Source of the DNA: Microcaldota archaeon
GTDB lineage: Archaea; Micrarchaeota; Micrarchaeia; Anstonellales; Bilamarchaeaceae
Direction of reading: 5' to 3'
DNA: 44,395 nt
Assembly: GCA_018812625.1 (NCBI GenBank)
Contig: JAHJDH010000030.1
Coordinates: 1 to 44,395 of the forward strand
Positions 1-44,395 of the stretch are shown piece by piece; position 1 is the first letter of the stretch; each line of letters starts with the position of its first letter. The position numbers were made by a program, and so were the translations under genes. The notes under the pieces are model-generated. The model made no database searches. It was not told the DNA's origin and saw nothing but the letters and a program-made list of their open reading frames with translations.

Positions 1-1
1 A

Positions 2-406
2 GTTGGTGGCTATAGTACTGGCCAGATGGTTGAAGACAAACGTATTTTTGGTGTAGCTACTTCTGATAAACTTAGAAAGAAGTTTGGCAAGATGGGTGTT
101 ATTTTTGGAGAAGCCAAAGGTTCAATTGTTGGAGCTGCTGGCCTTCTTCCTGCCCTTGCAAAAATAAACGGTCTTGATGGAGCATGCATCATGGGGGAAA
201 CTCATGGGAGTTATATCGATACTGCAGCAGCCAAACAAATCGTTGTTCTGCTCTCTAAATATCTTGGCGTTCCTGTAAATCTAAAGCGTCTCAATGAAAG
301 AGCAAAAGAAAGCCAGAAGATACTTCAAAAAGTTCAAGAAGAAGTGCAGAGTGCTATGGAACAACAGGAAGAAGCAGCATCAAAAAACATTTCTTATATT
401 CGATAA
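2..406 (+). CDS. PAC2 family (proteasome-assembly-chaperone-like) protein, 5' truncated by window edge
   Basis: Frame open from base 2 (VGGYSTGQMVEDKR...); GAAGLLPALAKINGLDGACIMGETHG...D..AA pattern typical of archaeal PAC2 proteins. Confidence 0.75.
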   Translation, partial: VGGYSTGQMVEDKRIFGVATSDKLRKKFGKMGVIFGEAKGSIVGAAGLLPALAKINGLDGACIMGETHGSYIDTAAAKQIVVLLSKYLGVPVNLKRLNERAKESQKILQKVQEEVQSAMEQQEEAASKNISYIR

Positions 407-447
407 TCTTTTATTCTTTTTCTCTTCATTTCCTTTTGGGGGATGAA

Positions 448-813
448 ATGAGGGGTCAAATCAGTTTTGAATATTTACTGGTATCAGTTGTTGCACTTTT
501 TTTATTGTCTATTTCTACAGCATCACTGATTAATATCAAAGAGTTTTCAGACGTTTCAATCGAAAAAGCTCAGTTTAAATCATCTGCAACAAAACTTACA
601 AATACTATTGCAGAGGTATGTGCTCTAGGTTCTGGAAACAGGCGCACTATTTTCTTAAAATCACTTCTTTCTGTTGATTATTATGATGGGATTGTGCAGG
701 TTACAAACAGCAGCACGATTACTGCTCCAATTGCATGTGAAGTTATTTCAGAAAAAAATCTCCAAGGATCAGTTGTTATCGAAAATAATAATGGAAAAAT
801 AAAAATCAAATAG
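448..813 (+). CDS. Small pilin-like protein with class III signal-like N-terminus
   Basis: MRGQISFEYLLVSVVALFLLSISTASL: basic-GQ-x-x-F-E followed by a single hydrophobic stretch; ORF track begins at TTG 436 but ATG 448 follows a G-rich stretch. Confidence 0.6.
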   Translation: MRGQISFEYLLVSVVALFLLSISTASLINIKEFSDVSIEKAQFKSSATKLTNTIAEVCALGSGNRRTIFLKSLLSVDYYDGIVQVTNSSTITAPIACEVISEKNLQGSVVIENNNGKIKIK

Positions 814-1108
814 TAGAAAGTTTTCCGAATTTGCCCAAAGTAAGTTGCGGGGTTCCTTGCCATTCATTGCAGTAACCATTCTCGAGTTTTACTTTTGTGC
901 CCTCTTTTACTTTGTCAATTTCATCATTCCACAAAACAAGTATGATTGATCCTGTATCATCCTTTAATGTAAAGTTGGCAACTCTGAGTTTGCGTCCATA
1001 CTTGTTGATCTCTCTCTCATTATCTTTTGAGATTACTTCTGCTTCCAATTCAATACTGCCAGTACCTGGCTTTAATTCGCTGATATTCATAATTCTACTC
1101 AACTCCAA
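806..1108 (-). CDS. Single OB-fold nucleic-acid-binding protein (RPA/SSB-like)
   Basis: ISELKPGTGSIELEAEVIS...VANFTLKDDTGSIILVLWNDEIDKVKEGTKVKLENGYCNEWQGTPQLTLGKFGKL is a typical archaeal OB-fold pattern. Confidence 0.75.
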   Translation of the reverse strand: MELSRIMNISELKPGTGSIELEAEVISKDNEREINKYGRKLRVANFTLKDDTGSIILVLWNDEIDKVKEGTKVKLENGYCNEWQGTPQLTLGKFGKLSTI

Positions 1109-1163
1109 TCATAGGTTGTTAAGAGATAATCCTTATAATACTTTTGTGATTTATTTGAATTCT

Positions 1164-1502
1164 ATGGACATAGTTAAAGACATTTATGTTGATCATCCAT
1201 TTCCAAAGCGGGATCCTGAAGATGGCAGTCTGATTCCAACTTATGTTCATGGTTTCCCTGAATTCAAAGAATCAAATGGGAGGCTTCTGGCAACATTCAA
1301 AGGCATGTTCAAAGTCAGTTTCGAAGTCAATCCCATACAGGCAGAGATTCTGAGGCAAATTGACGGAAAGAAAAACACTGGAGAGCTGCTGGAAACTGTT
1401 GAAAACAATATGACAAAACCTCCGGAAACTGTGCTTGATGAATGGAAAGTAATATCCAAGCATGCAGATCTGGTTGATTTGATCGTTCTTAATATGCCAT
1501 GA
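1164..1502 (+). CDS. Hypothetical protein, possibly PqqD-like fold
   Basis: ORF 897-1502 likely starts at internal ATG 1164 (MDIVKDIYVDHPFPKRDP...); 'FEVNPIQAEILRQIDGKKNTGELLETV' vaguely resembles PqqD-type domains. Confidence 0.45.
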   Translation: MDIVKDIYVDHPFPKRDPEDGSLIPTYVHGFPEFKESNGRLLATFKGMFKVSFEVNPIQAEILRQIDGKKNTGELLETVENNMTKPPETVLDEWKVISKHADLVDLIVLNMP

Positions 1503-1538
1503 AGTTTTTCCAGAAAAAGAATTAGATTTAGCAAATAA

Positions 1539-1656
1539 GCCTCCGGAGGGATTTGAACCCCCAACTTCCTCCTTTCTCGTTTTTTAGATAAGCGAGTTCA
1601 AAACCCACCATCTAAAAGTTTACAAGAGAGGCACTCTACCGTTGAGTTACGGAGGC
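1539..1656 (-). tRNA. tRNA-Thr (anticodon UGU) with an intron in the anticodon loop
   Basis: Reverse complement: acceptor GCCTCCG/CGGAGGC, D-arm around CTC..GAG, anticodon stem CCTCT/GGAGG, loop CTTGTA|A, T-arm GGGGG-TTCAAAT-CCCTC; about 44-nt insert after the anticodon containing TTTTAGAT...ATCTAAAA. Confidence 0.85.
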
Positions 1657-1791
1657 ATTTCTGATATGTTCCATATATGAAATCCAGAAAGCGCTTGTTT
1701 AGTATTAAATTGAAAATGTTTTAAATATCTCTTTCTTAAACTTGCTCTTGGGACTGCTTTAATTTAGTCCATTATTTTTATCGGTGAACAT

Positions 1792-2841
1792 ATGGATATC
1801 GAGAGTAAAATTGACCTAGTTAAAAGAAAACCAACTGAAGAGATTGTTACGGAAGCGGATTTGCGAGCAATATTTGAGAATTATTCTGCTCCAAAACACT
1901 ACATTGGTTTTGAGATTTCTGGAAAGGTTCACCTTGGAACAGGACTTTGCACACTTCTCAAACTTAGGGATTTCCAAAAAGCAGGAATAAAGCCAACTGT
2001 TTTTCTAGCAGATTATCACTCATATATAAATGAAAAACTTGGGGGGGATCTGGATAAAATCCGCAAAGTTGCAAATGGGTATTTCAAGCATGCATTTGTT
2101 TCGCTGGGGCTTGAGGATGTAGACTATGTTCTTGCCAGCGACCTGTATGATGGGGATTATTGGAGGCAGGTTCTCAAAATCACAAAAGACACTACAATCA
2201 AGAGAATGCTTCGCTGCATAACAATAATGGGAAGAAGCGAAACTGAAGGAACCTCTTCATCTGCAATTCTTTATCCTGCTATGCAAGCTGCGGACATTTT
2301 TATGCTGGATGTTCAGATTGCTCATGCTGGAATGGATCAGAGAAAAGTCCATATGCTTGCCCGAGAACTTTCACATACTTACAAAAAACAAATTACTGCA
2401 GTTCATGGCCATCTCCTACCAGGCCTTCAGGGAGCACAAAGAATGAATCCAGATCAGGTGCTTGAAGCTAAGATGAGCAAAAGCAAGCCTTCCAGTGCGA
2501 TTTTTATTCATGATACTGTTGATGAAATTAAAAGTAAAATCAAAAAAGCATATTGTCCTGAAAAAGTTCTTGAAGGAAACCCAATGATAGAGTATGCAGA
2601 ATACCTTACTCTTCGTGAGCGGCCAATGAAAATCGAGAGGCCTGAAAAGTTTGGTGGGGACCTTGAGATTACTTCTGCAGAAGAACTTAAGGAAATTTAT
2701 TCTGCAGGGAAGCTTCATCCTATGGATCTCAAAGGCGCTGTTGCAAAAGAGCTGATTGAGATGCTTGCTCCATCAAGAGAATATTTTGAGAAAAACAAGC
2801 ATTATCTTGAGCAGATCCAACCAGCTGACATTACTCGCTAG
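1792..2841 (+). CDS. tyrS: Tyrosyl-tRNA synthetase
   Basis: YIGFEISGKVHLGTGL, QAADIFMLDVQIAHAGMDQRKVHMLARE, KMSKSKPSSAIFIHD motifs. Confidence 0.93.
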   Translation: MDIESKIDLVKRKPTEEIVTEADLRAIFENYSAPKHYIGFEISGKVHLGTGLCTLLKLRDFQKAGIKPTVFLADYHSYINEKLGGDLDKIRKVANGYFKHAFVSLGLEDVDYVLASDLYDGDYWRQVLKITKDTTIKRMLRCITIMGRSETEGTSSSAILYPAMQAADIFMLDVQIAHAGMDQRKVHMLARELSHTYKKQITAVHGHLLPGLQGAQRMNPDQVLEAKMSKSKPSSAIFIHDTVDEIKSKIKKAYCPEKVLEGNPMIEYAEYLTLRERPMKIERPEKFGGDLEITSAEELKEIYSAGKLHPMDLKGAVAKELIEMLAPSREYFEKNKHYLEQIQPADITR

Positions 2842-2872
2842 GAAACTGAGCGAGCTTTTATATATCCATAAT

Positions 2873-3457
2873 ATGTATCATCAACTGATGGATAAGCAGC
2901 AAGTTACCGTAACAGATGTTCTCAAAACTACACAGGTTGCACTTGACAACTATGATGATATTTTTTCTGATTTTGATTATTCTGATTACTCAAAAAGATT
3001 GCTATCATCTGATTTTCTAAAAGAGCTTCAAAGAAGATACGAAGAGCGGAAAAAAGGAGAATACGAAGTGACATTTACCCTACCAAAAAACCAGCGAAAT
3101 GCAAAAACAGAATCTCTTATCAAAAAAAGAATCAAGAATCACTTCAAGGAAAATCTAACTAAAATTGACAAGACCATACAACAAAATCAACTAAGCGGGT
3201 TAGTAAAGGTTGTTGTTGGTTTTTTAATTTCAATATTTCTCTTTACATTCTCACTTCAAGATATTGTTCCAACAATCACTTTGCTTTCTGTTCTATCATG
3301 GTATTTTCTTTGGGCAGGTTATACTGATATTTTTGAAAGTGCTCAAAAATTACGAGGAAAGCGGGAATTTTTCGAAAACTTCCACAAGGCAAAGTTTTCT
3401 TTTGTTGATGAGGAGTCTTTACTAATGCCTAAGACTTTGTCTCAAGGAAGTTCTTGA
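2873..3457 (+). CDS. Hypothetical protein with two C-terminal TM segments
   Basis: Open frame with ATG at 2873 or 2888; TATA-like cttttatatatcc just upstream; hydrophobic VVVGFLISIFLFTFSL and TITLLSVLSWYFLWAGY. Confidence 0.55.
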   Translation: MYHQLMDKQQVTVTDVLKTTQVALDNYDDIFSDFDYSDYSKRLLSSDFLKELQRRYEERKKGEYEVTFTLPKNQRNAKTESLIKKRIKNHFKENLTKIDKTIQQNQLSGLVKVVVGFLISIFLFTFSLQDIVPTITLLSVLSWYFLWAGYTDIFESAQKLRGKREFFENFHKAKFSFVDEESLLMPKTLSQGSS

Positions 3458-4013
3458 GTATTTTTTCTCCATTTTCAGTATGCCAAACTTCTGGATGAAA
3501 CTGAACTCCAAATATTGGTCTTTTTATATGTGCCATTGCTTCAATTTCACACGTATCTGATCTTGCCAATTTCTCAAATCCTTCTGGAAGTTCTGTTACC
3601 TGATCAAAATGAGAAACCCAAACTTTTAGTTTTCTTGGAACACCGTAAAATATCGTTCCGTCTTTTTCTATTTCAATTTCTCCAGTTCCATATTCTGCGC
3701 TTTTTCCCTTGTCAACTTTTCCTCCAAAAACATGTGCAATCATCTGGTGTCCATAACAAATTCCAAGAAGTGGCAATTTAATTTCTCCATCCCGAACTTT
3801 TTCACAAACATAACTTCCAAGATTAGGCGGTTCTTTGAAAACTGATTTTGGGCCTCCGGATATTATGATTTTGGAAATCCCCCTTTCCATCAGCTCATCG
3901 AAAATTGCTTGCTCTGCCTTGGCGTAAATCATTTCTGCTTCATATCCAAGTTCTCTGGCAGTTCTTTTGATCAGGTGTGTGTATTGAGATCCATTATCAA
4001 TAATCAGAATCAT
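3429..4013 (-). CDS. guaAA: GMP synthase, glutamine amidotransferase subunit A
   Basis: ILIIDNGSQYTHLI, LLGICYGHQMIA, GVQFHPEV catalytic motifs of a class I GATase without an ATP-PPase domain. Confidence 0.9.
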   Translation of the reverse strand: MILIIDNGSQYTHLIKRTARELGYEAEMIYAKAEQAIFDELMERGISKIIISGGPKSVFKEPPNLGSYVCEKVRDGEIKLPLLGICYGHQMIAHVFGGKVDKGKSAEYGTGEIEIEKDGTIFYGVPRKLKVWVSHFDQVTELPEGFEKLARSDTCEIEAMAHIKRPIFGVQFHPEVWHTENGEKILKNFLETKS

Positions 4014-4293
4014 TATTTTATTTTGAAAGAGAAAAAATAAAAATCAGGCCTTGGTATCTGTTATTTTAATTATTTTTGGGCATGATTGTTGTTGCATAAA
4101 ATCATAAGAGTGTTATAATAATTCGATAAAAATGATTTAAAATCCGTCAAATCTGGTACATGGCCATTTTTTGCAAATCTCTGTTTTTTCACCTTAATTC
4201 TGGCAGGTTTATAATACTTTCTTTCTAAAATCACCTTACTCGGGGTGCTAGTCACATTGCTGGCGTTCTAATTTAATTATTGGGTGGTCCTGC

Positions 4294-4554
4294 TTGGTCA
4301 AAAAGAAAAAACAAGATATGTCTTCAATTGATGTTTTGGCCCATTCGCTTGTTCCTGAGATGAAGGTTCTGGCAGATGGAGAAAAAACTAAGGTACTCAG
4401 CAAGTTTGGAATTGATGAAACTCAACTTCCAAAGATTTTCCTTTCAGATCCTGCTGTAGGCGCTTTAAGTGCAGAGGTAGGAAACCTTATCAAGATCCAA
4501 AGGGATGATGGCACCGGTAAATACGTAACCTACCGGATAGTCATTGAGGGTTAA
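4294..4554 (+). CDS. rpoH: DNA-directed RNA polymerase subunit H
   Basis: LVPEMKVLADGEKTKVLSKFGIDETQLPKIFLSDPAVGALSAEVGNLIKIQR; immediately upstream of rpoB''. Confidence 0.9.
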   Translation: MVKKKKQDMSSIDVLAHSLVPEMKVLADGEKTKVLSKFGIDETQLPKIFLSDPAVGALSAEVGNLIKIQRDDGTGKYVTYRIVIEG

Positions 4555-4580
4555 TTCCTTTCATATTCGTAGGTGTATAA

Positions 4581-6035
4581 ATGGTAGAAGGACTTATTGA
4601 ATCTTATTTCAAATCAAACTCTTTAGTCAATCAGCAAATTCTTTCCTATAACAAATTTTTGGATGTTGGTATCCAACAAGTAGTTGATCGTATTGGAAAG
4701 GTTACAACAAATGTTGACGGGTTTGAATTGAAACTTGGAAAAATTAGAATTGAACAACCTAGATATTATGAGGTTAAGGGTGGATACAGATCAATTATTC
4801 CAAACGAAGCGCGCCTTCGAAACCTTAGTTATTCAGCGCCAATTTTCCTCGAAATTATCCCTGTTTTTAATGGAGTTGAGAGGCCTGTTTATTCTGATGT
4901 ATTTATTGGAGAAGTTCCAGTTATGCTCAAGTCAAAATTGTGCTATCTTTCAAACATGAGGCGTGATGAATTAATTTCAAATGGCGAAGACCCGGATGAT
5001 CCTGGAGGATACTTTGTCATAAATGGAAGTGAACGTGTCCTAACTTCAATTGAGGATTTAGTTCCAAACAAACTTATGGTAACAAAAGAGAGGAAAGGTA
5101 TTGTTTCAAAGATTTTCTCAACTCATTATGGGTTTAGGGCCAGATGTGTTGTTGATAGGAATGCAGATGGTGTATTTACAGCAGAATTCCCTTCTACTCC
5201 AGCAGGAATCCCATTGATTCAGGTTCTAAGAGTGCTTGGGCTTGAAACCAATGAGCAGATTCTCGAAGCATTCTCTTCTGAAATGCATACTAAAAATGAT
5301 GTAATTCTCAATCTTGAAGCAGAACAATCAAATGATCAAGCAGAAGCAATTGAACTTCTCAGTAGAAGATTATCTCCAGGCCAACCCCCTGAGTTTAGGC
5401 TAAACAGGATGGAAAATCTTCTCGACAATTATCTACTTCCACACATTGGAGTTGATAAGTCAGCTCGATCTGACAAAGCAAATTATCTGATTCGAATGGC
5501 CGAGCGTGCAACAAAAGTAGCATACAAGGAAGTTGCACCTGATGATAAAGATCACTATGCAAACAAAAGAGTTAAACTTGCAGGGGATCTTATGGAAGAA
5601 CTTTTCAGATATGCATTCCAGTTCTTGATTAAGGATCTTGTATATCAAGCTTCTCGAGCAGATGCAAGAGGACGAAGATTGCAGGTTCATACGTTAATTA
5701 GACAAGATGTTATGGGAGATCGTATCAAATATGCCATGGCAACTGGAAATTGGATTGCAGGCCAGACTGGTGTATCTCAGCTTCTTGATCGTGTTAGTTA
5801 TGTGTCAACACTTTCGCATCTTCGAAGAATTATTTCTCCTTTGAGCAAAAAACATCCACATTTCAAAGCAAGAGATCTTCACGGAACTCATATTGGAAAA
5901 CTTTGTCCAAATGAAACTCCAGAAGGTCCTAGCTGTTCACTTGTGAAAAACCTGTCTGTTATGGCAGAAGTTTCAATTGGAATTGACGACGAAGAGATCG
6001 CTCGGGTCCTCAAGGCCTATGATGTAAAAGATTAG
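4581..6035 (+). CDS. rpoB2: DNA-directed RNA polymerase subunit B'' (N-terminal half of B)
   Basis: LVNQQILSYNKFLDVGIQQVV, GYFVINGSERVL, CPNETPEGPSCSLVKNLS. Confidence 0.95.
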   Translation: MVEGLIESYFKSNSLVNQQILSYNKFLDVGIQQVVDRIGKVTTNVDGFELKLGKIRIEQPRYYEVKGGYRSIIPNEARLRNLSYSAPIFLEIIPVFNGVERPVYSDVFIGEVPVMLKSKLCYLSNMRRDELISNGEDPDDPGGYFVINGSERVLTSIEDLVPNKLMVTKERKGIVSKIFSTHYGFRARCVVDRNADGVFTAEFPSTPAGIPLIQVLRVLGLETNEQILEAFSSEMHTKNDVILNLEAEQSNDQAEAIELLSRRLSPGQPPEFRLNRMENLLDNYLLPHIGVDKSARSDKANYLIRMAERATKVAYKEVAPDDKDHYANKRVKLAGDLMEELFRYAFQFLIKDLVYQASRADARGRRLQVHTLIRQDVMGDRIKYAMATGNWIAGQTGVSQLLDRVSYVSTLSHLRRIISPLSKKHPHFKARDLHGTHIGKLCPNETPEGPSCSLVKNLSVMAEVSIGIDDEEIARVLKAYDVKD

Positions 6036-6044
6036 GTGCTTTAC

Positions 6045-7874
6045 ATGGTCAAAAAGAAAAAACCAGAAAAAACAAGTATTTTTCTAAATGGAAGACTTGT
6101 CGGTACTCATCCTGACGGAAAAAGTTTAGCAAACCGTTTGCGTGAGAGAAGAAGGATGAACGAACTTAGCAGCCAGGTTAATATCTATTATAATAGAAGG
6201 CTCAATGAACTTCATATTTTAACAGACAAAGGCAGAGTAAGACGTCCATACATCGTAGTTGAAGAGGGCAAATCCAGACTTTCTCCAGGTGTTCTCGCAA
6301 GGGTAAAAAACAATGAACTTTCCTGGAATCATCTGATAAAAATGGGTATTATCGAATATCTTGATGCTCAGGAAGAAGAAAATTCATTTGTTGCAATTTC
6401 TGAAGATGAAATAACTCCAGAACATACTCATCTTGAAGTTGATCCATCAAATATATTTGGTGTAGTTGCAGGTATTCTTCCATACCCCGAGCACAATTCT
6501 TCTCCCAGAATTACTATGGCATGTGCTATGGCCAAACAGTCTCTTGGTATCTATACAACTAATTTTGCTCAGAGGTATGATACAAGAGCGTACATTATGT
6601 ATTATCCTCAAGAGCCAATGGTCAGAACAAGGCTTTACAAATCTCTTAATATGAGGGAAAAAGCAGCTGGACAAAATTGTATTGTTGCTTTGACTAGTTA
6701 TCATGGGTACAATATGGCAGATGCTATTGTTGTGAACAGGTCTTCAATTGATCGTGGTCTTCACAGAGTTGCCATGTTCAAGAAATACGAAACAGAAGAG
6801 CGCATGTATCCAGGTGGACAAAAAGATACAATAGAGCTTCCAACTCCAGAAGTAGTCGGCTACAGGGGAGAAGAAGCATACAAACACCTTGCTGAAGATG
6901 GAATAATTATTCCAGAAAGTGAAGTGGATGGAAAACAGGTATTAGTTGGAAAAACATCACCACCAAGATTCCTTGAAGAAATTTCTGTTTTCGGAGCTGT
7001 TGAAGAAAAGAAACGTGAAAGTTCTCTTTCTCTAAAATCTGGGGAAGTAGGAAAAGTGGATTCAGTTATGGTTACTGAAGGTCCAAGTGGAAACAGACTT
7101 GTAAAAGTTCGTATGCGTGCAATTAAAACTCCTGAGATTGGAGACAAGCTGGCCTCAAGACACGGACAGAAGGGAGTTATTGGTCTTAGAGTTGCACAGG
7201 AAGATATGCCATTTACCAAATCTGGGATTACTCCAGATTTGATTGTAAATCCTCATGCTATTCCGTCCAGAATGACAGCTGGTCACCTTCTTGAAACAAT
7301 GGGTGGCAAAGCAGGAGCTCTTGGTGGAATGCTTATGGATGCAACTGCCTTTAGTGGCAATACCGAAGAACAATTCAAAGCAATTCTCAAGAAAAACGGA
7401 TTCGATGAATACGGCGAAGAAGTCCTTTATGATGGACTTACTGGAAGAAAAATCACTACCAAATTGTTTATTGGAAACATTTACTACCAAAGGCTTCATC
7501 ACATGGTTTCAAACAAAATGCATGTTCGAAGCAGAGGTCCGGTTCAGCTTTTGACTCACCAACCAACAGAAGGACGTGCTCGAGAAGGTGGTCTTAGATT
7601 CGGAGAGATGGAACGTGATTGCCTTATTGGTTATGGTGCCAGTATGCTTATTCGAGAAAGATTGCTCGAAGAGAGTGACAAGACCACTATGAATGTCTGT
7701 ACTGATAGTGGTTGTATTGCAACTCCGGATTACACGCAGAACAAAAATTACTGCAGGCTCAGCCAGTCTGATAATTCAGAACCTGTTGAGATGAGTTATG
7801 CCTTCAAATTACTGCTTGATGAGATCCAATCTCTATGTATCTTCCCAAGAATAGTATTGAAGGATAAAAGTTAG
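6045..7874 (+). CDS. rpoB1: DNA-directed RNA polymerase subunit B' (C-terminal half of B)
   Basis: GYNMADAIVVNRSSIDRGL, GDKLASRHGQKGVIG, GGLRFGEMERDCLIGYGAS; likely ATG 6045. Confidence 0.95.
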   Translation: MVKKKKPEKTSIFLNGRLVGTHPDGKSLANRLRERRRMNELSSQVNIYYNRRLNELHILTDKGRVRRPYIVVEEGKSRLSPGVLARVKNNELSWNHLIKMGIIEYLDAQEEENSFVAISEDEITPEHTHLEVDPSNIFGVVAGILPYPEHNSSPRITMACAMAKQSLGIYTTNFAQRYDTRAYIMYYPQEPMVRTRLYKSLNMREKAAGQNCIVALTSYHGYNMADAIVVNRSSIDRGLHRVAMFKKYETEERMYPGGQKDTIELPTPEVVGYRGEEAYKHLAEDGIIIPESEVDGKQVLVGKTSPPRFLEEISVFGAVEEKKRESSLSLKSGEVGKVDSVMVTEGPSGNRLVKVRMRAIKTPEIGDKLASRHGQKGVIGLRVAQEDMPFTKSGITPDLIVNPHAIPSRMTAGHLLETMGGKAGALGGMLMDATAFSGNTEEQFKAILKKNGFDEYGEEVLYDGLTGRKITTKLFIGNIYYQRLHHMVSNKMHVRSRGPVQLLTHQPTEGRAREGGLRFGEMERDCLIGYGASMLIRERLLEESDKTTMNVCTDSGCIATPDYTQNKNYCRLSQSDNSEPVEMSYAFKLLLDEIQSLCIFPRIVLKDKS

Positions 7875-7883
7875 GTGATATTT

Positions 7884-10538
7884 ATGCAACAGTCTAACAA
7901 AGAAGTTCGAAAAGTTATTGGACATTTGAAATTTTCCCTTTTTTCTCCAGAGATGATCAGGAAACTGGCAGTAGCAAAAATAACTGTTCCAGATACCTAT
8001 GATGATGATGGGTACCCAATTGATGGCGGTCTTGTTGATCTGAGACTTGGTGTTGTTGATCCAGGCCTTCGTTGCAAAACCTGTGGGGGTACTGTAAAAA
8101 ACTGTCCTGGCCACTTTGGATTAATTGAACTTGTTCGTCCTATTGTTCATGTAGAATTTGCAAAGCACCTTCTCTATATTCTGAAGAATACCTGTTACTC
8201 GTGCCACAAAGTTCTAAAGAAAATCGACAAAAAAGAGGATAAGGAAGTTAAAAAAGAAGAAATAGAACAGATAGATGGTGTTATTACCCCTGGAGAAGCA
8301 ATTCTTAGTCCGGAATTATCACCTGAGGCAGCAGAATCTCCAAAACCAACCATAAATGCAGCTGATGCTGTAGAAACTCTTTCGAAAAAACGAACTTCCA
8401 AAAAAACAACAAAGGTTTGTTCTCTTTGTGGTGCCGAAGTTCCTGAAATTAAATTGCTAAAACCAACCACTTTCATGAAAGACAAGGATATGCTTTTGCC
8501 AAATGATGTTCGTGACTGGCTAGCTGCAATAACTGATCATGATTTGAGAGAACTTGGTTTTGATCCTGTTTATGCACGTCCAGAGTGGATGATCGTAACA
8601 GCACTTCCAACTCCTCCAGTAAATGTCAGGCCTTCAATTACTCTTGAAACTGGTGAGAGGAGCGAAGATGATCTAACTCACAAACTTGTTGATGTTATAA
8701 GAATCAATCAGAAACTCGAAGCAAACATTAATGCAGGTGCCCCACAGCTTATTATCGAGGATCTTTGGGAGCTTTTACAATACCATGTTACGACTTACTT
8801 TGATAATGAAACTGCAAACATTCCTCCAGCAAGACACAGAAGTGGAAGGCCTCTCAAAACTCTTGCACAAAGACTTAAGGGGAAAGAAGGTCGTTTCAGA
8901 TACAACTTATCAGGTAAGCGTGTTAACTTCTCAGCCAGAACTGTGATTTCTCCAGATCCAAGAATAAGGCTTGATGAAGTTGGTGTTCCTGAGAGAATCG
9001 CCCATGAGCTTACTATCCCTTTGCATGTTACTGAATGGAATATCGATCACTGCAAAAGCCTAATAAAAGCAGAATCATACCCAAGAGCAGTTTATATTAT
9101 TCGGCCAGATCTTCGCAGGCTCAAAGTTGGTGATACTGACGAAGTCCGAAATGAACAGGCAGAAAATCTCAAAGTCGGCTCAACAATTGAGAGGCAGCTC
9201 ATTAATGGGGACATTGTACTTTTCAACAGACAGCCATCACTTCATAGAATCTCCATGATGGCCCACGAGGTAAAAGTATTCCCAGGCAGGACATTTAGGC
9301 TAAATCCAGTAACTGTAAGTCCTTACAATGCAGACTTTGATGGAGATGAAATGAATCTCCACGTTATGCAGACTGAGGAATCTCAAGCTGAAGCTAGATA
9401 CCTTGCAAAAGTTGAGAAACAACTTCTATCTCCAAGGCATGGACATGCTATTATCAAACCACAGGAAGATCATGTATCTGGATTATATTTCCTTACGTTG
9501 GATGGTTCTGTATTTACAAAAGATGAAGTATCAAGCATGTTCTATCTGATTGGAAGAACAGAACTTCCAAAACCCGATGTGGCAGGTGGCCTGTATTCTG
9601 GAAAATTATTATTTTCAACTTTGCTACCTGATGATACTAATCTCAAAGTCATATCAAAGCTTGGAGACGAGATTGTCATTAAAAACGGCAAACTGATAAA
9701 AGGAGCAATCGAGAGCAAGGCAATGGAAGGAGAACTTCTTGAGAAAATGTTTGTGAATCATGGACCTGAATTTACAAGAGAATTTATAGACAGTGCAACT
9801 GTTCTTGCCCTCGAATCAGTCTCACTTCATGGACTTAGTGTATCTCTAAAAGATTACACTGTTTCTCCTAAGGGTGCTGTAAAGATCAACGAAATCATTG
9901 ACAAGATGAATCGGGAAATTGATAATCTTATTATGCAATACAAAAACAAGTCTCTTGAAAGATCTCCAGGTATGACCCTAAAAGAAACTTTGGAAGGTCT
10001 TATCGTTGAGATTACAACCAAAACGCGTATTGATGTTGGTAAAATTGTTGAGAGTGATTTGGGTCGGGACAATCCATCGGTTATCATGGCTAAGATCGGC
10101 GCTCGTGGAAGCATGCTTAATGCTATCCAGATGTCTGCACTTGTTGCACAGCAGACTGTTCGAAGCAAGAGAATCACAAGAGGATTCAAGAGAAGAATCC
10201 TTCCGTACTTTAAGGAAGGAGCTCTTACTGGAGCAGAGAAAGGTTTTGTTTATTCTTCATTCCAGAAAGGACTTACTCCATACGAGTTTATGCATCACTC
10301 AATGGGTGGTCGTGAAGCTCTTGTTAACACAGCTATCAGAACAGCAAGGTCTGGTTACATGCAGAGAAGGCTGATCAATGCTTTGCAGGATCTTGTCGTA
10401 TATGGTGATATGTCTGTTCGAAATGCAGATATGAGTGTTGTTCAATTTATCTACGGCGGAGATGGACAGGATCCAATGTATTCTTCTACTGTTGAAGCAG
10501 TTGAAGGAACAAAACAAGATGATATTGATACGGCATAG
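7884..10538 (+). CDS. rpoA1: DNA-directed RNA polymerase subunit A'
   Basis: CxxC...CPGHFGLIEL zinc region, NADFDGDEMN catalytic loop; likely ATG 7884. Confidence 0.96.
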   Translation: MQQSNKEVRKVIGHLKFSLFSPEMIRKLAVAKITVPDTYDDDGYPIDGGLVDLRLGVVDPGLRCKTCGGTVKNCPGHFGLIELVRPIVHVEFAKHLLYILKNTCYSCHKVLKKIDKKEDKEVKKEEIEQIDGVITPGEAILSPELSPEAAESPKPTINAADAVETLSKKRTSKKTTKVCSLCGAEVPEIKLLKPTTFMKDKDMLLPNDVRDWLAAITDHDLRELGFDPVYARPEWMIVTALPTPPVNVRPSITLETGERSEDDLTHKLVDVIRINQKLEANINAGAPQLIIEDLWELLQYHVTTYFDNETANIPPARHRSGRPLKTLAQRLKGKEGRFRYNLSGKRVNFSARTVISPDPRIRLDEVGVPERIAHELTIPLHVTEWNIDHCKSLIKAESYPRAVYIIRPDLRRLKVGDTDEVRNEQAENLKVGSTIERQLINGDIVLFNRQPSLHRISMMAHEVKVFPGRTFRLNPVTVSPYNADFDGDEMNLHVMQTEESQAEARYLAKVEKQLLSPRHGHAIIKPQEDHVSGLYFLTLDGSVFTKDEVSSMFYLIGRTELPKPDVAGGLYSGKLLFSTLLPDDTNLKVISKLGDEIVIKNGKLIKGAIESKAMEGELLEKMFVNHGPEFTREFIDSATVLALESVSLHGLSVSLKDYTVSPKGAVKINEIIDKMNREIDNLIMQYKNKSLERSPGMTLKETLEGLIVEITTKTRIDVGKIVESDLGRDNPSVIMAKIGARGSMLNAIQMSALVAQQTVRSKRITRGFKRRILPYFKEGALTGAEKGFVYSSFQKGLTPYEFMHHSMGGREALVNTAIRTARSGYMQRRLINALQDLVVYGDMSVRNADMSVVQFIYGGDGQDPMYSSTVEAVEGTKQDDIDTA

Positions 10539-11615
<1,077 letters not shown>

Positions 11616-11627
11616 TGGTGATTTAGG

Positions 11628-12059
11628 ATGGCAGACGATCAAGAGAAAATCGAAGAACAAACAATTGATGAAGAAACTGAAGATGTTTCAGAAACTACAG
11701 AAGCAAAACCAAAAAAGAATAAGAAAGTAGTTAGGAGAAGAAAAACCAAAAAAGAGAGGGAGAACCCACTTACAGTTGCAATCAGACTTACTGTTGAAAG
11801 TGGTAAAGTTGAATTTGGCGCCCGAAGAGGTGTTGCCTCGAGTCTCAATGCAAAAGCAAAACTTTTTGTTGTTGCTGGAAATACGCCAGAAGAAATAAAG
11901 AAAAATGTTCATAACTATGCAGAAATTTCAGAGGTTCCTGTAATTGATTTCCCTGGAAGTTCTATGGAACTTGGTTCTGTTTGCGGAAGGCCATTTCCCA
12001 TTACAGTTCTTTCTGTTTATGATGCTGGAACTTCCAATATCTTAGAGCTTGCAAAATAG
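11628..12059 (+). CDS. rpl30e: Ribosomal protein L30e with charged N-terminal extension
   Basis: L30e-like core LTVAIRLTVESGKVEFGARRGVASSLNAKAKLFVVAGNTP... in the conserved position between rpoA'' and nusA; about 45-aa acidic-then-basic N-terminal tail. Confidence 0.82.
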   Translation: MADDQEKIEEQTIDEETEDVSETTEAKPKKNKKVVRRRKTKKERENPLTVAIRLTVESGKVEFGARRGVASSLNAKAKLFVVAGNTPEEIKKNVHNYAEISEVPVIDFPGSSMELGSVCGRPFPITVLSVYDAGTSNILELAK

Positions 12060-12066
12060 GTATTAT

Positions 12067-12498
12067 ATGGAACTAAACGAAGATGATCTGAAAGTCTTCT
12101 CAAGCTTTGAGAATATTACCCATGTCATGCCATCTGATTATATTGCAACTCCAAGCTCCCTAGTTTTTCTGGTGAGCAAAGAATCTCTAGGTCAGGCAAT
12201 TGGGAAAAAGGCAGCCAATATTGAAAAACTTCGCAGGATCTTTAGAAAAAGAGTTGTTGTTGTTGCAGACAGTGATGATGCAGAGGGTTTCCTTCGAAAT
12301 TTCTTTGGAAATGTAACGATATCTGATATCGAATCAAGGAATGTCATGGGAGAAACTGCGATTATTATGACTGTTGCAGATAAAGACCGCGGCATTGCAA
12401 TCGGGCGCGATGGCGAGAGGATCAAGGCTGCAAAAACTCTTTTGAAAAAGAAATTCAATGCAACTGTTCATCTTAGGACCAAGAAGGCTGAAATCTAG
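12067..12498 (+). CDS. nusA: Archaeal NusA-like transcription factor (KH domains)
   Basis: SKESLGQAIGKKAANIEKLRRIFRKRV and KDRGIAIGRDGERIKAAKTLLKKKF KH motifs. Confidence 0.9.
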   Translation: MELNEDDLKVFSSFENITHVMPSDYIATPSSLVFLVSKESLGQAIGKKAANIEKLRRIFRKRVVVVADSDDAEGFLRNFFGNVTISDIESRNVMGETAIIMTVADKDRGIAIGRDGERIKAAKTLLKKKFNATVHLRTKKAEI

Positions 12499-12525
12499 TT
12501 TTTTCCTATTTTTTCAATAATATTC
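12499..12525 (+). terminator. T-rich terminator downstream of nusA
   Basis: ttttttcctattttttcaataata right after the nusA stop codon. Confidence 0.5.
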
Positions 12526-12549
12526 TAACTTCTACTCCAAGTTACTGTA

Positions 12550-12563
12550 TCCTCCTAGGGGGA
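12550..12563. promoter_or_regulatory. 14-bp imperfect palindrome abutting a TATA-like element (candidate operator)
   Basis: TCCTCCTAGGGGGA, self-complementary except one T:G pair, just upstream of cttttaatac at 12571. Confidence 0.4.
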
Positions 12564-12570
12564 CGCACGT

Positions 12571-12580
12571 CTTTTAATAC
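12571..12580 (+). promoter_or_regulatory. TATA-box-like element for the repeat-protein gene
   Basis: cttttaatac upstream of ATG 12629. Confidence 0.4.
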
Positions 12581-12628
12581 ATCTTATGTCGTAATAAATG
12601 TACTCTAGTGAATCCCAGGGTAATTATA

Positions 12629-13717
12629 ATGCGGCAAAAAACCAGAAGTAGTGTTCAATCTGTCAGAAGCTCCACCAAGGAGCCTTTAGCCGAAGGCCTG
12701 CAGATTGCCGTTCCGACTGATTCTAGAGGAAGAAGAATGTGGAGAAGATTAAGCGATGATCAAATTATCGAGTTTGCAAAGAAATTGATGGATGAGGGGA
12801 ATTTAACTGGACGGAAAGAATTAATCAAGTCAGATCGTGGTTTATATCGTGTTTTAAGGAAGAGAGGCTTGCTTGATGAGATTGGTTTTGCTCAGAAAAA
12901 AAGAAAGCCAAGATCATGGAAGGATAGGACTGACGAAGAAGTTGTTGAGTTTGCTAGGAAAGTGCTGAAAGAGAATGAAATTACTAGGATGAGCGAGTTG
13001 AATCAAATTGATTCTGGATTGTATGTTGTTTTGAGGGAAAGAGGATTATTTGATAGAGTTGGCGTTGAGGGAAGACGAAGATCCTGGAAGATCATGAGTG
13101 ATGAAAAGATTGTTGAACTTGCAAAGAAAGTAATGGAAGACGAAGGCCTAACTGAAAGGGGAGAATTGAGGAAAATTGATCTTGGATTGTATTATATTTT
13201 GAGGAGAAGGAAACTTCTTGATAAAATTGATTTTGATAATAAAATAAGAGAGAAAAGATCCTGGAAGCTCATGAGTGATGAAGAGATTGTTGAACTTGCA
13301 AGAAAAGTGATGAGAAATAACATGATAACGATGAGGATAGGATTACAGGCTGCTGATTGTGGATTGTATAATGTTTTGAGAAAAAGAGGATTGCTTGATG
13401 AATTAGATTTTCAGGAGGAAGTAAAAAAGAGGAGATCTTGGGCCGGGATGAGTAATACTGAGATTGCAGGACTTGCAAAAAAATTGATGAAAGAAAATTG
13501 CATAATTGGGAGGAAAGAGTTGGAGGAGGCTGATCGCGGATTGTATCGGATTTTGTGGAAAAGAGGACTGCTAGATCATGTATTTGCCCATGTAGATCGA
13601 CAAAAAGCTGACCTGGCAAGAGACGCAGTAATTGACGCACTGGATGCGTTTGTTGCAAATGACAATGCTGTTTCGGAGGATGATGTTGCATCAGAAAACT
13701 GCAGAAGCCTCCAGTAA
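12629..13717 (+). CDS. Helical-repeat protein 1: five ~57-aa repeats plus a C-terminal domain
   Basis: Repeats of RSWKxMSDEEIVELARKVMxENxITxRxELxxxDxGLYxxLRKRGLLDxV; ORF track begins at GTG 12608, ATG at 12629 aligns with the paralogue. Confidence 0.85.
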   Translation: MRQKTRSSVQSVRSSTKEPLAEGLQIAVPTDSRGRRMWRRLSDDQIIEFAKKLMDEGNLTGRKELIKSDRGLYRVLRKRGLLDEIGFAQKKRKPRSWKDRTDEEVVEFARKVLKENEITRMSELNQIDSGLYVVLRERGLFDRVGVEGRRRSWKIMSDEKIVELAKKVMEDEGLTERGELRKIDLGLYYILRRRKLLDKIDFDNKIREKRSWKLMSDEEIVELARKVMRNNMITMRIGLQAADCGLYNVLRKRGLLDELDFQEEVKKRRSWAGMSNTEIAGLAKKLMKENCIIGRKELEEADRGLYRILWKRGLLDHVFAHVDRQKADLARDAVIDALDAFVANDNAVSEDDVASENCRSLQ

Positions 13718-13758
13718 GAGAAGCAAAGACTTCGGAAAAAGAGCCTCTAGCTGAAGGC

Positions 13759-15090
13759 TTGCAATTTACTGTTCCGACTGATTCTAGCGGAAGAAGATTA
13801 TGGGCTAAGATGAGTGATGAGCAGGTTGTTGGGTTTGCAAAGAAACTGATTAAAGAGAGGGGGATAACTGGGGTAAACGAACTTGGTCAAATTGATTCTG
13901 GTTTGCACCGTATTTTGAGGATAAGAGAATTGTTTTGTGCAGTTGGATTTGAAAATAGGCCAAGAAAAAGAAGATCCTGGAAGAGTATGAATGATGAGGA
14001 AATTGTTGAATATGCAAAAAAAGTAATGACTGAGAAGAAGATAACTGGCATTGGCGAATTAGGCAGAACTGATCCTGGACTACATACAATTTTGACTAAA
14101 AGAGGATTGCTTGATCAAGTCGGTTTTGAGGAAAAATACCGGAATTGGAAAGACATGGATGATGAAGGACTCATAGGCCTTACGAGGAGAACAATGAAGT
14201 CTAAAGACATAACTGGGAGGAGCGAGTTGCAAGAATCCGATCCTGGATTGTATCGGGTTTTGGTGAAAAGAAACCTGCTTGATAAAGTCGGATTTGAGGA
14301 TAAACGAAGATCATGGAAGGATGTGGGTGATGAAGAAATTCTTGAACTTGCAAGGGAAGTAATGAAGTCCCATAAGATAACTAGCAGAAGCCAACTGCAG
14401 GAGGTTGATTCTGGTTTATGTAAAATTTTGAGAGCAAGAGGGTTGATGGACGAAGTCAGATTTGTTGAGAAATTAAGACGCTGGAGTGATATGAGTGATG
14501 GCGATCTCATTGAATTTGCAAAGAGAGTAATGAAGGATAATGGTATAACTGGAAAAAGAGAGTTGGAAAATATAAACTCCGGAGCATATAATAACTTGAG
14601 AAAAAGAGGATTACTTGATCAAGTTGGGTTTGAGGAAAAAAGAAGAAAGAGGAGATTCTGGAACGATGTCAGTGATGAGGAAATTGTTGGGCTGGCCAGG
14701 AAATTGATAGAAGAAAATGGCATACGAAGTAGACTGAAATTCAAGGCTGCTGATTCAGGATTACATGCAGTTCTAAGAGTGAGGAATTTGCTTGATAAAC
14801 TTCAATTTAAGGAAAAAAGCAGAACTCATACCTCTTGGAAAGATATGACTAATGAAGAGATTGTTGAGTTTGCGAGAAGATTGATTAAAGAAAAGACTAT
14901 TGTTACCAGGAAGGAACTGAGAACAGAACACCGGGGTTTGTCCGCTGTTTTGAGAAGAAGAGGTCTTCTCGACCAAGTATTCGCTAGAATAGATCAGCAA
15001 AAAGTCGACATGGCTAGAGACGCCGTAATAGATGCTTTAGAAGCATTTGCTGCAAATGACAATTCTATTTCTGAAGATGAGGTTGCATGA
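13759..15090 (+). CDS. Helical-repeat protein 2: seven ~57-aa repeats plus the same C-terminal domain
   Basis: Same repeat consensus; shared C-term RQKxDxARDAVIDALxAFxANDNxxSEDxVA; coding similarity continues upstream of the TTG at 13759 to about 13690. Confidence 0.8.
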   Translation: MQFTVPTDSSGRRLWAKMSDEQVVGFAKKLIKERGITGVNELGQIDSGLHRILRIRELFCAVGFENRPRKRRSWKSMNDEEIVEYAKKVMTEKKITGIGELGRTDPGLHTILTKRGLLDQVGFEEKYRNWKDMDDEGLIGLTRRTMKSKDITGRSELQESDPGLYRVLVKRNLLDKVGFEDKRRSWKDVGDEEILELAREVMKSHKITSRSQLQEVDSGLCKILRARGLMDEVRFVEKLRRWSDMSDGDLIEFAKRVMKDNGITGKRELENINSGAYNNLRKRGLLDQVGFEEKRRKRRFWNDVSDEEIVGLARKLIEENGIRSRLKFKAADSGLHAVLRVRNLLDKLQFKEKSRTHTSWKDMTNEEIVEFARRLIKEKTIVTRKELRTEHRGLSAVLRRRGLLDQVFARIDQQKVDMARDAVIDALEAFAANDNSISEDEVA

Positions 15091-15130
15091 TATGGAAAGT
15101 TTTAACTTAGTAATTGCAATTATCTAATTC

Positions 15131-15988
15131 ATGAAAATCCTGATTATTGGTGGCTCTCAGTTTGTTGGTCCCATCATCATTCGAAAACTTCTAGAAAACG
15201 GCCATAATATTACTGTTTTTAACCGTGGACATATCCAGAACAAATATGAGAATGTCAATTTCATAAAAGGAGATCGCAATAATGGATTTTCTATCTCAGA
15301 AAAGTTTGATGTAGTAATTGATATGTGCGCTTATCTGGGAGAGCAAACTCGAAGAGCAATAAATGATCTCAGTTTTGATTTTTTCATACATATGAGCTCT
15401 GCAGCGTCATACAAAAAATCACAATCATTTCCACTCACTGAAGAATCACCGCTTGGAGATTGGCCACTTTGGGGCGAATACAATGAAGGCAAAGTGCAAT
15501 GTGAAGATGCTCTAGAAAGATCAGGAATCAATTATGCATCAATCAGGCCTGTGTATATACTTGGTCCCAATAACCCTGCAGACCGTGAGCATTTCATCTA
15601 TTCCAAAATAAAACAAAATATTCCATTAATCCTCCCTGGCAATGGCCAGGCATCTATTCAATTTGTTTTTGCAGAAGATGTTGCAAACTGCATTGTACTT
15701 CTTGCAGAAAAAAAACTTTCTGGGCTCTACAACTGTGCGGGTGATGATACGATAACTTTGCAGAACCTGGTTCTTGAAATAGGCAAAATCGTTGGAACAG
15801 AGCCGATAATCGATTACAATCCTGATGCAGACGGAGAAAATTTCGATATTTCCCAGTTTCCATTTGCAAATGAGACTTTTGTCTGCAGCAATGAAAAGTT
15901 CAGGAAACTTGGAATCAAATTCACTCCACTGATTGCAGGATTAAAAGAAGATTACAAAAATTACTATTCCAAATTTAATCGCTTTTGA
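15131..15988 (+). CDS. NAD-dependent epimerase/dehydratase (extended SDR family)
   Basis: MKILIIGGSQFVGPIIIRKLLENGHNITVFNRG Rossmann motif; SIRPVYILGPNNPADRE. Confidence 0.8.
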   Translation: MKILIIGGSQFVGPIIIRKLLENGHNITVFNRGHIQNKYENVNFIKGDRNNGFSISEKFDVVIDMCAYLGEQTRRAINDLSFDFFIHMSSAASYKKSQSFPLTEESPLGDWPLWGEYNEGKVQCEDALERSGINYASIRPVYILGPNNPADREHFIYSKIKQNIPLILPGNGQASIQFVFAEDVANCIVLLAEKKLSGLYNCAGDDTITLQNLVLEIGKIVGTEPIIDYNPDADGENFDISQFPFANETFVCSNEKFRKLGIKFTPLIAGLKEDYKNYYSKFNRF

Positions 15989-16700
15989 ATATCGAGAGAG
16001 AAACCTCGCTGATTGTTATCTTATTATTCACAACAACTTCATGAAGATCTGTCTCTTCCTTTACTTCTTCCAGTTCTCCGCCAATCCAGAAATATGGAAC
16101 TCCATTTGGATCTTTTCTTTTTTCAATTACAGTCTTGTATTTTCTTTTTTGGAATTTGTGGGTGTAAACAATCTCTGCATCAACATGTTTTTCAGGAAGA
16201 TTAACGCTAAAGAAGCTACTATCCTTTAATTTTGGCTTGAGCTCTTCAATTACTCTGGTAACAGTTTGAACAAGCTCTTCTCGAGTTCCCCAGTTTTCTT
16301 TTTTGTGCCAGTCATGACCATCCTTATGAACAGAAAAAGCTATTGATGGAACTCCATCAAGAACTGCCTGCCAGCAAGCTCCAATAGTACCTGAACCTAT
16401 CAAAGGGCCAAGGCAGGTATTATCTCCCCAGTTTATTCCAGACAATATCAAATCAGGTTTTGCAAACTCACCGGAATTCAAAGAAAAAAGCACACAATCT
16501 GCAGGTGTTCCGTTAATCGAATTGATCTTATCCGTGATTTTATGGATTCGAATTGGTTTGTGCAATGTTATTGCTCTTGAAATTGCACTTCTTTGCCTAT
16601 TTGGAACAATTGCATAAGTATCTCCAAATTTTGTTCCAGCCTCAACAAGAGAGCGAAGGCCTTCGCTATCTCCATCATCATTAGTTACAAGAATTATCAT
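15975..16700 (-). CDS. surE: 5'-nucleotidase SurE
   Basis: MIILVTNDDGDSEGLRSLVEAG, ILSGINWGDN motifs. Confidence 0.9.
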   Translation of the reverse strand: MIILVTNDDGDSEGLRSLVEAGTKFGDTYAIVPNRQRSAISRAITLHKPIRIHKITDKINSINGTPADCVLFSLNSGEFAKPDLILSGINWGDNTCLGPLIGSGTIGACWQAVLDGVPSIAFSVHKDGHDWHKKENWGTREELVQTVTRVIEELKPKLKDSSFFSVNLPEKHVDAEIVYTHKFQKRKYKTVIEKRKDPNGVPYFWIGGELEEVKEETDLHEVVVNNKITISEVSLSIFKSD

Positions 16701-16768
16701 ATGAAATAAATTAGGTTTTCGTTATTAAAATCCTATTGTCTGCTCTACATATAAAATAAAGAAAAAAA

Positions 16769-18064
16769 TCATGGCAGAAGCCTTGTTCTGTCTCTTGGAA
16801 ATAGCATACACTCCCTGATATTGTCCTGAGCACAAATCTTCATAACTAGTCTCTCAAGACCTATACTCCATCCAGAATGTGGTGGTGCTCCAACTCTGAA
16901 CGCGTCAATGTAGAATTTGAAGTCCACTGGATTAAGATCTCTTTTCTTTAGCTGATCCTCAAGAATTGTTGGAATGTGGATACGTTTTGCACCACTGGAA
17001 ATCTCAAGACCTCTATAGATAAGATCAAACGCATGGCATATTTTTTCATTATCTTTATCTGGCATGGAATAGAATGCACGGATTTCAGTTGGCCAGTCAT
17101 AGACAAAGTAAAGTTCATTGTCAAGAACTTCTTCAAGCTTTTTCTCTGCTTCTCTTGTAAAGTCCCAGCCATGCTTCATCTCAAAACCATTTGAATTAAG
17201 TTTTTCAATAAGCTCTGCATAAGAGTATCTTGTGATCTTTTCTGGAACAATTACCTCTTTCCCAAATACCTCTTTGATCTCATCTCCAAGTTCCTGTTTT
17301 ACTTTTGCTAAAATGTGCAAAGTAACCTGCTCAAGGATGTCCATTACATCATTGTGGTCTGCAAAGCCCATTTCAATGTCCATCTGAGTAATTTCGTTGA
17401 GGTGCGAGCTTGTGTTATGTTTTTCTGCTCTAAATACTGGCACAGTCATCATAACTCTGTCAAAGCCTCCAATAATGGCAAGTTGTTTGTAGAGTTGTGG
17501 GGATTGAACCAAATATGCTTTGTTCTCAAAGTATTGGATTGGGAAGACATCTGCTCCTCCTTCTGTTGCAGCGCCTGTGATTGCTGAAGTATGGATTTCA
17601 ATAAATTCCAGTTCTCCGAGTTTTTCCCTAAATGCATGGGCGCAAAGTGCCTTTGTCCTAAAGATCAAAGAAGTTTGTTTTCTTCTAAGATCAATATATC
17701 TGAAATCAAGCCTAGTGTCCATTTCGGATTCTGTTACTCCTGTTGGATCAACCGGCAATTTCAATTCAACCTTGTTCAATAGTTCAAAAGACTCTGGAAT
17801 CATTTCAGCTCCTGCTTTTGCCACTTTGCTTTCCTTTACAATTCCTTCAAAAGAAACAACATCTTCCTTGTTCACTTTGATTGATTCCATAAGCTCGTCG
17901 CTGATCTCTCCTCTTTTGGCAACAACCTGTATGATTCCTGTGATATCTCGAACCTGTATGAACTTTAATTTTCCAAGATCACGAAAATCATGCACCCAAC
18001 CGGCAATTTTTATCTTCTGACCTGCTAGTTTTTTTGCTTCTTTTATATAGTGTGTTCTCTGCAT
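16769..18064 (-). CDS. aspS: Aspartyl-tRNA synthetase (archaeal type)
   Basis: N-terminal OB fold IKIAGWVHDFRDLGKLKFIQVRD; VFRAEKHNTSSHLNEITQMDIEMGF; GWSIGLERLVMKICAQDNIRECMLFPRD. Confidence 0.93.
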   Translation of the reverse strand: MQRTHYIKEAKKLAGQKIKIAGWVHDFRDLGKLKFIQVRDITGIIQVVAKRGEISDELMESIKVNKEDVVSFEGIVKESKVAKAGAEMIPESFELLNKVELKLPVDPTGVTESEMDTRLDFRYIDLRRKQTSLIFRTKALCAHAFREKLGELEFIEIHTSAITGAATEGGADVFPIQYFENKAYLVQSPQLYKQLAIIGGFDRVMMTVPVFRAEKHNTSSHLNEITQMDIEMGFADHNDVMDILEQVTLHILAKVKQELGDEIKEVFGKEVIVPEKITRYSYAELIEKLNSNGFEMKHGWDFTREAEKKLEEVLDNELYFVYDWPTEIRAFYSMPDKDNEKICHAFDLIYRGLEISSGAKRIHIPTILEDQLKKRDLNPVDFKFYIDAFRVGAPPHSGWSIGLERLVMKICAQDNIRECMLFPRDRTRLLP

Positions 18065-18134
18065 ATTATTCACTCTCTGCAATAATTAGCTATATTTTTA
18101 CTATACTGTAATGTTTATATTCGTAAGCTGTTGT

Positions 18135-18143
18135 AATTTATAT
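18135..18143 (+). promoter_or_regulatory. TATA-box-like element for the membrane-protein array
   Basis: aatttatat about 26 bp before ATG 18164, consistent with a leaderless transcript. Confidence 0.4.
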
Positions 18144-18163
18144 TAACAACCAACGAGAGTTAT

Positions 18164-19453
18164 ATGCATATGGACTTTCTCCTACCAATACTGATATCCA
18201 TTCCAACAGCTGCCCTTCCTATAATAGGAGTATCGCTGGGTTTGGGTGTTGTTCTTGTTGCACTTGCTTACATGGTTGCATATGCCCTTCAAAGTCCTCA
18301 ACTTACTGCTATTGCAAAAGAAGAGATGGCAGCGCTTTTCTTCTCAGTATTTATTATTTTATTCTGGCTTTCTTTTGACACTACAATCAATGGGCTTACT
18401 ACTGGTCTTCTGACTTCTAGTTTGCCCCCGTCCTATCAATCATCTATTGGAAGCTCAACTTCAAATTCATTAACTACCAGTCACGTCAATCTTGCTATTG
18501 CCTCTTTGCACATTATGGATGCCAAGCTCAGGGATGCGTATGTTGATTTGTATTTATTTGAGGCATTGATAGGTTTCTTGTCGACAATTAGTTTTCCATT
18601 GGGTTCGCCCTTTCCAGCAGTGGCAATCATCTCATTTTCACTAGCTCCATTTAGCGGTCTATCCATGCTCAGTACTGCGCACACTGTCGTCGTCGAAGCT
18701 GTTGGATATCTTGTTACCATCGTCTGGGGAAAAGAATTCATTCTTTTATTTGCCCGGGATGCCGTTCCTTTATTCCTTCTTCCATTTGGGGTTACTTTGA
18801 GAGCACTCCCATTCTTTAGGAAAACTGGTTCGAGTATTATTGCGCTGGCATTTGCTCTTTATTTCGTTTTTCCATTTGCAGTCCTGCTTTCAAATTTCCT
18901 GATATTCGATATCTTCCAGCCTGCTGATTTTGCATATACTCCAGCAGCTGCAAGTTTCTTTGATACTGACAGATCCCAGAGCGATATGCAGGGTATGATA
19001 GAAGAGGGAAGCGATCCAGAAAGCGGGCCGACTCAACATTTATTTGAGCAGTTCCAGGCCGAAGATGCTGTTGAAGAATCTTACAATGATCCACTGGATT
19101 CCTGTGTCGGGAATGTAATTACCCGTTTCTTCTGCAGTGTCAAAAATATCTTCAATACTGTTACTACAGTTATAGGTGGATTTTTCTCTACTGTATTTGC
19201 AATTTGGAAATTCATGATGGGTATGACTGGGGATTTCTTCTTTACTGGGTTTAACAACCCGCTTCTTCCAGCAAGTGCATCAGCAGGACTGTATCATTTT
19301 CTTATCATGGAAATTTCGACTGTAAGTCCATATTTGATTCTTATCATGCTAACAACGGTTATTGAAATTGTTCTCACAGTTACTATGTACCGAAGCATCT
19401 CACTTGTTATAGGTGGAGAAGCAGAGTTGATTGGTTTGACAAAGGTTGTTTAG
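18164..19453 (+). CDS. Polytopic membrane protein, array member 1
   Basis: Multiple TM segments; motif A ALAYMVAYALQSPQLTAIAKEEMAALFFSVFII; motif B LRALPFFRKTGSSIIALAFALYFVFP; ends IGLTKVV. Confidence 0.85.
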   Translation: MHMDFLLPILISIPTAALPIIGVSLGLGVVLVALAYMVAYALQSPQLTAIAKEEMAALFFSVFIILFWLSFDTTINGLTTGLLTSSLPPSYQSSIGSSTSNSLTTSHVNLAIASLHIMDAKLRDAYVDLYLFEALIGFLSTISFPLGSPFPAVAIISFSLAPFSGLSMLSTAHTVVVEAVGYLVTIVWGKEFILLFARDAVPLFLLPFGVTLRALPFFRKTGSSIIALAFALYFVFPFAVLLSNFLIFDIFQPADFAYTPAAASFFDTDRSQSDMQGMIEEGSDPESGPTQHLFEQFQAEDAVEESYNDPLDSCVGNVITRFFCSVKNIFNTVTTVIGGFFSTVFAIWKFMMGMTGDFFFTGFNNPLLPASASAGLYHFLIMEISTVSPYLILIMLTTVIEIVLTVTMYRSISLVIGGEAELIGLTKVV

Positions 19454-19455
19454 GG

Positions 19456-21012
19456 ATGAAGAGATTATTATTGCTTTTACTGATAATCGGCCTTTCGGCT
19501 GCAACCGGAGACCCTCTGCTCGGAACATCTTCCAATGCGCCAAGTAATGCAATCTTAGAGCAACTCAGTTTTATCATGTCTATTCTGGTTCCTCTTATGA
19601 TGGTCATGATTGTCATGGCCGCAGTTGCACTGGCAATTGGCCAGATGTTTGGTGCTGAGACTCGCGCAAAAGCAAATACCTGGGCACACGGCATGCTTGC
19701 TGCAGTTGGCATTTCAGCACTTGCAATAGTTATGCTATATGCACTTGTTCCAGCATTTATGTCTGGTGGAACTCCATTTGAAACTGATATTAGTGTTACT
19801 ATAGAATTAATTCGTGGTATTACTGAGGCATCTCTAATCACTCTAGTTGGTGTGATGCTTGTTCTTTCTGCTGTAGTTTATGTAATTGGCCAGGTGTCAG
19901 ATGTTCAGACACGGGCAAAAGCAAGTGTATGGGCAAACGGATTACTTGCAGGCGCTATTGTAGCATCCATCCTCTATGTTATAATATTTCAAATTCTTAC
20001 TCAATTCGAAACGACTTTCTTCGGTGGCACTCCGCTCGAGCTTTATGGCCGGGTTGTGATAAACATAGTCTTTTTCGTATCATTCCTGATCCTGATCACT
20101 TACTTACTTTCTAAAGTATTCAAAGTTCCTGAATGGGAAGCTTATCTCAGTATTGAACTTTCCAATCTTATGCTATCATTTTTGATCGTATTATTTGTTG
20201 TTGGGCTATTTGCAGTTGGAACTGCTGTTTCTGCTGTTTATGGAGGCAATCCAAGTCCGCCTCTTGCTGCTGTTGATTATCTACAGACTGTAGTTGCAAA
20301 CAGTGTACTTGATGGTTTATTCGACGTATACCAAATCCAAGCATGTACATCCATACTTAGTACAATCAGCAGGAGAATTGGGGAATTTGTTCTAACTCAA
20401 ACCTACAAGGTATTTCCAGGACTTGATACATTTGTTCAAATTACAAATGTTCTGGCATTTGGCCTTGTTTCTGTTTACGGATCTCTATCTGCACAAATTG
20501 CATTTTTGTATTTCATCAATGCAACTATGGTGCCATTTTTCCTGCCAGCTGGACTCGTGCTGAGGTTCTTCCCGCCTACTAGGGATGCTGGGGCATTTTT
20601 GATTTCAATGGCATTTGGGTTCCAAATAGTGTATCCAACTACCTATCTGATCAACAAAAATATTTTCGAGGAAGTATTCCAGCTTGCTCCTGGTGATACA
20701 CTCTATGAAACTCCGACATTGCTTATTGCATCCTTGTGCGGTCCTTTCAAATATGGGGTTTATGGTGTTCTTTTCAATACTGGAATGAATCCTATTTTCG
20801 GTGCAATTCCAGGAGGGATGGTTGTTGGTAATTTCCTCGCAAGGTTATTCTCAGAGAGTTTGCTTAATTTCATTTCTATGTCAGAATTCATTATTATCAT
20901 GGAACGTGTTTCATCACTGTCACTACTAGCCCTGTTCATGCCAGCACTTTCGATGCTGATTACAATAGCTTTCATAAATGCTATGACTAAGTTTATTGTA
21001 GCAAAGGTGTAG
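19456..21012 (+). CDS. Polytopic membrane protein, array member 2, with duplicated N-terminal TM-hairpin module
   Basis: Signal-like N-term; AIGQMFGAETRAKANTWAHGMLAAVGIS and VIGQVSDVQTRAKASVWANGLLAGAIVA internal repeat; motif B LRFFPPTRDAGAFLISMAFGFQIVYP. Confidence 0.85.
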   Translation: MKRLLLLLLIIGLSAATGDPLLGTSSNAPSNAILEQLSFIMSILVPLMMVMIVMAAVALAIGQMFGAETRAKANTWAHGMLAAVGISALAIVMLYALVPAFMSGGTPFETDISVTIELIRGITEASLITLVGVMLVLSAVVYVIGQVSDVQTRAKASVWANGLLAGAIVASILYVIIFQILTQFETTFFGGTPLELYGRVVINIVFFVSFLILITYLLSKVFKVPEWEAYLSIELSNLMLSFLIVLFVVGLFAVGTAVSAVYGGNPSPPLAAVDYLQTVVANSVLDGLFDVYQIQACTSILSTISRRIGEFVLTQTYKVFPGLDTFVQITNVLAFGLVSVYGSLSAQIAFLYFINATMVPFFLPAGLVLRFFPPTRDAGAFLISMAFGFQIVYPTTYLINKNIFEEVFQLAPGDTLYETPTLLIASLCGPFKYGVYGVLFNTGMNPIFGAIPGGMVVGNFLARLFSESLLNFISMSEFIIIMERVSSLSLLALFMPALSMLITIAFINAMTKFIVAKV

Positions 21013-21014
21013 AT

Positions 21015-22442
21015 ATGGCAACTCCTGGCGAATTGATTCTTGACTTTTGGGGATTCTGGCTCTTTTTTGCAGCAGCAGCCTTGTCTATTACAACTGTCAT
21101 TATTGCACTAGTCTATATGCTATCAGAAATTCTTATGAATGATAAGATGAAAATCTGGGCAAAGAGCGAACTTAGTGAGGTTTTCTATTCTGCAATAATC
21201 ATTGTTTTAGCAGTTTCACTTACAACTCCATCAGCATCAGGAATTTCAATTATTGATAGCGTGGTTCAAGGTGCAATCGGTGGAGGTGGAGGGAATCCAG
21301 GTCCACTTGGTTCTGCAACCAGCGCATGGGTGCAGGTAAAAGATGCAAGCGGCCACCAGATTTATCAGGCAAAAAACATTTGTGATATGGGCCCTGGAAA
21401 TATTGGAGAGCCTGTATCGTCCATTTATCATGGCATTAATTCCTGCCACATGAGACTTGCTATATGGTATCTGCGCGAGGTTTTCAATGAGGCTAAGGAC
21501 TTTGCTTTTGATGTTTACCTAAGTTATATCTTTACATCAATGGTCGCAGACTTTACGATTAATATAGAATTTTTGTTTGAAAAAGCAGGATTCTTTACCT
21601 TTACTCCTTGGAGAGGATTCTTTACTGTTGGAAACACTATCAAAGCGCTGGTGTTTGATTGGGCAATAAAAATAATGATGCTCACTAAATTCCAGGAAAT
21701 AATGCTCAGATTCATTGCAACTGCACTTTTCCCTGCTCTATTCGTAATCGGTGCTCTTCTTCGAACATTCTTTTTCTCAAGAAGACTTGGGGGTTTGCTT
21801 CTTGCAATGGCAATTGCATTATACTTCATCTTTCCGGCATTCTATACTTTCGGAGCTCTTGTTATGCTCAATATCAAAAATGATCCAACTGTTACAGGTC
21901 TATGGCAAAGTGATGACAACCCGGCAAATCCTGGAAATCGTGATGCCGATCCACTTACAACCTGGAGAAATTATCCAAATCCTCCAATTGCAAATAGTAT
22001 GTACATGACTGGCAACTTTTCCATGGTTGGTGGTTCTGGTCAGTTTTCAACAGGAGAAGCTCTGGAGCGTTTACATAATTATGAAGGTATGGAATCTGAG
22101 GAATATTTCACTATTATGGAGGATCGAAATAATGATGCAACTATCCATTTTGATTTAAGCGACAACACTACTCATACTGATCAGGAGATGAATGACAGCT
22201 ATAGAAGAGCATATGAATCTGGAAGAAGCTGGTTTGATGCTGTTTCAAGGGAAGGAAAGTTTGATCAATTTGTAACTTTTGCATGGGAGCCAAATGGCCC
22301 TGTTGAAACATTATCCAGACTCACTTTCTGGTCTCTTTTCTTTTCATTATTTAGTATGATAGGCACAATAGCAGGGATAAGATCACTTTCAATTACATTT
22401 GGCGGAGACATCGAGATCGCAGGACTTACGAGGTTGATATGA
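21015..22442 (+). CDS. Polytopic membrane protein, array member 3
   Basis: Motif A ALVYMLSEILMNDKMKIWAKSELSEVFYSAIIIV; motif B LRTFFFSRRLGGLLLAMAIALYFIFP; ends IAGLTRLI. Confidence 0.85.
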   Translation: MATPGELILDFWGFWLFFAAAALSITTVIIALVYMLSEILMNDKMKIWAKSELSEVFYSAIIIVLAVSLTTPSASGISIIDSVVQGAIGGGGGNPGPLGSATSAWVQVKDASGHQIYQAKNICDMGPGNIGEPVSSIYHGINSCHMRLAIWYLREVFNEAKDFAFDVYLSYIFTSMVADFTINIEFLFEKAGFFTFTPWRGFFTVGNTIKALVFDWAIKIMMLTKFQEIMLRFIATALFPALFVIGALLRTFFFSRRLGGLLLAMAIALYFIFPAFYTFGALVMLNIKNDPTVTGLWQSDDNPANPGNRDADPLTTWRNYPNPPIANSMYMTGNFSMVGGSGQFSTGEALERLHNYEGMESEEYFTIMEDRNNDATIHFDLSDNTTHTDQEMNDSYRRAYESGRSWFDAVSREGKFDQFVTFAWEPNGPVETLSRLTFWSLFFSLFSMIGTIAGIRSLSITFGGDIEIAGLTRLI

Positions 22443-22443
22443 G

Positions 22444-23679
22444 ATGAAGAAACTATTGATGTCCTTTTTAATATTGTCTATACTAGTTTCACTCAGCTTT
22501 GCAAGTACTGATGAAAACGAGCTTGGTAATTTCTTCAATGATACAACTGACAGAATAAATAGTGAAAGTACTTCCTGGATTGCTGGACAAACTGGAGGTG
22601 TTGGTGGAGTTGTAACTGTATTCTCAAGTGTTTATGATGCATTTAGTCCTGCACAGTGTGGAGACGACTGGATCACAGGGACCGGATTTATCATCGATAC
22701 GTGGATCGCTCCAACAGTTGCTGTTCTTATTGTGGTTGTATTCGGAATCACTATCGTCTATATGCTTGGTCAATTATTCAATTTGCCAAACCTTATTGCT
22801 CTTGCAAAAGATGAGTATTACCAAGTTGCCTTTACATTTATCAGAATAGTTATAATCATTGGAATGATTGCAGCTGGTGAGACTTGGTTTGCACTTGCTG
22901 GGAGTGGTGGTGGTACTGCTGTTGATCCTATCTATGACAACCCTAACATAATCAGCATGATGGACGGGGCGATGGCATTCTCAAGACTTATGGTAGCTGA
23001 TATGGTCAAACATTACAGTATGCTTATCATGTACAATATGATCATACACACAATCTATTCGTCAACAATGTGGTTTGGGGTTACCTGGCGTGCAATGTAC
23101 TCCTTCAATCTTGGTCCTGTTCTAAAGCCACTCATTGATATTCTTGGAACTTCTTTGCAATTCCTTTCACTTGGTATAAGTGAATGGATGCTTCACCTGA
23201 TCACATTATGCATTATCAAAAAATGGGCCTGGGGGTTGTTCATTCCAGTTGGACTTCTAATGAGGTCTTTCCCCTATACTCGTAACGGAGGAGAAGCTCT
23301 GCTTGCACTTATGTTTGCACTTGTTTTGTTCTATCCATTTATGTTCCTCTTCGATTATGAGGTGCATAAGCTGATGAAAGGGAATCTTATTGATGCAGAA
23401 AGTGCCATGAGCGGCTTTATCCATAAGAGTGGAATTTTGAGCGTATTTGGGTCTGTTCTTATTGTCATGTTCCTAATGGCAGGTGTATTTGTTCCATTCT
23501 TCTTAGGTGGGGCACTATCTCTTGCCTTTGAACTGATACGTGGTGCAGTCTACTACATAGTTATAATGAGCTTATTGCTGCCGTTTTTGAACATCTTTGT
23601 TACGCTTACTGCCGCCAAAGAGAGCGCGAACTTCTTCAGAGTGGATGTGAATCTCATGTCCTTCTTGAAGATCATATAG
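22444..23679 (+). CDS. Polytopic membrane protein, array member 4 (N-terminal signal-like sequence)
   Basis: MKKLLMSFLILSILVSLSFAS; motif A IVYMLGQLFNLPNLIALAKDEYYQVAFTFIRIV; motif B MRSFPYTRNGGEALLALMFALVLFYP. Confidence 0.85.
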   Translation: MKKLLMSFLILSILVSLSFASTDENELGNFFNDTTDRINSESTSWIAGQTGGVGGVVTVFSSVYDAFSPAQCGDDWITGTGFIIDTWIAPTVAVLIVVVFGITIVYMLGQLFNLPNLIALAKDEYYQVAFTFIRIVIIIGMIAAGETWFALAGSGGGTAVDPIYDNPNIISMMDGAMAFSRLMVADMVKHYSMLIMYNMIIHTIYSSTMWFGVTWRAMYSFNLGPVLKPLIDILGTSLQFLSLGISEWMLHLITLCIIKKWAWGLFIPVGLLMRSFPYTRNGGEALLALMFALVLFYPFMFLFDYEVHKLMKGNLIDAESAMSGFIHKSGILSVFGSVLIVMFLMAGVFVPFFLGGALSLAFELIRGAVYYIVIMSLLLPFLNIFVTLTAAKESANFFRVDVNLMSFLKII

Positions 23680-23688
23680 GTTGATATT

Positions 23689-24771
23689 ATGGTTTGCACT
23701 CCTGATCAAATAATTGGATATGATTGCGGCGGTTCTGCACTTTTAGACTTTACAACTCTTGCTGGAGCAGCTCTTGTAACATCTGCTGTAATTCTTTCAG
23801 CATTATATGTCTGGGGAGCAATGTTCAGGAGCCAGCAGATCAACAATTATGTTAAGCTTGAGCTCTACGAACTTATTGTTTCTGCTTTGCTTGTTATTTT
23901 GATTACAATGGCAGTTGGTGCAATGGGCACAATAACTTTAGGAGGAGTTCTTCCAGATGGGATGCTTCCGGATGATGTTACTCAAAGCACTACAGTATAC
24001 CAGGCAACCTATCAATATTACGAGCGAGTTGGGAGTGATATGGCAGGATGGCTCAATGTTAACTACTGGCTTTCAATGTACATCGATCAGATTGCATCTG
24101 TTACTCCATATGCAAGACCTCTTGGTGTCGGTTTAGTAGCCTCTCCAATGGCAGGTTTAGCTTCCCCGCTCAAGCAGCTTCTATACAATATGTCTGTTGC
24201 TTTGTCTGTTGCATTTGTAATTAACAGCGCACAAAAATTTGTTTATCTATTTGCACTTCAGGCATTTTTGAAATACTATCTGCCAATAGGAATTTTCTTC
24301 AGAACCTTTACCCCAACCAGAAAGCTTGGTGGCGCACTAATAGGTGTAGCACTTTCATTCCTATTTGTATTTCCCGCTCTTTCAACAATCTCATATAGCA
24401 TGTTCTACAACCGTGACGCCGGGCCTTTGATTACTTTTGGAAACATGCTTACCAATTACTTTGGGGATACAACAACTGGTTTCTGGGAGCGCTTTGGAAA
24501 TTTCTTTGGAAATAACTTTACTGATGTGGGAACTAGCGTTAGTGATCTTGCTGGTGCAGCATTTGGCGGAATAGGGCAATTGCTTCAAACACTTGTTGGA
24601 GGGATTTTCCTTACAATTATGATGTTCCCTATCTCAGTTGTTAGTTATGCATTTGCAATTGGTTTTGTTATTCCAGCATTCAATATCCTTGTATTTACGC
24701 AGGTTGCAAAAACGCTTAGTAAAAGCTTTGGTGAGGAAGTAGACATTGGCTCATTGATGAGGTTAGTATAA
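23689..24771 (+). CDS. Polytopic membrane protein, array member 5
   Basis: Motif A ALYVWGAMFRSQQINNYVKLELYELIVSALLVI; motif B FRTFTPTRKLGGALIGVALSFLFVFP; ends IGSLMRLV. Confidence 0.85.
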   Translation: MVCTPDQIIGYDCGGSALLDFTTLAGAALVTSAVILSALYVWGAMFRSQQINNYVKLELYELIVSALLVILITMAVGAMGTITLGGVLPDGMLPDDVTQSTTVYQATYQYYERVGSDMAGWLNVNYWLSMYIDQIASVTPYARPLGVGLVASPMAGLASPLKQLLYNMSVALSVAFVINSAQKFVYLFALQAFLKYYLPIGIFFRTFTPTRKLGGALIGVALSFLFVFPALSTISYSMFYNRDAGPLITFGNMLTNYFGDTTTGFWERFGNFFGNNFTDVGTSVSDLAGAAFGGIGQLLQTLVGGIFLTIMMFPISVVSYAFAIGFVIPAFNILVFTQVAKTLSKSFGEEVDIGSLMRLV

Positions 24772-25853
24772 TGACATTTGTATCAAGTTTCTATGGCGGC
24801 GTATACGGTGATTGGACTACAATAGCAATTGCAGCTGCCGCCATTTCAGTTATTGGCTCATCCATGCTCATCATGCTCTCACGTTTGTTTGGCCTCAAAA
24901 ACCTGGAACAGATTGCAAAAACAGAATTCATCTATGCAGCATCCACAGTTTTGATTGTTATGATGGTGGCAACTCTTATCATGGCAGGCGAGCCAATGCT
25001 TGCTGGAGGATCCAGCAGCATTGTCAGATCATTATATCTTACTTCTGTGGGCTGTGATCCCAGCGTTGCAGCTTCCTTCCCAGGGCAGGAAACTCTGATT
25101 GACTGGATGAAACTTTATCTTGCAACTCCTGCAGAATGTGTCCAGGAATTCATGAATGTTCTATACTACCTTAGTGTTCCTGTTGAAGGAATGGCATCAG
25201 TATATATGGAAATTTTCATGTCTGAGCATGCCTCTGGTTTTGGTGTCAAATGGCTCGCTGAGCGTATCACAAACACTACGCAATCTCTTACGTTCTATAT
25301 GTATATTTACTATCTCCTGGTTCACATACTGAATTTCGTTAAATTCTATGCCGGCTTCTTCTTTTCAATAGGAGTTGCCCTGCGTGCATTTCCGCCGACA
25401 AGAGGTGTTGGAGCGTATTTAATGGCAATAACATTTGGCCTTTATTTCATATTTCCACTAACCTACATTCTAGTTGCAACAATATCCCTTCCACATACTG
25501 CCTCAAATATTGTTGTAGCTGGTTCTGGAACTCAAGCATGCACTCCAAATCTTGATGGCAGTTTCGAATATATCTGTGCGCTTCCTCAAGTAACTTCGCC
25601 AGAAGAATACCAATGCGGGGGGGCTGATTCTGGAACTGTTGGAAGATTTGCTGATCAGCTTAGGGAGAATTCCGATGCGCTTCAAGATATGCTTACTCTC
25701 AAGGTCAATGGATTTACAAAACACCTGGTTTCTGTTATCTGTATTTTCCCAATGATCTCTCTAGTTGTTCTTCTGACATTTGTACTCAATACAACTAACT
25801 TATTTGGTGGAAATATTCCAGAAATCGGAAGAGGCCTTGTGAAGCTCATCTGA
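24771..25853 (+). CDS. Polytopic membrane protein, array member 6
   Basis: Motif A MLIMLSRLFGLKNLEQIAKTEFIYAASTVLIVM; motif B LRAFPPTRGVGAYLMAITFGLYFIFP; start overlaps the previous stop by 1 nt (ATGA-type coupling). Confidence 0.85.
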   Translation: MTFVSSFYGGVYGDWTTIAIAAAAISVIGSSMLIMLSRLFGLKNLEQIAKTEFIYAASTVLIVMMVATLIMAGEPMLAGGSSSIVRSLYLTSVGCDPSVAASFPGQETLIDWMKLYLATPAECVQEFMNVLYYLSVPVEGMASVYMEIFMSEHASGFGVKWLAERITNTTQSLTFYMYIYYLLVHILNFVKFYAGFFFSIGVALRAFPPTRGVGAYLMAITFGLYFIFPLTYILVATISLPHTASNIVVAGSGTQACTPNLDGSFEYICALPQVTSPEEYQCGGADSGTVGRFADQLRENSDALQDMLTLKVNGFTKHLVSVICIFPMISLVVLLTFVLNTTNLFGGNIPEIGRGLVKLI

Positions 25854-25902
25854 TCTTTCACCTGGCAGATAATATATAAAAGTTAGCTGATGACTATCCC
25901 TC

Positions 25903-26457
25903 ATGGAACGATATGTCATTGATACCTCTTTGTTTGTAAATCCGCTGGCAAGGAAGCATTTTGGAAAAGACCCAAGCAGTGCGGTGCGTTCATTTATCAA
26001 GAAACTTGAGAAGCTTGATATAGAAATTTTCATTCCTCCATCTGTGTTCAAAGAGCTTTCGAATTTTGTTGATAAAGCTGCTATGGATGAGCTTGATATC
26101 GCGATCAAAAAACGATCTCCAAATACATATAGCATTTATCTTCCGGCAGCAGTATTCTATGATTTTATTGATGATGTTAGGGCCAGAGTTAACAAGGGCA
26201 TGAGGCTTGCAGAGGATTTTGCAAAGGATAATCGTGCTGACAATGATGAAAAGCTCAAAAAACTCCGGGAAAAATATAGGGGTGCAATGAGGGCAGGCAT
26301 TCTTGATTCAGTTGAAGATTTTGAGCTTGTTCTTCTTTCCAAGGAACTTGAGGCAACATTAATCTCATCTGATGAAGGCGTCATTCAATTTGCAAACCAG
26401 ATTGGTGTCGAATGGCTTGGCGCGGATAAGTTCTATCATCTTATGAAGAAGAAATAA
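25903..26457 (+). CDS. PIN-domain protein, RNA-ligase partner type
   Basis: MERYVIDTSLFVNPLARKHFGKDPSSAVRSFIKKLEKLDIEIFIPPSVFKEL... DSVEDFELVLLSKELEATLISSDEGVIQFANQIGVEWL; next to an RNA ligase. Confidence 0.85.
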   Translation: MERYVIDTSLFVNPLARKHFGKDPSSAVRSFIKKLEKLDIEIFIPPSVFKELSNFVDKAAMDELDIAIKKRSPNTYSIYLPAAVFYDFIDDVRARVNKGMRLAEDFAKDNRADNDEKLKKLREKYRGAMRAGILDSVEDFELVLLSKELEATLISSDEGVIQFANQIGVEWLGADKFYHLMKKK

Positions 26458-27513
26458 TCAGTCAACAATTCCAGAGCCTGCAGCGTATGCTGCTAGTTTT
26501 TTTGTTGTTTCTGGATATATTTTTCTAAATCTTATCCTTGTTTTTCCATTTTCTTCTTTTTCCCAAATCTTTTCTAATCTGACTTCTTTGCTCATGTGCC
26601 TTTGGATTTCAGTCCATGTTTTTTTGTCTCTAATTAGAATCTCAAATTCACCATCAATTTTATCTCCTTTTCTTGTTTTTTCGATGGACTTGCAGAGGCC
26701 GCTGTAAAATGCCTTTCCAAGTTCCAGTGCATATTTATCCTTATCCAATCCAAAATCTTCTATTGAAAAGGAAGACCTGAGAATCCTCTGATAAAAGAAC
26801 CCGATTGGCATGTCAAAAAATCTGTCTGAACATTTTGAAATATCATCCAAATCTGCTGCAGGAGTAACGTATTTTACCAGTGATTTTCTGTCAGCTGCTT
26901 TGATTACTACCCCTTCTTTTTTTCCTCGGTTCAGCTTTTTTACAAGCAATTTTATTTTTGAAATATCTTCTAGTGAGTATCTGCCAAGCTTTGGAACGCT
27001 GCTGATGCTATATTTCCCAAGAAGGTCATACCTCTCTTTTGGCGGCATATAGCTTCCATCTCCAAGATCTATATCAAAAACAAACAGCTTCACATCAAAT
27101 TTCTTTGTTGGTTCTGTGTGTGGCGTGTTTCCTAACATTTCACCACACAGGACATAATTCTCATGGGCTTTGAAAAATTTCTCAAGTCCCATTTCATCTG
27201 CCTTTTCAGTTGCAAATGCATCAAGAAATCCTCCCCTTGAAAATGCAACAATATTTCCATGAATCTGTGCAATTCTGACATTGAAACCATCTATTTTCTC
27301 TTCTATATATACTTCATCTCCTTTGATATTCCGGGAAAGACCTGCTCCAAGAGTAAAAATTCGTTTTATGTGTGGGAATCCCCAAATAATTCTTTCACCA
27401 ATTATTACTGTTCCTCTTTCAATGCCTCTAAACGAACCAGTAAACCTGAGATATCCTTTTTGTTTTTCGACCTTTCCATTCGCAAGTCCATCAAGGATTA
27501 TTTTTTGCATCAA
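26458..27513 (-). CDS. ATP-dependent RNA ligase (Pab1020/Rnl3-like)
   Basis: Nucleotidyltransferase motif EEKIDGFNVRIA, LCGEMLGNTPH, GKKEGVVIKAADRKSLVKYV. Confidence 0.88.
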   Translation of the reverse strand: MMQKIILDGLANGKVEKQKGYLRFTGSFRGIERGTVIIGERIIWGFPHIKRIFTLGAGLSRNIKGDEVYIEEKIDGFNVRIAQIHGNIVAFSRGGFLDAFATEKADEMGLEKFFKAHENYVLCGEMLGNTPHTEPTKKFDVKLFVFDIDLGDGSYMPPKERYDLLGKYSISSVPKLGRYSLEDISKIKLLVKKLNRGKKEGVVIKAADRKSLVKYVTPAADLDDISKCSDRFFDMPIGFFYQRILRSSFSIEDFGLDKDKYALELGKAFYSGLCKSIEKTRKGDKIDGEFEILIRDKKTWTEIQRHMSKEVRLEKIWEKEENGKTRIRFRKIYPETTKKLAAYAAGSGIVD

Positions 27514-27553
27514 TTTTTCTAATTCCTCTGACTTTTATAATTCTATCCTAAAA

Positions 27554-28060
27554 TCACCAGGGAACACTTTTGAGTCCTATTTTATTTGCAAGTGCATTTG
27601 TAAGTGGATGCAAAATAACTGTTAGGACAATGAAAAATAGTACATTAAACAGTTCAAATAAACTTGGAAGAGCAAATGGAAAAACAAATGCAAGTGCTAC
27701 TATTAGGAAGATGAAAGTATCTGGCATGAATTGTTTTCCAGATTCAATTCCAATTCTTCTCTTTAGAAAACTGCCAAAAGCATCTCCGCATAAAGTTCCA
27801 AGAGACAGGAAAAATGCTGCAATAAGCTGCGTTTGCGGATCTGCAAAAAATCTGAGCGGGTATATGAAACTAACTATTCCTCCGGCAAGTGTTCCGGCAA
27901 GAATTCCTCCTAAAAATCCCCTGAGTGTTTTTCCTTTTCCAAATATTCTTTTTCCATCAAAAAAGTTTTTTCCAAGATCAAGTGCAACTCCGCCGCCCAG
28001 TACAACTGGGGATGAGTTTGCAATGTAAATCGGAATTAGGAAAATTAGTAACTCCAGCAT
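27554..28060 (-). CDS. carS: CDP-archaeol synthase (DUF46/CarS)
   Basis: PIYIANSSPVVLGGGVALDLGKNFFDGKRIFGKGKTLRGFLGG; LGDAFGSFLKRRIGIESGKQFMPD. Confidence 0.88.
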   Translation of the reverse strand: MLELLIFLIPIYIANSSPVVLGGGVALDLGKNFFDGKRIFGKGKTLRGFLGGILAGTLAGGIVSFIYPLRFFADPQTQLIAAFFLSLGTLCGDAFGSFLKRRIGIESGKQFMPDTFIFLIVALAFVFPFALPSLFELFNVLFFIVLTVILHPLTNALANKIGLKSVPW

Positions 28061-28118
28061 ATTGCCACCAAAACTTAGTTCCAAGAACATTTATATTTTT
28101 ATCTTGTGGAACCAAATC

Positions 28119-29051
28119 ATGAATCATAATTCTCAAAAAAAATCCAGAACCAGGCTTATCCTTGGAACTGGTCTTTTGCTAGTTGGAGTATTTTTAGCTA
28201 TAATCGTGTTGTTCTTTTTGTTCTCAGCAATTAGTACATCACTAGTTGGGCAATGTGTTGCAGTTGTTGATATCAATACTCCACTAACTGTGGAGGGCTC
28301 TCCCACCACATTATTCTCGGATGGGTATGCCAGTTCAGAAGAACTTGCATATGTTATTGGCGATCTCAATACCAGGTCTGATGTTGGAGCAGTTGTACTG
28401 GTTATGAATTCTCCAGGCGGATCAGTTGTTGCAACTCGAGAAGTTTATACTGCTGTTGATGAACTTGATAAACCATCTGTTGCCTATTTCAGAGAAGTAG
28501 CTGCATCTGGAGCATACTATGTTGCGAGCGGAACCGATTATATCGTATCAGATCCTGATGCTCTTACTGGGAGCATTGGAGTAATTGCAACATTTACTCA
28601 AATGAGCGGTCTTTTTGAGAAAATCGGAGTTAATGTAACTTCAATTACATCCGGGCCTCACAAGGATATGGGCTCTTCATATAGGAATATGACTGATACT
28701 GAAAATCAGATACTTCAAGCTTTGATTGATGAAGTTTATAGTGAATTTCGCGGGGTTGTTCTAGAAAACAGAAAAGGAAGACTCAATATGGCAAAGTTCG
28801 AAGAAGTAACTGATGGTAGAATTCTCAGCGGAAGGCAAGCAAAAAGCGCTGGCCTTGTCGATGCTCTTGGATCAAAGAAGGATGCTATTATTAAAGCAGC
28901 TGAACTTGCGGGTATCGACTACGATTCTTATGATGATATTCGTGTGTGCGCGGTTTCAACCACTTCAACCGATGGAGGATTATTCGGGGCAGGGGCTATC
29001 CTAAAGCCGTTTAGGGTTGTTTCTGAGCCTCCTCAATTGTCATTTCAGTGA
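28119..29051 (+). CDS. sppA: Signal peptide peptidase SppA-like (S49 family)
   Basis: N-terminal TM; MNSPGGSVVATREVYTAVDEL; VAASGAYYVASGTDYIVSDPDALTGSIGVI; DGRILSGRQAKSAGLVDALGSKKDAI. Confidence 0.9.
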   Translation: MNHNSQKKSRTRLILGTGLLLVGVFLAIIVLFFLFSAISTSLVGQCVAVVDINTPLTVEGSPTTLFSDGYASSEELAYVIGDLNTRSDVGAVVLVMNSPGGSVVATREVYTAVDELDKPSVAYFREVAASGAYYVASGTDYIVSDPDALTGSIGVIATFTQMSGLFEKIGVNVTSITSGPHKDMGSSYRNMTDTENQILQALIDEVYSEFRGVVLENRKGRLNMAKFEEVTDGRILSGRQAKSAGLVDALGSKKDAIIKAAELAGIDYDSYDDIRVCAVSTTSTDGGLFGAGAILKPFRVVSEPPQLSFQ

Positions 29052-29057
29052 TGCCTC

Positions 29058-29375
29058 GTGAAAAATCCAATTCCACTTATTTTTATTTTTCTTCTTTTTC
29101 TCTCTCTTGCTCTAATATTTCTATTTACTATCTCAAATCCGGTTTCTCCAAAGATCAATGCTACAAATACCAAGGTTTGTCAAAATGGAGAGACTGTTGA
29201 ATGTACTGTAAGCTCATGTACTGGGGTTTCAACTTGCCATAATGCAAAATGGTCAATGTGCATTTGGGATAGGATTTGCGATCCCGGCTCCAGAGTTGCA
29301 TGTGCAGAATCTGGCTGTTCAAAGGGTTTCAAAGAATGCAATTCCTGTGGTACTGGATATGGGGAATGCCGTTAA
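29058..29375 (+). CDS. Small membrane-anchored or secreted Cys-rich protein with duplicated Cys motif
   Basis: GTG start; N-terminal TM; CQNGETVECTVSSCTGVSTC and CDPGSRVACAESGCSKGFKEC. Confidence 0.7.
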   Translation: MKNPIPLIFIFLLFLSLALIFLFTISNPVSPKINATNTKVCQNGETVECTVSSCTGVSTCHNAKWSMCIWDRICDPGSRVACAESGCSKGFKECNSCGTGYGECR

Positions 29376-29412
29376 TGTGGCTAAAAAATGAAAATTGAGA
29401 ACAAACCTATGC

Positions 29413-29420
29413 TTTTTAAA
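29413..29420 (+). promoter_or_regulatory. TATA-box-like element for the pilin-like operon
   Basis: tttttaaa about 28 bp before ATG 29445. Confidence 0.4.
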
Positions 29421-29444
29421 TGATTCCTCATCAAATGGGATATT

Positions 29445-30128
29445 ATGCGCGCATTCATATTCTCATTAGATGCCTTTGTTGCATTTACTTTGGCTCTTGT
29501 GGCTATATATTCGCTAATATTCTTCTCTAGTGTCCCATCGTCATATTACTATCTTTTGACACAAGGACACTATTTGACAAGAGACGTTCTTTTATCTCTG
29601 TCAACTACTACTTGCGATTATGATTACTACAACTGTAAAACTGATGGCTCAATGCTTGATAATATCGTTGCTGAGGATGATCCTGCTTTTAAGGAAAATA
29701 TCATTCGTGGAACTATTGGGCAGATGATTCCAAATCAGTTTGGCTACCGTGTTGAGATAAGTTCTGACCACGGAACAAGCTGGGATATGGTCTATGATAC
29801 TGCAGTTGGCTCAGCCGAGACTCATGCAGATCAAAGCAAAAAACTTTCTGTTTCATCTCAGGTTATATCTTTTGGCTATTCCGCTAAAGTGAATAAGCTG
29901 GAAAATTCTCCATACAATTACCTCACATGCGGATTTGCCGCTGAAGGCAGTAGTTCAAGCAGCGGGGATGAAGATGTTGACTGGGGTATTATCACTTGTG
30001 GAACTACAAACATTACAAGTGGCGACAATGACACAGCAATTGGAAATACTCACCCAAGCGGAATTCTTGGCGGAGATCTTGTTCCATCATCAGATGTAAA
30101 AGTCGTAAAACTTACAGTATACATATAG
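29445..30128 (+). CDS. Pilin-like secreted protein (FSLDA-type N-terminus)
   Basis: MRAFIFSLDAFVAFTLALVAIYSLIFFSS single N-terminal TM plus Ser/Thr/Asn-rich ectodomain. Confidence 0.7.
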   Translation: MRAFIFSLDAFVAFTLALVAIYSLIFFSSVPSSYYYLLTQGHYLTRDVLLSLSTTTCDYDYYNCKTDGSMLDNIVAEDDPAFKENIIRGTIGQMIPNQFGYRVEISSDHGTSWDMVYDTAVGSAETHADQSKKLSVSSQVISFGYSAKVNKLENSPYNYLTCGFAAEGSSSSSGDEDVDWGIITCGTTNITSGDNDTAIGNTHPSGILGGDLVPSSDVKVVKLTVYI

Positions 30129-30137
30129 GTGGTATGG

Positions 30138-31703
30138 ATGAATCGAAAAGGATTTTTATTTACAGTAACTGTTTTCCTGGTATTGATGTATATCCTTCTT
30201 ACCATCTCAGTATGGGTTAAGGGTATTGAGACTTCTGAGCGTGCATTCTCTGAATTCTACAAAGAATCTACAGTAGAGCTTGCAATCGAACAGATAACTC
30301 CTGCCAAACTCGATAATGTTACTTATGTTATATTGAACCGAGGCGTATCAAGACTCAATGATAATGCCATTAATTATCCACTACTTCAGGGTACTTCTGA
30401 GGAGAATGAGAATATAGAGAGTGCGCTTTATGAACTTCTTACTGAAGGATCTGCAGACCCATCATATTTCCATGGTTCTGGCGGAGATATTAGCACTCCA
30501 GAGAACTCTTCTCTAAATGCATGGGCAGAAAACCTGAATTCTTCTCTTCTTGCTATCGGAGTATATATCAGCGAGTTTGAAGTAACTAACTTCAAAGTTG
30601 GCCAAAGCGATATTGATCTGGTTAACTATTCATTTGATATTGAGCTCAAGCTTCGTGACTTTACAAATACATCTGCAGTTGCAAGAAGCTATCATATTGA
30701 AAACGAGATTGATGTTTCTGGGCTTGTTGATCCTGCTCTTGCTCGTGAAACCAGCGTGGCAGCAGGCGAAGATCTCACAGCATACAGGCAGTTCTTCTTC
30801 AACAAGGATGATTACTCAGAATACTCTGATATTACAGTTCATCAGATGTCCGCATCAACTACTGAAGGCCAAGGATGGGTTTATGGTCCGCTTGCTCTTG
30901 CAAACGGAACTGATGATTTAGTTCCTGAAGCAACTTCAATTGCCCCAAGTAAAAGAAGCCAGTATATCTTAGTTGGGGATTATTCAGAGATCATTGCCCT
31001 AGATCAATTTATATACAATCAATTTGCTGGATTTATCCTAACTGATACTCCAACTGTAACTTCAACTGCTTGTGGTAATGTTCAGGGTAATACTTTCAAT
31101 GCAATCGAATATTCTTCAGCTCCAGAATGTGAGATCGGAATGGATCATCCATTTACTGGAAAGCCATTTATCGTTTCATCTGGATTTTCTCCAGCTTCTG
31201 CTCCAGAATGTCCAATATTAGATGGAAATGAACAGATTCGAAGGTGTGTATTATTTGTAAATACTTATCTTGAATCTGAGGTTGCGATTGACCCAACAAG
31301 AAAGCTTGTTGCAAGTGGCAGTGGAATTTATGAAGTTGAAGAAATCCGAGACTTTGTAATGTGTGGTTACTATACTCACAATCCAAAAGCCCCATCATAT
31401 ATGCAAAGGCTTCTCAATGATTCTTATCTTAGAAACAGCACTGAATTCGGTATTGAAACATTTGTGATTGGTAATTATGCAAATGAGTATTCAGTCTATG
31501 ATACCAGAAGCAGATTAGATCGGGAACTACTCAATGGCAGTATAGACGGCGTGAAAATACGCGGTCTTCCAGGATGCCGTAATTTCGCATCCTGTGCAGA
31601 CAGTCCAATAACTGGTATATTCGCAGTTAGTGATGATTCTGCAATTGACTATGGACTTGATGACATTGCTTGTGACAATGGTGCTGCGGGGTGTGACTCA
31701 TGA
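30138..31703 (+). CDS. Large membrane-anchored extracellular protein of the pilin-like operon
   Basis: MNRKGFLFTVTVFLVLMYILLTISVWVKG single N-terminal TM; about 490-aa ectodomain; translationally linked to neighbours. Confidence 0.75.
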   Translation: MNRKGFLFTVTVFLVLMYILLTISVWVKGIETSERAFSEFYKESTVELAIEQITPAKLDNVTYVILNRGVSRLNDNAINYPLLQGTSEENENIESALYELLTEGSADPSYFHGSGGDISTPENSSLNAWAENLNSSLLAIGVYISEFEVTNFKVGQSDIDLVNYSFDIELKLRDFTNTSAVARSYHIENEIDVSGLVDPALARETSVAAGEDLTAYRQFFFNKDDYSEYSDITVHQMSASTTEGQGWVYGPLALANGTDDLVPEATSIAPSKRSQYILVGDYSEIIALDQFIYNQFAGFILTDTPTVTSTACGNVQGNTFNAIEYSSAPECEIGMDHPFTGKPFIVSSGFSPASAPECPILDGNEQIRRCVLFVNTYLESEVAIDPTRKLVASGSGIYEVEEIRDFVMCGYYTHNPKAPSYMQRLLNDSYLRNSTEFGIETFVIGNYANEYSVYDTRSRLDRELLNGSIDGVKIRGLPGCRNFASCADSPITGIFAVSDDSAIDYGLDDIACDNGAAGCDS

Positions 31704-32128
31704 AAGGACAATCATCACTTGAACTTATGATTACAGTTGGAATAGTGATTGCATTTACGATTCCAGTATTGTTCCTGCTACTTTCAGCAACCTCTATTGG
31801 TTATGAGGATACTGCAAAAGCCCAGGCAGATGCTTCGTCAAGAACTCTCTCTGATACTATGAACTCAGTTTATTCTCAGGGTCCTGGGGCAAAGAGATTG
31901 ATTCTTCTAAATGTTCCAGCATCAACTCACGAGATATATGCATCTGATGGGGAAGTGGTTGTAGTGGTAAAGCTTGGAAGCGGCCAATTTGATGCAGCAT
32001 CCCCAACAATTGCAAGCATAAGCGGAGATTCGTCAACTCTTGGTACAAAGACTGGATTAATTCTGGTTAGTGTTGAGGCAGATGAAGTTACCGGAGAGGT
32101 GAGATTAGTTGATCCAACAGAATCCTGA
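31700..32128 (+). CDS. Class III signal peptide pilin-like protein
   Basis: MKGQSSLELMITVGIVIAFTIPVLFLLLSA. Confidence 0.8.
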   Translation: MKGQSSLELMITVGIVIAFTIPVLFLLLSATSIGYEDTAKAQADASSRTLSDTMNSVYSQGPGAKRLILLNVPASTHEIYASDGEVVVVVKLGSGQFDAASPTIASISGDSSTLGTKTGLILVSVEADEVTGEVRLVDPTES

Positions 32129-32633
32129 TTATAACGGTCAAGTTGCGATTGAGGGAACTTCGTCCCCTGCAAGCAACTCAAAGGGCCAAGTTGCTACCGA
32201 ATTTATGGTTTATACTACTGTATTTATGTTCATTGCAATTGCAGCATTTGTAGTTGTAAATGATATTCAAAGTACTGAAATACCTTTGCAGCAAAACAAT
32301 GTTGTTCAGGAAGTTGGCAATAGTCATGTTACTATGCTTATTCTTGCAATAAAGGGCGGTGAAGGATTTTCCTACAATTACACATTCCAAAAAACTGTCT
32401 TTAATTTACCTTATACTCTATATCTTCACAATCTCTCAAATGCTCATTATATGGTGCTTGAGTGGGAAGGGGGCTATGGAAATTATAGTTATTCTTATGA
32501 CGTTCCTTCATATAATTATATTCTTGAGGGAAGTTGCTTAGCAGATAATGTATTCGTCAGTGACGAGTGCACAAATATGTTTATGTTTTACAATGATGGT
32601 GAAAATCTTACTATCACACAGGTGGGATCATGA
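32109..32633 (+). CDS. Class III signal-like pilin with long leader
   Basis: TTG start only; ...SKGQVATEFMVYTTVFMFIAIAAFVVVNDIQST; overlaps previous gene by 20 bp. Confidence 0.7.
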   Translation: MIQQNPDYNGQVAIEGTSSPASNSKGQVATEFMVYTTVFMFIAIAAFVVVNDIQSTEIPLQQNNVVQEVGNSHVTMLILAIKGGEGFSYNYTFQKTVFNLPYTLYLHNLSNAHYMVLEWEGGYGNYSYSYDVPSYNYILEGSCLADNVFVSDECTNMFMFYNDGENLTITQVGS

Positions 32634-33109
32634 AAGGACAATACTTCAGTTTTGATGCAATTATAGCTTCGGTGATTTTCGTTTTGGCACTAGTTGCCTT
32701 ATTGTCATACTGGCACAGCGTCAGATCATTTTTGGATTTCCAAAATGATGCTCTGTCTAAAGATGTGGTTAGGGTTTCAAACCTAGTATTTACTCCACCC
32801 TCACCATCTTCTGATTGTGGTACTCTGGATCGATTAGGATTTGCAAATGACTGGAATGACAGGCGTATTAACGAGTCTCTAATCTATTGCGCTCAAGGCA
32901 AAACCCAGGCGCAGCTGCGTGATCTGCTAGGCTCATCCAATAATCTCTCACTTCGCTTTGAGAATCTGGCAAATGGAACTGTCACTGTTGTAGGTGGCGA
33001 CATTCCAGTCGAGACAACTGATGTTATCCGAGTGAGGAGGCTTGCAACTGTAGTAAATTCCACTGGCGGAACTTATCTTGCTGCACTTGATATGAGTCTC
33101 TATAAATAG
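32630..33109 (+). CDS. Pilin-like protein (GQ/FSFDA-type N-terminus)
   Basis: MKGQYFSFDAIIASVIFVLALVALLSYWHSV. Confidence 0.75.
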   Translation: MKGQYFSFDAIIASVIFVLALVALLSYWHSVRSFLDFQNDALSKDVVRVSNLVFTPPSPSSDCGTLDRLGFANDWNDRRINESLIYCAQGKTQAQLRDLLGSSNNLSLRFENLANGTVTVVGGDIPVETTDVIRVRRLATVVNSTGGTYLAALDMSLYK

Positions 33110-33124
33110 TTTTTTTTCTTTTTA
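33110..33124 (+). terminator. Poly-T terminator of the pilin-like operon
   Basis: tttttttt-c-tttttatt directly after the stop codon; A-run at about 33141-33148 could terminate the converging minus-strand dnaG. Confidence 0.55.
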
Positions 33125-33151
33125 TTAAAAATAGAAAAATAAAAAAAAGAA

Positions 33152-34573
33152 CTAATTGTTTTTACTAATTATCTCAATGTTCTCAGGTACTTTATGGACA
33201 TTTCCAATCTTGAGTCCAACTAGAACTTTTACTCCTTGCTTTGATGCAAGATCTGCAAGTCTCTGAGTGATAATGCCATCGAAAACAATCGCATTAATGT
33301 CCTTAGTTTCTCCAAGAGATTTGATAACATCTCGAACTGCAACCTCTTTGATCAGTTGCAAGTTGCTGTTATAGAATCTTGCTCTGAGGCTATTACCAAG
33401 TGCATCAAGCTCTTTCATAAGGTCGTCCTTGTTGAGTTTCGCGCTCTCTACTTTTGGAGCTGCAACAGGCTTTTCAGCAGTAACTTTTTCTGCTGGAGCA
33501 GGGCTGTCTTCTACTTTTCCAGCTCTTCGAGCTCTTCTGTCTTGCCTTGATTTTCTAGTGACATCTTCCTTCTTTTCTGCTACTATCGGCTTATTGACCT
33601 TAGGAGTTTCTTCCACTACTGCTGGCCTATTGAACCTAGGAGTTTCTTCCACTACTGCTGGCCTATTGACCACCTTAGGACTTTCTTCCACAAATATTGG
33701 CCTATTGAACCTGGGAGTTTCTTCAACTCTTCGCTCAGTGGTGCTTTTTCCATTTCCTTGTTCAAATGGCACTCTGTTTCGAAGATATTTGATAATTTCC
33801 TTTCTTGTTAGTTCCTCAACCTCAGTACCAGTTGGAGCTCTTGCGATAAAGTCGATTTCAACGCCGCCATGAATAAGCTCATTCAAGATAATATCTCCGC
33901 CACGGTCTCCATCAAGGAATAATGTGACTTCCTTTTTCTTTGAAATCTCAACAATTGTCCGAGTTACTTTAGCTCCGCCAATTGCAGCAACGTTTGCAAT
34001 GTCATTTTTCAGAAGGTTGATAACATCAGCTCTTCCCTCAACGAGTATCACCTCATTGCTTCTGTCAACACCAGGTCCTGCAGGAATTCTGTCTGGACCA
34101 TATGTAACGATTTCAGCAGTTTTAACTTCATCTCGAACCATTTGAGATATTTCCTTGCTCTCTGGAATCTCAGTAGTAAGAAGATTCTTAAGAAGGTTTT
34201 TAGCCCTGTCAACAAGGTGCTTTCTCTTGAGGTTTCGAGTATCTTCAACTTTTGTGATTCTGAGCTTTGCCTCACAAGGCCCTACTCTGTCTACTGTTTC
34301 AAGAGCAGCTGCAATAATGCATGTTTCGACCATGTCCAAACTGCTTGGGATTTTGATAATTCCAGTTGTTTTTCCACTGCGAGCTCCCAAATCAACTTCA
34401 ATTCTTCCAATCCTTCCATTTTTCTGAAGGTCTCGAAGGTCAAGCTCGTCTCCAAGAAGTCCTTCTGTCTGGCCGAAAATAGCGCCAACAACGTCAGGTT
34501 TCTCAACGAGCCCTCCAATTTCAACGTTTGTATAAATTAAGTATTTTACAGTATCTATGTATGTTTTAGCCAT
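33152..34573 (-). CDS. dnaG: DnaG-type primase (archaeal, TOPRIM)
   Basis: VILVEGRADVINLLKNDIANVAAIGG; TLFLDGDRGGDIILNEL; archaeal DnaG N-terminal region TVKYLIYTNVEIGGLVEKPDVVGAIFGQTEGLLGDELDLRDLQ. Confidence 0.92.
   Translation of the reverse strand: MAKTYIDTVKYLIYTNVEIGGLVEKPDVVGAIFGQTEGLLGDELDLRDLQKNGRIGRIEVDLGARSGKTTGIIKIPSSLDMVETCIIAAALETVDRVGPCEAKLRITKVEDTRNLKRKHLVDRAKNLLKNLLTTEIPESKEISQMVRDEVKTAEIVTYGPDRIPAGPGVDRSNEVILVEGRADVINLLKNDIANVAAIGGAKVTRTIVEISKKKEVTLFLDGDRGGDIILNELIHGGVEIDFIARAPTGTEVEELTRKEIIKYLRNRVPFEQGNGKSTTERRVEETPRFNRPIFVEESPKVVNRPAVVEETPRFNRPAVVEETPKVNKPIVAEKKEDVTRKSRQDRRARRAGKVEDSPAPAEKVTAEKPVAAPKVESAKLNKDDLMKELDALGNSLRARFYNSNLQLIKEVAVRDVIKSLGETKDINAIVFDGIITQRLADLASKQGVKVLVGLKIGNVHKVPENIEIISKNN
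33588..33734. repeat. In-frame ~36-bp tandem repeat inside dnaG (four units)
   Basis: ggc(t/c)tattga(a/c)c...taggagtttcttccactactgct repeated from 33588, 33624, 33660 (39 bp) and 33699; encodes (F/V)NRPxVVEETPx. Confidence 0.85.
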
Positions 34574-35030
34574 ATATTTCACCTTTTAATTTTTCATATG
34601 CCCGGTATGTATCCTCGAAAAAACGGATGTTCAATAGATATGCAAGGTGTTTGCGTGATTCTAAATCTGCTTTGATTGATGCAGATTCCAGCTTGTTTTT
34701 GGCTATTTCAGCCAACTGGTTTCCCCTTCTATCAAAGTCGGTTAGTACAAATACCTGCTCACAATTGACCTTCTTGATGCTTTGATCCATGTTTCCGGAG
34801 ATGGTCAAGACATTGACAAATCCTAATTTCAATAAGGCTTGTTTATCTTTTATTCCTTCAACGAAAACGCATTCGTTTCGAAGCGTTTCAAGAAGCCTTC
34901 CGAGCTTTTTCCATTTTTCTTCATTATTCACTATTTGCCCCCGGGATCGGAGAGAATCAGAGAAAACTATGCACTGTTGACCGCCTATTACTAGGCCCAT
35001 ACTCCCTTTCGGGAATACATGTTCCTTCAC
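34566..35030 (-). CDS. Small TOPRIM-domain protein (UPF0292/RNase M5-like)
   Basis: VFVEGIKDKQALLKLGFVNVLTISG; VFVLTDFDRRGNQLAEIAKNKL. Confidence 0.8.
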   Translation of the reverse strand: MKEHVFPKGSMGLVIGGQQCIVFSDSLRSRGQIVNNEEKWKKLGRLLETLRNECVFVEGIKDKQALLKLGFVNVLTISGNMDQSIKKVNCEQVFVLTDFDRRGNQLAEIAKNKLESASIKADLESRKHLAYLLNIRFFEDTYRAYEKLKGEIYG

Positions 35031-35107
35031 AGCTTAATGGTAATTGCAGAAAAATCTTTCGATTTCTCAGAGCTCTGGTGGCCATCCATGCACAGTAAAT
35101 ATGAACG

Positions 35108-35539
35108 TTATGACATCGCAGCCCTTTCTTCTATAAGGTCTACGACTAATGGGAATATCTTCATGATGTCCCCTTCACTAACAATGCCTACGAGTTCATT
35201 CTTCTCATTAACAACAGGAAGGCGTTTGATTTTATTTTCTCGCATTGCCTTCGCTGCTTCTTCGATCGTGGTCTCGGGTCTAACTACTCTAAGTGGCGTT
35301 GACATGATTTGTTCTGTTGTTATTTTCGACGGATCAAGACCTTTTGCTATGATCTTATACACTATGTCTCTCTCTGTGATAATGCCTTTGGCATGTTTTC
35401 CTGATTTATCTTCAACGACTATGACTGAACCAACTGAATGTTTCTTCATTACTTTTGCCACATCTGGGGTAGTTTTTCCGAAGGAAATTACTACAACTTC
35501 AGGAGTCATAATATCTCCAACCCTCAAATCTGATCCCAT
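35108..35539 (-). CDS. Two-CBS-domain protein
   Basis: VGDIMTPEVVVISFGKTTPDVAKVMKKHSVGSVIVVED... IMSTPLRVVRPETTIEEAAKAMRENKIKRLPVVNEKNELVGIVSEGDIM. Confidence 0.92.
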   Translation of the reverse strand: MGSDLRVGDIMTPEVVVISFGKTTPDVAKVMKKHSVGSVIVVEDKSGKHAKGIITERDIVYKIIAKGLDPSKITTEQIMSTPLRVVRPETTIEEAAKAMRENKIKRLPVVNEKNELVGIVSEGDIMKIFPLVVDLIEERAAMS

Positions 35540-35767
35540 AACTTATGTCATGTGCGGAAATCTTTTAAAACAAATCTACTAATTCCCGTCTGACGTTTTT
35601 CAACAAAGAAAAACACTATAAACGCACAGTTATTCCTTATATACCTTCGCTTTTTTCCACTTTTTGAAACATTTGTTGATTTTTGTACAAATTTCTGTTT
35701 TTGTACTCACATCCTAACATGCAGCATAAAGTACTTCTTAAAAATTCTTTCTACTTTATATCGACGT

Positions 35768-38488
35768 ATGGATACTAATGCTATAGAGAAAAAATGGTCC
35801 AGCAGATGGAAGGATGCTGGAGTTTTCGAGGTCGATCCAAGACCAGATAAAGAAAAGCGATATTTGACAGCAGCATTTCCCTATCCTAATTCCCCTCAGC
35901 ACATCGGTCATGCAAGAACATATACAACAGCAGATATCTATGCACGGTATTTGCGTCTCAAGGGATATCATGTTCTCTTTCCAATGGCATTTCACGTAAC
36001 TGGCACTCCAATTCTTGCTATGGCAAAGAGAATTGCTGCAAAGGATAAGAACGTTCTCGATGTTTTTGAAAACATCTATAAAATTCCTCCTGAAATTGGA
36101 GCGTCTCTAACTGATCCAAAAGATCTTGTTACATATTTCTCAAAAGAGATCGAAGAAGGAATGAAGGAAATGGGCTTTTCCATGGACTGGAGAAGAAAAT
36201 TCTACACTTATGATTCAAAATTCAACAAGTTCATTCAATGGCAATTCCACAAACTCAAGGAACTTGGATATCTGATCAAAGGCGAATATCCAATTGCCTG
36301 GTGTGAATCTGACGGAAACGCCCTAAGTGCACATGATACTAAAGGGGATGTTGACCCGGAGCTTGAAGAAGTCACTGTTATCAAATTCAAAGTATCAGAT
36401 GGGAGGTATTTAGTTGTAACAACTTATCGTCCTGAAACTGTCTACGGAGTTACTAATATCTGGATAAATCCTGAAGCAGAATATGTCAAAATAAAATACA
36501 AAGAAGAAACTCTTATCCTAGCTAAAAAAGCAGCTGAAGTTCTCAAGCTCCAAATGGGCTACGAACTTCTTGGAGAAATTTCTGCAGAGGAAATTCTTGA
36601 AATGAATCCAAAGAATCCGGCAACAGGAGATGCTGTTCCGGTTTTCAAAGCAAGTTTTGTTGCTCCTGAGACTGGAACAGGGGTTGTTATGAGCGTTCCA
36701 GCACATGCTCCATTTGATTATCTTGCGCTTAGGGATCTTGGCAAAGCAGAAATGGATATGCCACAGGTAATCGAACTTTCCGGCTATTCAAACAATCCTG
36801 CAAAAGACGCAGTTGAAAAATTCAAAGTAAAAAACCAGGATGATCCTTCGGGAGAGCTTGCAACAAAGGAAATCTACACCAAGGAAGCACATGGCGGGGT
36901 TATGGTTGTTGGGAAGTACAAAGGCGAAAAAGTAGCAGAGGCAAAGCTCAAAGTTGCGGCGGATCTCAAAGCTGAAAACAAAGCCTTTGAAATCATTACA
37001 ATTGCAAACGGGCCAGTATTCTGCAGATGCGGAAGCCCTGCTGTTGTTAATGTCATGGATGATCAGTGGTTCATTGATTATGGAATTCCAGAGTGGAAAG
37101 AAAAAGCCAAGAAATGCCTTGATAAAATGGAAATTATTCCGGAAAAAACACGTGGAGAGTTTGAATATACAATAGGATGGCTCAAAACACGTCCAACAAG
37201 TAGATCCTCTGGCCTTGGAACTAAATTCCCGTTCGATGAAACAAAGATGATTGAAGCACTTTCTGATTCCACTCTCTACATGTCATATTATACGATTTCT
37301 CATTTGCTTGATGAGGTTGATGCATCTTCAATGGACAATAAGTTCTTTGATTATGTATTTTTGGGAAAAGGAGATGGAAATGAAAAACTTGACAAACTTC
37401 GGGAAAGTTTCCTATATTGGTATCCTGTTGATTCACGTCATAGTGCCGGAGATCTTGTTCGAAACCATCTTACTCTCTATATCTTCAACCATGTTGGAAT
37501 TTACGAAGAGCCGCAATGGCCAAAGCAGATTGTTACAAATGGTTTTGTAACTATGGAAGGAAGCAAAATGAGCAAATCTATGGGAAACATCATGCCACTT
37601 CGTTTCGCTATTTCTGAATATGGAGCAGATGTCATTAGGTTTGCTGTTGTTTGCGGAGCTGATCTTGCAAGTGATTCTGATTTCAACAAGAGCGTTGCTG
37701 ATGGGGTCAGGTCCAGACTTGGATTTATCTCAAAACTAATTGAAGGGAGCATCAATGAAGGAAAGGCTCATGGAAGGCCTGAAAAATGGATTCACTCAAG
37801 GCTCAATAGAAAAATTGAGAGAGCAGGAAAACTGTATGACAAATTACAAATCCGTCATCTGGCTCTTGAAATCTTCTATGATGTAGTAACTGATCTCCAG
37901 TGGTACCTCAAGAGAACAAAAGAACCAAATCTCCATGATTTCTTTGAAAAATGGATCATTATGATTGCTCCATTTATGCCACACTATTGTGAAGAATACT
38001 GGGAGATGCTTGGTCATAAGCCATTCATTACATTTGAACCATTTCCTCAAGCTGATTTATCAAAAATTGATGAAAGTATCGAGCGTGGAGAAGAAACCAT
38101 ACTCCAGGTTCACGAAGATATTGAAAAAATATCCAAATTAATTGGAAAGAAGCCCGAATCCGTGTCTGTATTCGTAGCATCTAACTGGAAGAGAAAACTC
38201 ATCGAGATTGCAATTGCTGAAAAATCATTTGAAGGTACTATGAAAGCTGCAGCTGCAGAAAAAATGCCAATGAAGGACGTTACCAGAATCACAAAACAAA
38301 TCATGAAGAATGTCCATTCTCTTGTAAAGCCAGTATCTCAAAAGGATGAGTTTGATGCTCTAAAGGATGCAGAGCAATTTCTTTCTGATGAATTTGAATG
38401 CAAAGTAACTGTGCTAACTGAGGAAGAAGGAAAGCACCCAAAAGCTGGCAATTCTCTTCCAAAAAAGCCATCAATTGTGTTGGAATAA
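35768..38488 (+). CDS. leuS: Leucyl-tRNA synthetase (archaeal type)
   Basis: AFPYPNSPQHIGHARTYTTADIYARYLRLKGYHVLFPMAFHVTGTPI; GSKMSKSMGNIMPL. Confidence 0.95.
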   Translation: MDTNAIEKKWSSRWKDAGVFEVDPRPDKEKRYLTAAFPYPNSPQHIGHARTYTTADIYARYLRLKGYHVLFPMAFHVTGTPILAMAKRIAAKDKNVLDVFENIYKIPPEIGASLTDPKDLVTYFSKEIEEGMKEMGFSMDWRRKFYTYDSKFNKFIQWQFHKLKELGYLIKGEYPIAWCESDGNALSAHDTKGDVDPELEEVTVIKFKVSDGRYLVVTTYRPETVYGVTNIWINPEAEYVKIKYKEETLILAKKAAEVLKLQMGYELLGEISAEEILEMNPKNPATGDAVPVFKASFVAPETGTGVVMSVPAHAPFDYLALRDLGKAEMDMPQVIELSGYSNNPAKDAVEKFKVKNQDDPSGELATKEIYTKEAHGGVMVVGKYKGEKVAEAKLKVAADLKAENKAFEIITIANGPVFCRCGSPAVVNVMDDQWFIDYGIPEWKEKAKKCLDKMEIIPEKTRGEFEYTIGWLKTRPTSRSSGLGTKFPFDETKMIEALSDSTLYMSYYTISHLLDEVDASSMDNKFFDYVFLGKGDGNEKLDKLRESFLYWYPVDSRHSAGDLVRNHLTLYIFNHVGIYEEPQWPKQIVTNGFVTMEGSKMSKSMGNIMPLRFAISEYGADVIRFAVVCGADLASDSDFNKSVADGVRSRLGFISKLIEGSINEGKAHGRPEKWIHSRLNRKIERAGKLYDKLQIRHLALEIFYDVVTDLQWYLKRTKEPNLHDFFEKWIIMIAPFMPHYCEEYWEMLGHKPFITFEPFPQADLSKIDESIERGEETILQVHEDIEKISKLIGKKPESVSVFVASNWKRKLIEIAIAEKSFEGTMKAAAAEKMPMKDVTRITKQIMKNVHSLVKPVSQKDEFDALKDAEQFLSDEFECKVTVLTEEEGKHPKAGNSLPKKPSIVLE

Positions 38489-38490
38489 TC

Positions 38491-39474
38491 ATGAAATTTC
38501 TAAAGGTTCCAAAAGCTCAAGGAGAGAAAATCCGTCAAAAGCTTACTGAAAAAGCTATCTTTGCAGCAGAATATCCAATCCTAAGCGAGGGCAGCTACCT
38601 TTTATTTCCAGTAAATGGACCGTATGGGGATTTTGAAATTGTTGAGCGTGCAGCAGAGAAACGCGAACTGCCTTTTCTGAAGCTCAAAGACGCGCTTGCA
38701 GATCTTCTTGATGAAAATGAGCTGCAAAACCTTACAACTTCTTTTGATCTGATTGGAGATATTGCAATTTTAGAAATTCCAGAATCGCTTAGCCCAAAAG
38801 AAAAACAAATAGGAGAAGCGCTTCTGAAAGTTCACAAAAACATCAAAACTGTTCTTAAAAAACTTGGTCCAATGGAGGGGGAATACAGAGTTCGAAGACT
38901 CAGATTTATTGCTGGTGAGGAAAAGACCGAAACGACCTATCGAGAGCATAATTGCCTGATGAGATTTGATGTTTCAAAAGTATATTTTTCCATTCGTTTA
39001 TCTACTGAGAGAAAAAGAATATCAGATCTTGTTAAAGCTCAAGAACGTATTCTTGTTCTATTTGCCGGGGTCGGTCCATTTGCACTGGTTATTGCAAAAG
39101 ATCATCCAGATGCAGATATTACTGCAGTTGAACTAAATCCTGATGCAGTATCCTCAATGAAAGAAAATATTATTCTAAACAAATTCCAAAACATTTCTGT
39201 TCTTTCCGGCGATGCCAGAGCATTCAAGTATGATGACTTTGATAGGGTAATTATGCCACTTCCGCATTCTGCAGACAAGTTCTTGGATCTGGCATTTTCA
39301 GCAGCAAAACCAGGCGGAATAATCCATTTCTATACTCTTGCTGATAGCAAAAATCCTCTGGAAGATGCAAAATCCAAAATTAAAACAAACTATGAAATCT
39401 CATCATGGAGAATAGTTAGGCCTTATTCTGCAGACATTGTCCAGGTTGTTTTGGATTTAGTAAAACCCAAGTAA
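38491..39474 (+). CDS. trm5: tRNA (guanine37-N1)-methyltransferase Trm5-like
   Basis: YRVRRLRFIAGEEKTETTYREHNC; VLFAGVGPFALVIAKDHPDADITAVELNPDAV; MPLPHSADKFLD. Confidence 0.85.
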   Translation: MKFLKVPKAQGEKIRQKLTEKAIFAAEYPILSEGSYLLFPVNGPYGDFEIVERAAEKRELPFLKLKDALADLLDENELQNLTTSFDLIGDIAILEIPESLSPKEKQIGEALLKVHKNIKTVLKKLGPMEGEYRVRRLRFIAGEEKTETTYREHNCLMRFDVSKVYFSIRLSTERKRISDLVKAQERILVLFAGVGPFALVIAKDHPDADITAVELNPDAVSSMKENIILNKFQNISVLSGDARAFKYDDFDRVIMPLPHSADKFLDLAFSAAKPGGIIHFYTLADSKNPLEDAKSKIKTNYEISSWRIVRPYSADIVQVVLDLVKPK

Positions 39475-40293
39475 GAATCCAATAAGAAGACTAATTATCA
39501 TTCCTGAAACTATTGGTGGAAGTGCTGGCAAAACCATTTTGCTCTTCCAGACAACTGTTAGGAACAATCCAAGTGATACTACTGCTCCAACAAAAACAAA
39601 TACTGTTGCAATTGGATTAAATGAAAGTGTCGAGACTTCGAGCATAATCGGTGCAATGATATCTCCGGTTCCAAGGTCTATTCTCTTTTCCCTTTTGCCT
39701 TTTTTTGCCGGTGATCTTGCAGTTATTGTGAATGCAAGGTCTTTCTTTACAACAAAATTTGCAAGCTCCACCATATGCTTTGTCATAAACACTGAAAGAT
39801 AATCATAGATGGAAAGGAATACCAGGAAAATAATGAGCGGCAGAACTCCGAGCGAAATTCCAAATATTGTTCCTACTCCAGCAGTTGCAAGTACTGCAGC
39901 ACTATTTTTCAGTTGAGGTCGAAGCCATTTGAGCACAGAGAATGAAAGCCCCATTAAAATTGCTATCATCGTACTGATTTCATAGCCTAGAATAATCCTT
40001 AGAAATGCGTAAAAAACAATTGAACTTGAAGTTGAAATTAGCATAAATTCCATCAGAGTAAATAGAATTCCAAATCTTTTGAAAACTCTAATTAAAATAA
40101 TCATAAACGCTGCTCCAAAGAGGATATATCCAATAAAGAAAAGTGCGTTTGTAGGCTCATCAGCATTCTGAGTTATCACTAATTCTTCAACATAAGGATT
40201 TCGATTTAAATCTGATATTACAGTTAAACCTGTGAATATGCCCAGAAGCTGAGCTATTATAAAAAGAGCTAAAATTGAAAACAATAATCTCAT
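39457..40293 (-). CDS. Presenilin/SPP-like A22 intramembrane protease
   Basis: IYDYLSVFMTKHM (YD), DLGTGDIIAPIML (GxGD), LPALPPIVSG (PAL-like) in a multi-TM protein. Confidence 0.85.
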   Translation of the reverse strand: MRLLFSILALFIIAQLLGIFTGLTVISDLNRNPYVEELVITQNADEPTNALFFIGYILFGAAFMIILIRVFKRFGILFTLMEFMLISTSSSIVFYAFLRIILGYEISTMIAILMGLSFSVLKWLRPQLKNSAAVLATAGVGTIFGISLGVLPLIIFLVFLSIYDYLSVFMTKHMVELANFVVKKDLAFTITARSPAKKGKREKRIDLGTGDIIAPIMLEVSTLSFNPIATVFVFVGAVVSLGLFLTVVWKSKMVLPALPPIVSGMIISLLIGFLLGFY

Positions 40294-40294
40294 A

Positions 40295-42331
40295 TCATTC
40301 CCCAACTATTCTAATCTGGCCATATTCTTTTTCGTAAATAACCCCTCGTCTTAGGAGCTCACTAATGATCTTTTTTGCACTTCCTGCATCAATTTCATAA
40401 GACTGGGCATCTCCAATTACCTCATCGACATCTGCAGTATCATTCTTTCGAAGATGCTCTCTTATTATGTCAAGTATGGTATCTGCCTTTTGCATTTTGT
40501 CTCGCTCGGATTTTGGCTTTCCAGTTGCAACGACATCAACATCAAAAGCTCCAGTTGCCTTATCAGTCATAATCTGAGCCATTACATAATTGAAAAGCTC
40601 TATCGCAGTATCTGAATCTGATCCCTCAACGGTTTTGCTTAGTCTGATCTTTGCATTTGCCTCAGCAAGTCGGATTAACCCTTCAAGATATCTAGGAGTA
40701 ATTGCAACAGATCCCGCATCTTTACCTTTTCGTCTTAAATCAACATAAAATTCCTTAATTTTTTCAGAAGCTTCTTTTGATATTTTTGGGAAAATCGTTC
40801 GCCTTGCATACGAGATGTACTTTCGAAGAAGTTCCTTATCAAATGTCTCTTCATCATCCTCATGTTCGTTCATGTGAGTTTTGAGAATATGTGATGCGAG
40901 TTTTGCATCTTTTGTTTCATCTAAAATATCCACAATCGGGAAAATCAGATCAAACCTTGAAAGCAATGTTGGAGGTACGTCAAATTGGTCAGACAGATTC
41001 TTTGTTTGGTCAAATCTTCCATATTTTGGATTTGCAGCAGCAAGAATTGCTGTTTTTGTTCTAAACTTTGCTACCATTCCTGCTTTTGCAACAGATACTG
41101 TCTGTGTTTCCATTGCCTCGTGAAGCGATGCCCGGTCCTCATCATCAATTTTATCAAACTCATCGATCTGAGCACATCCTCCGCTAGCTAGAACAAGTGC
41201 ACCTGCCTTGAGTGTCCAGCCACCTTCACCAAGTTCATCACGTTCTGCAGAAACTGTTAAACCTGCTCCAGAAACGCTTTTACCACTGACGTAAATGCTC
41301 TTTGGTGCAATATCCCCAACACTTTGAAGGAATCTTGATTTTGCAATACCTGGGTCTCCGATAAGAAGTATGTGAATATCATCACGAATACTCAATCCCC
41401 CCTTCATTGTCTTTCCGCGAGTTCCTCCAAAAAGCTGAAGTGCTATTGCCTTTTTCACTTCACTATGGCCATAAATAAACGGGGCAACTGATTTGATTAC
41501 AATATCTGAAATATTAGGGTCTTTTGAAAGTTCAATCAGTCTTTTCTCTTCTTCCTTTGTGATCTCTATTTCTTCAAAATCTTTTTTCAGGCTGGTAACA
41601 CTGTTGACCTCAATATATCTGCTGAATACGAGCTCTTGTTTTTGTCTCGCCTTTATGGGTGGCCGAAGCCGCAGCACTCCTGCAATTGAAATATTGTCTC
41701 CTGGGGCTATTTTGTTGACAAGATCATCTTCAAGCAATAGTTCGATATGTGCAGCAGGAGCACCTCCACGAACACGCTCTAGCAGCTCTTGAACTTCTGC
41801 TCTTTGCATGTCTATATATGTGCATTCTTCTTCGTCCCTTTGCAGGGCAAGCTTTTTGCAGTCGTCACATCTCTTTGGTGGATTGAAGTTCTTGCCAATT
41901 ATGACTTTTGTTTCAGAACCGCAAAGATCGCATTTGTAAACTCCGACTTTTACTCTGTGCATTACTTCTGCTCTTTTTGTGACAACACATTTGAAAGAAA
42001 CCAGTTCTCCAATATTTTTTGATCCAATATCCTCAATTAAGCTGTCTTCGTTTGGAAGATTGTCGAATCTGATTCTTGGCTCAAAACGGTTTCCTACTGA
42101 GACTGGGTAGTTTAATTCCTTGATTGCTTCTTCTGCTGCAGCCAGAATCAAATCTGGTTCTTTTATCAGAGCATCTGCAAGATCTGGATCTAATTTTTCA
42201 AATTCAGCATAATCTATTATGAGACTTTTACTTGCCGGATATTTCCTTCGAAGTTCGTTGATCTCCTTTTTATATGTAGTGCTGAAGTATTCTTGAAATT
42301 TTGATACCTGAGCCGAAAGATCAACATCCAT
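40295..42331 (-). CDS. mcm: MCM replicative helicase
   Basis: LLIGDPGIAKSRFLQSV, GGCAQIDEFDKIDDEDRASLHEAMETQTVSVAKAG, CDLCGSETKVIIG...CDDC. Confidence 0.96.
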   Translation of the reverse strand: MDVDLSAQVSKFQEYFSTTYKKEINELRRKYPASKSLIIDYAEFEKLDPDLADALIKEPDLILAAAEEAIKELNYPVSVGNRFEPRIRFDNLPNEDSLIEDIGSKNIGELVSFKCVVTKRAEVMHRVKVGVYKCDLCGSETKVIIGKNFNPPKRCDDCKKLALQRDEEECTYIDMQRAEVQELLERVRGGAPAAHIELLLEDDLVNKIAPGDNISIAGVLRLRPPIKARQKQELVFSRYIEVNSVTSLKKDFEEIEITKEEEKRLIELSKDPNISDIVIKSVAPFIYGHSEVKKAIALQLFGGTRGKTMKGGLSIRDDIHILLIGDPGIAKSRFLQSVGDIAPKSIYVSGKSVSGAGLTVSAERDELGEGGWTLKAGALVLASGGCAQIDEFDKIDDEDRASLHEAMETQTVSVAKAGMVAKFRTKTAILAAANPKYGRFDQTKNLSDQFDVPPTLLSRFDLIFPIVDILDETKDAKLASHILKTHMNEHEDDEETFDKELLRKYISYARRTIFPKISKEASEKIKEFYVDLRRKGKDAGSVAITPRYLEGLIRLAEANAKIRLSKTVEGSDSDTAIELFNYVMAQIMTDKATGAFDVDVVATGKPKSERDKMQKADTILDIIREHLRKNDTADVDEVIGDAQSYEIDAGSAKKIISELLRRGVIYEKEYGQIRIVGE

Positions 42332-42476
42332 AAGAACCACGCTAAAATTAGTGGATGTTTATTAGGAGTTGGACTTTAATAAATCTATTTATATCGTATT
42401 TTTTTATTTTTAAACACAATTAATATCCTTTACCATTACTGAAAGCTATTTTAGTTTTTCCTCCGCTACTCCCAGT

Positions 42477-43667
42477 ATGAAAAAAGCAATTTTGTTCATA
42501 ATAGATGGTCTTGGTGATCTTCCAACTCCAAAAACTCCGCTCCAAGCTGCAAAAACGCCGAATCTTGAAAAATTGGCAAAAAAAGGAATCACTGGTATGC
42601 TAAGTCCTATCTCAAGATATTTGGTTCCAGGATCAGACACTTCTCATTTGCAGTTACTTGGATATGACCCCAAGTTCTTCTATAATGGCAGGGGGCCTCT
42701 TGAAGCCCTTGGTCTTGGGATTGAATTGCATGAAGGTGATGTTGCATTTAGGGCAAATTTTGCCACTGTCAAGGACGGAATCGTAGTTGACCGGAGAGCT
42801 GGAAGAGTTGATACTAAAATTGCTTCCTCACTTTCAAAACTTCTTTCAATGGAAATCGAAGGAGTCAAGGTAATTTTTAAAAATTCAGTTGAGCATAGGG
42901 GCGCATTGGTCCTTCGTGGGAAAGGCCTTAGCTGCAATATTGGAGAAACAGATCCGCACTCAAAGGATCCAATATCCAAATGCTATCCTATTGATGACAG
43001 TGCAGAGGCAGCAAAAACAGCCAGAATTGTGAATAAATTTACCGAGTTTGCACAGCAGCGCCTTTCAATGGCTTCTGAGAACAAATCCCGCAAAAAACCG
43101 GCAAATGCTGTTTTGCTTCGGGGAGCAGGCGAATATCAGGAAGCAACTTCATTCATTGAGCGATTTGGCATGCATGCCATTTGTGTTGCCGGAGGCGCAC
43201 TCTACAAAGGGGCTGCTTCATTTATGAATATGGATATTGCACTTGTTCCAGGAGCCACCGGAGATAAAAATACTGATTTTATTGCAAAGGCAAATGCAGT
43301 TGCCTCAGCCCTTGCTTCTGATTATGATTTTGTATTTCTTCATGTTAAGGCATGCGATAGTGCTGGACATGATGGTGATTTTGAATCTAAAGTGGAAGCT
43401 CTTGAAAAGATTGATATGATGATTCCAATTTTGGAAAAAACAGGTGCTTGTATTATTGTTACTGGAGATCATTCTACTCCTGTCAGTATGAAAAAGCACA
43501 CTGGTCATGAGGTTCCAATTCTTGTCTATCGCGGTGAGCGTACTGACAATGTAAAGAAATTCGATGAAAAGAGCTGTGCTCTTGGTGGCTTGGGTCATAT
43601 CGAAGGAAAAGACATAATTCCTTTGATTCTGAATATAACCGAGAGAGCAGAAAAGTATGGAAGCTGA
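42477..43667 (+). CDS. apgM: 2,3-bisphosphoglycerate-independent phosphoglycerate mutase (archaeal ApgM)
   Basis: AILFIIDGLGDLPTPKTPLQAAKTPNLEKLAKKGITGMLSPI; GSDTSHLQLLGYDP; HVKACDSAGHDGD; IIVTGDHSTPV. Confidence 0.93.
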   Translation: MKKAILFIIDGLGDLPTPKTPLQAAKTPNLEKLAKKGITGMLSPISRYLVPGSDTSHLQLLGYDPKFFYNGRGPLEALGLGIELHEGDVAFRANFATVKDGIVVDRRAGRVDTKIASSLSKLLSMEIEGVKVIFKNSVEHRGALVLRGKGLSCNIGETDPHSKDPISKCYPIDDSAEAAKTARIVNKFTEFAQQRLSMASENKSRKKPANAVLLRGAGEYQEATSFIERFGMHAICVAGGALYKGAASFMNMDIALVPGATGDKNTDFIAKANAVASALASDYDFVFLHVKACDSAGHDGDFESKVEALEKIDMMIPILEKTGACIIVTGDHSTPVSMKKHTGHEVPILVYRGERTDNVKKFDEKSCALGGLGHIEGKDIIPLILNITERAEKYGS

Positions 43668-43725
43668 TCACACCTTCCCATCTTTTATCTCATTTTATAA
43701 ACATTTTGTATTATTTATTAACACT

Positions 43726-44395
43726 ATGTCAAGAGGACGACGTATTATTTGCTGGGATTTAGATGAAACTCTAGGTAAGTTCAGAAACCCCCAGAAAATG
43801 AGTTTAACAAAAGGAATTCTTCCAGTTCTCGATAAATTAAGATCACTTGGCTTTAGGCAGGTCATAACGACCGCAGCTTCAAGTGGCCATGCTGAATTTG
43901 TTCTCCAATCATTTCCTATTGGGCATTATTTTGAGGCTATTTTTTCACTTGAACACTTGTATGGAGATTCATCTCCAGAATCAGGGCTTAACAAACATTA
44001 TCTTCCTGTTGCAGTTCATTTTGGTCTTTCACCTGCTGAGGCTGCTCATGATATGATATCAATTGGAAATCATTCGCGCGATGCCCCAGCAGATCTTGAT
44101 TTTCCATTCATATTTCGTCCTTATGGAAGCTCATATGATGCAGCTGCACTTATCCCAATTATGATGAAACTGATCACTGAATCTGATTCATGGGGCCAGG
44201 CTCATTGGCAATTGCATTCTTCTGGTCCAAACTTTGTCAAAGTTGAATACTTTGAAGGATCCATCCACAATGTCGAGGGCGTTTCCATTGCAACTGGCTT
44301 CTCATACTGGAATCCCAAAAAAACCAGGCCATATGACCGAACAATTGCAGTTTTGGAATCTTCTCCGGATAATGATAATAATTCTGAGATGGTGG
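43726..44395 (+). CDS. HAD-superfamily phosphatase-like protein, 3' truncated by window edge
   Basis: MSRGRRIICWDLDETLGKF (DxDET), VITTAASSGH, MISIGNHSRDAPAD; frame open to window end, absent from the ORF track. Confidence 0.7.
   Translation, partial: MSRGRRIICWDLDETLGKFRNPQKMSLTKGILPVLDKLRSLGFRQVITTAASSGHAEFVLQSFPIGHYFEAIFSLEHLYGDSSPESGLNKHYLPVAVHFGLSPAEAAHDMISIGNHSRDAPADLDFPFIFRPYGSSYDAAALIPIMMKLITESDSWGQAHWQLHSSGPNFVKVEYFEGSIHNVEGVSIATGFSYWNPKKTRPYDRTIAVLESSPDNDNNSEMV

Follow-up and report, generated by a model that had tools for sequence, protein, structure and literature searches.

The Ced system of the Sulfolobales (CedA, CedA1 and CedB) and the Ted system of the Thermoproteales (TedA, TedC and TedB) are chromosomal, relaxase-free archaeal T4SS derivatives in which a VirB2-like pilin and a VirB4/HerA-like ATPase accompany a channel that resembles VirB6. 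In the case of CedA and CedA1, the N-terminus of the channel resembles the pilin (PMC9905601). Saccharolobus has one CedA and one paralogue, CedE, both of which are needed for DNA import and which have been proposed to form a hetero-oligomer (PMC11868833). Tandem, diverged VirB6 paralogues, some of them greatly enlarged, are found in the T4SS of the Rickettsiales (rvh, virB6-1 to virB6-4 or -5), where they share an operon with virB3 and virB4 (PMC7648143). VirB6 of R388 (IncW) is a membrane homopentamer with seven helices, the first of which is the proposed site of VirB2 recruitment, and bacterial VirB4 is a hexamer of dimers (PMC9259494). The Patescibacteria, episymbionts with reduced genomes, carry a relaxase-free T4SS with VirB4, VirB6 and arrays of VirB2-like pilins (PMC12102498).

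Here we analyse an array of six genes from the Micrarchaeota, which in our opinion most likely encodes six distinct VirB6/CedA-type subunits, probably the hetero-oligomeric base of a likewise chromosomal, domesticated T4SS/Ced-like transfer machine. The array lies in a stretch of DNA of 44,395 nucleotides (the window), which is one contig (C12) of a genome of 1.27 Mb that is 85% complete. The original prediction had placed six abutting head-to-tail ORFs on the + strand between 18164 and 25853, and we find them at exactly these positions, with intergenic gaps from P1 to P6 of 2, 2, 1, 9 and -1 nt. The array and its parts are as follows (residue numbers refer to the respective protein):

18164..19453, + strand: P1, position 1, 429 aa, putative polytopic VirB6/CedA-like channel subunit (ORF, family and position orthology)
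18779..18829, + strand: motif B in P1, LPFGVTLRALPFFRKTG, residues 206-222
19456..21012, + strand: P2, position 2, 518 aa, putative VirB6/CedA-like subunit with two fused VirB2-like pilin hairpins (ORF, VirB2-like profile)
19507..19734, + strand: VirB2-like pilin domain 1 in P2, residues 18-93 (profile i-E 2e-9)
19720..20001, + strand: VirB2-like pilin domain 2 in P2, residues 89-182 (profile i-E 7.5e-10)
20542..20592, + strand: motif B in P2, LPAGLVLRFFPPTRDAG, residues 363-379
21015..22442, + strand: P3, position 3, 475 aa (ORF, position orthology)
21741..21791, + strand: motif B in P3, FVIGALLRTFFFSRRLG, residues 243-259
22444..23679, + strand: P4, position 4, 411 aa (ORF, position orthology)
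23242..23292, + strand: motif B in P4, IPVGLLMRSFPYTRNGG, residues 267-283
23689..24771, + strand: P5, position 5, 360 aa (ORF, AlphaFold2 model)
24280..24330, + strand: motif B in P5, LPIGIFFRTFTPTRKLG, residues 198-214
24771..25853, + strand: P6, position 6, 360 aa (ORF, AlphaFold2 model)
25362..25412, + strand: motif B in P6, FSIGVALRAFPPTRGVG, residues 198-214

The six proteins had been described as divergent paralogues with a common motif, motif B, and both statements hold. Pairwise phmmer searches join P1 to P6 transitively, with a best E of 5.8e-11 and a partner at E<=1.1e-6 or better for each protein, and MAFFT aligns motif B in all six. Judged by these matches, P1 to P6 are true homologues and form one diverged, unnamed family of polytopic proteins; P1 has seven predicted hydrophobic segments. 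Five residues are invariant in the six proteins of the window (G209, R213, R219, G222 and P237 in P1 numbering). Among 48 diverse members of the family, R213 and G222 are still invariant, while G209, R219 and P237 are conserved in at least 90%. A strict motif B pattern is matched by 15 of the 17 solitary family members and roughly half of the proteins in arrays, and by none of the unrelated ORFs among the approximately 5,820 ORFs of the same loci; the eight matches in this background are array members of truncated (partial) arrays. A short basic-hydrophobic tail at the C-terminus, another proposed common feature, is present at five positions and is missing from P2, which ends in FIVAKV. Across the relatives, the G/E/GRG/K residues at the C-terminus of P6 are invariant, and P3 is frequently enlarged (up to 1143 aa).

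Searches of Pfam, NCBIfam (also for P2 taken separately), PHROGs and PDB sequences gave no match for the array proteins, and NCBIfam gave nothing relevant for the solitary ones. In view of these empty searches we reject a known transporter or secretion family; membership of an unrelated transporter family, which had been named as an outcome that would overturn the original reading, was not observed.

The number and the order of the genes turned out to be constant. Among the loci fetched across the order and the class, each of the 52 intact arrays (that is, arrays that lie as a whole inside the fetched stretch) has exactly six members; three other multi-member loci were left out, one with a broken gene (L048) and two that run off the end of the stretch (L053 and L060). 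The median gaps between array genes are 0-1 nt in the 38 arrays that were compared with each other. In these, the best BLAST match of a protein is found at the same position of another array in 70-92% of cases, where 17% would be expected at random. Furthermore, in a tree of 102 array and 11 solitary proteins, positions 1, 3 and 5 each form a single clade, and the position label changes eight times on this tree (the minimum is 6 and the mean for shuffled labels 76.5), which has to be read with care because its branches are long. The positional matching together with the tree implies that the six positions split before the sampled lineages did, and by these comparisons the proteins at a given position are orthologues across arrays.

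In this the arrays differ from the known systems, the nearest of which are Ced/Ted and the T4SS of the Rickettsiales. While Ced has one or two CedA-type proteins, the micrarchaeal arrays always have six distinct subunits. The tandem VirB6 genes of the Rickettsiales, which likewise belong to small, host-dependent cells, number four or five and are bacterial, whereas there are six in the archaeal arrays, where a channel subunit bears fused VirB2-like domains; we liken the two by description and not by sequence. In the bacterial, monoderm system of the Patescibacteria (MPF-FATA) it is the pilins that are multiplied, whereas in Micrarchaeota it is the channel protein. Compared with R388, six different subunits stand in place of a homopentamer, and we see no OMCC, VirB8-VirB10, VirB11 or VirD4 at the micrarchaeal loci.

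P2 is longer because of two additional N-terminal pilin-like domains. They were detected with a VirB2-like profile built from stand-alone small proteins only, which finds no unrelated ORF at E<0.01, and both were recovered independently in a genome search with the pilin alignment. P2 shows the same double fusion in the remaining type I arrays retrieved for the genus, as well as in one array of another genus of the family (G022), and a single pilin domain is fused to P1 in two further genera of that family (G017 and G019).

The array of the window adjoins neither an ATPase nor a stand-alone pilin gene. Elsewhere in the same genome there are a cassette on contig C11 (L145) that encodes, in this order, the two-TM protein S277, the ATPase, tm165, cc and p682, a locus on C23 (L146) with a solitary-type channel, S277 and ATPase, and a stand-alone VirB2-like gene on C7. 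Solitary loci follow the order of a small protein matching TrbC/VirB2 and T4SS_pilin, a channel-like protein, S277 and a HerA/VirB4-like ATPase. A neighbourhood survey for a VirB4/CedB/HerA-like ATPase, which had been suggested as a check, found the ATPase contiguous with arrays in four genomes, which belong to two other families of the class. In family f17 (G087 and G100; L211 and L212), two pilins are followed by the six array genes, two S277 genes, the ATPase, tm165, cc and p682; family f12 (G065 and G097; L124 and L125) has a pilin and one other gene ahead of the six array genes, and the remainder (two S277 genes, the ATPase, tm165, cc and p682) is as in f17. Thus, in both families the array belongs to one contiguous operon, with VirB2-like pilins on its upstream side and a CedB/VirB4-like ATPase cassette on its downstream side.

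The assignments of the neighbouring genes can be quantified. The best NCBIfam match of the ATPase is CedB (E=1e-18), with CedD also among the best named matches. With hhalign, the ATPase domain is significantly similar to R388 VirB4 TrwK (E=1.8e-6, reversed control 0.24) and the pilin to R388 VirB2 TrwL (E=7.4e-6, reversed control 0.19). Of the 22 members of the pilin alignment, 16 match Pfam TrbC/VirB2 and 15 match T4SS_pilin; two pilins of the inspected solitary and array neighbourhoods match Pfam below the curated cut-off. As reported for Ced, the channel N-terminus may resemble the pilin: the pilin profile matches the first N-terminal hairpin of the solitary channel with P=2.7e-4 (probability 42%) and, more weakly, P5 and P6 at the same place. 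As in Ced, the array and solitary neighbourhoods that were scanned with Pfam show neither a relaxase nor a coupling protein (VirD4). The separate S277 beside the ATPase, the cassette genes tm165, cc and p682 and the pilin-channel fusions are, on the other hand, additions with respect to Ced. VirB3 and the N-terminal domain of VirB4 were considered for S277 and rejected; since comparison by profile with VirB4 and VirB3 of R388 came out negative, we leave this protein unnamed.

The array and the ATPase also tend to be missing together. Most of the tested genomes of the class that are without the channel family are also without the ATPase; seven of them (G086, G104, G107, G113, G114, G120 and G174) show just a weak HerA-like similarity. 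One genome (G055, 83% complete) has the cassette with no array detected, another (G075, 92% complete) has the ATPase cassette and a solitary member with no array detected, and in a third (G067) the contig stops at the expected junction.

A direct relationship with bacterial VirB6 is a different matter. When the six positions and the solitary set were compared with bacterial VirB6 by hhalign, the probability was 1.7% at most, which is not significant, and the array proteins do not match Pfam TrbL/VirB6. For P1, P4, P5 and the pooled profile alike, the best local match puts motif B on the GP-F-TR motif of VirB6 (P..G...R.F..TR on GPLFI..L.F..T.R..F of R388 TrwI, or LPxGxxLRxFxxTRxxG of the array against GPLFIxxLxFxxTxRxF), again without significance. 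The AlphaFold2 models of P5 (pLDDT 77.7) and P6 (pLDDT 76.6) are almost all-helical and of moderate confidence. In a Foldseek comparison of such models with VirB6, also proposed beforehand, P6 matches VirB6 chains of R388, recognised from their length and from the title of the entry, at ranks 2, 5 and 17 of about 350,000; this agrees in trend but is not significant (E 0.4-2.2, TM<=0.32). With the P5 model, the R388 stalk-arches-IMC entry contributes two chains at ranks 2 and 8 (E>=0.55), and no VirB6 chain was identifiable among the top matches. That the array proteins are members of bacterial VirB6 by descent is hence unproven. That they would work like VirB6 or CedA is well supported: their genomic context points this way, and so do their size, their topology and a possibly pilin-like hairpin at the N-terminus. 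The original lead to VirB6 and CedA gains from the operons of families f12 and f17, from the solitary locus of VirB2-like protein, channel and ATPase, and from the VirB2-like fusion to P2.

A profile search across the phylum recovers the channel family from 259 of the 296 Micrarchaeota genomes searched. Those relatives that carry a name are assigned to Candidatus Micrarchaeota, except for two labelled Ca. ainarchaeum, an 'uncultured archaeon' and a Woesearchaeota MAG. The solitary member (313-369 aa) is the sole copy in some genomes and accompanies the array in others. Several genomes, including that of the window (C26, L032), have a second complete set of six, whose members group with their positional counterparts. 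Giant secreted or surface proteins flank these second-copy arrays; such flanking proteins (c10, c15/c21) have no Pfam match, and as they occur at some arrays only, we do not count them as core parts.

The array is surrounded by core genes, such as RNA polymerase, tRNA synthetases and MCM, and the flanking genes are the same in other genomes of the genus, which indicates a settled chromosomal feature rather than a mobile element. We reject a viral origin in view of these surroundings together with the lack of relatives among IMG/VR viral contigs and of a viral fold match. Downstream genes for a PIN-domain protein and an RNA-ligase-like protein adjoin the array in just one part of the order, so that we read them as local synteny and have dropped a functional tie to them.

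How could the six proteins act? From the invariant set of six distinct, position-orthologous members we infer a hetero-oligomer. The six subunits would assemble as one membrane base, probably hexameric and plausibly a ring of six, which would recruit VirB2-like pilins. The fused hairpins of P2 may serve as permanent, built-in pilin subunits or as guides beside helix 1. The base would stand on the ATPase encoded on contig C11, with this CedB-like motor driving the transfer of DNA, and possibly of proteins, between the symbiont and another cell. DNA import or exchange, as in Ced, seems the most likely cargo and direction, because the ATPase has an affinity to CedB and CedD; cargo, direction and the stoichiometry of a hetero-hexamer are what we infer, not what we observe. 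More tentatively, at slightly short of an even chance, we would go further and propose an obligate hetero-hexameric VirB6-type base with its six subunits in fixed order, one of them with two VirB2-like modules, served by one CedB-like motor; it would be six-fold where the bacterial VirB6/pilus base is five-fold. In some lineages a second complete set of six, tied to giant surface proteins, would serve to contact the host cell.

The machine could instead be a T4SS-like system for the secretion of proteins (effectors) or for host contact, as has been proposed for nanohaloarchaea and Patescibacteria. Micrarchaeota are host-associated DPANN, related VirB4-containing systems in nanohaloarchaea have been proposed to act on hosts (PMC10266531), and components of the patescibacterial T4SS, which has no relaxases, are essential for epibiotic growth (PMC12102498); giant proteins beside the second-copy arrays would fit as well. 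Yet the ATPase is nearest to the DNA importers CedB and CedD, and we identified neither effector candidates nor secretion signals, so we regard this as possible but rather doubtful.

It is unlikely, in our opinion, that the six genes encode redundant or alternative channels, each a homo-oligomer of its own that is used, for example, under different conditions. The case for co-assembly of the six is indirect, and the solitary paralogue presumably functions by itself, paired with a separate ATPase; however, in all 52 intact arrays six early-diverged genes are kept head-to-tail in a fixed order without gain or loss, and a single operon-linked ATPase serves the six. Still less credible is a polytopic membrane scaffold or transporter that stands outside the T4SS-like machine and lies near its genes in two families by coincidence. 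It would account for the lack of significant direct similarity to VirB6 and for the array and the ATPase being unlinked in the order of the window, but two separate families show the linkage, as do the solitary loci, P2 in the genus of the window and P1 in two further genera of its family have VirB2-like domains fused to them, and the tested array-less genomes of the class mostly lack the ATPase too. We consider this very unlikely.

Tandem VirB6 genes are already known from Rickettsiales (four or five), as is the CedA/CedE pair from Saccharolobus. In the open-access literature that we searched, there is no description of such a system in Micrarchaeota or DPANN, of an invariant set of six subunits or of a fusion between a VirB2-like protein and a channel subunit; the invariant six and the pilin-channel fusions thus appear to be undescribed. 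The fusions fit the proposal that VirB2 is recruited by the first helix of VirB6 (PMC9259494). If our preferred reading of a hetero-oligomeric base is true, a channel of six obligatory paralogues would be a new T4SS architecture, in which the place of each subunit could be tracked. In summary, most of the Micrarchaeota phylum probably possesses an unusual transfer channel. A chromosomally fixed, nearly phylum-wide T4SS/Ced-like machine would be a testable candidate for the way in which episymbiotic DPANN archaea, whose genomes measure about 1 Mb, exchange DNA or other matter with their hosts.

Several positions of the six-gene array are enlarged in relatives: P3 and P4 are much longer in some lineages, for example 1143 and 733 aa in locus L056, and P2 reaches 902 aa in locus L212. 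This resembles Rickettsiales, where VirB6 is likewise enlarged. The CedB-like ATPase of locus L218 (G105:C37) is encoded by a 1054-aa ORF and is split in frame by about 520 aa, with its match in two pieces (14-297, then 297-528). The insert is probably an intein.

Other genes of note are as follows.

L032:13281-17099 and L032:2107-5874 (G000:C26), giant proteins flanking the second complete set in the genome of the window; also in relatives
Window 13759-15090, repeat protein in which a unit of roughly 55 aa recurs about seven times in degenerate form

Directly downstream of the second-copy arrays lies a lipoprotein-like secreted protein (1084-1640 aa), and these arrays are also flanked by a protein of up to 1958 aa with a signal peptide, a TM segment and a long cytoplasmic part. 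Each type forms a single homology cluster; the members of either cluster that were scanned had no Pfam match.

The units of the repeat protein follow the pattern SW.DM.DEEI...A...........L....SGLH..LR.RGLLD.VGF, and the ORF just before this protein (12608-13717) groups with it in phmmer.

Small secreted or pilin-like proteins are clustered at 29058-33109 of the window. Some carry class III signal peptides of the KGQSSLE/GQVATEF type, and the cluster is kept next to the array within the same genus; these are possibly type IV pilin-like genes.

A six-member array is also found in L091 (DUGG01000077.1), from a MAG bearing the name Woesearchaeota. Either this MAG may be misnamed, or the system may be present outside Micrarchaeota.
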